A stretch of DNA of 64,000 nucleotides, taken from the NCBI RefSeq assembly GCF_013415845.1, contig NZ_CP058907.1, positions 3,844,001 to 3,908,000 on the forward strand, given 5' to 3'. Both the position numbers and the translations under genes were made by a program. Each line of letters starts with the position of its first letter. The first letter of the stretch is position 1. This DNA is from Rhodopseudomonas palustris (GTDB lineage: Bacteria; Pseudomonadota; Alphaproteobacteria; Rhizobiales; Xanthobacteraceae). The notes below the pieces were generated by a model. That model saw only the letters and a list, made by a program, of their open reading frames with translations. It was not told the origin of the DNA and did no database searches. Below are positions 1 through 64,000 of the stretch, one piece after another.

Positions 1-1093
1 GGGATGGGCGGTGAAGGTTGGGCGGGGCTTCAGAGAAGCGCGTCGCCGGGCGGGCCTGGCGGATCCTGCCTTCGCTCGGGTGATCGATCGCGGCGAACAG
101 GCCGACCGCTTTGAGATGCTCCTGCTCGCCGATCTCGCTGATCTTGGCAAACGCCGTGTGCGGCACGTCGAGGCGCAGCAGCAGCTCTTCCCATTCCGCG
201 GTGGTGCGGGCCGGTGCGATCTCGGCCATCGCCGCATAGATCCGGTCGATGTTCTCGGCCCGCGCCACCGGATCGCGCACGTGCAGTTCGTCGATCAGTT
301 CGGAGCGGCCGACCGCCTCGAAGAACGCGCACCAGTTGTCGCCGGAATACGGCAGCATCGTCATCCAGCCGTCCTTGGTGCGCACCGGCTTGCGCTCCTT
401 CATCCGCTTGTAGCCGGACGGGCCGATCGGCGGATCGAACGCGTAGCCGCCAAGCATCTCGATGCTGTTGAAGCCGGCGATCGTCTCCAGCATCGGCACT
501 TCGACCAGTTGGCCCTTGCCGGTGCGCTCGCGGCTGAACAGCGCCGCCGATACCGCGCCGGCGAGCGCCTGGCCGCAGATCTTGTCGCCGACCAGGCTCG
601 GCACGAATTGCGGCTCGTCGTCCGAGCCGATCGAGGACGCGAGGCCCGAAGCCGCCTGGATGATCTCGTCGAATGCCGGCCGCGCCGCCCATGGCCCATC
701 CTGGCCGAAGCCGGTCGCCGCGGCGTAGATCAGCCGCGGATTGAGCGCCGCGCAGGCCTCGTAGCCGAAGCCAAGCCGCGCCATCGCGGCCGGGCGGACG
801 TTGGTGAGCAGCACATCGGCGGTCGGGAGCAGCCGCTGTAGCACCGCCTTGCCGTCGGGGTGCTTGAGATCGAGCGCGAGGCTGCGCTTGTTGCGGTTCA
901 CGGCCATGAACTGGCCACTCATGCCGCGGTTTCGAAACAGCCCGGTGTAGCGCCACATGTCGCCGTCGAGCGTTTCGATCTTGATGACGTCGGCGCCCCA
1001 GTCGCCGAGGATCTGCGCCGCATAGGGGCCGAACAGCACGCTGGTGAGATCGAGAATGCGGATGCCGGCGAGCGGCCCGGTCGGTGCGGTCAT
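1..1093 (-). CDS. CaiB/BaiF family (family III) CoA-transferase, C-terminus cut by window edge
   Basis: Family III CoA-transferases move CoA between an acyl-CoA and a free carboxylic acid. Reading from the ATG at 1093, the frame stays open to the window edge, giving about 364 residues without a stop, so the last few tens of a usual ~390-400 are missing. The N-terminus (GPLAGIRILDLTSVLFGPY, then GADVIKIE) is the standard family opening. Asp170 in VPSLVGDKICG aligns with the catalytic aspartate (Asp169 in formyl-CoA transferase). The substrate cannot be told from sequence. The gene lies 109 bp downstream of an ABC-type substrate-binding protein on the same strand, so the pair may serve uptake and activation of one carboxylic acid; that is inference. 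Confidence 0.9.
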   Translation of the reverse strand, partial: MTAPTGPLAGIRILDLTSVLFGPYAAQILGDWGADVIKIETLDGDMWRYTGLFRNRGMSGQFMAVNRNKRSLALDLKHPDGKAVLQRLLPTADVLLTNVRPAAMARLGFGYEACAALNPRLIYAAATGFGQDGPWAARPAFDEIIQAASGLASSIGSDDEPQFVPSLVGDKICGQALAGAVSAALFSRERTGKGQLVEVPMLETIAGFNSIEMLGGYAFDPPIGPSGYKRMKERKPVRTKDGWMTMLPYSGDNWCAFFEAVGRSELIDELHVRDPVARAENIDRIYAAMAEIAPARTTAEWEELLLRLDVPHTAFAKISEIGEQEHLKAVGLFAAIDHPSEGRIRQARPATRFSEAPPNLHRPS

Positions 1094-1202
1094 GGACTCA
1101 ACAATGTGGTTGAAGGGAATAACTCAAGGTCGACGGCGCGCGACGCTATTCAGCTGGATGGGAGCGGCGAGCCGCCCTCTCCCATCCAATCGCGTCGCGC
1201 AA

Positions 1203-2414
1203 CTACTCACTCAGTACGTCGCCGAACAGCTCCCAGGAGGTGCCGTTGAAGCGCGCCATCTGCAACTGCCGGATCGGCGTGCGCTGGTCGGGCGACATCT
1301 GCAGCTTGATGCCAGGCAGCAGCATCGGCAACTCAACGCCATCGAGCGACTCGATCTGCTTCATCAGATTTGCCCTGGTGAGATCGTCGCCGGCGCGACG
1401 CAGCACCAGCTCCATGATCTGCGTGATCGTGTAACCGTAGACGTTGAAGATATCGGCCGGATCGGCACCCGCATTGTAAGTCGTCATCCAGGCGCGCCAT
1501 TGCTGCATGCCGGGATCATTGGCCCAGCGCGGATCGCCCGGATCCTTGACGTAGGCGCCGGTGACGATGCCGACCGCATTCTCCAGCCCCGCCGGCTTGA
1601 GTACCGAGCCGACCGAATTCGAAACCGCGGGCAGAATGATCTGCGGCTTCCAGCCGAGCTCGGCGGCCTTCTTGATCACCTGCGCGGCGAATTTCGGCGT
1701 GCACTCGTTGAACAGCACGTCGGCGCCTGCGGCCTTGAACTTGACGATCTGGGAGTCGACGGTCGGATCGGTGGTTTCATACACCGCCTCGGACACGATC
1801 TGGTTCACATGGTCGCCGAGCCCTTCCTTGAAGCCGGCGAGATAATCGCGGCCGGCTTCTTCGGCCGGCGTGATCACCGCAATTTTCGCATTCGGCTTGT
1901 TGGCGAGAATCCACTTCGCGTAGATCCTGCCCTCGGTCTTGTAGGTCGGCTGCGAGCCGGTGGTCCACGGGAAGTGCTTGGCGTCGTTCCAGCGCGTGGC
2001 GCCGCTGAACGGCAATAGCTGCGGGACCTTCTTGATATTGAGATACTTCTGCACCGCGATGTTCGGCCCGGTGCCAAGGATCGAGAACATCGCCAGCACT
2101 TCATCGCTTTCGACCAGCCGGCGGACCTGCTCCACCGTCTTCGACGGCGAGTAGGCATCGTCGAGGCTCAGCAAGTCGACCTTGCGGCCGTTGATGCCGC
2201 CCTTGTCGTTCAGCATCTTGAAGTAAGCGGCCTCGGCGCGCCCAATCGTCGAATAGGCCGACGCCGGTCCCGAATACGGCATGGTCTGGCCGAGCTTGAT
2301 CAGGCTGTCGCTGGCGCCGGGGTCATAGCTGCCGCCGGCGAGCGCTGGGCCGGCGCTGAGCACTGCAAGCAGCGCAGCCGCGGCGACGATCGTTGTATGC
2401 CGAAAGAATTGCAT
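1203..2414 (-). CDS. ABC transporter periplasmic substrate-binding protein, branched-chain amino acid (LivJ) type
   Basis: Type I periplasmic binding protein of 403 residues. A Sec signal peptide is visible (MQFFRHTTIVAAAALLAVLS, ending near AGPALAGG). The mature part follows the Leu/Ile/Val-binding pattern: IKLGQTMPYSGPAS, then DKGGINGRKVDLLSLDDAYSP, and AVITPAEEAGRDY at the hinge to lobe 2. The ATG at 2414 is preferred over in-frame codons up to 2474 because it follows GGAGGA at a normal distance and begins exactly at the signal peptide. No permease or ATPase genes are adjacent, so it is an orphan binding protein. In Rhodopseudomonas such orphans often bind aromatic or other carboxylates, so the ligand here is unknown. 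Confidence 0.9.
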   Translation of the reverse strand: MQFFRHTTIVAAAALLAVLSAGPALAGGSYDPGASDSLIKLGQTMPYSGPASAYSTIGRAEAAYFKMLNDKGGINGRKVDLLSLDDAYSPSKTVEQVRRLVESDEVLAMFSILGTGPNIAVQKYLNIKKVPQLLPFSGATRWNDAKHFPWTTGSQPTYKTEGRIYAKWILANKPNAKIAVITPAEEAGRDYLAGFKEGLGDHVNQIVSEAVYETTDPTVDSQIVKFKAAGADVLFNECTPKFAAQVIKKAAELGWKPQIILPAVSNSVGSVLKPAGLENAVGIVTGAYVKDPGDPRWANDPGMQQWRAWMTTYNAGADPADIFNVYGYTITQIMELVLRRAGDDLTRANLMKQIESLDGVELPMLLPGIKLQMSPDQRTPIRQLQMARFNGTSWELFGDVLSE

Positions 2415-2662
2415 GCGGGGTCTTCCTCCATGGTCCGGTCGCATCGTCTTGTCGCGATGCTGTCCGGTCTTCACTCCCTCGCGGCTGTGGCGGCCGCTCG
2501 CGCTGCATATTGCAGACGCCTGTTATGGGTCAGCGCTCGGCTCACCGGTTGGCAGGAAAGATACATCCTTCCCTCGCGTTGAGGCGTGCGATCCCGTACG
2601 CATCTGCATGCGAATTTCGCAGGCTCGGATGTGCGAGCGGCCACCCGTCCGGTCGCGCGCCG

Positions 2663-3277
2663 TCAGGTCGCGCGCGGCCGGACGTACACGTCGTAGCGCA
2701 CGGTCTTGCCGGCGATCTGATGCGAAGGTTTACGCGAGGCCGGCGGCGCGGCAGCGCGCAGCGGCCATTTCAGCACGACGCGGCCGCAATCGGCCGACAG
2801 TGCAGCGGCCAGAAGCTCGCTAACATCCGGATCGGTGCCGACGAGGTCGCGCAGCAGCCGCATCTCCTGCTTGACCAGCGCTGTCTTGGTCCGCGGCGGA
2901 TGCATCGGATCGATGGTGATGACGTCGGCCTGCAGCGTCGGCAGCAGCACACGGGCATCGCCGTGCAGCAGCGTCATCCGGCCGATGATCGCTGCGAGCT
3001 CGTCACTCTCGGCGCGAGCAGCTTCGAGCGCGTCGGCAAGCAGTGCGTGCACCTCCGGCACCCGCTCGATCAGCGTCACCGTCGCGCCCATCGACGCGAG
3101 CAGGAAGGCATCGCGGCCGAGACCGGCGGTGGCGTCGATGACATGCAGGGAGCGCGTCGGCGACAGGCCGGTGGCCTTGAGCAGCGCGTGGCTACGTCCG
3201 GCCTGGGTGCGGAAGCGATAGCCGACCGCGCCGCCGACGAAATCGACGGCAGGCGCGGTCCGGGCCGTTTCGGCCAT
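2663..3277 (-). CDS. rsmJ: 16S rRNA (guanine-N2)-methyltransferase RsmJ
   Basis: 204-residue class I SAM-dependent methyltransferase of the RsmJ (YhiQ) family, which methylates guanine N2 at position 1516 (E. coli numbering) of 16S rRNA. The SAM-binding motif I is VIDATAGLGRDAFLLA (about residues 46-61), followed by an acidic LIER strand end. The family hallmark DPMHPPR (DPMYPxR in E. coli) lies near residue 122. The start lies 5 nt past the degP stop, so it is probably the last gene of a degP-rsmJ transcript. It is somewhat shorter than the ~250-residue E. coli enzyme, lacking part of the N-terminal region. Confidence 0.88.
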   Translation of the reverse strand: MAETARTAPAVDFVGGAVGYRFRTQAGRSHALLKATGLSPTRSLHVIDATAGLGRDAFLLASMGATVTLIERVPEVHALLADALEAARAESDELAAIIGRMTLLHGDARVLLPTLQADVITIDPMHPPRTKTALVKQEMRLLRDLVGTDPDVSELLAAALSADCGRVVLKWPLRAAAPPASRKPSHQIAGKTVRYDVYVRPRAT

Positions 3278-3282
3278 TGTGC

Positions 3283-4788
3283 CTATTGTAGGCTGAGCGC
3301 GACGAAGCGCAGCTCGCCGGAAGCGTTGGCGACCAGCAGCAGCACAGACTTCTTGCCGTCCTTCTTGAGCTGATCGACACGCTTCTTGATGTCGGCGGCG
3401 CTGCCGACCGACTCCTGCGCCACCTCGACGATGACGTCGCCGGCCGACAGCCGCTTCTCGGCCGCGTCGGAGCCGTCGTCGACACCGGTCACCAGCACGC
3501 CCTTGACGCTGTCCTTGATCTTGTAGCGGCCGCGCAAATCCTTCGACAGCGCGGCGAGATCGAGACCGAGCACCTTCTGGGTCACCGGCTTATCCGCCTC
3601 GGGCTGCGACTTCGCCGAAGCCGGTTGCGGCTTGGCATCGTCGTCGAGCCGGCCGAGCGTGACCTGCTTGGTTTCTTCCTTGCCCTTGCGGATCACCACG
3701 ACATCGACGGTCTTGCCGACCGCGGTGTCGGCGACGATGCGCGACAGGTCCTTCGGCTCCTTGATGTCCTTGCCGTCGAACTTCACCACCACGTCGCCGG
3801 GCTCGATGCCGGCCGGCTTGGCCGGGCCCTTGTCGTCGACGCCGGCGACCAGTGCGCCGCGCGCCGGCTTGATGCTCAGGCTCTCGGCGATCTCGTCGGT
3901 GACCTGCTGGATGCGGACGCCGAGCCAGCCGCGGCGCAGTTCGCCGAACTGCCGGAGCTGATCGACCACCGGCACCACAGTCTTGGACGGCACCGCGAAG
4001 CCGATGCCGATCGAGCCGCCCGACGGCGAGATAATCAGCGTGTTCACGCCGATCACTTCACCGGCGAGGTTGAACAGCGGACCGCCGGAGTTGCCGCGAT
4101 TGATCGCGGCGTCGGTCTGGATGTAGCTGTCATAGGGGCCGGAGTTGATGTCGCGGTTGCGCGCCGAGACGATGCCGGCGGTCACGGTGCCGCCGAGCGA
4201 GAACGGATTGCCGATCGCGATCACCCATTCGCCCAGCCGCAGCTTGTCGCTGTCGCCGAACTTCACCGCGGTCAGCGTCTTGCCCGCCGGCGGCTTGAAC
4301 TTCAGCACCGCAAGATCGGTCTTCTTGTCGACGCCGACCAGCTCCGCCTTGATCTTGGTGCCGTCGTTGAGGATCACGTTGATCTCGTCGGAATCGGCGA
4401 TGACGTGATTGTTGGTCACGACCACGCCGGCCGGATCAATGATGAAGCCGGAGCCGAGCGAATTGGTCTTCCGCGGACCGCCGCCCTTTTCGCCGCGGCG
4501 GTTCTTGAAGAAGTCCTCGAAGAACTCCTCGAACGGCGAGCCCGGCGGCAGTTGCGGCGCGGCGCCGCCCTTGCTCTCGCCCGAGCCCTTGGCGTCGACC
4601 GTCTGGGTGGTGGAGATGTTGACCACCGCATCGATCACCTTCTCGGCGACGTCGGCGATCCCTTCGGGGCCGCGGGCGGAGGCCGGCGCCGGGCCGGCGA
4701 TCACAGCCGCGCCGAGGCACAGCGCGGCGAGCAGCGGCCTGATCCGCAAGGGCCTGATCCGGGAACTAAAGGCGATCGCAGCGGGCAT
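3283..4788 (-). CDS. degP: Periplasmic serine protease/chaperone, DegP (Do/HtrA) family
   Basis: 501-residue DegP/MucD-type periplasmic protease that degrades or refolds misfolded envelope proteins. A signal peptide is visible (LLAALCLGAAVIAGPAPASA). The trypsin-like triad is His128 (TNNHVIA), Asp158 (KKTDLAVLKF) and Ser234 (NRGNSGGPLF). Two PDZ domains follow: GWLGVRIQQV near residue 285, and a second near 400-490 (KGVLVTGVDDGSDAAEKRL). The ATG at 4788 follows AGGAG and begins the signal peptide; an upstream in-frame extension to 4869 has no role. The pre-signal region contains a tandem RIRPL-RIRPL duplication from a 15-nt repeat. It sits downstream of hflKC and the DUF2065 gene and directly upstream of rsmJ. 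Confidence 0.95.
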   Translation of the reverse strand: MPAAIAFSSRIRPLRIRPLLAALCLGAAVIAGPAPASARGPEGIADVAEKVIDAVVNISTTQTVDAKGSGESKGGAAPQLPPGSPFEEFFEDFFKNRRGEKGGGPRKTNSLGSGFIIDPAGVVVTNNHVIADSDEINVILNDGTKIKAELVGVDKKTDLAVLKFKPPAGKTLTAVKFGDSDKLRLGEWVIAIGNPFSLGGTVTAGIVSARNRDINSGPYDSYIQTDAAINRGNSGGPLFNLAGEVIGVNTLIISPSGGSIGIGFAVPSKTVVPVVDQLRQFGELRRGWLGVRIQQVTDEIAESLSIKPARGALVAGVDDKGPAKPAGIEPGDVVVKFDGKDIKEPKDLSRIVADTAVGKTVDVVVIRKGKEETKQVTLGRLDDDAKPQPASAKSQPEADKPVTQKVLGLDLAALSKDLRGRYKIKDSVKGVLVTGVDDGSDAAEKRLSAGDVIVEVAQESVGSAADIKKRVDQLKKDGKKSVLLLVANASGELRFVALSLQ

Positions 4789-5002
4789 GGTCGAATCATC
4801 TCCTGGCGTGCGCGAAAGAAAGCGCAGTCGCGTGAACACTGCGCCCGATCCTGGGACCGGCGCAAGCATCGGTGGTGAACGAAGCTACCCTATCCGCCGT
4901 ACTGATTGCGGCGAAAACCAGCGTCAAACCCGATGTCGTGGTTGAAAACGTCGTGACAGCATTCCGACACCGTCGGGGGCCGCGGTGATGCGCGGCGCCG
5001 GG

Positions 5003-5203
5003 CTAGTGCCGCACCACCCAGATCAGGATCAGGCCGGCGACTGCGGAGCCGATACCGACCGCGCGCAGCACGTTGTCGGGGGTTTCGAGCGCACTCTTCA
5101 TCGCCCGCCGCATCCAGTTCGGGCTGGCCGCGAAGATCAACCCTTCCAGAACGAACAGCAATCCCACGCCGATGAGGAGGTCGGCGAACGCGAAAGACCT
5201 CAT
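5003..5203 (-). CDS. DUF2065 (YjeT-like) small inner-membrane protein
   Basis: 66-residue protein with two hydrophobic segments, about residues 5-27 (FADLLIGVGLLFVLEGLIFA) and 47-63 (AVGIGSAVAGLILIWVV). They are separated by a basic loop containing SPNWMRRAM, which is characteristic of DUF2065. Its function is unknown. The family member yjeT also lies next to hflC in E. coli, so this placement between hflKC and degP is a conserved association. The ATG at 5203 begins immediately with the first membrane segment. Confidence 0.85.
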   Translation of the reverse strand: MRSFAFADLLIGVGLLFVLEGLIFAASPNWMRRAMKSALETPDNVLRAVGIGSAVAGLILIWVVRH

Positions 5204-5392
5204 GCGACAGCATCCTCCCGGCCGGCGCGCGGCCCTTGTTGTCTCAGCGCAGCTCCGCGCGCGCCGCTGTTGATCGGCATGTTCTAGAGCAATTCCGCTT
5301 CCGATTGAAATCCATCTGCAGTGCTACAGGGTTGTTTTGTCGTGCCTTCTTGCCGGAGCCTTAACCGGCCACTGCGCGCCAGAAGAAAGGCC

Positions 5393-5426
5393 GAAAGCAA
5401 AACGGGCCGCTTGTGAGCGGCCCGTT
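5393..5426 (-). terminator. Rho-independent terminator after hflC
   Basis: A perfect 10-bp inverted repeat (AACGGGCCGC / GCGGCCCGTT, 5401-5426) with a 6-nt loop. On the minus strand it is followed by TTTTGCTTT. It lies 20 nt past the hflC stop and should end the hflKC transcript, so the DUF2065-degP-rsmJ genes probably have their own promoter. Confidence 0.8.
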
Positions 5427-5445
5427 GCAGTGTCGTGATTCCGCC

Positions 5446-6372
5446 TCAGCGCGGTGCGGCTGGGGCCGCCGGAGCCGCCGCCGCGGCAGCGCCTGCCGGG
5501 GCCCGCCCTTCGGCACTGCCGAAGAACCGGAAGAAGTCCGAATCCGGCCGCAGCAGGAACCGGGTGTCATTGCTCTTCAGCGACTGCTCATAGGCGGTCA
5601 TCGACCGATAGAACGCGAAGAACTCCGGGTCCTTCGAATAGGCGGTCGCGAACAGCCGGTTGCGCTCGGCGTCGCCCGAACCGCGGATCTGCTCGGCCTC
5701 GGAATTGGCCTCGGCGATGATCACGGTGGCTTCGCGGTCGGCCTTGGAGCGGATCTCCTGCGCCTTCTGGCCGCCCTGCGCGCGGAACTCGGCAGCCTCA
5801 CGCTGACGCTCGGTCTGCATCCGCTGATACACCGCCTGGCTGTTCTGCTCAGGCAGATCGGCGCGGCGGATACGGACGTCGACCACCGAGATGCCGTAGC
5901 CTTCGGCTTCCTTGTCGAGCTGGGTGCGGATTCGCGCCATCAAGCCTTCGCGCTCGTCGCGCACCACCTGGATGAACGTGACCTCGCCGAGCACACGGCG
6001 CAGCGACGCGTTGAGCAGCGTGGTGAGCTGGACGTTGGCGGCCGGGATCGAGCCGACGCTCTGATAGAAGCGCAGCGCGTTCTTGATCCGGTAACGCGCG
6101 AACGCGTCGACCACCAGCCGCTTCTGGTCGGCGGCGATGACTTCCTGGGACGGGTTCTCAAGGTCGAGAATCCGCTTGTCGATGCTGATCACCGTATCGA
6201 TGAACGGGGCCTTGAAGTGCAGACCCGGCTCGGTGACGACCCGCACCGGCTCACCGAGGCGGACCAGCAGAACCTGCTCGGTCTGGCTCACGGTGAACAG
6301 CGACGACCAGCCGACGATGATCGCGACCAACGCAACGATCAGCGCGACGGCTCCTGCTACTCCGGCCTTCAT
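5446..6372 (-). CDS. hflC: HflC, SPFH-domain modulator of the FtsH protease
   Basis: 308-residue SPFH/band-7 protein. One N-terminal membrane segment (about residues 4-26) is followed by FTVSQTEQVLLVRLGEPVR, the start of the SPFH domain, and by a long charged helical region (about 180-240, rich in Glu, Arg and Ala) typical of HflC. With HflK it forms a membrane assembly around FtsH that controls proteolysis of membrane substrates. The C-terminus is an Ala/Pro-rich tail that looks disordered. Its ATG overlaps the hflK stop by 4 nt (ATGA), indicating translational coupling. Confidence 0.95.
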   Translation of the reverse strand: MKAGVAGAVALIVALVAIIVGWSSLFTVSQTEQVLLVRLGEPVRVVTEPGLHFKAPFIDTVISIDKRILDLENPSQEVIAADQKRLVVDAFARYRIKNALRFYQSVGSIPAANVQLTTLLNASLRRVLGEVTFIQVVRDEREGLMARIRTQLDKEAEGYGISVVDVRIRRADLPEQNSQAVYQRMQTERQREAAEFRAQGGQKAQEIRSKADREATVIIAEANSEAEQIRGSGDAERNRLFATAYSKDPEFFAFYRSMTAYEQSLKSNDTRFLLRPDSDFFRFFGSAEGRAPAGAAAAAAPAAPAAPR

Positions 6373-7520
6373 CGGTTGCCTCCGCCCACTGACTGGTTCT
6401 GCTGCACGGTTGCGGGGGGCGACGAGCGCCGGGTCAGTTCGTTCAGCGGCAAATACGGCACGATGCCTTGCCCGTTACCTGCGCCCGGGTCGTAAACCAG
6501 CTTGTCGGCGGAGCCGAGCACGCGTTCCATGGTTTCGAGATAGATGCGTTCGCGGGTCACCGCCGGCGCCTTCTTGTATTCCTCGAAGACGTCGAGGAAG
6601 CGCGCGCTCTGGCCCTTGGCCTCGGCGATCGCCTGCCCCTTGTAGCCTTCGGCGTTCTGGATGATCTGCGAGGCGCGGCCCTTGGCGTCGGGGATCACCC
6701 GGTTGGCGTAGGTCTGCGCTTCGTTCTGCAGCCGCTCGAGGTCGGCGCGTGCGGCCTGGACGTCGCGGAACGCGTCGATGACCTGCTGCGGCGGGTCGAC
6801 CTTCTGCATCTGCACCTGCTGAATCAAGACACCCGCGCCGTAGCTGTCGAGCGTCTTCTGCATCAGTTCCTGCACGGCGTTCTCGATGGTGGTGCGGGCG
6901 CCGGTGAGGATCGGCTGGATGTCGGAGCGACCGATCACTTCGCGCATCGCACTCTCGGCCACCGCCTTCACGGTGCCCTGCGGGCTCTGGATGTTGAACA
7001 GGTAGTTGCCGACGCCGTCGGGCTTGATCCGCCACAGCACGGTGAAGTCGACGTCGACGATGTTTTCGTCGCCGGTCAGCATCAGGCTCTCTTCCGGCAC
7101 GTCGTGCATGGTCGCGCCGCGGCGGGCCGGATCGTTGATCAGCGTCATGCCGATGCTGATCGTGTTGACGCGCAGCGCCTTCGGCAGCAGCACGGTCTCG
7201 ATCGGATACGGCAGGTGATAGTTCAGACCCGGCTGCACGGTGCGGACGTGCTTGCCGAAGCGGAGCACCACGCCGAGTTCTTCCGACTGGACGCGGAAGA
7301 AGCCCGACAGGCCCCAGATCGCGAGCGCGCCGAGCAGCACGATGGCGATACCGAGCCCGCTGAAATGGCCGCCGGGAAGGATCTGCTGCAGCCGGTCCTG
7401 ACCACGACGGAGCAGGTCTTCGAGATCAGGCGGCCGCGGTCCCGATGATTGTGGCCCCGAGCCCCACGGACCCTTGGGGCCCGAACCCCACGGGCCTCCG
7501 CCTTGATTCTTCCACGGCAT
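6369..7520 (-). CDS. hflK: HflK, SPFH-domain modulator of the FtsH protease
   Basis: 383-residue partner of HflC. The N-terminal ~40 residues are a Gly/Pro/Trp-rich cytoplasmic stretch with repeated GPWGSGP units, as in other HflK proteins. A membrane segment follows (GIAIVLLGALAIWGLSGFF, about 55-75), then the SPFH domain (VQSEELGVVLRFGKHVRTVQ) and a coiled-coil region (DVQAARADLERLQNEAQTYA). It is the first gene of the hflKC pair; the ATG at 7520 follows an AAGGAGATG-type ribosome-binding site. Confidence 0.95.
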   Translation of the reverse strand: MPWKNQGGGPWGSGPKGPWGSGPQSSGPRPPDLEDLLRRGQDRLQQILPGGHFSGLGIAIVLLGALAIWGLSGFFRVQSEELGVVLRFGKHVRTVQPGLNYHLPYPIETVLLPKALRVNTISIGMTLINDPARRGATMHDVPEESLMLTGDENIVDVDFTVLWRIKPDGVGNYLFNIQSPQGTVKAVAESAMREVIGRSDIQPILTGARTTIENAVQELMQKTLDSYGAGVLIQQVQMQKVDPPQQVIDAFRDVQAARADLERLQNEAQTYANRVIPDAKGRASQIIQNAEGYKGQAIAEAKGQSARFLDVFEEYKKAPAVTRERIYLETMERVLGSADKLVYDPGAGNGQGIVPYLPLNELTRRSSPPATVQQNQSVGGGNR

Positions 7521-7664
7521 TCAAACATCTCCTTCGCAGCCGAACGGCCGCAGTCTGCCCGGCTTTATAGGGGACCGTCCCCCTGGGCACAACGCGCGTC
7601 ATTCCGCGTTGCGAGCTAAGCCTTGACGAAGGTTTGTCAATTGCAAACGGTGCCGCGCCCCCGC

Positions 7665-8186
7665 TCAGCAAGCCGCGTCGCGTCGATAGGTCACATAGGA
7701 GAAATCAGCGCTGTCATGCGGCCCGGCCGTGTGACGCTCACGTGCGACCTCCCGCCATAGTTCCGGATCGATCGGCGGAAACGAGGTATCACCGGCAGGC
7801 TGTGCGTGGACTTCGGTGAGTTCGATCCTGGCGGCGAGCGGCAGCCACTGCGCGTAGATCTCGGCCCCGCCGATCACCGCGATCTCGGTGGCAAATCGCC
7901 GCAGCGCATCGCCGCGCGCGACCTGTTCGGCCGCAGCGAACGACGGCGCCACCACCACGCCCGGCGCCGTGAACGCGGCATCGCGCGTGATCACGATATT
8001 GGTACGTCCGGGCAACGGCCGGCCGATCGACTGATAGGTCTTGCGGCCCATGATCACCGGCTTGTTCAGCGTGAGCTGTTTGAACCGCTGCAGATCCGAC
8101 TTCAGCCGCCACGGGATGGCATTGCCCTGCCCAATCACACCATTGTCGGCCACGGCGACGACCAGGACGATCGCGACATCGGACAT
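7665..8186 (-). CDS. folA: Dihydrofolate reductase
   Basis: NADPH-dependent reduction of dihydrofolate to tetrahydrofolate. The 173-residue product has the DHFR hallmarks: AVADNGVIGQGNAIPWRLKS (residues ~12-31), the KPVIMGRKTYQSIGRPLPGR cofactor region, and IAVIGGAEIYAQWLP. The ATG at 8186 gives the usual DHFR N-terminus. An in-frame GTG at 8207 overlaps the thyA stop by 4 nt (GTGA) and has the better ribosome-binding site (GAGG inside thyA), so a 7-residue longer form is possible. It is coupled to thyA, which consumes methylene-tetrahydrofolate and makes the dihydrofolate that FolA recycles. Confidence 0.95.
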   Translation of the reverse strand: MSDVAIVLVVAVADNGVIGQGNAIPWRLKSDLQRFKQLTLNKPVIMGRKTYQSIGRPLPGRTNIVITRDAAFTAPGVVVAPSFAAAEQVARGDALRRFATEIAVIGGAEIYAQWLPLAARIELTEVHAQPAGDTSFPPIDPELWREVARERHTAGPHDSADFSYVTYRRDAAC

Positions 8187-8203
8187 CTCGGCGGCGTTGC
8201 TAA

Positions 8204-8998
8204 TCACACCGCCACCTCGGCCTTGATGTGAGGGTGCGGATCGTAGCCGGTCAGGGTGAAATCCTCGTAGCGGAAGCCGAAGATGTCCTTCACCGCCGGA
8301 TTGATCGTCATCATCGGCAGCGTGCGCGGCGCACGGGTCAGTTGCAGCCGCGCCTGCTCCAGGTGATTGGAATACAGGTGCGCGTCGCCAAGGGTGTGGA
8401 CGAACTCGCCGGGCTTTAGACCAGTGACTTGCGCCACCATCAGCGTCAGCAGCGCGTACGATGCGATGTTGAACGGCACGCCGAGAAACACGTCGGCCGA
8501 GCGCTGATACAGCTGACACGAAAGCTTGCCGTTCGCGACATAGAACTGGAACAGGCAGTGGCACGGCGGCAGCGCCATCTTCTCGACGTCGGCCGGATTC
8601 CACGCCGTCACCATCAGCCGCCGCGAGTCCGGATTACGTTTGATCATCTCGACCACGTTGGCGATCTGATCGATCGAGCCACCATCCGCGGTCGGCCACG
8701 AGCGCCACTGTGCGCCGTACACCGGGCCGAGATCGCCGTTGGCGTCCGCCCACTCGTCCCAGATCGTGACGCCGTGATCGTGCAGGTATTTGATGTTGGT
8801 GTCGCCCTGCAGGAACCAGAGCAGCTCGTGGACGATCGCCTTCAGCGGCAGCCGCTTGGTGGTCAGCATCGGAAAGCCGGCGGCGAGATCGAACCGCATC
8901 TGATGCCCGAATACCGACAGCGTGCCGGTGCCAGTGCGGTCGTGCTTTTCGGCCCCGTCGCTCAAGATGCGTTCGAGCAGGTCCTGATATTGGATCAT
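8204..8998 (-). CDS. thyA: Thymidylate synthase ThyA
   Basis: 264 residues, exactly the length of E. coli ThyA. It methylates dUMP to dTMP using 5,10-methylene-tetrahydrofolate. The catalytic cysteine is Cys146 in [23 protein letters not shown] (21-31) carries the phosphate-binding Arg21, and [18 protein letters not shown] holds the dUMP-binding residues. It is the promoter-proximal gene of a thyA-folA pair. Confidence 0.98.
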
Positions 8999-9169
8999 CG
9001 GCGGTGTGGCTCGAAAATGCGGCGGGCGTGGCCTTTGGGCCTGCTGGCGCGTTGGCTTTCAGGAGAATCCGGACAGGCTGCGAAAATGGCCCGGTACGAT
9101 GGCGACGGCAAGGCCGGGCCGGGACCATCCACACTCAGGTCCGTGATCGGCCTCAGCCTGCGGTTGCGG

Positions 9170-10177
9170 CTAGGGCGTTGTGCCCTTCACCACCTCTTCC
9201 CAGCGTGAGATCTCCTCCTGGACGAGCTGCGCCAGCACCACCGGAGCGCGCTGTTCCGGCCGCGGCACCAGGGCGCCGAGGTCAGTCAGCCGGGTCCGGA
9301 CATCTGACTGATCGAGGGCGCGGGAGACGGCGGCATTGAGCTTGGCCACGATCGGTTCCGGAGTGCCGCGCGGTGCGAACAGCCCGGTCCAGGCGCCGAC
9401 CTGGAACCCCGGCAGGCCGGCTTCGCGCGCGGTGGGCACGTCAGGAACGACGGGATCGCGCTCGGACGCGGCAATCACATAGGCTTTGACTTTGCCCTCG
9501 CGCAGCGCCGGCACCGCGTTGACGATCTGGTCGCACATGTAGTCGACCTGCCCCTCGACCAGCGCCTGCAGCGCCGGGCCGGTGCCACTGAAAGGCACTC
9601 CGGTCGGATCGATTTTGAGCAGACGGTTGAGCAGCAGGCACGACGCATACGAAACCGAGCCGAAACCGGCATGCGCGACGTTGAGGTTGTCGGTGTGCGA
9701 TTTCACATAGGACGCGAATTCGCTCAGGTCCTTTGGTGGGAACTGCTTGCGGGCGAGCAGCAGTACCGGCATCTCGGTGAGCAGAGCGACCGGCGTGAAG
9801 TCCTTGTCGGGCCGATAGGCGAGCTTGGGGAACAGCGCGACCGCGGCGCCGTGCGTTCCGAGGTGTCCGACGATCAGGGTGTGGCCGTCCGGGGCCGCAT
9901 GCGCCACCCGGGTCGCCGCCAGTGTACCTCCGGCGCCGAGCATGTTCTCGATTTCGATCGGCTGGCCGAGCGTCTTGGCCATCTCGGCGGTAATCAGGCG
10001 GGCGACGGTATCGGTTGGTCCGCCCTTGGCGAACGGAACGACAACAGTGACGGTACGAACGGGAAAATCGATCTGATCCAACCGGTCCGGCTCGGCAGCC
10101 GAGGCAGGCAACAACCATAGTGCCATCAGGGCGATCGCAGCGCGCCCCGCTGCGCTCACGCCGTCAAACAAATTCAT
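9170..10177 (-). CDS. Tripartite tricarboxylate transporter substrate-binding protein (TctC/Bug family)
   Basis: 335-residue periplasmic binding protein of the Bug/TctC family. A signal peptide (AAIALMALWLLPASAAE) is followed by the family pattern: VTVVVPFAKGGPTDTVARLI near residue 45, then a GAGGTLAATRVA loop and DGHTLIVGH. It follows tctA by 101 bp on the same strand. With TctA and TctB it would form a secondary, cation-driven uptake system for a carboxylate; the ligand cannot be read from the sequence. The B-A-C order differs from the common C-B-A order, and the gap suggests that tctC may have its own expression signals. Confidence 0.92.
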   Translation of the reverse strand: MNLFDGVSAAGRAAIALMALWLLPASAAEPDRLDQIDFPVRTVTVVVPFAKGGPTDTVARLITAEMAKTLGQPIEIENMLGAGGTLAATRVAHAAPDGHTLIVGHLGTHGAAVALFPKLAYRPDKDFTPVALLTEMPVLLLARKQFPPKDLSEFASYVKSHTDNLNVAHAGFGSVSYASCLLLNRLLKIDPTGVPFSGTGPALQALVEGQVDYMCDQIVNAVPALREGKVKAYVIAASERDPVVPDVPTAREAGLPGFQVGAWTGLFAPRGTPEPIVAKLNAAVSRALDQSDVRTRLTDLGALVPRPEQRAPVVLAQLVQEEISRWEEVVKGTTP

Positions 10178-10278
10178 TGTCCGTCTCCGCCGGAAAGACG
10201 TGGTGATAGCGAATTACTCGCTACCAGATCAACCGGCGAAAACGACGTTCCGGCGATGCGGGATTGTCGGCGCTGGAA

Positions 10279-11793
10279 TTACCCCTCGGACTCGACGAAC
10301 ACTTCGTCACGCTTGCGCCGCAGCATCGGTAATACCGACAGGATCAGCAGGCCCGCAGCGACAACCAGCAGCGAGGCCGACAGCGGCCGGGTGATGAATA
10401 CCGAGGCATCACCACGCGAAATCAGCAGTGCGCGCCGCAGATTGTCCTCCATCAGCGGCCCCAGCACCATGCCTAGCAATAGCGGCGCGGGCTCGAAATC
10501 GTGCTTCACCAGCCAGTAACCGATCAGCCCGAACGCGCCGGCCAGGACCACGTCCACCGGCGCGTTGTTCACCGAGTAGATCCCGATACAGCAGAACACC
10601 ACGATCGACGGAAACATCAGACGGTACGGAACACGCAATAATCGTACCCAAATACCCACAAGCGGCAAATTGATCACCAGCAGCATCAGGTTGCCGATCC
10701 ACATCGAGGCGATCATGCCCCAGACCAGTTCGGGCTGGTTCTTCATCACCTGCGGCCCCGGTACGATGTTGTGAATGGTCATCGCGCCGACCATCAGGGC
10801 CATCACGGCGTTCGGCGGGATCCCAAGCGTCAGCAGCGGGATGAACGAGGTCTGGGCGGCGGCGTTATTGGCGCTTTCCGGCGCCGCGACGCCTTCGATC
10901 GCGCCGCGGCCGAACCGTTTCGGGTCGCGCGCGATCTTCTTCTCCAGCGTGTAGGCCGCGAACGAGGCGATCACCGCCCCGCCGCCGGGCAGGATGCCGA
11001 GGAGGGAGCCGAGGATGGTGCCGCGGCCGATCGCCGGCGCCGCGTCGCGCAGATCCTTCCGGGTCGGCATCAAACCGGTGATCTTCTGCTGCACCAGCTC
11101 GCGGTCGGTCGCGGCGCCGAAGTCGAGGTTGCGGATGATCTCGGCGAAGCCGAACACGCCCATCGCCACCGTGGCGAAGCCGAGCCCGTCCGCCAGTTCC
11201 GGGACGTCGAAGGTCATGCGCGACACGCCGGTTTCGATGTCGGAGCCGACGGTCGACAGCAGCAGCCCGAGCACGATCATCGCCACCGCCTTCAGCACCG
11301 ACCCGCGCGCCAGCACCACGGCGAACACCAGACCCAGCACCATCAGCGAGAAGTACTCGGCCGGACCGAACTCCAGCGCCAGCCGGGTCAAGGGCTCGCC
11401 GACCAGCGCGATCAGCACGGTGGCGAAGCAGCCGGCGGCGAACGAGCCGATCGCGGCGATCGCCAGCGCCGGGCCGGCGCGGCCCTGCTTGGCCATCTGA
11501 AAGCCGTCGAGCGTAGTCACCACCGAGGTCGCCTCGCCCGGAATGTTGACCAGGATCGAGGTGGTCGAACCGCCGTATTGGGCGCCGTAATAGATGCCGG
11601 CAAGCATAATCAGCGCGCCGACCGGCGGCAGGCCAAAGGTGATCGGCAGCAGCATCGCGACCGTAGCGATGGTACCGATCCCCGGCAGCACGCCGATCAG
11701 GGTGCCGACCAGCGCGCCGGTGAGGCACAGCAGCAGATTTGTCGGCGAAGCGGCGACCTGGAAGCCGAGCGCGAGATTGGAGAACAGATCCAT
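10279..11793 (-). CDS. tctA: Tripartite tricarboxylate transporter, large membrane subunit TctA
   Basis: 504 residues, the usual TctA length, with about ten to twelve membrane segments. Family-conserved stretches are present: GTLIGVLPGIGTIATVAMLL (about 30-49), YYGAQYGGSTTSILVNIPGE (about 68-87), and in the second half GILPGGGAVIASFAAYTLEK with PESANNAAAQTSFIPLLTLG. These inverted-topology repeats form the substrate path. The ATG at 11793 is 10 nt after the tctB stop, so the two are co-transcribed. Confidence 0.95.
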   Translation of the reverse strand: MDLFSNLALGFQVAASPTNLLLCLTGALVGTLIGVLPGIGTIATVAMLLPITFGLPPVGALIMLAGIYYGAQYGGSTTSILVNIPGEATSVVTTLDGFQMAKQGRAGPALAIAAIGSFAAGCFATVLIALVGEPLTRLALEFGPAEYFSLMVLGLVFAVVLARGSVLKAVAMIVLGLLLSTVGSDIETGVSRMTFDVPELADGLGFATVAMGVFGFAEIIRNLDFGAATDRELVQQKITGLMPTRKDLRDAAPAIGRGTILGSLLGILPGGGAVIASFAAYTLEKKIARDPKRFGRGAIEGVAAPESANNAAAQTSFIPLLTLGIPPNAVMALMVGAMTIHNIVPGPQVMKNQPELVWGMIASMWIGNLMLLVINLPLVGIWVRLLRVPYRLMFPSIVVFCCIGIYSVNNAPVDVVLAGAFGLIGYWLVKHDFEPAPLLLGMVLGPLMEDNLRRALLISRGDASVFITRPLSASLLVVAAGLLILSVLPMLRRKRDEVFVESEG

Positions 11794-11803
11794 CGCCGCG
11801 GCC

Positions 11804-12304
11804 TCACTGGGTCAGGAAGGCGGGCCACAGCGCGAACGGCAGCGCCAGCCCGTACACGAACAGCCCGCAGCAGGCCGCGGTGAGCACAAGGCCGACCACG
11901 AAGGTCTCGCCCCAGCGCGTCTCCGGCGTCCCGAGCGCCGAGATCAGGAAACTCGAAAACGTCGCGATGACGAGGCCGAGCGGCCGAATCGTCACCGCGA
12001 ACGACAGGATCGCGAGGCCGACGAACAGCGGCCCGCGCCAATGGAATTTTGCCAGCCGCTCGCCGGAGGCGAAGATCCCGGTTGCGGCGATCACCGCGCC
12101 GAGCCCGAGCAATAGCAGCGCCAGCAGCCGCGGCACCGTGCCGGCGCCGAAGCGAAAGCCCTGCATGCCGCCGAGATCCCTGGCCGCCCACAATGCGAAG
12201 GCCGCGACCGCCATCAGCGCCAGCCCACCGACGAAATCCTGCGGTCCGCGGATCCAGCTCGGAAACACGGATCGCTCCCGCAGCCCGCTCGGCGCCTCGT
12301 CCAT
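11804..12304 (-). CDS. tctB: Tripartite tricarboxylate transporter, small membrane subunit TctB
   Basis: 166-residue membrane protein with four predicted hydrophobic segments (FVGGLALMAVAAFALWAARD; LLALLLLGLGAVIAATGIF; LFVGLAILSFAVTIRPLGLV; TFVVGLVLTAACCGLFVYGL), matching the TctB family. The ATG at 12304 is chosen because GGAGGG lies 5 nt upstream; an in-frame ATG at 12349 has no ribosome-binding site. It starts 72 nt after the CHR gene upstream, so it may share that transcript. Confidence 0.88.
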   Translation of the reverse strand: MDEAPSGLRERSVFPSWIRGPQDFVGGLALMAVAAFALWAARDLGGMQGFRFGAGTVPRLLALLLLGLGAVIAATGIFASGERLAKFHWRGPLFVGLAILSFAVTIRPLGLVIATFSSFLISALGTPETRWGETFVVGLVLTAACCGLFVYGLALPFALWPAFLTQ

Positions 12305-12376
12305 CGGTCCCTCCCCCGCTCGCTTTCCGCCCGCGTCGCGAACGTGCATTTGCTGTCTTTGGCCTATCGGCCTGGA

Positions 12377-12907
12377 TCAGACAACGCCGGCAAAGCCCAG
12401 CACACCACCGGCAAGCAACAGCCACAGCGGATTGACCCGGGTCACCGCTGCCAGCACCGCGACCGTGGCGGTCAGCACCATCGCCGCGACGGACCGGTCT
12501 GAGCCCAGCGCCAAAATCAGGCCACTCGCCGCCATCAGCCCGATCGACAGCGGCACCAGGGCCGCCTGAATGATCGCCGGCCAAGGCGATTGGCCGGCGC
12601 GGCCCAGCAGCCGGCTCACCACATAGGCCAGCGTCGCGCTCGGCCCACACATGCCGACGGTCGCGACCAGTGCGCCGGCGAGTCCGGCGGCCTGATAGCC
12701 GATCAGCGTGACGATCAGCACGTTGGGCCCGGGCGAGAGCTGGGCGATCGCGAAGGCGTCGGCGAATTGCTGCTCGGTCAGCCAGTGATTGAGAGTGACG
12801 GCGACGCGGTGGATCTCCGGCAGCGCCGCGTTCGCCCCGCCGATCGCGAACAGCGACATCGTGCTGAAGGTCGCGGCGAGCCCGCCGAGCGAAGGCGCCC
12901 CGGTCAT
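12377..12907 (-). CDS. Short-chain chromate transporter (CHR domain), second of a pair
   Basis: 176-residue single-CHR-domain membrane protein. It opens with LGGLAATFSTMSLFAIGGANAA, and its mid-section carries the family signature LSPGPNVLIVTLIGYQAAGL. Long ChrA proteins contain two such domains fused; here they are separate genes in tandem, the arrangement called short-chain CHR, in which the two proteins work together. The ATG at 12907 overlaps the stop of the first CHR gene by 4 nt. CHR proteins export chromate in some bacteria, but many family members have unknown substrates. Confidence 0.9.
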   Translation of the reverse strand: MTGAPSLGGLAATFSTMSLFAIGGANAALPEIHRVAVTLNHWLTEQQFADAFAIAQLSPGPNVLIVTLIGYQAAGLAGALVATVGMCGPSATLAYVVSRLLGRAGQSPWPAIIQAALVPLSIGLMAASGLILALGSDRSVAAMVLTATVAVLAAVTRVNPLWLLLAGGVLGFAGVV

Positions 12908-13500
12908 GCGGTGCGCCTCCGCAGCAGGTAGGTGGCGCCAATGCTGAGCGGCACCGCGACCGCCAGCACATACGGCATCGGCAGCCGCAGCACGCCGACC
13001 GCGACGAACACCGCCGCCAGCAGTCCGATCGCGACCGGATCACGCTTGCGCAGCAGCGGCATCAGCATCTTGAACACGACCGCGAACAGCAGCCCGATCG
13101 CCGCGTAGGATACCCCGGCGAGGATCCGTCGCAGCGTGTCGAGCTCGCCGTAATGGGCATAGAGCACCGCCAGCGTCGTCACGATCACCACCGGCGGACC
13201 GAGCAGCCCGGCAAACGCGGCAATCGCCCCGGGGATGCCGCGGAACCGCGATCCGAACACCACCGACAGGTTGACGATGTTCGGCCCCGGCAGGAAATGG
13301 CACAGCGCGAAGGTCTCGTTGAACTCCTCCGCCGTCATCCAGCGATGCTGCTCGACGATCGCCCGCCGCGCCCACACCAGCACGCCGCCGAATCCGGCCA
13401 GCGACATCTTGGCGAAGGCGACGAACAGCTCGCCGAGGCCGGGCGCTGCCGGCGCCGCAGCGCCTCCTGCCTCGCGATCGGGTGCGTCGATAAGAGCCAT
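12904..13500 (-). CDS. Short-chain chromate transporter (CHR domain), first of a pair
   Basis: 198-residue CHR-domain membrane protein: GLGELFVAFAKMSLAGFGGV, then FALCHFLPGPNIVNLSVVFG, then GLLGPPVVIVTTLAVLY. The LPGPN motif matches the partner's LSPGPN. The ATG at 13500 (MALIDAP) is preferred over a TTG two codons upstream; neither has an obvious ribosome-binding site. It is the first gene of a chr-chr-tctB-tctA run on the minus strand. Confidence 0.9.
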   Translation of the reverse strand: MALIDAPDREAGGAAAPAAPGLGELFVAFAKMSLAGFGGVLVWARRAIVEQHRWMTAEEFNETFALCHFLPGPNIVNLSVVFGSRFRGIPGAIAAFAGLLGPPVVIVTTLAVLYAHYGELDTLRRILAGVSYAAIGLLFAVVFKMLMPLLRKRDPVAIGLLAAVFVAVGVLRLPMPYVLAVAVPLSIGATYLLRRRTA

Positions 13501-13674
13501 TTGCAAGCTTTAGACTGCCGCGCGGAGCGCAACCACCGGCTTTTCCGCCGTCCCCCTGTTCGCGCACCGCCAAGCTGCCCGGATGCTGGACCTCGCCTTG
13601 CGAAGATCCCGGCCACGCCCACAAGTGCTTGGACGGGAGGCCCTTTCGCCGGCGGACATTGCCCCCTATATTGG

Positions 13675-14008
13675 GGGCGTCGGGGCAACCCGACTATGGA
13701 AATAAATGGCCGCCGCAATAAACCATTCGGACCCGGGGGCGGTACCCGGCGCCTCCACCCAAGCCCGTTCTTCTCGTTTCGAAAAGGCGGGTTTCGGCGG
13801 GGGCGAAATAGGATCGACGAGGGCGTAAAGGGCTCGCTTTTTCCCGGTATTGTTCCGCCGTTATCGGGCTACTGCAATAGTTGCCAACGACAACTATGCT
13901 CCGGTTGCTCAGGCTGCGTAACGCAGTTTGAAAGACCACTTTAAAGCCCTAACGGGTTAAGCTCCGTTAGGCGGGGTTCGGAGGCACCTGGCAACAGAAG
14001 CCTCCACT
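13675..14008 (+). ncRNA. ssrA: Two-piece (circularly permuted) transfer-messenger RNA
   Basis: The permuted alphaproteobacterial layout is visible. Upstream is the acceptor piece, ending in a T-arm (CCGGG-GGCGGTA-CCCGG, 13733-13749) and CGCCTCC-ACC (13750-13759). A hairpin-forming intervening segment follows (AAGCCCG ... CGGGTTT, about 13761-13793). The coding piece then starts with GGGGGCG at 13799, which pairs with CGCCTCC to form the acceptor stem. The tag reading frame at 13883-13921 encodes ANDNYAPVAQAA followed by TAA; the resume codon is GCC. A GGAGGC/GCCTCC stem (13980-14005) closes the coding piece. After discriminator A the genome reads CCCA rather than CCA, so CCA may be added enzymatically. 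Outer ends are approximate. Confidence 0.95.
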
Positions 14009-14226
14009 CATTCTAATCATGCCTTGCTGGTTCGGGATTTTTGCAGGCTGGAGGGTGGCTTACTGCCCGTTTCTCCGGCGCGGCGCCGCACAATTCAGCC
14101 GCGATAGATGCTGACCATGGGCAGCGGCCGGGGTAGCATGATGTTCGGCGCGAGTCGGGCCCCACCCCTAGTGCCGCGACCAGCCTTCAGGCTTCCGAGC
14201 GACGGGACGACAGACGGGACGACGAC

Positions 14227-14763
14227 ATGGCCACCGACCACATCCGATACGACGTGCTCGCGCGCGATGCCTTGCGCGGCGTTCTGCGCCACGTCCTCAC
14301 CGACGTCGCTCAACACGGCCTGCCCGGAGAGCATCATTTCTTCATCACCTTCCAGTCGAAGGGCGATGGCGTGAAGCTGTCGCCGCGGCTGCTGGCGCAG
14401 TACCCGGAAGAAATGACCGTGGTGCTGCAACATCAGTTCTGGGACCTCGTGGTCACCGAAGACCGTTTCGAAGTCGGGCTGTCGTTCGGCGGCATCCCCG
14501 AGCGGCTGGTAGTGCCGTTCGCCTCGATCAAGAGCTTCTTCGATCCCTCGGTGAAGTTCGGGCTACAATTCGAAGCCGCCGATGAGGTCGACGAGACCGG
14601 CGAGTCCGACGACGGCACCGAACTGGTGACCGCGGCCCCGGCGCCTGTGGCGCTGCCGACCTCCTCCGCGACCACCGACAGCAGCGCGCCGTCCGACGAC
14701 GAGCCGCCGCGCTCCGGCGAAGGCGCCGAAGTGGTGCGGCTCGACCGCTTCCGCAAGAAGTAA
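14227..14763 (+). CDS. sspB: SspB family ClpXP adaptor (SspB-alpha)
   Basis: 178 residues. The folded SspB domain covers about residues 1-125: HHFFITFQSKGDGVKLSPRL, then YPEEMTVVLQHQFWDL, then GLSFGGIPERLVVPFASIKS. An acidic, Ala/Pro/Ser-rich linker (about 126-163) leads to a basic end, EVVRLDRFRKK. In known SspB proteins the globular domain binds ssrA-tagged substrates and the C-terminal tail docks on ClpX. The tmRNA gene lies ~220 bp upstream on the same strand, so the tag and its adaptor are neighbours. The ATG at 14227 follows directly on a purine-rich tract. Confidence 0.92.
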   Translation: MATDHIRYDVLARDALRGVLRHVLTDVAQHGLPGEHHFFITFQSKGDGVKLSPRLLAQYPEEMTVVLQHQFWDLVVTEDRFEVGLSFGGIPERLVVPFASIKSFFDPSVKFGLQFEAADEVDETGESDDGTELVTAAPAPVALPTSSATTDSSAPSDDEPPRSGEGAEVVRLDRFRKK

Positions 14764-14873
14764 GAACCTGCTGATTATCAGGTCTTCCGCGCGCTGGATC
14801 ATTCCGGCGCGCGCGGCGTTGGCCGTCGACGCCGTCCCGCCCACCTTCGACACTCAGCCTCAGGAAGATGATC

Positions 14874-16301
14874 ATGGCCCGCACGCCCCGCTCTCCCCGC
14901 CCCGCGCGTTCTGCCGCCACGCGAAGCGAGACCGATAGTTTCGGTCCGATCGATGTCGCCGCCGACCGTTACTGGGGCGCGCAGACCGAGCGTTCGCGGC
15001 AGAACTTCCGCATCGGCACCGAGCGGATGCCGATCGGCATCATCCGGGCGCTGGCAATCGTGAAGCTGGCCGCGGCCGAGACCAACAAGGAGCTCGGCCT
15101 GCTCGACAACCGCCGCGCCGGCGCCATCGTCCGCGCCGCCCGCGAAGTGATCGACGGTACCCATGACGATCACTTCCCGCTGGTCGTGTGGCAGACCGGC
15201 TCCGGTACCCAGACCAACATGAACCTCAACGAGGTAATTGCTAATCGCGCCAACGAACTGCTCGGCGGCGAGCGCGGATCGAAGAAGCCGGTACATCCCA
15301 ACGATCACGTCAACATGAGCCAGTCGTCGAACGACTCGTTCCCGACCGCGATGCATATCGCCGCCGCGCAGGCGATTACGGCCGACCTGATCCCGGCGCT
15401 GACGCTGCTGCACGATGCGCTACGCAAGAAGGAAAAGGCGTTCGCCAAGATCGTCAAGATCGGCCGGACTCACACCCAGGACGCCACCCCGCTGACGCTC
15501 GGCCAGGAATTCTCCGGCTACGCGGCGCAGCTCGCCAGCGGCATCGCGCGGATCAAATCGGCCCTGAAGGAGCTGTATCCGCTGGCGCAGGGCGGCACCG
15601 CGGTCGGCACCGGACTGAACACGCATCCGAAATTCGCCAAGGCGTTCGCCAAGCGCGCCGCGGCGATTACCAAGCTGCCGTTCGTCACCGCGCCGAACAA
15701 ATTCGAAGCGCTCGCCGCCAACGACGCCTACGTGTTCGTGCACGGCGCACTGAACGCCGCCGCCACCGCGCTGTTCAAGATCGCCAACGACATCCGCCTG
15801 CTCGGCTCCGGCCCGCGCTCCGGACTTGGCGAACTGATCCTGCCCGAGAACGAGCCCGGCTCGTCGATCATGCCCGGCAAGGTCAACCCGACCCAGTGCG
15901 AGGCGATGACCATGGTGTGCTGCCAGGTGTTCGGCAATCAGACCACCCTCACCGTCGCCGGCAGCCAGGGTCACTTCGAACTCAACGTCTACAAACCGGT
16001 GATGGCGCAGGCGATGCTGCAGTCGATCGGGCTGCTGGCGGATGCGGCACGTTCGTTCACGACCAACTGCGTCGATGGCATCCGCGCCGACGAGCAGCGG
16101 ATCGGCGAACTGATGCAGCGCTCGCTGATGCTGGTGACCGCGTTGGCGCCGAGCATCGGCTACGACAACGCCGCCAAGATCGCCAAGGCGGCGCATCAGC
16201 GTGGTACGACCTTGAAGGAGGAAGCGGTGCGCTCGGAACTGATCAGCGCCGCCGAATTCGACCGGCTGGTGCGGCCGGACAAAATGACGCATCCGGGCTG
16301 A
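14874..16301 (+). CDS. fumC: Fumarate hydratase, class II (FumC)
   Basis: 475 residues, about the normal class II fumarase length; it interconverts fumarate and L-malate in the TCA cycle. The superfamily signature [16 protein letters not shown] is intact. Other markers are [20 protein letters not shown], the [20 protein letters not shown] active-site segment, and [20 protein letters not shown] with the catalytic His. A basic N-terminal extension of ~20 residues ([15 protein letters not shown]) precedes the fold. The ATG at 14874 has AGGA 8 nt upstream and is preferred to the ATG at 14868. Confidence 0.97.
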
Positions 16302-16565
16302 CCTCGCGCGGCGCCCCCGGCGTCGTAAAAATGCCCTTTCGGAAATTGATGTAAATCATATCCCTTGCGCGCCCAGATTGGTCAACTTGCACTTGCGGCG
16401 TTGTGGTCCGACCGCCTTATTCGATTTACGGAATAAGTGTCGAACCGCATCAAGCAACGATATGGTTTTGTTCTTGATGGTGATCGAGCCTCTAATGGCT
16501 TCGTGCATTCGTGCCCGCCTGGCAGGCGACGCCCGTTGCCGATTTAATCGATGATGGGTGACGGT

Positions 16566-16754
16566 ATGGCCGACGTGGTCAATTTGAAACGCTTCAAGAA
16601 GCGAGCCGAGCGGGAAGCAGCCGCGAAACTCGCAGATGCCAATCGCGCACGATTTGGCAGGACCAAATCGCAGCGAGGGCTCGACCAACATCATGTCAGC
16701 CGCGCCAATCAACTGCTCGATCAACACATAATCGGTGGCGAGGACGCGTCATGA
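16566..16754 (+). CDS. DUF4169 small basic protein
   Basis: 62-residue protein, strongly basic and predicted helical. ADVVNLKRFKKRAEREAAA at the N-terminus and NRARFGRTKSQR in the middle are the DUF4169 pattern. Function unknown. The ATG at 16566 begins the conserved segment; the ATG at 16551 is possible. It is coupled to the next gene by a 4-nt overlap (ATGA). The VVNLKRFKK opening resembles the VVRLDRFRKK tail of SspB encoded 1.8 kb upstream. Confidence 0.75.
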   Translation: MADVVNLKRFKKRAEREAAAKLADANRARFGRTKSQRGLDQHHVSRANQLLDQHIIGGEDAS

Positions 16755-17029
16755 AATCGCCGGTGGTGAAACGGTCGATCGTGGTCGCGGGCCACAAGAC
16801 CAGTGTCAGCCTGGAAGAAGCGTTCTGGAACGGCATGAAGGAAATCTCCAGCGTGCGGGACATGACTTTGTCCGAGCTCGTCGGAGAGATCGACAGCAAT
16901 CGTCAGCAGGGCAACCTGTCTTCGGCGATCCGGCTGTTCGTGCTCGACTACTTCCGCAGCCGCGCCTTGCAGGCGCAGCAGCAGGCAGTGGCTGATACAA
17001 AGACCGAAAGCTCGCTGACGGCGCACTGA
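16751..17029 (+). CDS. Ribbon-helix-helix domain protein (RHH_4 type)
   Basis: 92 residues. A short beta strand (KRSIVVAGHKTSVSLEEAFW, residues 7-26) is followed by two helices (MTLSELVGEIDSN and NLSSAIRLFVLDYFRSRA), the ribbon-helix-helix arrangement of PF13467. Such proteins bind DNA as dimers through the strand. Its overlap with the DUF4169 gene resembles a small antitoxin-type or regulatory operon, but the partner is not a known toxin family. The Gln/Ala-rich tail has no recognisable motif. Confidence 0.8.
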   Translation: MKSPVVKRSIVVAGHKTSVSLEEAFWNGMKEISSVRDMTLSELVGEIDSNRQQGNLSSAIRLFVLDYFRSRALQAQQQAVADTKTESSLTAH

Positions 17030-17049
17030 TCGTTCGATCGGTGCGCTGA

Positions 17050-20000
17050 TCAGTCGGTCGCCCTCGCATTCGGGGGCGACAACACCAAGGGCGCACGTGG
17101 CCGTGACGGGCGCGTGTCTCCTGGTGCAGGTTTGATCTCCAAAGGCGGCGGCAGTGGCGCGAGCTTTTCGCGCAATGTCGAAGACGCGGCGGTCGATGCT
17201 TGTGGCTGAAGTGGCGTTTGCGGCTGAGGTTGCGACGGTCGTTGCGGCTGGACGCGAGGCTTCGGTGGTGTAGCGCGACGCGGATCGGCGTCCGGCAACG
17301 GCGGCGTAAACGGCTGCGTCGGACTGATCGCGGCATCCTGCCCGTTGGCGGGAGCATTTGGCTGCGGCGCAGCCTCGGGCGCGCTTTTGGGCACGGTCTG
17401 ATGATTACCCGCTGGCACGCGAGTCGGCGTGGGCGCGGACTGCGGCATGGCTGGTGCGGCTGGCGGCGGCAGGCTTGAGGTCTGGGCCGGAGACCTGTCG
17501 GCATTGCTTGGCGCCTGAGTCGCGGCGGCCGGATCAGGGCCGACCGGCGGTTTGCCCCCCTGTTCCAGCATCTGCAGCTTGCGGGTCTCGCGATCGATCC
17601 GGCGGATCGACAGCCACGACGACAATCCTGACAGATCGACAGACCACTTCATCCGATCCGGCGGTCCGGCCGCGAACATCCGGATCTCCGGTAGCAACTC
17701 ATGGGCCGGCTCGGTCGAAATCAGCGTCACGCGCACATCGGCCTGCCCCGCCGCCACATCGTAGCCACCCGACACCACCGCGCGGGCGTCCTTGGCCTGC
17801 AGCGTGGTCGGCGCCAGCTTCAGGCGGCCGTCGCTGATGCTGATCGGAAACTGCGCGCTGTCGACCTTCAGCGGCCCGGCCTTCAGCGCCGGCTCCACCA
17901 GTTTCGCTAGGTGGTCGGCATCGATCGGCTGTCCCTGATCGGCGGCGCGGATTGCGACCGCAAAAGCGCTCGGATCGAGCCCTGAGATCGCCGCCTGCGA
18001 CAGCGTCACCGTGCCGCCACCGGACAGAGCACCGGCGAGCGCCGAGGCGCTGCGACCGCTGCTCGCCAGCGTGCCTTGCAGCGACAGCCTCCCCAGCGGC
18101 AGGGCAAGCGTGCCGTCGCGCAGCGCTGCGGCGTCGGCATCCTTCAAGGTGAGCTGCGCGTCGAGCGCCACCCCGGCCTCGACCAGTTTGGCGGTCAGCA
18201 CCGCCTTGGCGTCGCCGCCGCCGAGCTTGCCACTGCTGTCGAGCGTCAGCGATCGCCCGTCGCTGCGCACCACCCCGCTCAGCGGCTGCAGTTCGCTGCC
18301 GCCCGGCAGTTCGGCGCGCACCGCCTGGAACGCGATCTTACCGCGCCAGCCGCGCAGCCAGCCCTGCCCGAGCGGCTCGTCGGCCGGACGGCCGGCGGCA
18401 CCGAGTGCGAGTTGCAGCGCCGGTCCCAGCGGCAGCGTGTCGATCCCCGCTTCGCCGTCGAGTTCGGCGGTCTCGCCCCGGGTCAGCGCCAACCGGCCGC
18501 GCAGCCGCGAGCCGGCGATGCCGGCATCGATGTCTTTGAAGGTCCATTTGCTGCCCGCCACCGCCAGCTGGGTCGAGAACGACAGCGGCGCTTCGTTTGC
18601 GCCGGACGGCGGCAGATCGAACAGCGGCGCCAGATCGAGCTTGCGCGCACTCAGCGACAGCGACGCCTTCGGCTCGGCCGCGAACGGCTCGACCTCGCCG
18701 TTCGCCTCGGCGTCGAGCCGCGCCGCGGTCAGCTTGGCTTTGCCTTGCAGCTTGCCTCGCCACGTGCCGGAGCCGGACGCGTGCAGCACCGCCGCGCCGT
18801 CGCCCGCGGCGATGACGCGGTCGAGCCCGAGCAACGACAACAGCGCCTCGCCGCGCGGTGCCGACAACTCGCCTTCGAGCTGGAGCGCACGACGCGTCAG
18901 CACCTCGACATCGAGTTTGTGCAGATCGGCAGCAGGCGGGCTCGCCTTTGCGGTCAAGCGACCGCTTAGTTGCGGGCCGGCAAGGTCGAGCGTGCCGCTG
19001 GCTTCCACGTGATCGCGCGCCGCACCGGCCTTCTCCACCGCCAATGCCAGCTTGGCGCGTACCTCGCCGGGGTCGGTCGGCAGCGCCTTCAATCGTGCCG
19101 CGATGGCCGGCGCGATTGGATCGATCGCCGCGGCGATCGGACCGAGCGATGGCGCCCGCGTCGACAGCGCCAGCCTGCCGGTGGCGTTGTCGCGGTCGAG
19201 GGCGCCGTCGCCTTCCAACAGCAGCCCGCCCGCGGTGCCGAGCTTCAGCCGGTCGAGCGCGATCCGGTGCAGATCGTACGCCAGCCGCAGTGCAGCGGGC
19301 TGCCAGACCTGATCGCCGACGCTGAGCTTGCCGAGGTCGAGCGTGAGGCTGGCCTGCTCCGGCCAGCCGCCGTCAGATCCGGCGAGCGTGCGCGCCCATT
19401 GCAGCGCCGCGTCGAGATCGGCGCTGTCGCCCTTCAGCGCGGCGTCGATCTGCGTCCCCTGATCGTCACGCCGCGCCCGATAGGCGAAGCGACCGCGCAG
19501 CGTGTCGCCGCCGCTTTGCACCGTCAGCGGATCGAGCACCAGTGCGTCGGAGCCGGCGCGGACACCACCGGCGATCCGCAGCGCCTTGCTGAGACTGCCG
19601 GCGGTCGGCGCGCGGCCCTGCAGCCAAGCGGCGAGCAGATCCGGATCGGTCGCGGAAAGATCAAGCGTGCCGGTGATCGCTGCATCCGCGGCGCCAGCGC
19701 CGCCGCGCAGCGCCAAACGGGTGCCGCCGGGGGCACGCAGCTCCAGCCGCTCGAGCTGCCAAGCCTGTGAGTTGCCGCGCAGTTCGGCGACGAGATCAGT
19801 GACCGGCCGGTTGCCGATCGTGATCTGGTCGGCGTCGAGCGACACCCGCGCCAGCAACGACGGCAGCGGCAAAGACGCCGCCACATCGCGCAGCCGCGCC
19901 AGCCAGGGCAGCGGCGGCGCGGCATCGCCGGGCTTCGCCAGCAGCCGGTCGGCATCGAGCTGCCGCGCCGACAGCTTGGCGTCGAGACGCGGCGCGGCGC

Positions 20001-20874
20001 CGAACCGCGCTTCGCCGCTGCCGATCAGCTTCAGCGCGCGGTCGTCAGCGCCCCAGGAGACCTCGACCTGATCGAGCTTGGCGAGCGCCGGATCCGCCTC
20101 GACCTTGGCGGCGAGCCGCCACGGCGTCCGCGGCGTCTCGCCCGTCGCTGCCGCAAGCGCCGCAAGTGAGGCGGTGCCGTCGAACCGCGGCCGGCTTTGC
20201 TCGAACCTGACGAGGCCGTCGAGATCGGCCGCGATCCCGCCGGCGCCCTGGTTGATCCCGGCGCGCAGCCGGATCGCATCGCCATCCGCCGCGCGGCTGG
20301 TCGACAGCCGGAACGGATAGCGCTGGCCGCCGAGCAGGAAATTGCCGTCGCCGCGCAGCGCCGCGGCTTGCGCGCGCAGCTCTCCGGAGAACGCGATATC
20401 GCTGAGTTCGAGATTGCTGCGGCTGGCGGCATCGTGCAGCGCGATCCGGCCGGTGAGATTGAGCCGGTCGACGGTGAGCGCGGCGAGGTTCGACAGCCCA
20501 GCCGCCGGCCAGTCAAGCCGGCCCTGCGGATCGAGCCCGAGATCGAGCGACAGCCCGTTGATCGACAGTTCGTCGGCACGCAGTTCGCCGCGCATCAGCG
20601 AGCCGAGGCTGAATTCGACATCGAGCTTGGCGGCGGCGATCCGGCCGGCGTCGTTGGCGCCGCCGACGGTCACACGCTGCAGTCGCAGCGACGGCGTCGG
20701 CAGCAGCCGCGCATCGAGCGGACCGGCGACCCGAACCTGGGCGCCGAGCAGCCGCGTCGCCTCCGCTTCGAACGGAGTGCGAAACTGGTTCCAGTCGATC
20801 AGATACGGCCCGACCAGCGCGGCGAGCAGCGCCAGGATCAGCGCGATAGCCAGGCCGAGCAGCGTCGTCTGCAC
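17050..20874 (-). CDS. Very large AsmA family envelope protein
   Basis: 1274 residues. An N-terminal membrane anchor (LLGLAIALILALLAALVGPY, 4-23) is followed by DWNQFRTPFEAEATRLLG, the standard AsmA opening. A long region of repeated beta-strand segments (LxLxxLxL with RGxAxLD-type turns) extends to ~residue 1080, including the C-terminal AsmA-like domain around 900-1060. The last ~170 residues are Pro/Ala/Gln-rich and probably disordered. AsmA-like proteins belong to the repeating beta-groove lipid-transfer superfamily and are proposed to shuttle phospholipids between inner and outer membranes. It follows the FAD oxidase gene by 135 bp on the same strand, probably as a separate unit. Confidence 0.9.
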   Translation of the reverse strand: MQTTLLGLAIALILALLAALVGPYLIDWNQFRTPFEAEATRLLGAQVRVAGPLDARLLPTPSLRLQRVTVGGANDAGRIAAAKLDVEFSLGSLMRGELRADELSINGLSLDLGLDPQGRLDWPAAGLSNLAALTVDRLNLTGRIALHDAASRSNLELSDIAFSGELRAQAAALRGDGNFLLGGQRYPFRLSTSRAADGDAIRLRAGINQGAGGIAADLDGLVRFEQSRPRFDGTASLAALAAATGETPRTPWRLAAKVEADPALAKLDQVEVSWGADDRALKLIGSGEARFGAAPRLDAKLSARQLDADRLLAKPGDAAPPLPWLARLRDVAASLPLPSLLARVSLDADQITIGNRPVTDLVAELRGNSQAWQLERLELRAPGGTRLALRGGAGAADAAITGTLDLSATDPDLLAAWLQGRAPTAGSLSKALRIAGGVRAGSDALVLDPLTVQSGGDTLRGRFAYRARRDDQGTQIDAALKGDSADLDAALQWARTLAGSDGGWPEQASLTLDLGKLSVGDQVWQPAALRLAYDLHRIALDRLKLGTAGGLLLEGDGALDRDNATGRLALSTRAPSLGPIAAAIDPIAPAIAARLKALPTDPGEVRAKLALAVEKAGAARDHVEASGTLDLAGPQLSGRLTAKASPPAADLHKLDVEVLTRRALQLEGELSAPRGEALLSLLGLDRVIAAGDGAAVLHASGSGTWRGKLQGKAKLTAARLDAEANGEVEPFAAEPKASLSLSARKLDLAPLFDLPPSGANEAPLSFSTQLAVAGSKWTFKDIDAGIAGSRLRGRLALTRGETAELDGEAGIDTLPLGPALQLALGAAGRPADEPLGQGWLRGWRGKIAFQAVRAELPGGSELQPLSGVVRSDGRSLTLDSSGKLGGGDAKAVLTAKLVEAGVALDAQLTLKDADAAALRDGTLALPLGRLSLQGTLASSGRSASALAGALSGGGTVTLSQAAISGLDPSAFAVAIRAADQGQPIDADHLAKLVEPALKAGPLKVDSAQFPISISDGRLKLAPTTLQAKDARAVVSGGYDVAAGQADVRVTLISTEPAHELLPEIRMFAAGPPDRMKWSVDLSGLSSWLSIRRIDRETRKLQMLEQGGKPPVGPDPAAATQAPSNADRSPAQTSSLPPPAAPAMPQSAPTPTRVPAGNHQTVPKSAPEAAPQPNAPANGQDAAISPTQPFTPPLPDADPRRATPPKPRVQPQRPSQPQPQTPLQPQASTAASSTLREKLAPLPPPLEIKPAPGDTRPSRPRAPLVLSPPNARATD

Positions 20875-21009
20875 GCGGTCTCCCCTCGGGGGCGTTGTGA
20901 CGCCCCTCGCTGGCGTCGTTCTTTCGTGATTTCAACGCCTAGCGACAGACTGTGGCGAACTCACAGCAACTTCAAGCGGCGGATTCACGACGCTCAAAGT
21001 TGCTGTGGT

Positions 21010-22437
21010 TCAAATCCCTTGCGGCAGGATCTTGCCGGGATTGAAGATGTTCTGCGGATCAAGCGCCTGCTTGATCGCGCGCATCGCCTGCAGCGCTTCG
21101 AGGCCGAGCTCGGCCTGCAGATATTTCTGCTTGCCCTGGCCGATGCCGTGCTCGCCGGTGCAGGTGCCGTCCATCGACTGCGCCCGCTCGACCAGCCGGT
21201 GCATGAACTCGTCGGCCCGCGCCAGCTCTTCGGCATCGTTGACGTCGCACAGCAGCGAGCAATGGAAGTTGCCATCGCCGACATGCCCGACGATCGGCGC
21301 CAGCAGGCCGAGCCGGTTGAGGTCGGCCTCGGTCTCGCCGACGCAATCGGCCAGCCGCGAGATCGGCACGCAGACATCCGTAGCGACGACGCCGACGCCA
21401 TCGCCCTGACGCAGCGCCCGCACCGACCAGTAGGCGTCGTGCCGGGCCTGCCACAGCTTGTTGCGATCCTCCGGGCGCGTCGTCCAGGTAAAGTCGCCGC
21501 CGCCGCAATCCTTGGCGATGGCGCCGAAGTTCTTGGACTGCTCGCCGACCTCGACTTCGCTGCCGTGGAATTCGAGCAGCAGCAGCGGCGTCTCCGGCAA
21601 GGTCAGCTTGGAATAGGCGTTCACCGCCTTGACCTGGGATTCGCTCATCAGCTCGATCCGGGCCAGCGGAATGCCGGTCTGGATCGCCAGGATCACCGCC
21701 TGACAGGCGTCGCTGACCGACGGGAACGAGCAGGACGCCGCCGCAATCGTCTCCGGGATGCCGCGCAGCTTGATGGTCAGCTCGGAGATGATGCCGAGCG
21801 TGCCTTCCGAGCCGACGAACAGGTGAGTCAGGTCGTAGCCGGCGGCCGATTTCTTGGCGCGGGTGCCGGTGGTGATGATCTCGCCGTCGCCGCGTACCAC
21901 CTTCAGCGCCAGGATGTTGTCGCGCATCGTGCCGTAGCGCACCGCATTGGTGCCGGAGGCGCGGGTCGCCGCCATGCCGCCGATCGAGGCGTCGGCGCCG
22001 GGATCGATCGGGAAGAACAGCCCCTGGTCGCGCAGGTTCTCGTTCAGCGCCTTGCGGGTGACGCCGGGCTGAATCACACAGTCGAGATCCTCGGCATGGA
22101 CTTCGAGGATCTTGTTCATATCGCGCAGGTCGATGCAGATGCCGCCGGCCGGGGCGTTGACGTGGCCTTCGAGCGACGTGCCGGTGCCGAACGCGATCAC
22201 TGGCACGTTGTGCTGCGCGCAGATCCGCACCGTGTCCTGAATGTCCGCCGTCTCCTGCGCCATCACCACCGCGTCCGGCGGCTGGTTCGGCAGCCAGGTC
22301 GTGGTGTGGCCGTGCTGCTCGCGCACGGCCAGCGAGGTGACGAGGCGGTTGCCGAACCGCGCCGCGAGCGCTTCAATGGCGCTTGCCACGGCCTGCGGCT
22401 CGGCGCGCTTCGGCGTGTTGGTGATGGTCAGGCCCAC
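21010..22437 (-). CDS. FAD-binding oxidase, GlcD/D-lactate dehydrogenase (Dld) type
   Basis: 475-residue FAD-linked oxidase with a PCMH-type FAD-binding N-half (VIAFGTGTSLEGHVNAPAGG; DPGADASIGGMAATRASGTN; LFVGSEGTLGIISELTIKLR) and a C-terminal substrate-binding half ending GHVGDGNFHCSLL and GEHGIGQGK, which carry metal/substrate-binding histidines. It probably oxidises a 2-hydroxy acid such as D-lactate or glycolate at the membrane; the exact substrate is not decidable. The GTG at 22437 is preferred because GAAGGAG lies just upstream; a TTG at 22473 has no such site. It is divergent from the thioesterase gene, with 66 bp between them. Confidence 0.9.
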   Translation of the reverse strand: MGLTITNTPKRAEPQAVASAIEALAARFGNRLVTSLAVREQHGHTTTWLPNQPPDAVVMAQETADIQDTVRICAQHNVPVIAFGTGTSLEGHVNAPAGGICIDLRDMNKILEVHAEDLDCVIQPGVTRKALNENLRDQGLFFPIDPGADASIGGMAATRASGTNAVRYGTMRDNILALKVVRGDGEIITTGTRAKKSAAGYDLTHLFVGSEGTLGIISELTIKLRGIPETIAAASCSFPSVSDACQAVILAIQTGIPLARIELMSESQVKAVNAYSKLTLPETPLLLLEFHGSEVEVGEQSKNFGAIAKDCGGGDFTWTTRPEDRNKLWQARHDAYWSVRALRQGDGVGVVATDVCVPISRLADCVGETEADLNRLGLLAPIVGHVGDGNFHCSLLCDVNDAEELARADEFMHRLVERAQSMDGTCTGEHGIGQGKQKYLQAELGLEALQAMRAIKQALDPQNIFNPGKILPQGI

Positions 22438-22503
22438 GACAAAAACTCCTTCGGAACGGGGCGACCGTGGCAAAGGATACCGGAGGGGTCAAGGGAGGTA
22501 CGA

Positions 22504-23037
22504 TTGACTTTGGAAGTAGATCGCAGCAGCGAAATCGGCACCGTGTCGGGGCCATTCTTGTCATCGGTGATGCAGATCGAGCCCGGCTGGATCGACTATA
22601 ACGGCCACCTCAACATGGCCTATTACAATGTGCTGTTCGACCGCGCGATCGACCAGATCTGGAGCAAGCTCGGGATCGGTGTCGATTATCTGAACACGCG
22701 CGGCGGCTCGACCTTCACGGCCGAAGCCCACGTCCGCTACTTGCGTGAGATCCATCTCGGCGACCCGGTGCGGGTCGCGGTTTACATCGTCGAGGCGGAC
22801 GAAAAGCGCATCCACACCTTCGAAGAACTGCGCCATGCCGAAGACGGCTGGCTGTCGGCGACTTCGGAAAACATGTCGATGCATGTCGACATGGCGAGCC
22901 GCAAAGTGGCGCCGTTTCCGGACGACATTCGCGCCAGCATTAGGCGGATGGCGGAAGCGCATCGCGCACTGCCGCAGCCCGAGGGCATCGGACGTCGTAT
23001 CGCGATGCCCTCGAAGCGTCCGGTGACGGCGTCTTAA
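22504..23037 (+). CDS. Acyl-CoA thioesterase-like hot-dog fold protein
   Basis: 177 residues with the 4HBT hot-dog pattern. [20 protein letters not shown] has the active-site-type Asp-x-Asn-x-His arrangement, then [20 protein letters not shown] and KRIHTFEEL complete the sheet. It probably hydrolyses an acyl-CoA thioester. It starts with TTG at 22504, supported by GGGAGG (22493-22498) and by loss of the family pattern further upstream. Its TAA stop overlaps the convergent DUF1328 stop through a shared TTAA. Confidence 0.85.
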
Positions 23038-23207
23038 ACCCGCGTTCGACCGCGGAAGATACTGATCACCGCCGAGACCAGGAACAGCACGATCGCGATG
23101 AAGAAGATGATCTTCGCGATTTCGATCGATGCACCGGCGATTCCGCCAAAACCGAGCAGACCCGCGATCAGCGCAACCACGAGAAACGTCACGACCCAAC
23201 CCAACAT
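23034..23207 (-). CDS. DUF1328 small membrane protein
   Basis: 57-residue, almost wholly hydrophobic peptide: [20 protein letters not shown] and then [20 protein letters not shown], two membrane segments, ending FRGRTRV. This is the DUF1328 (YtjA-like) pattern; function unknown, with some members stress-induced. The ATG at 23207 has GGAGG 8 nt upstream. It is convergent with the thioesterase gene and shares 4 nt with it. Confidence 0.88.
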
Positions 23208-23519
23208 CTGATGACCTCCGTTTCGCTTCCGGCATCCGCTGGCGGCTGCCTGTCGGTGAGGCGCCGCCGGTTTCGACCGCGCCGCTTGGCGAAACAATCC
23301 GAGGCTGGAACGAAAGTTCCGGCCGGTTTGGTTGTGCCAAGCCCGCATTTTCACGCGAGAAATTGGAACGGAATCACGTGGACGAGCCGCCGCGCCGGCC
23401 TGCGATGCACGCCCGAACCTGTCGAGAGCGGCGCGCTGCGCCTATATCGGCGGATAATCCTGCTCTAAAGGCTCCTCTTCGGGCCCCGCAGCGCGGCTGT
23501 GGGTGGTAAAACGATTCGC

Positions 23520-26066
23520 ATGACCGATCCGACCAAGCGCCAGTCTCTCGACCTCTCCAGCTATCAGCCCGCCGCCGGCGGCATCGCCGCGCGTGCGCGC
23601 GCCGCGGCAGGCCCAGCCTATCTGTCCGGCCTCAACCCGGAGCAGCGCGAGGCGGTCGAGACGCTGGATGGCCCGGTGCTGGTGCTGGCCGGCGCCGGCA
23701 CCGGCAAGACCCGCGTGCTGACCACGCGGATCGCCCACATCCTCTCCACCGGCCGCGCCCGGCCCGCCGAAATCCTGTCGGTGACCTTCACCAACAAGGC
23801 CGCGCGCGAGATGAAGCTGCGGCTCGGCCAGATGCTCGGCCAGGCGGTCGAAGGCATGCCGTGGCTCGGCACCTTCCATTCGATCGGCGGCCGGATCCTG
23901 CGCTATCACGCCGAGCTGGTGCAGCTCACGTCGAACTTCACCGTGCTCGACACCGACGACCAGATCCGGCTGCTGAAGCAACTGCTCGCCGCCGACAATA
24001 TCGACGACAAACGCTGGCCGGCGCGGATGCTGGCCGGATTGATCGACGGCTGGAAGAACCGCGGTCTGACACCGTCGCAGGTGCCGGCCGGCGAAGCCGC
24101 GATGTTCGGCAACGGCCGCGGCGGCAAGCTCTACGCGCAGTATCAGGAGCGGCTGAAGATCCTCAACGCCGCTGACTTCGGCGATCTGCTCTTGGAAAAC
24201 ATCCGCCTGTTCCGCGAACACCCCGACGTGCTGCGGCAATACCAGAACCGCTTCAAGTTCATCCTGGTCGACGAGTACCAGGACACGAACGTGGCGCAGT
24301 ATCTCTGGCTGCGGCTCTTGTCGCAGACGCCTTCCTCATCGTCATTGCCGGGCTCGACCCGGCAATCCATCTCTTCACAAGAAGATGGATCACCGGGTCT
24401 CGCCGCTTCGCGGCGGCCCGGTGATGACGTCGAGACGAGTGGCAACGTCGTTGCCTCCACCTCCGCCCCGCCCAAAAACATCTGCTGCGTCGGCGACGAT
24501 GATCAGTCGATCTATGGCTGGCGCGGCGCGGAGGTCGACAACATCCTGCGTTTCGACCACGACTTCCCGGGCGCCAAGGTCATCCGCCTGGAGCGCAATT
24601 ATCGCTCGACCGGTCACATCCTCGCCGCCGCCTCGCATCTGATCGCGCACAATGAAGGCCGGCTCGGCAAGACGCTGCGCACCGAAGATGTCGACGGCGA
24701 GATGGTCACCGTCACCGGCGCGTGGGATTCGGAAGAAGAGGCCCGCGCTATCGGCGAAGAGATCGAGCAGTTGCAGCGCCAGGGTCATGCGCTCAACGAG
24801 ATCGCGATCCTGGTGCGCGCCTCGTTCCAGATGCGCGAGTTCGAAGACCGCTTCGTCACCCTCGGCCTGCCCTATCGCGTGATCGGCGGCCCGCGGTTCT
24901 ACGAGCGCGCCGAAATCCGCGACGCGCTGGCCTATCTGCGCGTGATCAATTCGCCGGCCGACGACCTCGCCTTCGAACGCATCGTCAACGTGCCCAAGCG
25001 CGGCCTCGGCGACGCCACCGTGCAGATGCTGCACGACCACGCCCGCAAGCGCCGCATCCCGCTGTTCGACGCGGCCCGGATGGTGATCGACACCGATGAG
25101 CTGAAGCCGAAAGCGCGGAGCAGCCTGCGCGGCCTGATCGAGAATTTCGAACGCTGGCAGGTGCAGCGCGACGCGCTGGCGCATACCGAACTCGCCGAGA
25201 TCGTGCTCGACGAGAGCGGCTACACCGAGATGTGGCAGAAGGATCGCTCGGCCGACGCCGCCGGCCGGCTGGAGAACCTGAAAGAACTCGTCCGCTCGAT
25301 GGAGGAGTTCGAGAATCTGCAGGGCTTCTTGGAGCACATCTCGCTGGTGATGGACCGCGAGGGCGGTGCCGACGAAGACGCCGTCAGCGTGATGACGCTG
25401 CACTCCGCCAAGGGCCTGGAATTCGAGACCGTGTTCCTGCCCGGCTGGGAGGAAGGGCTGTTCCCGCATCAGCGCGCGCTCGACGAACAGGGCCGCGCCG
25501 GCCTGGAAGAAGAACGCCGCCTCGCCCATGTCGGCATCACCCGCGCCCGCAAGCGCGCGAAGTTGTACTTCGCCACCAACCGCCGCATCCACGGCACCTG
25601 GAACACAACGATCCCATCGCGCTTCCTCGACGAACTGCCAGCCGCCAATGTCGAGATCACCGAGTCGAAAGGCGGCTCCGGCTGGGGCGGCATGAGCGGC
25701 TACGGCCCGTCGCGGTTCGACAACGTCGAGTCGTTCGGCTCGAGCTACTCGACACCGGGCTGGCAGCGCGCCCAGGCGCAGCGCGGCCGCAGCGGTGGCG
25801 GCAGCAACGGCGGCCGCAGCGGCGGCTTCGGCGAAAGCAGCTCGTCCTACTCGTCCGGCAGCACCCGCCGCGCGCCTTTCACCATCGAAGGCGAACTGGT
25901 CGCCAAATCCACCGGCACCGAGTCGGCGTTCTCGCTGAAGGACCGCGTCTTCCACCAGAAGTTCGGCTACGGCCACGTCACCAAGATCGACGGCAACAAA
26001 CTCACCATCGTGTTCGACAAGGCCGGCGAGAAGAAGGTGGTCGATAGCTTCGTGGAACGGGCCTGA
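23520..26066 (+). CDS. uvrD: UvrD/PcrA-type superfamily 1 DNA helicase with an in-frame repeat insertion
   Basis: 848-residue 3'-5' helicase for nucleotide-excision and mismatch repair. The Q-motif LNPEQREAV is at ~39-47, Walker A AGAGTGKT at 57-64, motif II DEYQD at 251-255, motif III GDDDQSIYGWRG from 325, and motif VI VGITRARKRAKLYFA near 680. A Gly/Ser-rich linker leads to the UvrD C-terminal fold (FHQKFGYGHVTKI). Between motifs II and III is an extra ~47-residue Ser/Pro-rich loop (about 271-317) not expected in the family; 90 nt of it is a palindromic repeat (see separate entry). All helicase motifs remain intact, so the protein is probably active. The ATG at 23520 is chosen; a GTG at 23499 is possible. 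Confidence 0.93.
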   Translation: MTDPTKRQSLDLSSYQPAAGGIAARARAAAGPAYLSGLNPEQREAVETLDGPVLVLAGAGTGKTRVLTTRIAHILSTGRARPAEILSVTFTNKAAREMKLRLGQMLGQAVEGMPWLGTFHSIGGRILRYHAELVQLTSNFTVLDTDDQIRLLKQLLAADNIDDKRWPARMLAGLIDGWKNRGLTPSQVPAGEAAMFGNGRGGKLYAQYQERLKILNAADFGDLLLENIRLFREHPDVLRQYQNRFKFILVDEYQDTNVAQYLWLRLLSQTPSSSSLPGSTRQSISSQEDGSPGLAASRRPGDDVETSGNVVASTSAPPKNICCVGDDDQSIYGWRGAEVDNILRFDHDFPGAKVIRLERNYRSTGHILAAASHLIAHNEGRLGKTLRTEDVDGEMVTVTGAWDSEEEARAIGEEIEQLQRQGHALNEIAILVRASFQMREFEDRFVTLGLPYRVIGGPRFYERAEIRDALAYLRVINSPADDLAFERIVNVPKRGLGDATVQMLHDHARKRRIPLFDAARMVIDTDELKPKARSSLRGLIENFERWQVQRDALAHTELAEIVLDESGYTEMWQKDRSADAAGRLENLKELVRSMEEFENLQGFLEHISLVMDREGGADEDAVSVMTLHSAKGLEFETVFLPGWEEGLFPHQRALDEQGRAGLEEERRLAHVGITRARKRAKLYFATNRRIHGTWNTTIPSRFLDELPAANVEITESKGGSGWGGMSGYGPSRFDNVESFGSSYSTPGWQRAQAQRGRSGGGSNGGRSGGFGESSSSYSSGSTRRAPFTIEGELVAKSTGTESAFSLKDRVFHQKFGYGHVTKIDGNKLTIVFDKAGEKKVVDSFVERA
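24340..24429 (+). repeat. Palindromic repeat element inserted in uvrD
   Basis: A 90-nt element bounded by CGTCATTGCCGGG and CCCGGTGATGACG, with internal complementary stretches (CCGGG-CTCGA-CCCGG, ATCCATCT/AGATGGAT, ACCGGG ... CCCGGT). It resembles the intergenic palindromes elsewhere in the window. Its length is exactly 30 codons and the frame used has no stop. Confidence 0.85.
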
Positions 26067-26350
26067 TGATGCACTACGTCGCCTTGATCCATCAGGATGC
26101 CGACGGCAGCTACAGCGTGTCGTTTCCCGACATTCCCGGTGTGGTCACCGCCGGCGAAACGATCGAAGAAGCCGAGGAGGAAGCTGCCGAGCTTCTCGCC
26201 TATGCGATCGAGGAGTCGGATGGTGCGATCGTGCTCAATCCGCCACGCACGCTCGACGAACTCAACAAAGATCCGGCCTTCGTCGCAGCGAGCAAAGACG
26301 TGATCGTGGCGCTGATCGAATTTGACGCGGACGCCGACGCAGCCGAATAG
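26066..26350 (+). CDS. hicB: HicB-like antitoxin (first copy)
   Basis: 94 residues: YVALIHQDADGSYSVSFPDI is the degenerate RNase-H-like HicB fold, with PGVVTAGETIEEAEEEAAEL following. There is no visible C-terminal DNA-binding domain. The start overlaps the uvrD stop (the A of TGA is the A of ATG at 26066; an ATG at 26069 is equally possible), so it is probably translated from the uvrD message. A hicA gene lies 116 bp downstream. Confidence 0.85.
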   Translation: MMHYVALIHQDADGSYSVSFPDIPGVVTAGETIEEAEEEAAELLAYAIEESDGAIVLNPPRTLDELNKDPAFVAASKDVIVALIEFDADADAAE

Positions 26351-26466
26351 CGGCCGCATACAAACCATCTTTGAAGCTGCGGAGCGGAAGAATGCTCTCG
26401 CTGATTTCACCGAAGAGATTTAGACTACGACGTTATACTTTGAATTGATTACCTAACAACCGCCCG

Positions 26467-26661
26467 ATGCTCACCAGTAGCCGCGATGTCATCCGACGTC
26501 TCGAACGTGACGGCTGGAGTTGCGTCCGCGTCACGGGATCGCATCACGTCTTCAAGCATCCTGTGCGCCGGGACATCGTCACCGTGCCGCATCCCAAGAA
26601 GGACTTGGGAAAAGGCTTGGTCCGTGCCATTTATAAGGGCGCAGGCTGGGAGCCGGATTGA
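26467..26661 (+). CDS. hicA: HicA-type mRNA interferase toxin
   Basis: 64 residues, the usual HicA size. The double-stranded-RNA-binding-like fold is recognisable: SSRDVIRRLERDGWSCVRVT, then GSHHVFKHP with active-site His26, then VTVPHPKKDLGKGLVRAIYK. HicA cleaves mRNA and is neutralised by HicB. It is followed at once by a second hicB. The 116-bp gap before it is AT-rich and contains a TATACT hexamer (26434-26439) that may be a -10 element. Confidence 0.93.
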   Translation: MLTSSRDVIRRLERDGWSCVRVTGSHHVFKHPVRRDIVTVPHPKKDLGKGLVRAIYKGAGWEPD

Positions 26662-26669
26662 GGTCGGCC

Positions 26670-26960
26670 ATGACCCACTACATCGCTATCATCGAAGATG
26701 CCGGGCCGGACGTGGCGGTCGGGGTGTGGTTTCCGGACCTGCCCGGCTGCGTCTCCGCCGGCGATGACATCGACGACGCCCTGCGCAATGCGCCGGAGGC
26801 GCTGGAGCTGTATCTCGAGCAGGTCGAGCAGGACGGCAGGCCGCTGCCGAAGCCTCGCACACTAACTGAGCTGAAGGCCGACCCCGAAGTCGCGGACGAC
26901 ATTCGGGATTACATCGTCGCGCTGATCGAAACGCCGACCCGCGCCCACGCGGCGGAGTGA
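26670..26960 (+). CDS. hicB: HicB-like antitoxin (second copy)
   Basis: 96 residues: HYIAIIEDAGPDVAVGVWFP then DLPGCVSAGDDIDDALRNAP, clearly HicB and distinct from the first copy (PDIPGVVTAGETIEEAE in the same position). The ATG at 26670 lies 8 nt past the hicA stop; a TTG at 26658 overlaps hicA. Being immediately downstream of hicA, this copy is the more likely cognate antitoxin. Confidence 0.9.
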   Translation: MTHYIAIIEDAGPDVAVGVWFPDLPGCVSAGDDIDDALRNAPEALELYLEQVEQDGRPLPKPRTLTELKADPEVADDIRDYIVALIETPTRAHAAE

Positions 26961-26977
26961 CATCCCCAGCCTTTCCC

Positions 26978-27097
26978 CGTCATTGCGAGCCAACGGGTCG
27001 GCGCGGAGCGCTGCCCGATGACAGGCGCCGCGAAGCAATCCAGGGCGCGGTGCACGGGGTTATGGAGCTTCGTCGGCTTCGCCGCCTCGCAATGACG
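26978..27097. repeat. Intergenic palindromic repeat with CGTCATTGCGAG ends
   Basis: A ~120-nt element starting CGTCATTGCGAG and ending CTCGCAATGACG, perfect inverted ends, with an internal GGGTCGGCGCGGAGCGCTGCCCGA stem region. It fills most of the 295-bp gap between hicB and the ABC transporter genes; no gene is seen there. Confidence 0.8.
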
Positions 27098-27255
27098 CGG
27101 TGAGGGTCAGTGCCACAAAGCCGCGACGCGAAATTTTCCTCTCCCCGGCCTATTCATCCTGTTGGTTGCGCCGCCCCTTGGCCGTCCTTATGTAAGCCGC
27201 CCGCACGTCCCGGCTGCGGTCCGCCTTTCCCGCGCCCCACGCTTCGCGAGCCCGC

Positions 27256-28176
<921 letters not shown>

Positions 28177-28178
28177 GC

Positions 28179-28940
28179 ATGAACCTGCGGGCGATCCGCG
28201 CGATCTATCTGTTCGAAATGGCGCGGACCTGGCGGACGCTGATGCAGAGCATCGTGTCGCCGGTGCTGTCGACCTCGCTGTATTTCATCGTATTCGGCGC
28301 CGCGATCGGCTCGCGGATCGATCAGGTCGAAGGCGTCAATTACGGCAGCTTCATCGTGCCCGGCCTGATCATGCTCAGCGTGCTGACACAGAGCGTCGCC
28401 AACGCCTCGTTCGGCATCTATTTCCCGAAATTCACCGGCACCATCTACGAGATTCTTTCGGCACCGGTGTCGTTCCTGGAAATCGCGGTCGGCTATGTCG
28501 GCGCCGCGGCCAGCAAGTCGATCATTCTCGGCCTGATCATCCTGGCCACCGCCGGCCTGTTCGTGCCGCTGCATATCGCGCATCCGGTGTGGATGTTCGC
28601 GTTCCTGGTGCTGACCTCGGTGGCGTTCAGCCTGCTCGGCTTCATCATCGGCATCTGGGCCGACGGTTTCGAGAAGCTGCAGGTGGTGCCGCTGCTGATC
28701 ATCACGCCGCTGACCTTCCTGGGCGGCAGCTTCTATTCGATCTCGATGCTGCCGCCGATCTGGCAGACCATCGCGCTGTTCAATCCGGTGGTTTATCTGG
28801 TCTCCGGCTTCCGCTGGAGCTTCTACGAGATCGCCGACGTCAATGTCGGCGTCAGCCTCGCCGCTACCTCGGGCTTCCTGATCGCCTGCCTGGCGATCGT
28901 GTGGTGGATCTTCAAGACCGGCTATCGCCTGAAGGCCTGA
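28179..28940 (+). CDS. ABC-2 type transporter permease
   Basis: 253 residues with six hydrophobic segments and the ABC-2 signature region ([20 protein letters not shown], about 165-184). It resembles E. coli YadH. The ATG at 28179 is chosen; a GTG at 28173 overlaps the ATPase stop as GTGA. It forms the membrane half of the exporter with the preceding ATPase and is followed by a strong terminator. Confidence 0.93.
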
Positions 28941-28960
28941 ACACTGACCAGGCGAAAACA

Positions 28961-28991
28961 AAAAGGCGCGGCCTGATTGGCCGCGCCTTTT
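28961..28991. terminator. Bidirectional rho-independent terminator
   Basis: A perfect 13-bp inverted repeat, AAAAGGCGCGGCC / GGCCGCGCCTTTT, with a TGATT loop. It has A and T tracts on both sides and lies between the convergent ABC permease and glycine-zipper genes, so it can serve both. Confidence 0.9.
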
Positions 28992-29011
28992 GATGTTTCA
29001 GGACGATCGCC

Positions 29012-29359
29012 TCAGCGGCGGTAGCAACGGAAGTTGCCGCTCCGGGTGTAGTAGCCCTTGCAGCGATGGCCGCGGTGGTAGCGGTAGCGCGGTCCGTGGT
29101 TCGGCAGGCCGAGCACGCCGTTCACCGCACCGACCGCACCGCCGACGCCGGCACCGATCGCACCGCCCACGGCGCCGCCGATCGGTCCGGCCGCGCGATT
29201 GCCCTGATAGGCACCTTCCTGCGCACCGCGGACGATGCCCTGCGAATGACCGGCGGTCGGGATGGCCAGCAATGCCAGCGCCAGCGCGCCGGCGGCCAAC
29301 ATCGCCTTCATTCGCAGGTGATCACCGCGAATGGCGAGAGTCTTGATTGTGGTTTTCAT
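29012..29359 (-). CDS. Small secreted glycine-zipper protein
   Basis: 115 residues. A hydrophobic export segment (MLAAGALALALLAIPTAGHS, from about residue 18) is followed by a glycine-zipper region (AAGPIGGAVGGAIGAGVGGA) that could insert in or contact membranes, and by a basic/aromatic Cys-containing tail (CKGYYTRSGNFRCYRR). Function unknown; such proteins are common in Bradyrhizobium relatives. The ATG at 29359 has GGAGGG just upstream; an internal ATG at residue 17 would leave a more standard signal peptide. Confidence 0.75.
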   Translation of the reverse strand: MKTTIKTLAIRGDHLRMKAMLAAGALALALLAIPTAGHSQGIVRGAQEGAYQGNRAAGPIGGAVGGAIGAGVGGAVGAVNGVLGLPNHGPRYRYHRGHRCKGYYTRSGNFRCYRR

Positions 29360-29609
29360 GATGCCCTCCAGAATTGGTTGGCCCCGGACGATCGTCGGAG
29401 CCGAGATGCACCACGTCAACCCGCAGCGCGGCATTGGGTTCCATTTTGCCCTGATTTTGCCATTGCACCGTCTTCGCCACGCCCGGCGCGTGCGGGAGTT
29501 AACGATGCCCTGCCGATTCCGGCGCGCGACATGATCGCCTCTGGAAACTCGGAGGGCCGCTGCGCATATTACCGGCGTGGACGGGGTATTGCGGTGAAAG
29601 GACTGGCCA

Positions 29610-30392
29610 GTGGGCCGTACAATGCGTTGGTATCTAGCTTCTCTCTCCGGCCTGATCCTGCTTGCCGCTGCCAGCACCGCCGAAGCCAAGGTCGCCATCA
29701 CTGTCGACAAGGACAGTCAGCAACTGAGCGTCGCGGTCGACGGCGTCGAGCGTTACCGCTGGCCGGTGTCGACCGGCAATCCGTCGCACGAAACGCCGAA
29801 CGGCAAATTCCAGACCTTCCGGATGGAAGCCGATCATTATTCGAAGGAGTTCGACGATGCGCCGATGCCGCATTCGATCTTCTTCACCAAGCAGGGCCAT
29901 GCCATCCACGGCACCGACGCAGCCGGCAAGCTCGGCGTGCCGGTGTCGCACGGCTGCGTCCGTCTCTCGCGCGACAACGCCGCGACGCTGTATGCGCTGG
30001 TCGAAAAGGAAGGCGTACTCAACACCACGGTGACGCTGACCGGCTCGTCGCAGGTCGCGCTGGCGCGGCTGAAGAGCAAGGGCGGCAATGCCATCGCCCG
30101 CGCCGAACCGCTGCCGTCTCCGACCTATGATGCCAACGGCCAGCCGATCGATCTGGTGCCGAGCCGGCCGCGCGCGGTGCGCCCGCAGGTCACCGATGAC
30201 GGCTACATCTATCCGGCCGACGGCAACTACGCCGACCGCCGTTATCCGGCACCTCCCGGCTATCGCCGTGTCGCGCCACCGCAATACGGCTATGTCGAGA
30301 GCGACTCCTATGCCCAGGATTACGCGCCGCGCCGCTCCTACCAACCGCGCGGCTATTATGACGGCGGCTATGGCGGCTACTCGGCATACTGA
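29610..30392 (+). CDS. L,D-transpeptidase (YkuD domain)
   Basis: 260 residues. A signal peptide (WYLASLSGLILLAAASTAEA) is followed by the YkuD catalytic domain (about 28-150) with HAIHGTD and the active-site motif SHGCVRLS (Cys116, His114). These enzymes make 3-3 cross-links in peptidoglycan or attach proteins to it. The C-terminal ~70 residues are rich in Tyr, Pro, Arg and Gly (YGYVESDSYAQDYAPRRSY) and look disordered. The GTG at 29610 has AAAGGA 7 nt upstream; the ATG at 29622 lacks one. Confidence 0.92.
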   Translation: MGRTMRWYLASLSGLILLAAASTAEAKVAITVDKDSQQLSVAVDGVERYRWPVSTGNPSHETPNGKFQTFRMEADHYSKEFDDAPMPHSIFFTKQGHAIHGTDAAGKLGVPVSHGCVRLSRDNAATLYALVEKEGVLNTTVTLTGSSQVALARLKSKGGNAIARAEPLPSPTYDANGQPIDLVPSRPRAVRPQVTDDGYIYPADGNYADRRYPAPPGYRRVAPPQYGYVESDSYAQDYAPRRSYQPRGYYDGGYGGYSAY

Positions 30393-30417
30393 GCCGAGCC
30401 ATTGTTGATCCGATCCA

Positions 30418-30451
30418 ACGCGCGGCCTCCACCGGCCGCGCGTTTTGTTTT
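30418..30451 (+). terminator. Rho-independent terminator after the L,D-transpeptidase gene
   Basis: A perfect 10-bp stem ACGCGCGGCC / GGCCGCGCGT with loop TCCACC, followed by TTTGTTTT. It lies between convergent genes, 2 nt from the stop codon of the minus-strand gene. Confidence 0.88.
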
Positions 30452-30453
30452 GC

Positions 30454-32733
30454 CTAGTCCTCGCCGTCGCGCAGCCGGCGCCACACCGCGCCAAGCACGT
30501 TGGAATAGTCGTCAGTCCACACCCGGTCGCCGGCGCGTGGCGCCGTCAGGGTCCAGTCGTCGTTGCCGGCGAGCCGGCCGATATCGGCGGCCTGACGTGC
30601 CGAGATCACCACCGAGGTGGCAAAGATATACTCGGCGTCGCGGCCGGCATCCTGCGACGCGACCCAGCTCTTCAGCCCGTTGGCGTCGGCGATGCCGACC
30701 GCAACACTCGCCAGTTCGAGATGGCGGTTGGAGACATGCATCAGCACGGCACCCTGCGGCGCCAGCTTGGCTTGGTAGATCGCCATCGCCTCGCGGGTAG
30801 CGAGGTGGATCGGGATCGCGTCCGACGAATAGGCATCGACGATGATCAGGTCGTAGGCGCCGTCCGGCTCGTGCGCGAAGGTCAGCCGGGCATCGCCGAC
30901 CACCGGCTGCAAATCCGGCGCGCATTTGCTGACGAAGCTGAAATATTTCGGATCGCGCGCGGTATCGATCATCGACTGGTCGATTTCGAAGAACCGCCAA
31001 TGCTCGTCCGGTGCTGACGCGCAGGTCAGCGTGCCGGAGCCGAGTCCGATCACCGCGACGCGGATCGGGCCGCCCTTGCGCTCGCGGATCGCGGTGATCG
31101 CCTGCCCGATGCCGCCGTCCTTGTGATAGTACGAGATCGGCTCCGGCCGCCCGGTGACCGGCGTGCCGTCGTCGTTGAGCACACGCTCGGCGCCGTGAAT
31201 CGTGGTGCCGTGTAACAGCACATGGAAACGGCCGTCCGCCGTCACCTGGATCTTGTGCACGCCGAAGAAGCTGCGCACCGTTTCGATCCGCCCCTCATCG
31301 GCCGGGTACAACCGGATCAAGACTAACGCGAGCGCAATGGTGGCGAGCAGCTTGGCCGGGGCGGCGCGCAGCACCACCGCGATGAACACCCCGAGCGCGG
31401 CGACGTCGCCGATCACCAGCACGCGGTTGGTGGCGAACCATTCGTGCAGCTTGCCGGAGGTGAACGCCGAGGTGATCAGCACCGCCGCCAGCGCAGCGAT
31501 CAGCAGCCAGATCGCCAGCGACCATTGCGGCCGCCGCTCCGGCAAAGGTGGCCGGCACAACACCGCGAGCGCGAGCAGGATCGGATATTCGGCGATCCAC
31601 GAAAACGTGTACGGCGCCACCAGCCCGGCGAACAGGCCGCCGACCATGCCGCCGAACGACAGCGCCACATAGAAGCCGGTGAGATACCGCGCCGGCGGCC
31701 GTGTCCGCGCCAGTTCGCCATGGCAGGCCATCGCGATGATGAAGAAGCAGACCAGGTGTCCGCCGAGCGTCAGCAGCAGATTGTGCTCGGACGCCGAATA
31801 GGCCAGCAGCACCACGATCACCGCGATCGCGATCGGCTGCAGCGCCAGCATCCATTTGTGCGGCAGCAGCGGCCGCGACTGGAACACCAGCACCCAGGTG
31901 AGCAGATACAGCGACAGCGGCAGTACCCACAGCAGCGGCGCTGCGGCGACGTCGGTGGAGATGTGCGCGGTGACGGCGATCAGCAGCCCGGACGGCACCG
32001 CGGCGAGGAACACCCAGCGCGCCACCGTCAGCCATGCCGGCGCCGGCGCGTCGCTGTCGCTTTCGGCGCTATCGGCTGCAGCGGTGGCGGGCGCGCGCAG
32101 CAGCAGCACGCCGCAGGCGGCGATCAGCAGGATCAGCACGCCATAGCCGGCGGTCCACATCAGGTTCTGCAGCCGCAGCGTCAGCAGCGGCTCAAGCAGC
32201 ACCGGATAGGACAGCAGCGCCAGGAAGCTGCCGATGTTGGAGGCGGCGTACAGGAAGTAAGGATCGCGGCCGTCGGGATGGCCGGTGCGAACGAACCACG
32301 CCTGCAGCAGCGGATTGTTGGCGGCGAGCGCAAAGAACGGCAGGCCGATCGACACCGCGAACAGGCCGAGCAGCCACAGCTCGTAGCCGCTCGCCGGCGG
32401 CGTGCCCCAGCCGGTCGCGATCGCCAGCGGCAGCGTCAGCAGCGCCACGACCAGCAGCAGGAGATGGACCACGACCGACACCCGGCGGTCGGCAAACCGG
32501 CTCAGCCCGTGCGCATAGGCATAGCCGGCGAGCAGCAGCGACTGGAAGAACACCATCGCCACCGACCACACCGCCGGCGAGCCGCCGAGCCGCGGCAGCA
32601 CCATCTTGGTGAACAGCGGCTGCACCGAGAACAGCAGCAGCGCGCTGACGAAGATCGCGATGGTATAAACGATCAGGATCTGCCGGTTGCGCGCCGGGCT
32701 GTTCGGGCTCGCGGCAAGAATCGGTTCGGTCAT
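30454..32733 (-). CDS. Fused multi-pass membrane / spermidine synthase-like protein
   Basis: 759 residues. The N-terminal ~470 residues form an array of a dozen or more hydrophobic segments (first: ILIVYTIAIFVSALLLFSVQ). The C-terminal ~250 residues carry a Rossmann methyltransferase-like spermidine-synthase domain: VAVIGLGSGTLTCAS for the nucleotide/aminopropyl-donor site and YDLIIVDAYSSDAIPIHLAT for the catalytic-Asp region. This architecture is annotated as fused MFS/spermidine synthase; its real reaction is not established. The ATG at 32733 has AGGAG 6 nt upstream, favoured over in-frame starts up to 32943. Confidence 0.88.
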   Translation of the reverse strand: MTEPILAASPNSPARNRQILIVYTIAIFVSALLLFSVQPLFTKMVLPRLGGSPAVWSVAMVFFQSLLLAGYAYAHGLSRFADRRVSVVVHLLLLVVALLTLPLAIATGWGTPPASGYELWLLGLFAVSIGLPFFALAANNPLLQAWFVRTGHPDGRDPYFLYAASNIGSFLALLSYPVLLEPLLTLRLQNLMWTAGYGVLILLIAACGVLLLRAPATAAADSAESDSDAPAPAWLTVARWVFLAAVPSGLLIAVTAHISTDVAAAPLLWVLPLSLYLLTWVLVFQSRPLLPHKWMLALQPIAIAVIVVLLAYSASEHNLLLTLGGHLVCFFIIAMACHGELARTRPPARYLTGFYVALSFGGMVGGLFAGLVAPYTFSWIAEYPILLALAVLCRPPLPERRPQWSLAIWLLIAALAAVLITSAFTSGKLHEWFATNRVLVIGDVAALGVFIAVVLRAAPAKLLATIALALVLIRLYPADEGRIETVRSFFGVHKIQVTADGRFHVLLHGTTIHGAERVLNDDGTPVTGRPEPISYYHKDGGIGQAITAIRERKGGPIRVAVIGLGSGTLTCASAPDEHWRFFEIDQSMIDTARDPKYFSFVSKCAPDLQPVVGDARLTFAHEPDGAYDLIIVDAYSSDAIPIHLATREAMAIYQAKLAPQGAVLMHVSNRHLELASVAVGIADANGLKSWVASQDAGRDAEYIFATSVVISARQAADIGRLAGNDDWTLTAPRAGDRVWTDDYSNVLGAVWRRLRDGED

Positions 32734-32893
32734 GGCGGCTCCTGCTGCGGTCCGCCGTGGCGGACGCTCGACATCGTCGGCCATGGCAATGGATTCCGGC
32801 AGGCCAGTGACGAGCGGCATCCTAGCGTCGCTCTGTGAACAATGGCAAAACCAGCCGCGAACGCCTCTGTCACAACGCTCCGGGAACCTTCCG

Positions 32894-34504
32894 ATGTCCG
32901 ATCCCGACGTCCTGATCATCGGTGCCGGCCACAACGGCCTCACCTGCGCGGCCTATCTGGCGCGCGCGGGACTGAAGGTGAAGGTGGTGGAGCGCCGCAG
33001 CGTGGTCGGCGGCGCAGCGGTGACGCAGGAGTTTCATCCCGGTTTCCGCAACTCGGTCGCGGCCTACACGGTCAGCCTGCTCAATCCGAAGGTGATCGCG
33101 GACCTGAAGCTGCACGAGCACGGGCTTAGAATCGTCGAGCGCAAGGCGCAGAACTTTCTGCCCGCACCGGACGGCCAATATCTGCTCACCGGCAGCAACA
33201 TCACCGCCGCATCGCTGGCGCGGCTCAGCGCACATGACGCCGCGGCTTTCGGCGGGTTCGCTGCCGAGCTCGAAACCATCGCCGACGTGCTGCGGCACTT
33301 CGTGCTGCGCGCCCCGCCCAATCTGGTAGCGCAGTTCGGCCTGCCCGCAATCCGCGAAAGTCTGAATGCGCTTGGAACCGCCAACCGGCTGCGGGCTCTC
33401 ACCATGGAGCAGCAGCGGCTGCTGCTTGACCTGTTCACCTGCTCGGCCGGCGAGATGCTCGACGCCCGGTTCGAGCACGATCTGGTCAAGGCGCTGTTCG
33501 GCTTCGACGCCATCGTCGGCAACTATGCCAGCCCCTACGCCGCCGGCTCGGCCTATGTGATGCTGCATCACGCCTTCGGCGAGGTGAACGGCAAAAAGGG
33601 CGTCTGGGGCCACGCGTTCGGCGGCATGGGCGCGATCACAGGTGCGATGGCCGCGGCCGCCCGCGCCGCCGGGGCCGAGATCGAGACCTCGGCGGGGGTG
33701 CGCGAGGTGCTGGTCGAGAAGGATCGCGTGGTCGGCGTCATCCTCGACGACGGCCGCAGCGTGCGGGCGCGGTTCGTGGCGTCCAACGTCAATCCGAAGC
33801 TGCTGTACACCCGCCTGTTGCCGCAAGACGCCCTGCCTGACGACGTCCGCCGACGGATGCAGCATTGGAAGACCGGTTCAGGCACGTTCCGGATGAATGT
33901 CGCGCTGTCGCAGCTGCCGTCATTCACCGCGCTGCCCGGCAATGGCGACCACCTCACCGCCGGCATCATCATCGCGCCGAGCCTGGGTTACATGGACCGC
34001 GCCTACCAGGACGCCCGCACCCACGGCTGGAGCCGCGAGCCGGTGGTCGAGATGCTGATCCCGTCGACGCTCGACGACAGCCTGGCGCCGCAGGGGCAAC
34101 ACGTCGCCAGCCTGTTCTGCCAGCACGTCGCACCCGAGCTGCCGGACGGCGCCTCCTGGGACGATCATCGCGACGAGGTCGCCGACCTGATGATCGCGAC
34201 CGTCGATCGCTATGCGCCGGGCTTTGCTGCCAGCGTACTCGGCCGCCAGATCCTGTCGCCGCTCGACCTCGAACGCGAGTTCGGCCTGCTCGGCGGCGAC
34301 ATCTTCCACGGCGCGCTCAGCCTGAACCAATTATTCTCGGCCCGCCCGCTGCTCGGCCATGCCGACTATCGCGGCCCGCTGAAGGGCCTCTACCACTGCG
34401 GCAGCGGCGCCCACCCGGGCGGCGGCGTCACCGGCGCCCCCGGCCACAACGCCGCGGCCGCGATCCTCAACGACCACCGCAGCCTGTTCACAAGCCGTGG
34501 ATAA
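32894..34504 (+). CDS. Phytoene desaturase-like FAD-dependent oxidoreductase (PYROXD2 type)
   Basis: 536 residues. The dinucleotide-binding motif VLIIGAGHNGLTCAAYLARA is at residues ~6-25, and the FAD-closing C-terminal motif LYHCGSGAHPGGGVTGAPG near 497. ENAV-type carotenoid substrates are not implied; bacterial homologues group with PYROXD2 and have no firm function. No carotenoid genes are nearby. The ATG at 32894 begins the Rossmann strand with no extra residues. The TAA stop lies inside the first DnaA-box-like 9-mer of an array. Confidence 0.88.
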   Translation: MSDPDVLIIGAGHNGLTCAAYLARAGLKVKVVERRSVVGGAAVTQEFHPGFRNSVAAYTVSLLNPKVIADLKLHEHGLRIVERKAQNFLPAPDGQYLLTGSNITAASLARLSAHDAAAFGGFAAELETIADVLRHFVLRAPPNLVAQFGLPAIRESLNALGTANRLRALTMEQQRLLLDLFTCSAGEMLDARFEHDLVKALFGFDAIVGNYASPYAAGSAYVMLHHAFGEVNGKKGVWGHAFGGMGAITGAMAAAARAAGAEIETSAGVREVLVEKDRVVGVILDDGRSVRARFVASNVNPKLLYTRLLPQDALPDDVRRRMQHWKTGSGTFRMNVALSQLPSFTALPGNGDHLTAGIIIAPSLGYMDRAYQDARTHGWSREPVVEMLIPSTLDDSLAPQGQHVASLFCQHVAPELPDGASWDDHRDEVADLMIATVDRYAPGFAASVLGRQILSPLDLEREFGLLGGDIFHGALSLNQLFSARPLLGHADYRGPLKGLYHCGSGAHPGGGVTGAPGHNAAAAILNDHRSLFTSRG

Positions 34505-34550
34505 GTCGGGGGATAAGCCTGTGGATAAGCTGTGGAAAACTTGTAGATGA
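34496..34550 (+). promoter_or_regulatory. Phased array of DnaA-box-like 9-mers (array 1)
   Basis: Five same-strand 9-mers begin at 34496 (CGTGGATAA), 34508 (GGGGGATAA), 34520 (TGTGGATAA), 34531 (TGTGGAAAA) and 34542 (TGTAGATGA). The third is the exact complement of the consensus box TTATCCACA. Starts are 12, 12, 11 and 11 nt apart, about one helical turn. The array overlaps the stop of the upstream oxidoreductase and lies just past the 3' end of a convergent small gene. Binding by DnaA is inferred from sequence only. Confidence 0.5.
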
Positions 34551-34573
34551 GACGTGCCGCTGCGGGCCGTCTC

Positions 34574-34876
34574 TCAGCCGCGCAGGCAGCGCTTGGCTTC
34601 GGCAATCTGCGCCCAGCTGTAGCCGTTCTTGAGCGCCCAGGCGATCGACTTGGCGCGGCCGTGTTCGCTGACGTAGTAGCGCACCGTGACGCAGTCGACG
34701 CCCGCCGGAATAGGCGGCTGCCCGGCCGGGAAAGCCACAGGCGTCACGCCGCCCTGCCCCTCGGCGAACGCTGCCGGCGTGCCAACCGTTGCGAGCAAGG
34801 CTGAGACGGCCACCATCGCGGACAGTTTTCGGCGCCGGGTGGCGGTCGCGCACGGAACTTCGTTGGCCTTGCTCAT
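34574..34876 (-). CDS. Small secreted hypothetical protein
   Basis: 100 residues with a basic start and an export segment (LSAMVAVSALLATVGTPAAF) ending AFAEG. The short mature domain is VDCVTVRYYVSEHGRAKSIA then WALKNGYSWAQIAEAKRCLR, with two cysteines that could form a disulfide. I do not recognise a family. The ATG at 34876 has GAGG upstream (a TTG precedes it by one codon). It lies between two arrays of DnaA-box-like 9-mers. Confidence 0.7.
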   Translation of the reverse strand: MSKANEVPCATATRRRKLSAMVAVSALLATVGTPAAFAEGQGGVTPVAFPAGQPPIPAGVDCVTVRYYVSEHGRAKSIAWALKNGYSWAQIAEAKRCLRG

Positions 34877-35146
34877 CAAACCTCATGTTCGTTGTCGGGA
34901 TCGTCGCTGGCGGCGCCGTCATTGGAGCTGCGGCCAAGCGCGCGACCCCATTGGCCAGAGATCAAGGCGACAATAGGACGTCCACAACCAAAACTGGAAA
35001 CGCAGCCAGCCTCGAACTGGTTCCGCGTAACCACGTGGTGAGCGCGGTCTCAAATGGCGGAACGCAACCCTCCCGAAGTGTGCTTAAGAGAACGTCGGAT
35101 CTGTTTTTTGTCCCGCGCGCATGGGCTTGGCGCCCGTTCGTCACGC
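34877..35146. other. Gene-free stretch upstream of the small secreted gene
   Basis: No coding region with a credible start, ribosome-binding site or family match is seen here. It should contain the promoter of the minus-strand secreted-protein gene. Together with the next 170 nt it separates that gene from prmA. A single TCCACA core (34981-34986) lies in opposite orientation to the flanking 9-mer arrays. Confidence 0.5.
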
Positions 35147-35266
35147 TGTGCACGAATCTGTCGACAAATTGCGCGAAGGCTGTGGACAACCGTGAATCCT
35201 GCGGATTCAACCCTGTGCATAAGTCATGGACAAGCTGTGCATTTCCAGCGCAGAAGCTGTGGACGC
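35147..35266 (+). promoter_or_regulatory. Phased array of DnaA-box-like 9-mers (array 2)
   Basis: Seven same-strand 9-mers fit TGTGSAYAA loosely: TGTGCACGA (35147), TGTCGACAA (35159), TGTGGACAA (35181), TGTGCATAA (35214), CATGGACAA (35225), TGTGCATTT (35236) and TGTGGACGC (35258). Start-to-start distances are 12, 22, 33, 11, 11 and 22 nt, all near whole helical turns. The array ends 54 bp before prmA. Individual matches are weaker than in array 1; the case rests on the regular phasing and shared orientation. Confidence 0.45.
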
Positions 35267-35319
35267 CGTGTTGATGCTTCGCTTTCAGCCGCCCCTCGCC
35301 GCCAACCTTCGGACCTGCC

Positions 35320-36210
35320 ATGCCTGATCCAGCCCCCACCGTCCGCGCCAGCTTCGTGCTCGGCGACGAGGCCACTGCCCGCCGCGTCACCGACCTGCTC
35401 GGCGAGTGCTTCGACGAGGCCGAGATGGCGATCGCGGCGTTCGAGCGGCCGGACCGGAGCTGGGAGGTCGCGCTGCATTTCGGCGAGCAGCCGAACCTCG
35501 ACCACATCCGCGAGCTGGTGGCGCAGGCCGCGGACCCCGAGGCCGCAAAGGCGATCAGCGTCGAGACCGTGGCAGCCAAGGACTGGGTGGCGGCGAGTCT
35601 CGAAGGGCTGGTGCCGGTTCCGGCCGGCCGCTTCGTCGTCCACGGCAGCCACGACCGCGACCGTGTCCCGGCCAACAAGCTCGGCATCGAGATCGAGGCG
35701 GCGCTGGCGTTCGGCACCGGCCATCACGGCACCACCCGCGGCTGCCTGACGCTGCTCGATCTGGTGCTGCGCGCCGGCCCGCCGCAGCGCGTGCTCGACC
35801 TCGGCACCGGCACCGGCGTGCTGGCGATCGCCGCCGCCAAGGCGCTGCGTCACACTGTGCTGGCCACCGACATCGACAAGCAGTCGGTCGCGGTCGCGCG
35901 CGAGAACGCGCGGCTCAACGGCGTCGGCAACCTGGTTCAGGCCGAATGGGCGACCGGCTTCGCCTCGCCGGTGTTCGCCGCCCATGCGCCGTTCGATCTG
36001 GTGCTGGCGAACATCCTCGCCAACCCGCTGCGCACCCTGGCCCAGCCGATGAGCGAACATCTGGCGCCGGGCGCGCTGGTGATCCTGTCGGGGCTGCTGC
36101 AGCCGCAAGCGCAGAGCGTGATCGCGGCCTATCGGGCGCGCGGCTGCGTGCTGCTGCGTCAGCTCGTGATCGAAGGCTGGAGCAGCCTTCTGTTGGTGAA
36201 GACGTTCTGA
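35320..36210 (+). CDS. prmA: Ribosomal protein L11 methyltransferase PrmA
   Basis: 296 residues. The N-terminal substrate-recognition domain (to ~100) is followed by the methyltransferase domain: GTGHHGTTRGCLTLLDL, SAM motif I VLDLGTGTGVLAIAAAKAL (~161-179), TDIDKQSVAVARENA and FDLVLANILANPL. PrmA trimethylates lysines and the N-terminus of ribosomal protein L11. Length matches the family. It lies alone, downstream of the second DnaA-box-like array. Confidence 0.95.
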   Translation: MPDPAPTVRASFVLGDEATARRVTDLLGECFDEAEMAIAAFERPDRSWEVALHFGEQPNLDHIRELVAQAADPEAAKAISVETVAAKDWVAASLEGLVPVPAGRFVVHGSHDRDRVPANKLGIEIEAALAFGTGHHGTTRGCLTLLDLVLRAGPPQRVLDLGTGTGVLAIAAAKALRHTVLATDIDKQSVAVARENARLNGVGNLVQAEWATGFASPVFAAHAPFDLVLANILANPLRTLAQPMSEHLAPGALVILSGLLQPQAQSVIAAYRARGCVLLRQLVIEGWSSLLLVKTF

Positions 36211-36234
36211 CGGGGAGCGCTGCTGAGCGAGGGC

Positions 36235-36429
36235 TCAGTGCGCGGGCTTGTCGGGGAAGCGGCTGTGGGCGTCGCCGTTCGGGTCGGTGCGCTTGACCGC
36301 CGAGTGGACGAAGCGGTCCAGGATGCGCACGATCACACCACGCGGCTGCGGCTGCTCGGGCTCGACGTTCGGAGGCGCACCACCCGGGCGAACCGGCGGG
36401 GAAATCTTCTCAAACGTGAAAGCAGGCAT
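36235..36429 (-). CDS. Conserved-looking small hypothetical protein
   Basis: 64 residues with no membrane segment or known domain. The start MPAFTFEKISPPVRPGGAPP followed by GVIVRILDRFVHSAVKR looks like a short basic, Pro-rich N-terminus and one amphipathic helix. Support for translation is a good ribosome-binding site (GAGGTGAT, 8 nt before the ATG at 36429) and its place alone between two plus-strand genes. I recall similar MPAFTFEKISPP starts in Bradyrhizobium proteins, unverified here. No function can be given. Confidence 0.6.
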   Translation of the reverse strand: MPAFTFEKISPPVRPGGAPPNVEPEQPQPRGVIVRILDRFVHSAVKRTDPNGDAHSRFPDKPAH

Positions 36430-36624
36430 TGTGTATCACCTCGTCGTTGAGTTGAGACACTCCCGGGATTGTCCCGGACGCGTTGTCAGAGCGTATTGCA
36501 GCAAGCACTGCGAGCTCTCGCCCGTCTCTTGCGGGCTCGATAAATCAAGCATAACTCGTGCCATAAGCTGAACTATATGCATATCGCGTGAGCCGTGCGC
36601 AACGTGTCGAGGGAGCAGACCGCT

Positions 36625-38454
36625 ATGTTCGAGTCGCATTTCCAGAGCTTCGAGGAGCCCGAGAGCGGCGTCGCACTCACCGCGCGGCTGTCGGCATTTC
36701 GCGAAGAGCTGCTGCGGCGCAAGCTCACCGGGTTTGCGATTCCCCGCGCCGATCAGCAACAAAACGAATATGTGCCGCCGTCCGACGAGCGGCTGGCGTG
36801 GCTCACCGGCTTCACCGGATCGGCTGGTCTCGCTTACGTGCTGATCGATCAGGCCGCGTTGTTCGTCGACGGCCGCTACACGTTGCAGGCCGCCAAACAG
36901 GTCGACGGCAATGCCTGGCGCATCGAGTCGCTGGTCGAACCGCCGCCGGAACGCTGGCTGGAGACGCATCTGAAAGCCGGTGATCGCCTCGGATTTGATC
37001 CGTGGCTGCACACTTCTTCGGCAGTCGAACGGATGCAGGCCGCCTGCGCCAAGGCTGGCGCCGAGCTGGTCGCGGTCGACGGCAATCCGGTCGACGCGGT
37101 GTGGAGCGAACGTCCCGCGCCGCCGCTCGGACCGGTCACTGTCCACGGCGTGGAATTCGCCGGCGAGAGCGAGGCCAGCAAGCTCGGCCGCATCAACGAG
37201 GAGCTGGCCCGGCTGAAGGCCGACGCGCTGGTGCTTTCGGATTCCCACGCCGTCGCCTGGACCTTCAACATCCGCGGCGCCGACGTCTCGCACACGCCGC
37301 TGCCGCTATCCTACGCGCTGCTGCCGAAGGATGGCCGCCCCACAATCTTCATCGAGGGCCGCAAGCTGTCGAACAGCGTGCGCGATCATCTTGAGCAGAC
37401 AGCCGACATCGCCGAGCCGGCCGAGCTGGCGCCGATGCTGCGCGAACTCGCCAAGACCGGCGCGACGATCGCGCTCGACAGCGCCACCGCGGCCGATGCG
37501 CTGACCCGGCTGATCAAGGATGCCGGCGGCAAGCCGCTGCGCGGCGCCGATCCGGTGGCGCTGCTCAAGGCCGTGAAGAACACCGCCGAGATCGACGGCA
37601 CCCGCGCGGCGCATCGCCGCGACGCGGTGGCGCTGGCGCGGTTCCTGGCGTTCATCGATGCGGAAGCGCCGAAGGGCGCACTGACCGAGATCGACGCGGT
37701 CGAAGCGCTGGAGACGTTCCGCCGCGACACCGGCGCGCTCAAGGACGTGTCGTTCCCGACCATCTCCGGCACCGGCCCGAACGGCGCGATCGTGCATTAT
37801 CGCGTCACCCGCAAGAGCAACCGCCGGATCCAGCCCGGCGACCTCTTACTGATCGACAGCGGCGCGCAGTATCAGGACGGTACCACCGACGTCACCCGCA
37901 CCATCGCGGTCGGCGAGCCGACGGCGGAGATGCGCGACCGCTTCACCCGCGTGCTGCGCGGCCACCTGGCGATCGCCCGCGCGGTGTTTCCCGACGGCAC
38001 CACCGGCGCGCAGCTCGATACGTTGGCGCGGCAGTTCCTGTGGCAGGCTGGAATCGATTTCGAGCACGGCACCGGCCACGGCGTCGGCAGCTATCTGTCG
38101 GTGCACGAAGGCCCTGCGCGGATCTCCAAGCTCGGCACCACCCCGCTGAAGCGCGGCATGATCCTGTCCAACGAGCCCGGCTACTACAAGACCGACGGCT
38201 TCGGCATCCGGATCGAGAACCTCGAACTGGTGGTCGAGAAACAGATCGACGGCGCCGAGAAGCCGATGAACGGTTTCGAGACCCTGACGCTGGCGCCGAT
38301 CGACCGCCGCCTGATCGACGTGGCGATGCTCAGCGCCGAGGAGCGCAGCTGGCTCGACGCCTACCACGCCCGCGTCCGCGAAACCGTCCGCCCCCACCTC
38401 GACGGCCCCACCCAACTTTGGCTCGACGCAGCGACCGCGCCGCTGCACTCGTAA
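36625..38454 (+). CDS. pepP: Aminopeptidase P family protein (M24, long XPNPEP1-like form)
   Basis: 609 residues, longer than E. coli PepP (441) and matching the three-domain eukaryote-like form. Two creatinase-like N-terminal domains precede the pita-bread M24 domain (~300-540), with metal ligands visible in LLIDSGAQYQDGTTDVTRTI (two Asp), FEHGTGHGVG (His), SNEPGYY (Glu) and RIENLELV (Glu). It removes N-terminal residues before proline. The ATG at 36625 follows GAGGGAG by 9 nt; an in-frame codon at 36595 lacks support. Confidence 0.93.
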   Translation: MFESHFQSFEEPESGVALTARLSAFREELLRRKLTGFAIPRADQQQNEYVPPSDERLAWLTGFTGSAGLAYVLIDQAALFVDGRYTLQAAKQVDGNAWRIESLVEPPPERWLETHLKAGDRLGFDPWLHTSSAVERMQAACAKAGAELVAVDGNPVDAVWSERPAPPLGPVTVHGVEFAGESEASKLGRINEELARLKADALVLSDSHAVAWTFNIRGADVSHTPLPLSYALLPKDGRPTIFIEGRKLSNSVRDHLEQTADIAEPAELAPMLRELAKTGATIALDSATAADALTRLIKDAGGKPLRGADPVALLKAVKNTAEIDGTRAAHRRDAVALARFLAFIDAEAPKGALTEIDAVEALETFRRDTGALKDVSFPTISGTGPNGAIVHYRVTRKSNRRIQPGDLLLIDSGAQYQDGTTDVTRTIAVGEPTAEMRDRFTRVLRGHLAIARAVFPDGTTGAQLDTLARQFLWQAGIDFEHGTGHGVGSYLSVHEGPARISKLGTTPLKRGMILSNEPGYYKTDGFGIRIENLELVVEKQIDGAEKPMNGFETLTLAPIDRRLIDVAMLSAEERSWLDAYHARVRETVRPHLDGPTQLWLDAATAPLHS

Positions 38455-38486
38455 GCTTAGGAGCGCCGGAGCACAGCCCACACCAC

Positions 38487-38612
38487 GAGTCATTCCGGGG
38501 CGCGAGCGCAAGCTCGCGAACCCGGAATCTGAAGCAAGCACGGCCTGGGGCTGCGTCGCCCACGCTAATCTCGAGATTCCGGGTTCGCCGCTGCGCGGCG
38601 CCCCGGAATGAC
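38487..38612. repeat. Palindromic element, ATTCCGGGG family (gene-less form)
   Basis: Left arm GAGTCATTCCGGGG ... CGAACCCGGAATCT (38487-38530), itself hairpin-forming, a 42-nt spacer, then the right arm GAGATTCCGGGTTCGC ... GCGCCCCGGAATGAC (38573-38612), the inverted copy. A further right-arm end (CGCGCCCCGGAATGAC) lies at 38630-38645. With it, the 346-bp gap between pepP and the Bcr/CflA gene holds no gene that I can support. Confidence 0.88.
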
Positions 38613-38800
38613 AATCGAGAGTCTCTGCGCGCGCCCCGGAATGACGCGTGGCTGATGTTCGACCGCCGCCAACCCGCCCTCGCCCGGCTTCCGCATAGCC
38701 TTATGCCGAAAAACCGCCTGTTAGCGCTGCCCCGGCAGGCTACAGTCGACCACCAGCTCACATCCTTCGCCGCGGCAGGCCCGTCGGGAACCGATCTCGC

Positions 38801-40087
38801 ATGCACGGAATCGTCGGCAGATACGCAACGATCGACGCCAGCCGGCGCGACCTGCCGCCGTCGAAACTGCTGCTCCTGCTGCTGGTGCTGATGAACGGTG
38901 CGGCGCCGATCGCGCTGTACATCTTCGTGCCGGCGCTGCCGGTGCTGGCGAGCGATTTCGGCAGCGACATCTCGGTCGCGCAGATGACCGTGTCGCTCTA
39001 CATGGTCGGGCTGGCCTGCTCGCAGTTGATCATGGGGCCGTTGTCCGACCGCTTCGGCCGCCGCCCGGTGCTGCTCGGCGGGCTGGCGCTGATGGTCGCG
39101 GCCAGCATCGGCTGCATCTTCGCACAGACGCTGCCGCAACTGATCGCGCTGCGCTTCCTGCAGGCGCTCGGCGGAGCCTCGGGCATGGTGATCAGCCGCG
39201 CCATCATCCGCGATCTCTACAGCCGCGACCGCGTCGGCGGCATGCTCAGTCTCGTGATCGCCGTGATGATGATCGCGCAGATGCTGAGCCCGCTCGCCGG
39301 CGGCGTCATCGAAACCGCGTTCGGCTGGCGCGCGATCTTCTATGCCGTCACCGCCGGAGCGATCGTCGTCGCCGCGGCGATCACGCTGGCGCTGCCGGAA
39401 ACGTGCCGCCGCGGTACGCCCGCCGCGCAGCGCGGCAGCTTCGGCACCGACCTCCGCAGCCTGTTCGGCAGCCGCGCCTTCATCGGCTACGTGCTGTGCC
39501 AGGTGCTGGCGTCGGCGATCATCTTCATCTTTGCCGGCGGCGGCCCCTACGTCGTGGTGACGCAAATGGGCCGCAGCAGCGCCGAGTACGGCGCATGGTT
39601 CGCCAGCTCCGGCTTCGCCTATCTGATGGGCAACGTGTTCTGCGTGAAATTCTCGCCGCGGCATTCGCTCGACCGTCTGATCTGGTTCGGGCTCGGGCTG
39701 CAGATCGCCGGCGCGTTGCTCAATCTGGCGTGGGGCATCCTCGGCTGGAATCAGGTGCCGAGCTGGCTGTTCGGCACCCACATGATCATCATGTTCGGCA
39801 ACGCCGCGGTGATGGCCAACGCCGCCGCCGGCGCGATCAGCATCCGCCCGCAGGCCGCCGGTACCGCATCTGGTCTGATGGGCTTCACCCAATTCGGGTT
39901 CGGCTCGCTGTGTTCGCAGGCCGGCGCCTGGCTCGGCGGCCATTTCGCGACGCCGTTGCCGCTCAACATCGCGATTTTCGGAACGGCACTCGCCTGCGCA
40001 TCGGCGATGATCTTCCTGGTGCCGCGCCGCAACCTGATCGCGACCGAGGAACTGATCGAGAAGGCGGAAGAAGAGACACTGGTGTAG
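38801..40087 (+). CDS. Bcr/CflA family multidrug efflux transporter (MFS)
   Basis: 428 residues with 12 predicted membrane segments. The loop 2-3 MFS motif is GPLSDRFGRRPVLLGGLALM, and the Bcr-type motif-C region follows (FLQALGGASGMVISRAIIRD). N- and C-terminal tails are short. Such proteins export drugs, peptides or sulfonamides by proton antiport; the substrate is unknown. It is flanked on both sides by palindromic repeats. Confidence 0.92.
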   Translation: MHGIVGRYATIDASRRDLPPSKLLLLLLVLMNGAAPIALYIFVPALPVLASDFGSDISVAQMTVSLYMVGLACSQLIMGPLSDRFGRRPVLLGGLALMVAASIGCIFAQTLPQLIALRFLQALGGASGMVISRAIIRDLYSRDRVGGMLSLVIAVMMIAQMLSPLAGGVIETAFGWRAIFYAVTAGAIVVAAAITLALPETCRRGTPAAQRGSFGTDLRSLFGSRAFIGYVLCQVLASAIIFIFAGGGPYVVVTQMGRSSAEYGAWFASSGFAYLMGNVFCVKFSPRHSLDRLIWFGLGLQIAGALLNLAWGILGWNQVPSWLFGTHMIIMFGNAAVMANAAAGAISIRPQAAGTASGLMGFTQFGFGSLCSQAGAWLGGHFATPLPLNIAIFGTALACASAMIFLVPRRNLIATEELIEKAEEETLV

Positions 40088-40105
40088 ACCGGCGGTCCTT
40101 CCCAG

Positions 40106-40145
40106 CGTCATCCTCCGCGAAAGCGGAGGATCCAGTATTCCAGAG
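40106..40145. repeat. Partial palindromic repeat, GTCATCC-CCGCGAA family
   Basis: GTCATCCTCCGCGAAAGCGG followed by AGGATCCAGTATTCCAGAG, closely matching the left half of the larger element at 60120-60216. It forms a small hairpin (CCTCCGC/GCGGAGG). Confidence 0.75.
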
Positions 40146-40175
40146 GCTCACGCGTTCACATCGAAGCGCCCCAAC

Positions 40176-40276
40176 GAGTTATTCCGGGGCGCTCACGCAG
40201 TGAGCGAACCCGAAATCTCGATCGACAGAACACCTCGAGATTCCGGGTTCGCGCGTTCCGCGCGCCCCGGAATGAC
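40176..40276. repeat. Palindromic element, ATTCCGGGG family (gene-less, short spacer)
   Basis: Left arm GAGTTATTCCGGGGCGC ... GAACCCGAAATCT (40176-40218), an 18-nt spacer, right arm GAGATTCCGGGTTCGC ... GCGCCCCGGAATGAC (40237-40276). It ends 4 nt before the convergent ligA stop. Confidence 0.88.
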
Positions 40277-40280
40277 GGGG

Positions 40281-42481
<2,201 letters not shown>

Positions 42482-42510
42482 CGAGGTGATCAGGTTAGAA
42501 ACTCTACCGC

Positions 42511-42554
42511 GAGTCATTCCGGGGCGCTTGTGGCACGCAAGCGAACCCGGAATC
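42511..42554. repeat. Left arm of ATTCCGGGG element, upstream of the GIY-YIG gene
   Basis: GAGTCATTCCGGGGCGC ... GCGAACCCGGAATC, matching the left arms at 38487 and 40176. It ends 20 nt before the GIY-YIG start codon. Confidence 0.88.
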
Positions 42555-42574
42555 GCGCAGCGCGCGAGGCGCCG

Positions 42575-42861
42575 GTGCCCTATTATGTCTATCTGTTCGC
42601 CAGCCGGAAAGACGGTGCGCTGTATGTTGGCGTCACCAACGACCTGGTCCGCCAAGCGTATGAGCATCGCACCAAAGCCGTGCCGGGTTTCACGTCGAAA
42701 TACAACATCGCCAAGCTGGTGTGGTTCGAAATCCACGACGACCCGATTTCCGCGATCACCCGGGAGAAGGAGATCAAAAAGGGCGGCGGGCCTGGAAGGT
42801 GGCGCTGATCGAGCGCGACAATCCCGGGTGGGACGATCTATTCGAGACGATCGCGAGCTAG
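42575..42861 (+). pseudogene. GIY-YIG endonuclease (UPF0213/YhbQ-like), frameshifted
   Basis: The frame from GTG 42575 (GAGG 5 nt upstream) encodes a small GIY-YIG domain: YYVYLFASRKDGALYVGVTN, then DLVRQAYEHRTKAVPGFTSK, YNIAKLVWFE and ITREKEIKK. After the run AAAAAGGGC near 42776-42783 that frame reads GGGPGRWR and stops at 42808. One frame over, the expected ending continues as WRRAWKVALIERDNPGWDDL and FETIAS to a stop at 42859-42861. Restoring one base after AAAAAG would give a normal ~95-residue protein. So it is a one-base deletion, a sequencing error or a slippage site. It lies between the two arms of a palindromic element. Confidence 0.88.
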
Positions 42862-42886
42862 GCTGAGGCAGCGTGCCCTGAACCTC

Positions 42887-42924
42887 GGGATTCCGGGTTC
42901 GCGCTTCGCGCGCCCCGGAATGAC
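42887..42924. repeat. Right arm of ATTCCGGGG element, downstream of the GIY-YIG gene
   Basis: GGGATTCCGGGTTCGCGCTT ... GCGCCCCGGAATGAC, the inverted partner of the arm at 42511-42554. The two arms enclose the nuclease gene. Confidence 0.88.
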
Positions 42925-42950
42925 TGCGTGTTGAGAAAGGGCCCCTCAGC

Positions 42951-42995
42951 GAGTCATTCCGGGGCGCGAGCATAAGCTCGCGAACCCGGAATCTC
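42951..42995. repeat. Left-arm type unit of the ATTCCGGGG family, next to recN
   Basis: GAGTCATTCCGGGGCGCGAG ... GCGAACCCGGAATCTC. It stands 20 nt from the recN stop without a following right arm, mirroring the lone unit next to ligA. Confidence 0.85.
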
Positions 42996-43015
42996 TGCCA
43001 CTGGGAGGAGACCCC

Positions 43016-44701
43016 CTACCCCGCCGCCTTGATCAGCCGGTCGGCCGCGGCGCGGGCTTCGGCGGTGATCTCGGCACCTGCCAGCATGCGGGCGATTTCC
43101 TCGCGGCGGTGGTCTTGTTCCAGGGCGGCGACGCGGGTGGCGACGCGTTTGCCCTTGTCGAGGGCGGCCTTGGAGATCAGCAGATGCTGATCGGCACGCG
43201 CCGCGACCTGGGGAGCGTGGGTCACGGCCATCACCTGAACCTTCGAGGCCAGCCGCGCTAGCCGGGCGCCGATCGCGTCCGCGACCGCGCCGCCGACGCC
43301 GGTGTCGATCTCGTCGAACACCAAAGTCGGCGCCGAGCCCTTGTCGGACAGCACCACTTTCAGCGCCAGCAGGAAGCGCGACAGCTCGCCGCCCGACGCA
43401 ACTTTCATCAGCGGGCCGGGCCGGGTGCCGGGATTGGTCTGCACCCAGAATTCGACGCGGTCGATGCCCTGCGGGCCCGGCGCGGCCTCGTCGGCCTCGA
43501 CCTGGGTCATGAACTTGGCGCGTTCGAGCTTGAGCGGCGCCAGCTCGGCGCCGACTGCCTTGTTGAGCTTGTCGGCGGCCTTGGCGCGCGCGGCCGACAG
43601 CTTCGCCGCGGCGGCGCCGTAGCGGGCGTCGGCTTCGGCCGCGGCCTTCTCCAGCGCCACCAGCCGGTCGGCGCCGGCATCGATCAGCGCGACATCGGCG
43701 ACGTATTGCGCGGCGAGCGCGGCGAGCGAATCCACCGGGGTCGAATACTTGCGGGCGGCGGCGCGCAGCGCGAACAGCCGCTCCTCGATCCGCTCCAGTT
43801 CCAACGGATCGAAATCGGCCGCGGCCAGCGCGGCGTTGAGATGCTGGTCGGCTTCTTCCAACGCGTTGATGGCGGCGTCGATCGCGCGCACCGCGGGCTC
43901 GATCAGTTGCGGCGCGGTGCCGGCGCGGCGCTCCAGCCGGCGTACCGCGGACGCCAGCGCGGCGACCGGCGAATGATGCCCGCCGACCACCTCCTGCGCC
44001 TCGCGCAGGTCGGCGGCGATCTTCTCGCCCTGCATCATGGTGGTGCGGCGCTCGGCCAACGAGGTCTCCTCGCCGTCCTGCGGCGCGAGCTGCTTCAGTT
44101 CGTCGGCTGCATGGCGCAGATAGTCGGCCTCGCGGGCGGCGCGTTCCATGCCGGCGCGATGGGCGTCGAGCGCGGCCCGCGCGGTGCGGCGGCCCTCCCA
44201 CAGCGCCTCGAGAGAAACGACGTCCTTCTCAAGGCCTGCGAAGGCGTCGAGCAGCCGGCGATGGGTGGCGGCGTCGACCAGCGCGCGCTCGTCGTGCTGG
44301 CCGTGGATCTCGACCAGCGTCGCGCCGACCGCCTTGAGGGTCTGCACGCTGACCGACTGGTCGTTAATGAAGGCGCGGGTGCGGCCGTCGGCGAGCTGGA
44401 CGCGGCGGAGGATCAGTTCGCCAGATTCGTCGACCTCACGGTCGTCGAGACCGTTGGCCTTGAGAATCGCGAACGCCGGATGGGTCTTGGCGACATCGAA
44501 GCTGGCGGTGACCTGGCCGTGCTCGGCGCCGTGGCGGACCAGCGCTGCATCGCCGCGGCCGCCGAGCGCCAGCGCGAAGGCATCGAGCAGAATCGATTTG
44601 CCGGCGCCGGTCTCGCCGGTCAGCACCGCAAGGCCACGGGAAAACTCGATGTCGAGCCGCTCGATCAACACGATATCGCGGATCGACAGGCGGGCAAGCA
44701 T
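43016..44701 (-). CDS. recN: DNA repair protein RecN
   Basis: 561 residues, an SMC-like ATPase acting at double-strand breaks. Walker A GETGAGKS (29-36), a long coiled-coil middle (about 155-360), ABC-type signature ASGGELSRFLLALK, and Walker B LVFDEIDTGVGG are all present. It begins 12 nt after the bamD stop and could be read from that transcript. A perfect GTTC-N7-GTTC LexA motif in the 3' end of bamD, 61 nt upstream of the start codon, suggests that it also has its own SOS-controlled promoter. Confidence 0.96.
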   Translation of the reverse strand: MLARLSIRDIVLIERLDIEFSRGLAVLTGETGAGKSILLDAFALALGGRGDAALVRHGAEHGQVTASFDVAKTHPAFAILKANGLDDREVDESGELILRRVQLADGRTRAFINDQSVSVQTLKAVGATLVEIHGQHDERALVDAATHRRLLDAFAGLEKDVVSLEALWEGRRTARAALDAHRAGMERAAREADYLRHAADELKQLAPQDGEETSLAERRTTMMQGEKIAADLREAQEVVGGHHSPVAALASAVRRLERRAGTAPQLIEPAVRAIDAAINALEEADQHLNAALAAADFDPLELERIEERLFALRAAARKYSTPVDSLAALAAQYVADVALIDAGADRLVALEKAAAEADARYGAAAAKLSAARAKAADKLNKAVGAELAPLKLERAKFMTQVEADEAAPGPQGIDRVEFWVQTNPGTRPGPLMKVASGGELSRFLLALKVVLSDKGSAPTLVFDEIDTGVGGAVADAIGARLARLASKVQVMAVTHAPQVAARADQHLLISKAALDKGKRVATRVAALEQDHRREEIARMLAGAEITAEARAAADRLIKAAG

Positions 44702-44713
44702 GCGAGGTGAGTC

Positions 44714-45622
44714 CTATCCGAGACCGAGCTTTTTGAAGGACTTGCTGATCCAGGAGCCCTTGTTCTCGGCGGGTTCTAAACCACCCGACTTTACAAGATT
44801 ATAGGCGTCTTTGTACCAGCGGCTGTCAGGAAAGTTGTGGCCAAGCACGGCGGCGGCGGTCTGCGCCTCGCCGACGATGCCGATCGCCATATAGGCCTCG
44901 GTCAGCCGCGCCAGCGCCTCTTCGACGTGGCGGGTGGTCTGATAACGCGTCACCACGGTCTTGAACCGGTTGATCGCCGCGGCGTAGTCGCGCTTGCTCA
45001 TGTAATAGCGGCCGATATCCATCTCCTTGCCGGCGAGCTGGTCGCGGGCGCCTTCCAGCTTCTGCTTGGCACTGTTGGCATATTCGGAGGTCGGATATTT
45101 GCGGATCACCTCTTCGAGCGCGGCGATCGCCTTTTCAGTGCGGCCCTGGTCGCGCGAGATGTCCGGGATCTGGTCGTAATTCGACGCCGCGATCAGATAC
45201 TGCGCATAGGCGGCGTCGGGGCTGCCGGGATGCAGCGTGACGTAGCGGGTCGCCGAACCGATGCAGCTGTCGTAGTCGCCGGCCTGATAATAAGCGTAGG
45301 CCGACATCAGCAGCGACTTGCGCGCCCAGTCCGAATACGGATGCTGGCGGTCGACTTCCTCGAACTTCTTGGCGGCGCCCTTGGTGTCCTTGTCCTGATT
45401 CATCAGGTACAAGCCCTCGTTGTAGAGCTTGTCCGCCGGCTCATCGACCATCTTGTCGTCTTTGGCCAGGAACTTGTCCCACAACGCGCCGGTGCCGCAG
45501 CCGCCGAGCGGAAGCGACAGCGCCAGCAGGCTGAAGACCATCGGCAGCCCGCGCCGCAGGCGATCACCCCTGCGAGAAGTCTCTCCGTTCCGCAGTCCGA
45601 GCGCGATCCGCTGTGCCGACAT
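44714..45622 (-). CDS. bamD: Outer membrane assembly lipoprotein BamD (ComL)
   Basis: 302 residues. A type II signal with lipobox LGGC (Cys42) anchors it to the outer membrane. The mature part consists of TPR-like helices: ADKLYNEGLYLMNQDKDTKG, FEEVDRQHPYSDWARKSLLM, YPTSEYANSAKQKLEGARDQ, and IGRYYMSKRDYAAAINRFKT. BamD is the essential lipoprotein of the BAM complex that inserts beta-barrel proteins. The ATG at 45622 gives a long but normal leader; upstream in-frame codons to 45754 are not supported. Confidence 0.95.
   Translation of the reverse strand: MSAQRIALGLRNGETSRRGDRLRRGLPMVFSLLALSLPLGGCGTGALWDKFLAKDDKMVDEPADKLYNEGLYLMNQDKDTKGAAKKFEEVDRQHPYSDWARKSLLMSAYAYYQAGDYDSCIGSATRYVTLHPGSPDAAYAQYLIAASNYDQIPDISRDQGRTEKAIAALEEVIRKYPTSEYANSAKQKLEGARDQLAGKEMDIGRYYMSKRDYAAAINRFKTVVTRYQTTRHVEEALARLTEAYMAIGIVGEAQTAAAVLGHNFPDSRWYKDAYNLVKSGGLEPAENKGSWISKSFKKLGLG
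44762..44776 (-). promoter_or_regulatory. Candidate LexA (SOS) box for recN
   Basis: The plus strand reads GTTC-TCGGCGG-GTTC; the minus (recN) strand reads GAACCCGCCGAGAAC. This exactly matches the alphaproteobacterial LexA direct-repeat consensus GTTC-N7-GTTC. It lies in the last codons of bamD, 61-75 nt upstream of the recN ATG, a plausible place for an internal SOS promoter. Confidence 0.65.
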
Positions 45623-45848
45623 CAATTCCAACCCGACAAATGGAGAACGGTGCCCCGGCAATCGACCAGACCGCTGTGGCCTGAGCCATCGACCTGCGCC
45701 GGAAAGCATGGAGTCAACCGCCGGCTGTTTAGCCGAAAAAGGTGACTTCACCAACCGGGTACGCAGCCAATTCGCCGGGAATAAGGCGGCCGGCCCAATC
45801 GGTTAACAGGCAGCAAGATGTGGACAATCACCTGACGCGCTGTGGCGA

Positions 45849-46811
45849 TCAGGACACGTCCGGGCCGTAGGCCGGAGCCACCATGCCGCCGACCAGGCCG
45901 GTGACGGCTTCGGCGTGGCCGCGAACGGCGCGACGCGCCGGTTCGGCTTCGATCACGCGCCAAGCGCTGCGATCAGCCAACAGAGCGGTGAGCACGGTGT
46001 GGTTGAGCTTGTGGCCGCCGCGCACCGAGCGGTAGGCGCCGAGGATCGGCAGGCCGGCCAGCGCCAGATCACCGATCGCGTCCAGCGCCTTGTGGCGGGC
46101 GCATTCGTCGGAGTAGCGCAGGCCTTCGGGGTTGAGCAGACGGTCGTCGTCGAACACCACCGAGTTTTCGAACGAGGCGCCGAGCGCGTAGCCCATCTTC
46201 CACAGCCGGGCGACGTCATTCATGCGGCCGAAGGTGCGGGCGCGCGCGACTTCGCGGCGGAAGATCTCCGGCTCGACCGCGAGCGCATATTTCTGCTTGC
46301 CGATCTGCGGATTGGAAAAGTCGATTTCGACTTCGACGCGGAAGCCGGCGGCGTAGGGCCGGAATTCGCCGAAGGATTCGCCGATCGCGGCGGAGACCGG
46401 CTTCAGAATCTGGAGGTATTTGCGGGGGGCAGCCTGCTCGCGAAGGCCGGCCTGGTCGATGGCGGCGACGAACGGGGCGGCGCTGCCGTCCATGATCGGG
46501 ACTTCGGGGCCGTCGACTTCGATCGTGGCGTTGTCGATGCCCATGCCGCGCAGCGCGGAGAGAACGTGTTCGGCGGTGGAGACCAGCGGACCGTCGCTGT
46601 CGCCGAGGACGGTGGCCAGCTCGGTGGCGACCACCGACTTGGACGTCGCCTTGATCTCGCGATCGGCGCCATCAAGTCCGGTCCGGACAAAAAGAAAACC
46701 CGCATCGATATCTGCGGGTCCCAGCGTCAGATTCACAGGACGGCCCGAATGAACACCTACGCCCGTCACCGTGGCTTGCGAACGCAGCGTGGTTTGCCGG
46801 CTGAACTTCAT
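45849..46811 (-). CDS. lpxC: UDP-3-O-acyl-N-acetylglucosamine deacetylase LpxC
   Basis: 320 residues; catalyses the committed step of lipid A synthesis. Zinc ligands are visible: His82 in STAEHVLSALRGMG, and His and Asp in HKALDAIGDLAL. GGHKLNHT carries the catalytic histidine region. The ATG at 46811 (MKFSRQTTL) is the family start; a GTG-type extension to 46904 has none of its features. The 226-bp gap to bamD has no clear terminator. Confidence 0.97.
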   Translation of the reverse strand: MKFSRQTTLRSQATVTGVGVHSGRPVNLTLGPADIDAGFLFVRTGLDGADREIKATSKSVVATELATVLGDSDGPLVSTAEHVLSALRGMGIDNATIEVDGPEVPIMDGSAAPFVAAIDQAGLREQAAPRKYLQILKPVSAAIGESFGEFRPYAAGFRVEVEIDFSNPQIGKQKYALAVEPEIFRREVARARTFGRMNDVARLWKMGYALGASFENSVVFDDDRLLNPEGLRYSDECARHKALDAIGDLALAGLPILGAYRSVRGGHKLNHTVLTALLADRSAWRVIEAEPARRAVRGHAEAVTGLVGGMVAPAYGPDVS

Positions 46812-46899
46812 AAGTAAAGTGTCCCACTGACGCAGTGCGGAGATCGTTCCGGTCCTGTCGGCCGGGCGACTCGCTCTAGGCGTCCCCAAGTCCGTATTG

Positions 46900-46927
46900 A
46901 CCATAGCACTGCCCCAAATCGCGCCAA
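46900..46927 (-). promoter_or_regulatory. Candidate sigma-70 promoter for lpxC
   Basis: On the minus strand TTGGCG (46927-46922), a 16-nt spacer, and TATGGT (46905-46900). It lies ~90 nt upstream of the lpxC start. This is the best match I see in the 346-bp ftsZ-lpxC gap, which is AT-rich and contains no gene. Confidence 0.3.
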
Positions 46928-47098
46928 CTCACGCTTTTTTACGGATTGTTACCCCAAACCCGCCGCATTACCGCCGCCTGCCGATCGAATTCGACATCAA
47001 TCGTGATCGCAGCGATTTCGTTTCAGCTCCGCCTAAAGTCGCAAACTTACGTTTTTTCAGTGACTTAGATTTTGAAGGCCAGAATACCGGCTTGCCAC

Positions 47099-47129
47099 AA
47101 AAAAGGGCCCCGGCGGATCGCCGAGGCCC
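47099..47129 (-). terminator. Rho-independent terminator after ftsZ
   Basis: On the minus strand GGGCCTCGGCG and CGCCGGGGCCC form an 11-bp stem (one mismatch, 4-nt loop) followed by six T residues (47104-47099). It lies 28 nt past the ftsZ stop, so ftsZ ends a transcript and lpxC must have its own promoter. Confidence 0.88.
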
Positions 47130-47157
47130 TGAGCATCGTCAGATTTCAGACATTGTT

Positions 47158-48933
47158 TCAGGTCGCCTGCCGCCGGAGAAAGGCGGGGATATCCAGATGG
47201 TCGTCGCCCTGTGGCGCGGGGGCCACAGGCGCCGGGCGGCCGTGCATGTCGAGGCCCTGCGGCGCAGGACGCTTGGCGTACTCAGACACCGGCTCCTTGC
47301 CCATCTGCTCGGAGACGCTGCGCTGCGGACGACGGTCCGGCAGCGGCGGCATCTGCGGACCGCCGTTGCGGGCGACCTGCGGCGCTTCGGCCGGCTCGTC
47401 GTCGCGGCGGCCGAGACCGTTGGCGAGACGCTGCAGCAGCGACAGCCGATTCTTCTGCGGGTGATCCTCTTCGCCGTCGCCACGGGCCTGGCGGATTTCG
47501 TTCTGAGCCGGCACCGGCAGCTCGTCGAAGCGCGGCATCCGCGGCGGGCGCATCGCGGCGCGGTCGGCCGCCGGCGGCACGAAGGCTTCCGGCGCGAGCG
47601 GCTCTTCGGAGACAGCGCGCGACTGTTCCGGATCCGGGAACAGCGACGGCTTCTGCGGGATCGGGCGGACGGTGACGTCGCCATAGGACGCCGACTGCAC
47701 CGGGGCTTCCTGCGGCATCGGCTCATTTCCGACCGCAGCGGCGATCGCGGCGAGCGCGGCTCGCTCGACATTGGCGGCCTGGCGCGGCGAGGATTCGGTG
47801 ACAGCGGAGACCGGAGCAGCGGCGGCCTGGGCGGCGCGCATCGCGGCGGCTTCGGCGATCCGCTGATTGTCGGCCCGCAGCTTGGCTGTCAGCTCAGCCA
47901 AGCGGCTATCGTTTCCCACCGCACTCACGGCGGCGGCGGCCGGGGTGCCGGCGTTGCGCGACAGCTGCGCCTGCTCGATGCCGGTGGCGACCACCGACAC
48001 GCGGATGATGCCGTCGAGGCTTTCGTCGAAGGTGGCGCCGACGATGATGTTGGCGTCCTGATCGACTTCCTCGCGGATGCGGGTGGCGGCTTCGTCGACT
48101 TCGAACAGCGTCAGGTCCTTGCCGCCGGTGATCGAGATCAGCAGGCCGCGGGCGCCCTTCATCGAGGAATCGTCGATCAACGGATTGGCGATCGCGGCTT
48201 CGGCAGCGGTCAGCGCGCGCTTCTCGCCGGTGGCCTCGCCGGTGCCCATCATCGCCTTGCCCATCTCGCGCATCACGGCGCGGACGTCAGCGAAGTCGAG
48301 GTTGATCAGGCCTTCCTTGACCATCAGGTCGGTGATGCAGGCGACGCCCGAATACAGCACCTGGTCGGCCATCGCGAATGCGTCGGCGAAGGTGGTCTTC
48401 TCGTTGGCCACCCGGAACAGGTTCTGGTTCGGGATGATCAGCAGGGTGTCGACGACTTTATGCAGCTCGGTGATGCCGGTCTCGGCTGTGCGCATCCGGC
48501 GCGCGCCTTCGAAGTGGAACGGCTTGGTCACCACACCGACGGTCAGTATACCCATCTCGCGCGCGGCCTTGGCGATCACCGGCGCGGCGCCGGTGCCGGT
48601 GCCGCCGCCCATGCCGGCGGTGACGAAAACCATGTTCGCGCCCGAGAGGTGGTCGCGGATTTCGTCGATGACTTCCTGCGCGGCGGCCGAGCCGACATCC
48701 GGCTGCGAGCCGGCGCCGAGACCCTGGGTAACCTGGGTGCCCATCTGGATCAGCCGCTGGGCCTTCGACATCGTCAACGCCTGCGCGTCGGTGTTGGCAA
48801 CCACGAAGTCCACGCCATCCAGTCCGGCCGTGATCATGTTGTTGACCGCGTTGCCGCCGGCGCCACCGACGCCGAACACGGTGATCCGGGGCCGCAGCTC
48901 GCGAATATCCGGGACATTGAGATTGATGGTCAT
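47158..48933 (-). CDS. ftsZ: Cell division GTPase FtsZ
   Basis: 591 residues. The GTP-binding signature [12 protein letters not shown] (109-120) lies in a normal tubulin-like domain (to ~320), with [15 protein letters not shown] at the N-terminus and [11 protein letters not shown] at the T7 loop. A linker of more than 200 residues, rich in Ala, Pro, Arg and Glu, follows; it is much longer than in E. coli (383 total) but typical of rhizobia and relatives. The conserved C-terminal peptide that binds FtsA ends the protein ([15 protein letters not shown]). The ATG at 48933 is chosen by family start ([10 protein letters not shown]). Confidence 0.97.
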
Positions 48934-49026
48934 GGTTGCCTCTCGATTACGCGCGCGTTGGTTCGTGAAGTCCCCGGCAAATGGCCTGGGCAATCTGTGA
49001 AAGCGGAAGGGGGCGGAAAAGAGTCA

Positions 49027-50349
49027 TCAGAAGCCCTCGCGCAGCCAGCGGCCGACTTTGCCGAAGTAACCGGCATGGGCGTCGGCCCGGATGTGGCGGG
49101 TGTGGCGAGGTTCGATGTGCTCGAGGTGAGCGAACTGCGGATAGACCAGAAGGCCGGTCGGCACCGCGAACGAGCCGCTCTTGGCTTCGTTCGGCAGACG
49201 GCCGATACCGAGCGGACGGCCGACCCGCACCGAGCGGCCGAGAATCCGCGTGGCGAGCTCGGGCACGCCGGTGAGCTGCGACGCGCCGCCGCTCAGCACC
49301 ACCCGCGCCCGGGGCTCTGCCGCAAACGGCGACTCCGCCAGCCGGTCCCTGACCATCTCAAAAATCTCCTCGGCCCGATGCCGGATGATGTTCGCGATCG
49401 TGGCGCGGGAGATCACTTGCGGGTTGTCCCGCTCGTCCCCGGCGGCCGGGATCGACATCAACTCGCGCGCATCGGAACCGCCAGTTAGCACCGTGCCATA
49501 TAACGTCTTGATTCGCTCGGCATCCGCAATGCACGCGCCTAATCCGCGGGCGAGATCCATCGTGATGTGATGCCCACCGACCGCAAATCCGCTGGCGTGG
49601 ACGAAGCGCCCGCCGGAATAGATCGCGAGCGTCGTGGTACCAGCCCCCATTTCGATCAGCGCGGCGCCGAGATCGACCTCGTCGTCGGTCAGCATCGACA
49701 GCCCGGCGACATACGGGCTCGCCGCCATCGCTTCGACCTCGAGGTGGCAGCGCTCGACCGCAAGCATCAGGTTCTTGGCGACGGTGGCGTCGGTGGTGAC
49801 GACGTTCATGTCGACGCCGAATTGGCGCGCCACCATGCCGCGCGGATCGCGAATGCCCTTCACGCCGTCGAGCGTGTAGCCGACCGGAAGCGCGTGCAGC
49901 ACGGCACGGCCGATGCCGGTGGCGTGGTGCATGCCGGTCGAGGTGACGCGGCTGATGTCTTCAGCGGTGACGGCACCGCCCTTGATGTCGGAGGTCGCTT
50001 CGATCAGTTGGCCCTGCAGTCGGCCGGCGGAGACCGACAGCAGCACCGACTCCACCCGAACCTTGGCCATGCGTTCGGCGAGCGCCACCGCGTGGCGGAT
50101 CGCCTTCTCGCATTCGGCCATGTCGACGACCGCGCCGGCCTTGACGCCGCGCGACTGGATCTGGCTGTAGCCGACGAGTTCGATCGAATGGGTACGGCCG
50201 CGCAGCGCCTCCTGCGGCGGGCACGGCTTCAGCCGCGCGATCATGCAGGCGATCTTGCTGGTGCCGATATCGAGCGACGCCACCATCGCAGTGCGATGCG
50301 GCGCAATCGGCCGTGTCTTCGGCGTCTGGGTACGATCGAAGACGGTCAC
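49027..50349 (-). CDS. ftsA: Cell division protein FtsA
   Basis: 440 residues, actin-like ATPase that tethers FtsZ to the membrane. Phosphate-1 motif MVASLDIGTSKIACMIARL (~22-40), ATP-site GAALIEMGAGTTTLAIYSGG and VVLSGGASQLTGVPELA near 355, then a C-terminal amphipathic membrane-targeting helix (VGRWLREGF). It starts with GTG at 50349, whose GTGA overlaps the ftsQ stop by 4 nt. Confidence 0.96.
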   Translation of the reverse strand: MTVFDRTQTPKTRPIAPHRTAMVASLDIGTSKIACMIARLKPCPPQEALRGRTHSIELVGYSQIQSRGVKAGAVVDMAECEKAIRHAVALAERMAKVRVESVLLSVSAGRLQGQLIEATSDIKGGAVTAEDISRVTSTGMHHATGIGRAVLHALPVGYTLDGVKGIRDPRGMVARQFGVDMNVVTTDATVAKNLMLAVERCHLEVEAMAASPYVAGLSMLTDDEVDLGAALIEMGAGTTTLAIYSGGRFVHASGFAVGGHHITMDLARGLGACIADAERIKTLYGTVLTGGSDARELMSIPAAGDERDNPQVISRATIANIIRHRAEEIFEMVRDRLAESPFAAEPRARVVLSGGASQLTGVPELATRILGRSVRVGRPLGIGRLPNEAKSGSFAVPTGLLVYPQFAHLEHIEPRHTRHIRADAHAGYFGKVGRWLREGF

Positions 50350-51335
50350 GCGTCACCAGCCTTCTTTTTGGACTTCTTGTCCTTGTTCAACAACTCTTCG
50401 CGGGCCTTGAAGGCGGCGTCCGACAGCCGCACCGTCAGCCGGTCCGGCAGCCGCATATCGATCGCGGTGATGTCGCGCGAGAACAACTTGTCGTCCTGAT
50501 CGAGCTGACTGAGCATCGTCAACGCGTTGCCGACGTCGTGCTCGGGCATGCGAATGACGAGACCGCTGGTGAGCCAGACGTTCCAGCGCCGTTCGCCGAC
50601 CAGGGCGACGGCGCGGGTCTGCGACCACACCTGCGGATAGCGCTTCAGAAGGGCGATGAAATCTTTGGCGCGCTCGCCGGCACCCTTCCCGACCACCAGC
50701 GGCAGCGACAGGAAGCGGCGCGCCACATACGGCTCAAGCACCGCGCCGTCATCGGCGATCACCGACATATGGCCGTCGAGCTGCCAGCGCGCGAAGGCGG
50801 TGCGCTCGATGATGTCGATCTGCAATTCGCCCGGATAGAACTTCAGCACGGTGGCGTCGGCGATCCACGGGTTCGCCTTCAACTTGTCGCGCACCGCGGC
50901 GGCATCGAGAAACAGCAGCGACGACCGGCCGGTGATGCCGCCGATCGCCAGAATTTCGTCCTGGGTGAGCTGCTTGCGGCCGGCGATCGCGACCTGCTTG
51001 ATGCGGAAGCCGGCGAGATTGGCGGCGGCGTTGCGGGTGTCGTCGAGCGCCTGGACGAACTCGTCGACATGGCCGCCCTTGACGATGCCCATGCCGGCGC
51101 TGCCGAGCAGGATCAGAGCGGTGAAGGCAACGCCGACGCGACGCGGCAGCCAGCGCTCGAGCACGGCGATGACACCGCGCGACGGCTCGGGACGCACCAA
51201 ACGCTGCGGCCGCGCCTGCTTCTTGCGCGAACGGCGTTCGCGCAGCAGCGCAGCCACCGCGTGGGCGACCGCCTTCAGGTCAGACTGAAGCCTCGACAGT
51301 CTCGACGACCGGGCGAGGCGCCCTCCACCGTCCAT
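50346..51335 (-). CDS. ftsQ: Cell division protein FtsQ
   Basis: 329 residues. A cytoplasmic N-terminus with basic clusters (LLRERRSRKKQARPQRL) is followed by a single membrane segment (VGVAFTALILLGSAGMGIV, ~67-85) and a periplasmic POTRA domain (FRIKQVAIAGRKQLTQDEIL) and FtsQ beta domain (YPGELQIDIIERTAFARWQL). It belongs to the FtsQBL subcomplex. The ATG at 51335 has a weak ribosome-binding site. It is coupled to ftsA by 4-nt overlap. Confidence 0.95.
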   Translation of the reverse strand: MDGGGRLARSSRLSRLQSDLKAVAHAVAALLRERRSRKKQARPQRLVRPEPSRGVIAVLERWLPRRVGVAFTALILLGSAGMGIVKGGHVDEFVQALDDTRNAAANLAGFRIKQVAIAGRKQLTQDEILAIGGITGRSSLLFLDAAAVRDKLKANPWIADATVLKFYPGELQIDIIERTAFARWQLDGHMSVIADDGAVLEPYVARRFLSLPLVVGKGAGERAKDFIALLKRYPQVWSQTRAVALVGERRWNVWLTSGLVIRMPEHDVGNALTMLSQLDQDDKLFSRDITAIDMRLPDRLTVRLSDAAFKAREELLNKDKKSKKKAGDA

Positions 51336-51620
51336 TGCAAAAGCTCGTTACACGTTGCGCCCGCGCCTACTCCGGGCAATGGCGCAGGTAACGTCTCGGT
51401 GGTTCCGGACCCGCCCTGCGGGCCGGACCGTCTGCCTGAAATGCAAACCGAAACGGATAAAGAGCTCCGCCCGGCTTACGCCACGACAGCCGAGCGCCAG
51501 GATGCGCCGCCAGCGTTAACCTTCGGCCCTCCTGGTAAACAAATCGTAAAGCAGGCCTGCGCAGACCCGAATTTGTTGCGTCCGGAGAAGGATTTGCGGC
51601 GAAAACGCGACTTTCTGCCA
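51336..51620. other. Gene-free ddl-ftsQ intergenic region
   Basis: About 317 bp separate ddl from ftsQ with no supported gene, unusual in an otherwise tight cluster, so an ftsQAZ promoter is likely here. The best regulatory candidate is on the minus strand at 51550-51534: TTTA-CGATTTG-TTTACC, two mismatches from a CtrA box (TTAA-N7-TTAACC). A GTTAAC half-site lies at 51515-51520. Both are weak. Confidence 0.35.
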
Positions 51621-51647
51621 AGGCCTCCGAAGGGAACCCGGAGGCCT
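51621..51647 (-). terminator. Stem-loop after ddl, possible terminator
   Basis: A perfect 9-bp inverted repeat AGGCCTCCG / CGGAGGCCT with a 9-nt loop, 5 nt past the ddl stop. There is only a short T run on the minus strand (CCTTGG), so it may attenuate or stabilise rather than terminate. Confidence 0.4.
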
Positions 51648-51652
51648 CCCGG

Positions 51653-52642
51653 TCAGCTCCGCACGGCGCGCTCGGCCAGCGCGATCTGGCCGCGGAGGAA
51701 GTCGACGAAGGGGATTCCCAGCGCGTTCAACGCCTTGGGATAGAGCGAGGCCTTGGTCAGGCCAGGCAGCGTGTTGGTCTCCAGGAAGATCGGACCGTCC
51801 TTGCCGACGATAAAGTCGGAGCGCGAATAGCCACGGCACGACATCACCCGATGCGCCCGCACGGCGTAGTCCATGATGGCCGACGCGATCTCGGGGGCGA
51901 ACCGGCCGGGGCAAATCTCCTGGGTCGATTTGGCGAGATATTTCGCGGTGTAGTCGAAGCCGCCGTCGGCCGGCACGATCTCGATCGGCGGCAGCGCGCG
52001 CAGCGAGCCGTCCTCGGCTTCGAGCACGCCGCAGGTCGCCTCGACGCCGGCGACGAACGGCTCGATCAGATAGTCCTCGGTCTTGGCGGCATGGCGCACC
52101 GCCACCAGGTCCTGCTTGGCGTTGATGAAGAATAGCCCATAGCTGGAGCCGTCGCAGGCCGGCTTGGCGATCAGCCGGCCGTGAGCTTCGAGCGCCGCCT
52201 CAGCATCGGCCAGCGCGATCCCGGTCACGGTCCGGACACCGGCGATCGAGGCGAAGCGCTTGGCGGCGACCTTGTCGAAGGCTAAATGCGAAGCCGCCGA
52301 GCCAGAGCCGGTGAACGGCACCCGGCGCAGTTCGCACATTGCCTGCAACTCGCCGTTCTCGGCGACGCCGCCGTGCAGGCCGAGCACCAGCAGCCGCTGC
52401 TCGGCCGCGGCACGGTCGAGCGCCGTCTCGAGCGGGCCGATGTCCTCGCCGTCCGGCACGAAGGCCTCTTCGAACGGTCGGGCGTGCGCCAGCAACGCTT
52501 GGGCCGAGACGGCGTGGACGCGGTCGTCGTCGTTCCAGAACCACAGACCGGCATCCGGCAGCGCACTGTGCAGCGCCTGCGCCGAAGCGACCGACACCAG
52601 GCGCTCTTTGCTGGTGCCGCCGAACAGAATGGTGTGTCGCAT
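51653..52642 (-). CDS. D-alanine--D-alanine ligase-like ATP-grasp enzyme (divergent Ddl)
   Basis: 329-residue ATP-grasp protein at the ddl position of the division cluster. LFGGTSKERLVSVASAQAL replaces the usual GGxSxEREVSL start. LHGGVAENGELQAMCELRRV matches the LHGxxGEDGxxQ motif, DKVAAKRFASIAGVRT and IAKPACDGSSYGLFF (the catalytic SSxG-type loop) follow, and the metal site is FLETNTLPGLTKASLYPKAL. It most probably makes D-Ala-D-Ala for MurF, but the divergence leaves room for another dipeptide specificity. It starts a transcript read toward ftsQ. Confidence 0.82.
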   Translation of the reverse strand: MRHTILFGGTSKERLVSVASAQALHSALPDAGLWFWNDDDRVHAVSAQALLAHARPFEEAFVPDGEDIGPLETALDRAAAEQRLLVLGLHGGVAENGELQAMCELRRVPFTGSGSAASHLAFDKVAAKRFASIAGVRTVTGIALADAEAALEAHGRLIAKPACDGSSYGLFFINAKQDLVAVRHAAKTEDYLIEPFVAGVEATCGVLEAEDGSLRALPPIEIVPADGGFDYTAKYLAKSTQEICPGRFAPEIASAIMDYAVRAHRVMSCRGYSRSDFIVGKDGPIFLETNTLPGLTKASLYPKALNALGIPFVDFLRGQIALAERAVRS

Positions 52643-52751
52643 CGGTCGATCCGCCGCGCGGTCCCTGTTGAAGTCGAAGAAAAGCTGCTGCGTCCCGCGG
52701 ACCCGGCGCGCGGCGTCATTTTGCCGATTTGCCCGATTCGGAGAAGCGGCG

Positions 52752-54080
52752 TTACGGCGGCGCGGCTGCGCGCCGCAGGGAGGCGAAGCCCCAGAGCAGC
52801 AGTGCGATCAGTGCAGGCGTCACCAGACCAACCACCCGAAGTGGCTGCCACACCCCGCCTTCGGTCGCGATCATGCCGAGCCACATCACGCCGGACCAGG
52901 CGATCAGCGCCGGCACCAGGCACACCTGCCCTCGCCGCCGCCAGACTTCGAGTTGGACCAAGGCGACCAGCGGGGCCGCGAACGCCACGTAGTTGGGCTG
53001 CGACACCGACAGCATCACCGGCAGCGCCGCACACAACAGCGCGCCTCCGATCAGCAGCGACGGGCCGAGCGGCGGCTGCGGGCCCCTCAGCCGCCAGAAC
53101 CGGCCGTGGCCGAGCCACAAGAGCGCGCCGATCACCACCGCATCGAACGCGAGCTGGCCGATGGTGGCGAAGCGCGGCAGCGTGTCGGTCTCGGGCAGAC
53201 CGCCGGCAGCGATCCGCGCCAGCATCGCGCCGATGCTGAGCATGTCGTAGGACGTAAAGGTGATCTCGTCGGCGATCTTCGGATTAGGTACGCCGGTGAA
53301 GATGCCGCTGAGATGCTCGGTCCACATCGCGCCGTACAGCTTCACCACTTCGGACGGCCCGAGGCACAGCATCGGCACCACGAACAAAAACACCGCGCTG
53401 AAACAAAAGGTGGCGACCACGGTGCGGAGATCGCGGCGGAACACCGGGAAGATCAGCAGCGCGAGCGGAAACAGCTTGATGGTGAAACCGAGCGCCAGCG
53501 CGCAGGCCGCGAGGTAAATGCGGCCGCGCAAGTACAGCACCAGGAATGCCACCATGGTCAGCAGCACCACGGCACTCGGCTGGCCGCGGCCGAGCCCGTC
53601 GCCGAAGAACGGCAGCAGCGCCGCCACCGGACCGAGCCGCAGCAGCCACCACGCGCTCCAACCGGTCTGATCGAGCGACGGCGGCAACGCGCGTTCGAGC
53701 CCGCGCGCCCATAGATCGACGGCCGCCAGCATCGCGGCGGCGCTGAACACGTACCAGGTCGCGACCGAGAGCGGCAGCGAAAGCGCCCAGTCCGGTTTGG
53801 GGAAGCCGTCGAGCGGATGTGCGAACGGCCCCATCAGCAGCGCGAAGGTCGGCGGATAGTGATAGGTCCAACCGTGAGGATCGGCGACTTCATACAGCGG
53901 ATAGCCGGTCCATACAGCCCACGCCGCCCGGAAGAACACCTGCACATCGCCAAAGCCCTGCACCGCCGAGCGCTTCACCACGATCGGCAGATAGATGCAC
54001 AGCGCCGCCGCGACCGTGGCGATCAGCACGATCTCGTACCAGCGAAGCTGTCGCAGGCGCGGCGCAAATTGCGAATGCAA
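52752..54080 (-). CDS. DUF2029 / GT87-type integral membrane glycosyltransferase
   Basis: 442 residues with about ten membrane segments (YEIVLIATVAAALCIYLPIV first). The periplasmic first loop has FGDVQVFFRAAWAVWTGYPL and YHYPPTFALLMGPF, the DUF2029/GT87 hallmark (Asp-rich first loop and YxYPP). Relatives use polyprenyl-phosphate mannose as donor. The start is uncertain: TTG at 54080 has GAGGAG about 10 nt upstream and no ATG is available nearby. It is inserted between murB and ddl and is divergent from the next gene. Confidence 0.8.
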   Translation of the reverse strand: MHSQFAPRLRQLRWYEIVLIATVAAALCIYLPIVVKRSAVQGFGDVQVFFRAAWAVWTGYPLYEVADPHGWTYHYPPTFALLMGPFAHPLDGFPKPDWALSLPLSVATWYVFSAAAMLAAVDLWARGLERALPPSLDQTGWSAWWLLRLGPVAALLPFFGDGLGRGQPSAVVLLTMVAFLVLYLRGRIYLAACALALGFTIKLFPLALLIFPVFRRDLRTVVATFCFSAVFLFVVPMLCLGPSEVVKLYGAMWTEHLSGIFTGVPNPKIADEITFTSYDMLSIGAMLARIAAGGLPETDTLPRFATIGQLAFDAVVIGALLWLGHGRFWRLRGPQPPLGPSLLIGGALLCAALPVMLSVSQPNYVAFAAPLVALVQLEVWRRRGQVCLVPALIAWSGVMWLGMIATEGGVWQPLRVVGLVTPALIALLLWGFASLRRAAAPP

Positions 54081-54309
54081 TGCAGGATGTCTCCTCAGCC
54101 GTCACGATGCACTTGGCCGCATCGGTCTGGCGGAACCGTGGCACTAGACACGCATACGTGCAGGTCAGCCAAAACCCTCGCGCGCCGACCGTGGACGCTG
54201 GCGATGAAAACCGCCAAAGTCGGACACGTTTGCAGGGTGTTGCACCGTGATTCCGGCGGTCCCGTGTCGGTGCCGTTTCGTGCCGTTGCGGAGAAACAAA
54301 GAGAAACAG

Positions 54310-55131
54310 ATGATCCGAGATTGGCTCGACCTTCCGCCGTTTGGAACTTTCGCGACGCTGGCGCTGCTGTATTACGGCGTCGCCGCGATGCTGATCGCGT
54401 TGATCTTCGTCTCACCGTTGCGCGGCCCGATCGCGAAGCTGCAGGGCGTGGTCGCGCCATTCTTCTCGTCGGTCGCAGTGCTATTCGGATTGCTGACCGG
54501 CTTTCTGGGCTACGACGTCACCGAGCGGAATCGGCAGGCGACGCGCGCGGTGCAAACCGAAGCCGGCGAGCTGCAGAACGTCTATACGCTCAGCGTCGCG
54601 TCGGTGTCGGACATGCACAGCATCCGCATCGCACTGAAAGACTATGCGGCCTCGGTACTCAAGAACGAATGGCCCACCGTGAACGGCGTCGCCGCGCCGC
54701 GCACCAGCCTCGCCTACGATCAAATGCTGACCGAGATCAGTTCGCCGGCGATCACGCGCGATTCCGGCGCGGCCGTGCACGTGGCGCTGCTCAGCTCCGC
54801 GGTGCGGGTCGGTACCGCACGTAACACCCGCATCAGCCTGTCGATTGACCGCACCAGCGATCTGAAATGGATTTCGGTGCTGCTGCTCGGCGTCATCACC
54901 CAGCTGGGGATCGCGCTGGTGCATCTCGACAAGCCGCGCGCGATGGCGGCGGCACTCACTGTATTCGCTACCGGCGCGATCGTCGCGCTCGGCCTGATCG
55001 CGCTGCAGGAAGATCCGTTCAGCGGCGTGTTCCAGGTGTCGGCGATCCCGCTTGAGCACGTGCTGTCGCTGCCGGATACGCCCGAACTACCTCCCAACGC
55101 GACACCGACTCCGCCCCCTCAAAAGCCATGA
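54310..55131 (+). CDS. DUF4239 (bestrophin-like) membrane protein
   Basis: 273 residues with two N-terminal (LALLYYGVAAMLIALIFVSP; FFSSVAVLFGLLTGFLGYDV) and two C-terminal (ISVLLLGVITQLGIALVHLD; MAAALTVFATGAIVALGLIA) hydrophobic segments. Between them, ERNRQATRAVQTEAGELQNV and finally LQEDPFSGVFQVSAIPLEHV match DUF4239. Function unknown. It is the only plus-strand gene in the division cluster. The ATG at 54310 is preferred to an in-frame ATG at 54247. Confidence 0.8.
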   Translation: MIRDWLDLPPFGTFATLALLYYGVAAMLIALIFVSPLRGPIAKLQGVVAPFFSSVAVLFGLLTGFLGYDVTERNRQATRAVQTEAGELQNVYTLSVASVSDMHSIRIALKDYAASVLKNEWPTVNGVAAPRTSLAYDQMLTEISSPAITRDSGAAVHVALLSSAVRVGTARNTRISLSIDRTSDLKWISVLLLGVITQLGIALVHLDKPRAMAAALTVFATGAIVALGLIALQEDPFSGVFQVSAIPLEHVLSLPDTPELPPNATPTPPPQKP

Positions 55132-55209
55132 GGCGCGGCGCGCGCATCGCTTTGCACGCTTGCTGAGTTGATCGCATGCGGCGGATCGCGTGCGGCCGGC
55201 GGCTCAGCC

Positions 55210-57622
<2,413 letters not shown>

Positions 57623-57699
57623 GGGGAGGGTCTCTATCGTTGCTGGTCACGCCCGGATGGTCACGGGCATTTCCGATTCAGGGTCACTTCATGCAAGAC

Positions 57700-57729
57700 G
57701 GGGATGGCCGGGACAAGTCCGGCAAATGC
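57700..57729. repeat. Degenerate copy of the GGCCGGGACAAG repeat between murG and murC
   Basis: GGGGATGGCCGGGACAAGTC then CGGCAAATGC, a partly eroded relative of the repeat at 56151-56182. The 136-bp gap holds no gene. Confidence 0.55.
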
Positions 57730-57758
57730 GCCGTCGCGAGGTTTTCGTCGACCCGGCC

Positions 57759-58859
57759 TTAGACCTTCGCGACCCGTCCGACGACGTCGGCGAGGCGTTC
57801 GGCGGCGTCCAGACGGCCAATTTGGCGCGCTGCGGCGGCCATTTGGGTCAATTTGGCCGGATCGGCGGCCAGCGCGGTGATCTCGGCCGCGAGCCGGTCC
57901 GGGGTAAAATCCGGTTGAACGATGCGTAGCGCGCCGCCGGCCGCGGTCAGAACGCCCGCATTGGCGAACTGGTCCTGGTCGAGCGCACCCGGCAGCGGCA
58001 CCAGGATGCCGGGCCGGCCGATCGCCGCAAGTTCGGCGACGGTGCCGGCGCCGGAGCGCGACACCACGAGCTGGCTCGACGCCAGCCGCTGCGGCAGATC
58101 GGTGAAAAACGGCGCCAGCTCGCAATTCAGCTGCAGTCGGTCATAAACCGCACGGACCCGGCCCATGTCCTCGTCGCGGACCTGCTGGGTCAGCACCAGA
58201 CGGCGCAGCAGCGCCGGATCGAGCTTTTCCAACGCCGGCGGCACGATGTCGGCCATCACCCGAGCACCCTGGCTGCCGCCGAACACCAGCACCCGCAGCG
58301 AACCGCCGGCGGCCGGCGGGTCGTAGGCGACAGTCGCAGCGTCGGCGACGGCCGGACGGATCGGATTACCGGTATTGGTGATCTTTGAGGCGAGCACCGG
58401 CCAGGCGATCTCGTGGCCGGGAAAGCCGGTGGCGATAGCGTCGACCCGCGGCGCCAGGAAACGGTTGGCGCGCCCCATCACTGCGTTCTGCTCGTGGATC
58501 AGCGTCGGCACCCTGCGCCAGGTCGCAGCCAGCAGCGGCGGCAGCGTCGGATAGCCGCCGAACCCGACCACCGCGGCCGGCATCAACCGCCCGATCAGAT
58601 TGAAGGCAAGCAGCGCGCCGGAGCCGAGTTTCAGCGCGGTCTTCGCCAGCGCCCACGGCGTCCGGCCGCGCACCGTCTCGCTCGGCACCACGTCGGTCAT
58701 CTCGGCGGTGAACAGCCCGCTGTAGCGGGTGGCGCGGTGATCGGTGACCAGGCGGACGCGATAGCCGCGCCTAATCAGCACCACGCCGAGCGCTTCGGCC
58801 GGAAACAGGTGGCCGCCGGTGCCGCCGGCGGCGAGCAGGATCAGGGGAGCGTCGGTCAT
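57759..58859 (-). CDS. murG: MurG, lipid II-forming N-acetylglucosaminyltransferase
   Basis: 366 residues. LLAAGGTGGHLFPAEALG (N-terminal G-loop, ~7-24), VVGFGGYPTLPPLLAA, HEQNAVMGRANRFLA and the UDP-GlcNAc-binding SRSGAGTVAELAAIG then LVPLPGALDQDQFANA identify MurG. It adds GlcNAc to lipid I at the inner face of the membrane. The ATG at 58859 lies 4 nt after the ftsW stop, so the genes are co-translated. Confidence 0.97.
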   Translation of the reverse strand: MTDAPLILLAAGGTGGHLFPAEALGVVLIRRGYRVRLVTDHRATRYSGLFTAEMTDVVPSETVRGRTPWALAKTALKLGSGALLAFNLIGRLMPAAVVGFGGYPTLPPLLAATWRRVPTLIHEQNAVMGRANRFLAPRVDAIATGFPGHEIAWPVLASKITNTGNPIRPAVADAATVAYDPPAAGGSLRVLVFGGSQGARVMADIVPPALEKLDPALLRRLVLTQQVRDEDMGRVRAVYDRLQLNCELAPFFTDLPQRLASSQLVVSRSGAGTVAELAAIGRPGILVPLPGALDQDQFANAGVLTAAGGALRIVQPDFTPDRLAAEITALAADPAKLTQMAAAARQIGRLDAAERLADVVGRVAKV

Positions 58860-58863
58860 GGCC

Positions 58864-60006
58864 TCACGCGTAGCTTCCCGCCGCTTCGATCGCATTGACT
58901 TCGGTCTTGGGCCGCTGCCGCGTCAGCGCCAGCATCATGCCGACGCCGTAGGCCAGCGACACCATCGACGAGCCGCCATAGGAGATGAACGGCAGCGTCA
59001 TGCCCTTCGCGGGGATCAGTTGCAGGTTCACCGCCATGTTGATCGCGGCCTGAATGCCGAACAGGACTGCCAGCCCCGAGGCGGCGAAGCGCGAGAACAG
59101 ATCCTCGCTGCGATAGGCGCGCGACAGCGTGCGCAGCACGATGAAGGCGAACAGCGCGAGCAGCGCCAGACACAGCACGATACCGAACTCCTCGGCCGCC
59201 ACCGCATAGACGAAGTCGGTGTGACTGTCCGGCAGGCTGCGCTTGGCGATGCCCTCGCCGGGACCGAGGCCGAGCCAGCCGCCGTTGCTGAACGCTTCGC
59301 TCGCCATGTCGACCTGGAAGGTGTCGCCGGAGGCCGGGTTCATGAACCGCTTGATACGGCCGGCGACGTGCGGAACGAACAGATAGGCGGTGAATAGTCC
59401 GCCCGCCGCAGCACCGGCGAGGCCGAACACCCAGACGATCCGCATCCCGGCGATGAAGAACAGCGCGCCCCACACCATCAGCACCAGCATGGTCTGGCCG
59501 AAGTCAGGCTCCATCACCAGCAGCGACACCAGCGACAGCAGCAGCATCATCGCCATCGACGTCGCCGGCATTTCCGGCCGCCGCGCTGCTTCCGAGAACA
59601 GCCAGGCGGCCAGGATCACGAACGACGGCTTGGCGATTTCGGAGGCCTGGATGTTGATGCCGAGCAGCGTGATCCAGCGCCGCGCGCCCTTCACTTCCGG
59701 CCCGAACAGCAGCGTCGCCACGATCAATCCGATCGCCAGCACGAACACGATCAGCGCCGAGCGCCGGATCTGCCGCGGCGACAGGAACGACACTCCGATC
59801 AGCACGATCAGCGACGGCGCCAGGAACAGGACATGGCGGTTGAAGAAGTGGAACGGATCGAGGCCGATCCGGGTCGCGACCGGCGGCGACGCAGCCAGCG
59901 ACAGGATCACGCCCGCCAGCATCAGCGCGATCAGCGCCACCAGCAGCACGCGGTCGACGGTCCACCACCATTCGCTGAACGGGGTGCGTTGGTCACGGGA
60001 GATCAT
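58864..60006 (-). CDS. ftsW: FtsW, SEDS-family septal peptidoglycan polymerase
   Basis: 380 residues with about ten membrane segments and SEDS-family motifs: GARRWITLLGINIQASEIAK (~110-129), PDFGQTMLVLMVWGALFF, NGGWLGLGPGEGIAKRSLPD (with DSHTDFVYAVAAEEFG following), and MTLPFISYGGSSMVSLAYGV. FtsW polymerises lipid II at the septum with its cognate class B PBP (not in this window). Confidence 0.96.
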   Translation of the reverse strand: MISRDQRTPFSEWWWTVDRVLLVALIALMLAGVILSLAASPPVATRIGLDPFHFFNRHVLFLAPSLIVLIGVSFLSPRQIRRSALIVFVLAIGLIVATLLFGPEVKGARRWITLLGINIQASEIAKPSFVILAAWLFSEAARRPEMPATSMAMMLLLSLVSLLVMEPDFGQTMLVLMVWGALFFIAGMRIVWVFGLAGAAAGGLFTAYLFVPHVAGRIKRFMNPASGDTFQVDMASEAFSNGGWLGLGPGEGIAKRSLPDSHTDFVYAVAAEEFGIVLCLALLALFAFIVLRTLSRAYRSEDLFSRFAASGLAVLFGIQAAINMAVNLQLIPAKGMTLPFISYGGSSMVSLAYGVGMMLALTRQRPKTEVNAIEAAGSYA

Positions 60007-60119
60007 CGGCGATCCTGGGCAAAGAGATCGCCCATTGGTGCGCCCACGTGGTTGCCAGGGGGTTAATGCGAAGGCGCGGAATCGAGGATGTGAACGGGAG
60101 GCTTGCCGCTCAGCAATCA

Positions 60120-60216
60120 GTCATCCCCGCGAAGGCGGGGATCCAGTATGCCAGAGCCTATCTCTTCAATCGAAACGCCCTGGAATACTGGGTCGCCCGC
60201 CTGCGCGGGCGATGAC
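60120..60216. repeat. Palindromic element between murD and ftsW
   Basis: Inverted ends GTCATCCCCGCGAAGGCGGG / CGCCTGCGCGGGCGATGAC with ATCCAGTATGCCAGAG opposed to CTGGAATACTGGGT. It takes up most of the 240-bp murD-ftsW gap; no gene is seen there. Confidence 0.8.
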
Positions 60217-60246
60217 GGGCGTGATTTTGGCCGCGCAGCGCCGGCC

Positions 60247-61656
60247 TCACACTGGCGTCACGCCGTCGAGCGCCGTCACCAGCTCGCGGAACCTGGTGCC
60301 GCGGAGCTCGAAATTGCGGAACTGGTCGAACGAGGCGCAGGCCGGCGACAGCAGCACCACTGGTTCGGCCAGCCCCGACGCTGCGGCATCGCGGGCGGCG
60401 GCCGGCACGGCGGCTTCCAGCGTCTCGCTGATCTCGTACGTCACCCGGCCCTCCAGCGTGGCGGCAAACTCCTGCGCGGCCTGGCCGATCAGGTAAGCCT
60501 TGCGGATGCGCGGGAAATATTCGGCCAGGCTCTCGATGCCGCCGGTCTTCGGCTTGCCGCCGGCGATCCAGAAGATCTCGCCGAACGACGCCAGCGCCTT
60601 CGCGGCCGCATCGGCATTGGTGGCCTTGGAGTCGTTGACGAACAGCGTCGTCCCCTTCTCGCCCACCTGGCGGCCGACCTGCTCCATCCGGTGCGCGAGG
60701 CCGGGGAAGCTGCGCAGCCCCTGCTGCAGCACCTCGGGCGAAACGCCGAGCGCCAGGACCGCGGCCGCGGCGGCCGCGGCATTCTGCGCGTTGTGCAGCC
60801 CGCGCAGCGAGCCGATGCCGCCGAGCTTGGCGACTTCGGTGGACGTGCCACCGTCGACACGGCGGATGTTGTCGAGATCAGCAGTGATGCCGAACGTAAC
60901 CGGCCCCTGCACCGACATCCGCACGACGCGCTTGCCGGCACGCTCGATCCGGTCCGCCGCGGCACGGCCGAACTCATCATCGACACCGATGATCGACGTG
61001 CCGCCGTCCTGCACGCCAGCGACCAGCCGCTCCTTCACCGCAGCGTAGTGCTCGATGGTGCCGTGGCGGTCGATGTGATCCTCGGTGACGTTGAGCAGAA
61101 TGCCGACGGTCGGATCGAGCGACGGCGTCAGGTCGATCTGATAGGACGACATCTCGATCACGTGGACGCGGCCGTCCTTCGGCGGTTCGAGCGACAGGAT
61201 CGCGGTGCCGATATTGCCGCCGAGCTGGGTATCCCAACCGGCCTCGCGCAGCAGATGCGCGATCAGCGCGGTCGTGGTCGACTTGCCGTTGGTGCCGGTG
61301 ATGGCGACGAACGGGGCGCCCGGCGCGTGCGCCTTGCGCTCGCGGCAGAACAATTCGACGTCGCCGATCACTTCGACGCCGGCCTCCTGCGCCTTCAGCA
61401 CCGTCCAATGCGGCGCCGGATGCGTCAGCGGCACGCCGGGCGTCAGCACCAGCGCTGCAAAATTAGTCCACGGCAGATTGCGCAGATCCGCGGTGATGAA
61501 GCCGGCCTGCGCCGCCTCGACCATGCGGTCGAGATTATCGTCGCACGCGATCACTTCGGCGCCGCCGGCCTTCAGCGCATGGCAGCTCGCCAACCCCGAC
61601 CCGCCGAGCCCGAACACCGCGACCGACTGGCCGGCGAAAGAGGTGACGGGGATCAT
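60247..61656 (-). CDS. murD: UDP-N-acetylmuramoylalanine--D-glutamate ligase MurD
   Basis: 469 residues; adds D-Glu to UDP-MurNAc-L-Ala. N-terminal [23 protein letters not shown]-binding [16 protein letters not shown] (~120-135), [20 protein letters not shown] with the catalytic His region, and [10 protein letters not shown] near 320 are present. It starts at ATG 61656. Confidence 0.97.
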
Positions 61657-61700
61657 GCCGGACTCCCGATGGGCGCGCGCCCCCTGCCAACTGCACCGGC

Positions 61701-61818
61701 ATCATCCCCGCGAAGGCGGGTATCCATATTGCCTGCGCTCATAACGGGGGCGCGGAGCCGAACAGTCTCATTCCAATAAGGACGGGGGTTATGGGTCCCC
61801 GCCTTTGCGGGGACGACT
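61701..61818. repeat. Palindromic element between mraY and murD
   Basis: ATCATCCCCGCGAAGGCGGG at one end and GTCCCCGCCTTTGCGGGGAC at the other, related to the element at 60120-60216. It fills most of the 187-bp gap between mraY and murD. Confidence 0.78.
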
Positions 61819-61843
61819 CGTGAAGGGGGGCGCATCGCGTGGC

Positions 61844-62929
61844 TCACCGCAGCTTCAGCGTCGACAGGCCGGCGAGCGCCAGCATCACGGCGATGATCCA
61901 GAACCGGATCACGATCTGCGGCTCGGTCCAGCCCTTCTGTTCGAAGTGGTGGTGGATTGGCGCCATCTTGAACACGCGCTTACCGGTGAGCTTGAACGAG
62001 GCGACCTGCACGATCACCGACACCGCTTCCAGCACGAACAGGCCGCCGATCACCGCCAGCACGATCTCGTGCTTCACCGCAACCGCGATCGAGCCGAGCA
62101 TGCCGCCGAGCGCCAGCGAGCCGGTGTCGCCCATGAAGATCGAGGCCGGCGGTGCGTTGAACCACAGGAAGCCGAGCCCAGCGCCGAGCAGCGCGCCGCA
62201 CAGCACCGCGAGTTCGCCGGTGCCGGCGACGTAGTTGATCTGCAGATATTCGGCGAACACCGCGTTGCCGGCCAGATACGAGATCAGCCCGAAGCTCGCC
62301 GCAGCGATCATCACCGGCACGATCGCGAGGCCGTCGAGGCCGTCGGTCAGGTTCACCGCATTGCCGGCTCCGACCACCACGAACGCGCCGAACACCACGA
62401 ACGCCCAGCCGAGATTGAGCATCACTTCCTTGAAGAACGGAATCACCAGCGAGCTCGACAGCGGCGCGCGGCCGAGCCACACCAGCGCGAAACACGCCGC
62501 GCCCGCGATGATGAATTCGATCAGCAGCCGGGTGCGGCCGGAGATGCCGGCGTGGGTCTGCTTGGTGACCTTCATGTAGTCATCGTAGAAGCCGACAAAG
62601 CCGAAGCCGAGCGTGACCGCCAGCACGATCCAGACATAGGGATTGAGCGGATTGGCCCACAGCACGGTGCCGACCGTCAGTCCCGACAGGATCATCAGGC
62701 CGCCCATCGTCGGCGTGCCCTTCTTGGTCATGAGGTGCGATTGCGGGCCGTCGGTACGGATCGGCTGCCCCTTGCCCTGGCGCAGCCGCAGATTGTCGAT
62801 GATCCACGGGCCGAACATAAAGACGAACAGCGCGCCGGTCACCATCGCGCCGCCGGTGCGGAAGGTGATGTAGCGGAAGACGTTGAACGCCGGAAACGAG
62901 CTGGAGAGGTCGATCAGCCAATAGAGCAT
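61844..62929 (-). CDS. mraY: MraY, phospho-MurNAc-pentapeptide translocase
   Basis: 361 residues with ten membrane segments. Family motifs: [19 protein letters not shown] (~66-84), [37 protein letters not shown] and [20 protein letters not shown] with catalytic aspartates, and [19 protein letters not shown]. It transfers phospho-MurNAc-pentapeptide to undecaprenyl phosphate, making lipid I. It starts 10 nt after murF. Confidence 0.98.
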
Positions 62930-62939
62930 TCAAGCCGCC

Positions 62940-64000
62940 TTACACCGCAGCGTCGTCGCGTGCGGTCGTGCCGGGGAAGCGCTTCTCGAGCGCGGTGACA
63001 ATGGTTTTCATGCGCGAACCGAGCGACCCCTTCACCATCACGACGTCGCCGGCTCGGATTGCGGCGACGACTTGGGATTCGAGCGCGGCCGCGTCGCCTG
63101 CATAGCCCCCTCGTTTGCCGGAGGAAAGGGCGTCCCACAAATTGCGCATCAACGGGCCGCAGCAGAACACCAGGTCGATGCCATTGGCCCGCACCGCCTC
63201 TTCCAGGCCCCGGTGCAGCTCCGGGCCGCGCGGGCCGAGTTCGAGCATATCGCCCAGCACGGCGATCCGACGCCCCTGCCCGCTGATCTCGGCGCGGCCG
63301 AGCACGCCGAGCGCCGCGGCCATCGAGGCCGGATTGGCGTTGTAGCTCTCGTCGATCAGCGTCGCCTCGCCGGAGCCGACCGGCAACGGCTTGCGAACGC
63401 CGCGGCCGGCAGCGGGCGCGACCTGCGACAGCGCCAGCGCGGCAAGCGCGAGATCGGCGCCGGCCAGCTCGGCGGCGGCCAGCACCGCCAGCGAATTCAG
63501 CGCCATGTGCCGGCCCGGCATGCCGAGCTTGTAGGTGACGTCGTGGCCGAGAATACTGGCATGCACGGCCGAGCAGTCGGCATGCAGCGCGACATCGAGC
63601 AGCCGCGCATCGGCAGCGGGATCGGCACCGAAGGTGACGATGCGGCCGACATTGGCGCGCAGCGCATTTGTGCACAGCCGGTCGAACATCGGCGTATCAC
63701 GGTTCAGCACCGCGATGCCGCCCGGCTCGAGGCCGGTGAAGATTTCCGACTTGGCATCGGCGATGCCCTCGATGCCGGAGAAGAACTCGAGATGCACGGC
63801 TTCGACCGTGGTGATGATCGCGATGTGCGGCCGCACCATCTTCACCAGCGGCTCGATCTCGCCGGCGTGGTTCATGCCGATCTCGAACACCGCAAACCGC
63901 GTGTCCACCGGACAGCGCGCCAGCGACAGCGGCACGCCCCAGTGATTGTTGAACGACGCCACCGAGGCGTGGGTCGCGCCCTGCGCGCCGAGCACGCCGC
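62940..64000 (-). CDS. murF: UDP-MurNAc-tripeptide--D-Ala-D-Ala ligase MurF, N-terminus outside window
   Basis: The frame is open to the right edge of the window, giving ~353 C-terminal residues of a ~460-residue MurF. HASVASFNNHWGVPLSLA, FAVFEIGMNHAGEIEPLVKM, GMPGRHMALNSLAVLAAAEL and LIDESYNANPASMAAALGVL are MurF-typical. The N-terminal domain and the ATP-binding GKTTT loop lie beyond position 64000. The presumed order upstream (murE, ftsI) cannot be seen. Confidence 0.95.
   Translation of the reverse strand, partial: GVLGAQGATHASVASFNNHWGVPLSLARCPVDTRFAVFEIGMNHAGEIEPLVKMVRPHIAIITTVEAVHLEFFSGIEGIADAKSEIFTGLEPGGIAVLNRDTPMFDRLCTNALRANVGRIVTFGADPAADARLLDVALHADCSAVHASILGHDVTYKLGMPGRHMALNSLAVLAAAELAGADLALAALALSQVAPAAGRGVRKPLPVGSGEATLIDESYNANPASMAAALGVLGRAEISGQGRRIAVLGDMLELGPRGPELHRGLEEAVRANGIDLVFCCGPLMRNLWDALSSGKRGGYAGDAAALESQVVAAIRAGDVVMVKGSLGSRMKTIVTALEKRFPGTTARDDAAV

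Follow-up and report, generated by a model that had tools for sequence, protein, structure and literature searches.

The window analysed here is the whole stretch of 64,000 nucleotides, positions 3844001-3908000 of the 5.32-Mb single-contig genome of Rhodopseudomonas palustris (G000). In the interval between two genes that we take, from their sequences, to be ligA and recN, a GIY-YIG reading frame (42575-42808) lies between two inverted REP units. Further units and two gene-less REP dimers are found nearby. The features are as follows.

38489..38612, no strand: gene-less REP dimer (REPIN-like), spacer 47 nt (motif match)
38634..38645, plus strand: partial REP unit next to the first dimer (motif match)
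40178..40276, no strand: gene-less REP dimer, short spacer (motif match, folding)
40281..42428, minus strand: presumed ligA (NAD-dependent DNA ligase), left neighbour (open reading frame list)
42441..42481, minus strand: extra REP unit just outside the nuclease dimer, ligA side (motif match)
42513..42554, plus strand: left REP unit of the nuclease dimer, tag outward (motif match, folding)
42575..42808, plus strand: GIY-YIG nuclease frame, N-terminal and catalytic part, GTG start (PF01541 E 6e-12, alignment)
42721..42861, plus strand: open frame with the displaced C-terminal tail of the nuclease gene (open reading frame list, orthologue ends)
42889..42924, minus strand: right REP unit of the nuclease dimer, tag outward (motif match, folding)
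42953..42993, plus strand: extra REP unit just outside the nuclease dimer, recN side (motif match)
43016..44701, minus strand: presumed recN, right neighbour (open reading frame list)

The initial annotation had described these units as the left and right arms of a palindromic element, and the arms are indeed where it placed them. The left motif GAGTMATTCCGGGG, allowing up to 2 mismatches, has 9 matches in the window against 0.75 expected from shuffles, and the right motif CCCCGGAATGAC, allowing up to 1 mismatch, has 9 against 0.43. At the nuclease gene, the left unit at 42513 begins GTCATTCCGGGG and the right unit ends CCCCGGAATGAC at 42924. Each arm is a hairpin of about 36-42 nt by itself, and not a simple terminal repeat. 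Folding as single-stranded DNA gives hairpins with z scores of -4.2 (42512-42550) and -3.2 (42885-42924), while 40176-40276 folds into one long hairpin (z -7.4), the left unit of that dimer being diverged. The 14-nt core GTCATTCCGGGGCG occurs in 204 exact copies (97+107) in the 5.32-Mb genome, compared with 0 for the reversed control. In 464 kb (400 kb plus the window), an exact 10-nt motif finds 32 units, which form 13 outward pairs, 12 of them of 108-154 nt and one (410 nt) that holds the gene, together with 2 adjacent inward pairs.

The CGTC REP superfamily is described, in the part of the source available to us, as having a CGTC, TGTC or CCTC tag, a stem of 8-9 bp starting with AT, a loop of 4-5 nt and an organisation in dimers (Di Nocera 2013, PMC3733652). 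It occurs mostly in alphaproteobacteria and is reported in Rhodopseudomonas palustris, Bradyrhizobium and Neisseria, the Neisseria CGTC-1 REP being equated with dRS3; odd loops are mentioned for Bradyrhizobium CGTC-1 (PMC3733652). The window units have an AGTC or CGTC tag, an 8-bp stem ATTCCGGG, and a long loop with an inner hairpin where the superfamily has 4-5 nt. In tag, stem and dimer organisation they look similar to these CGTC REPs, including dRS3, and the arms appear to be REP units resembling the superfamily. A further CGTC-like palindrome unit (CGTCATCCTCCGCGAAAGCGGAGGATCCAG) is present at 40106-40135 of the window, adjoining the second gene-less dimer.

It was also correct that a GIY-YIG domain lies between the arms at 42511 and 42924, where Pfam PF01541 covers residues 3-70 of the 77-residue window frame. 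No other domain was found in this protein, and the HUH Y1_Tnp domain is absent. In an alignment of the nucleases, Y6, Y17, G19, H31 and E64 are invariant and R26 and R27 nearly so; these correspond to catalytic residues of the GIY-YIG nuclease superfamily, to which the protein belongs. The window gene is frameshifted ahead of its C-terminus: a stop closes the GIY-YIG frame at 42808, and the conserved tail follows in a different frame, as far as 42861. All 9 of the Rhodopseudomonas orthologues that were translated are intact, and carry the same terminal motif as the displaced tail; the frameshift may be a sequencing error. Over the 36 pairs of these nine orthologues, dN/dS is 0.06-0.20 (median 0.11), and the gene in Rhodopseudomonas is therefore under purifying selection. 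A phage origin was considered and set aside, there being no match to the nuclease in the phage collection, as was a defence system, for which there was no PADLOC match of weight (E 0.011).

The nearest solved structures are two UPF0213 proteins (1zg2 and 1ywl, E 1.3e-7 and 1.5e-4), with UvrC weaker (E 0.12). These matches would suit a nuclease that is a repair or structure-selective enzyme, like UvrC, Cho or Slx1, with flanking REPs that are terminators or regulatory hairpins, as would the stability of the REP hairpins in the window. We take the GIY-YIG genes of the present survey to fall in COG2827. A 2007 paper (PMC1839093) proposed repair roles for three small COG2827 genes of Caulobacter crescentus, one of them with an SOS box; our proteins are like these COG2827 or 'UvrC-like' proteins, and like UPF0213, in domain and size, and in the part of that paper available to us no association with repeats is described. 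Further evidence bearing on this alternative is given below.

At a match threshold of E 0.001 the genome has two GIY-YIG genes. The second (G000:C1:4222640-4222924) is intact, encodes 95 residues, and has units of another CGTC type on either side. Its right unit, with the tag outward, reads CGTC-ATTGCCGGG-CTTGA-CCCGGCAAT, with a stem of 9 and a loop of 5, and it has the features of the CGTC REP superfamily (tag, stem, loop and dimers). Both of the GIY-YIG genes found in this genome are thus inside REP dimers, of two families.

The initial annotation had viewed the arms plus gene as an autonomous transposon and the short palindromes as its internally deleted derivatives, of the MITE kind. For the first of these short elements, the arrangement of arm, spacer and arm stands, although the spacer is 47 nt by the unit definition and not 42 nt. 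The short dimers of the genome fall, by eye, into two tail classes, CTCG and CCATA, with spacers of 36-47 and 74-80 nt; CCATA-tailed dimers with the longer spacers are found for example at 316394, 416598 and 496394. The bases beside the hairpins are common to short dimers and nuclease units, these being CTCG in one class and about 10 nt (CCATAACCCC/AGGGGnTATGG) in the other. Such shared tails of 4-10 nt speak for that view, as does the fact that the same arms enclose both gene and short spacers, and diverged nuclease units do occur at other sites in some genomes (see below). The greater part of the claim has nevertheless found no support. The interiors of 11 short-dimer spacers are unlike the nuclease region, with no excess of similarity over shuffles (lowest fraction as good 0.06); most of the genus has the unit at one fixed site; the two nucleases of G000 go with different REP families; and its CCATA-tailed dimers have no matching nuclease among its two GIY-YIG genes. 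We consider the transposon with MITE derivatives to be highly improbable.

The nuclease unit is found at the ligA/recN site in 11 of 16 Rhodopseudomonas genomes and is absent together with the arms in 4, so that empty sites do exist in related strains; one genome (G155, its unit interrupted by the contig end) is undecided. On a tree of the flanking genes, its presence requires four state changes, this tree having one long branch and five weak forks. The window-type core (up to 1 mismatch) has 283, 170, 151 and 72 copies in the four empty genomes, compared with 77-387 in the 11 filled genomes and 251 in G155, which is lower on the whole, but not cleanly so. Two of the genomes that lack the unit, G028 and G089 (loci L219 and L222), are not sisters on the tree and have another repeat-rich intergenic sequence in common there (CCTCTCCCCGC...GCGGGGAGAGG).

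The unit is not strictly single-copy in Rhodopseudomonas. Seven other nuclease matches were fetched from the genus, of which four (two in G153 and one each in G141 and G151) are found away from ligA/recN next to units of the ATTCCGG type (in G151 both units face the gene), and the remaining three have other REP types. The nucleases at ligA/recN have units with CTCG tails, and a second lineage (L428 and L430, in G153 and G141) has CCATA tails; its proteins are 71-77% identical to the ligA/recN protein of the same genome, and it is absent from G000. For the ATTCCGG type there are therefore two nuclease lineages and two unit tails, and both tails are seen, by eye, among the short dimers of G000.

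The gene-less dimers are also stably placed. Of 7 relatives examined, 5 (G151, G125, G108, G028 and G154) have the dimer at 38489 in the same place, and 6 have the dimer at 40178 there, the seventh having a single unit. At both, the positions are kept while hairpin loops and spacers are swapped between genomes, as if by conversion. In a comparison of G000 with G151 (92-93% identical, about 437 kb chained), no clean dimer insertion was found among 16 gaps of at least 30 nt, five of which touch REPs, mostly as replacements or partial units; nor was there a tagged hairpin in 5 larger indels between the aligned blocks. Given the fixed positions of the dimers and the lack of a clean insertion between G000 and G151, we conclude that both unit and dimers are old and, at this scale, slow.

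A second site could be compared in Azospirillum lipoferum, where on AZO_p3 (L358) the unit, here in the arrangement dimer-gene-dimer, interrupts sufB-sufC. The gap between these genes is 55-129 bp in four other Azospirillum species and similarly short in a fifth, and none of them has the unit. Gene and arms are thus absent together at both sites compared (ligA/recN and Azospirillum suf), and at neither did the other genomes show a dimer without the gene.

GIY-YIG domains are well known among homing endonucleases, and it is worth asking whether a homing endonuclease gene has simply invaded REP dimers, copying only itself, with the REPs moved by something else. The nuclease is like homing endonuclease genes (for example I-BmoI) in its catalytic domain and in lying within its likely target. 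It has a weak match to the group I intron endonuclease model TIGR01453 (E 0.031, far under the model cut-off), and an invading gene would account for the four state changes at ligA/recN, for the diverged genes that some Rhodopseudomonas have elsewhere, next to ATTCCGG-type units, and for the many REPs kept in some gene-less genomes. However, no intron or intein was noticed, and what is targeted would be a dispersed family of palindromes. Homing also predicts an intact target free of the gene, and none is present at the two sites: the four gene-less ligA/recN sites have no REP, and in the five other Azospirillum species neither gene nor REP is present at suf. Taken with the correlation of REP abundance with the gene described below, this makes the homing alternative unlikely.

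For the wider survey, 149 family genomes were searched, of which 109 gave a match, as were 398 genomes from the phylum, of which 124 did so; a named scan yielded at least 573 loci, and 80 of these were kept. Only the best-scoring loci were taken: 30 plus 40 fetched stretches from the family, 80 from the named scan, 30 plus 40 from the phylum, and 11 from Rhodopseudomonas. These total 231 loci, or 229 distinct genes, of which 11 were dropped for short flanks, leaving 218. The frequencies reported are from strict detectors and an inverted-repeat score only; a relaxed hairpin detector, which 200 of 307 control ORFs also triggered, was set aside as a statistic for that reason.

Among these best matches, the gene is strictly inside an outward-tagged dimer at 101 of 218 GIY-YIG loci, compared with 0 of 902 control ORFs (91 of 208 loci without the Rhodopseudomonas ligA/recN set). 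The proposal that GIY-YIG genes lie between arms more often than chance is therefore borne out, and the genes are not, as the opposite view would have it, mostly away from the arms. Units are found on both sides at 146 of the 218 loci, the nearest being outward on both sides in 101, inward in 10 and mixed in 35. The strict configuration is missed by 117 of the 218, many of which, where inspected, still have units. The tag-to-tag length has a median of 392 bp (quartiles 371-451) over the 116 loci with strict outward units on both sides. By source, such units are present in 46/67 (family), 42/74 (named scan), 10/10 (Rhodopseudomonas), 14/30 and 5/19 (phylum) and 5/19 (class). In the named set, a flank-to-flank inverted-repeat score of at least 22 was reached by 60 of 79 genes and by 61 of 879 control ORFs at the same loci; outward tagged hairpins on both sides were seen in 47/76 compared with 2/820 controls, and inward hairpins on both sides in 6/76 compared with 3/820 (short flanks excluded one of the 80 loci from the score and four from the hairpin orientation).

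The association weakens with distance, from 54/102 loci above 140 bits through 29/71, 6/28 and 2/6 to 0/1. Distant GIY-YIG genes are strictly inside a dimer in 1 of 29 cases, or 7 of 29 by inverted-repeat score. The REPs are abundant, and dense repeats would be expected to land beside many genes, but the outward-outward state was seen in none of 200 ORFs with at least 80 nt of intergenic sequence on both sides, as in none of the 902, and in 1 of 330 ORFs from 400 kb of G000. These controls, with the low figure for distant GIY-YIG genes, refute incidental hitch-hiking, to which we attach practically no probability. A RAYT as the mover of the REPs was rejected: at E 1e-6, Y1_Tnp has no match in G000 and is rare in the family (13 of 149 genomes, against 109 of 149 for GIY-YIG), and 0 of 24 Y1_Tnp loci are in the outward-outward state. 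The suggestion of a partnership of RAYT/REP type that uses another enzyme family also looks supported.

The type of REP changes with the nuclease. In a test on paralogues, the closest foreign homologue shares the REP of its own relative and not that of the paralogue, with 34 wins, 5 losses and 9 ties in 48 comparisons, which are not independent. Here a strict detector with a slightly wider tag was used, and 37 of the 229 loci (without a strict unit) and paralogue pairs more than 0.85 similar were left out. Between genomes, REP similarity drops with protein similarity, from a bin mean of 0.92 to one of 0.55. Vertical inheritance of whole loci explains part of this co-variation. A genome-wide check, which in part avoids this problem, compared T-type with G-type REPs: where the gene is T-flanked (16 genomes), T-type REPs make up a median 35% of T+G units, and where it is G-flanked (26 genomes) a median 4% (T fraction 0.354 and 0.038, p 6e-4), so that REP type tracks nuclease type. 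The G-type REP count alone did not differ significantly between genomes with T-flanked and G-flanked genes (p 0.11).

The number of REPs also follows the gene. Counted with one broad pattern, the median is 44 copies in 109 genomes with the gene and 9.5 in 40 without (p 3e-8), and within genera the count is higher with the gene in 13 of 16 mixed genera (permutation p 0.015). This correlation agrees with the initial annotation, which would have been contradicted by arms distributed without regard to the gene; exceptions that count the other way are the 6 of 40 gene-less genomes with at least 40 REPs, and 7 of 109 gene-bearing genomes have 5 or fewer of the counted pattern.

These results bear on two alternatives. 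A repair enzyme beside regulatory hairpins leaves unexplained why a genome-wide repeat is on both sides of the gene, with both units outward, why the REP type changes with the nuclease lineage, and why REP number tracks the gene; despite the structural resemblances, we regard it as decidedly unlikely. Alternatively, the nuclease could police palindromes, cutting extruded cruciforms or hairpins and thereby limiting or editing REPs without spreading them. Hairpin cutting is plausible for a GIY-YIG fold, the REPs are structured, and their loops turn over at fixed sites. Genomes with the gene nonetheless have more REPs, not fewer, and the gene sits inside its own target, and policing is thus very unlikely.

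The plasmid collection gave 36 matching records, of which eight were opened and their flanks judged by eye. Beside the gene, palindromic repeats with GTCAT-, GTCAC- or GTCGC-like tags are present in every one of the eight. The gene lies within a dimer in Rhizobium, Novosphingobium, Sinorhizobium and Sphingobium, and between dimers or clusters in Azospirillum, Neisseria gonorrhoeae and Planktothrix; in Spirosoma there is a dimer on one side and another palindrome opposite. The two examples from outside Pseudomonadota, judged by eye, are thus not strictly inside a dimer. The N. gonorrhoeae units (GTCATTCCCGC...) look to us like dRS3. On Planktothrix plasmid p1 (L360), a GIY-YIG gene of this kind lies between a gene for an MmeI-type restriction enzyme and DISARM drmA.

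In a second subfamily of small GIY-YIG proteins, whose C-termini resemble KGWSRAKKEALI, the genes are flanked by palindromes of another family, TCATCCTGAG...TCGAAGGA with its variants (loci L372, L375, L378, L386, L391, L392 and L399-L427). An inverted-repeat score of at least 22 was reached by 21 of 27 loci, or 19 of 25 without the two loci of the genome where the pattern was first noticed; 3 of the 30 loci were excluded for short contigs, and the control was only 8 ORFs, of which 1 reached the score.

The architecture resembles that of RAYTs and REPINs, with a GIY-YIG enzyme. The case for RAYTs was built on inverted flanking REPs, co-evolution and abundance (Nunvar 2010, PMC2817692). As in the REP/RAYT, REPtron and REPIN systems (PMC2817692; Bertels and Rainey 2011, PMC3116915), enzyme and REP co-vary here, the abundance of the cognate REP tracks the gene, and gene-less dimers form a population. 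The differences are that the enzyme is a GIY-YIG protein and not an HUH tyrosine transposase, and that the REPs are CGTC-type and not GTAG. In addition RAYTs are said, in the parts of this literature available to us, to be 'always' flanked and to evolve rapidly (PMC2817692, PMC3116915), whereas the GIY-YIG gene is strictly inside a dimer in 101 of 218 loci and is strongly constrained in Rhodopseudomonas (dN/dS 0.11). The CGTC REPs, for their part, were apparently without a dedicated transposase in the published account (Di Nocera 2013, PMC3733652, in the part available to us), unlike the REPs here with their associated GIY-YIG gene; the term 'GIY' is absent from the text of that paper, and in a term look-up from PMC12306157, PMC5082802 and PMC10969869. 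Outside subscription papers and preprints, the titles and abstract openings among the matches listed showed no link of GIY-YIG to REP, RAYT, dRS3 or CGTC.

Our preferred reading, to which we give a probability of about 60%, is that the GIY-YIG gene inside one inverted REP dimer acts as a fixed master for the gene-less dimers. It builds on the position, orientation and spacing of the units, on their co-variation and abundance, and on the constraint on the gene; the joint absence of gene and arms at the two sites compared and the rarity of Y1_Tnp in the family also speak for it. The enzyme would recognise the hairpin or the tag of its own REP family and nick or cut there, and host repair would then copy the REP dimer into or over the cut site. 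REPs would in this way be spread and homogenised in trans, by homing-like copying rather than by cut-and-paste, and the GIY-YIG enzyme would be for CGTC-type REPs the functional counterpart of the HUH tyrosine RAYT for GTAG REPs. Homing-like copying is preferred because GIY-YIG enzymes hydrolyse DNA and, to our knowledge, do not transfer or join strands, and because loops and spacers have been exchanged at fixed sites. Counting against this reading, no movement of a dimer was seen between G000 and G151, the sites at 38489 and 40178 are old, 117 of 218 loci lack the strict configuration, and the REP counts have the exceptions given above. G000 itself has a broken cognate nuclease, and nevertheless has its 204 exact copies.

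A broader proposal is that there is a second, HUH-independent class of bacterial REP system, in which small GIY-YIG enzymes of at least two subfamilies are the dedicated and cognate disseminators of tagged palindromes by 'palindrome homing', that is palindrome-directed cutting followed by host repair, in Pseudomonadota and probably in Cyanobacteriota and Bacteroidota. This we put forward tentatively, at somewhat less than even odds. If true, palindrome homing by GIY-YIG enzymes would account for the CGTC REPs, Neisseria dRS3 and the TCATCCTGAG...TCGAAGGA repeats.

Similar pairings, each enzyme going with its own palindrome, occur in many bacteria. They suggest that a large class of REPs, thought to have no partner, has an unrecognised one. 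Small GIY-YIG nucleases of the UvrC-like kind are common (109 of 149 genomes in the family, 124 of 398 in the phylum), and we found no demonstrated role for them. The association thus joins two puzzles, that of the CGTC REPs and that of the small GIY-YIG nucleases. If the proposal is true, partnerships of REP and enzyme have arisen with unrelated nucleases, and the dispersal of a non-coding palindrome would be driven by a GIY-YIG enzyme.
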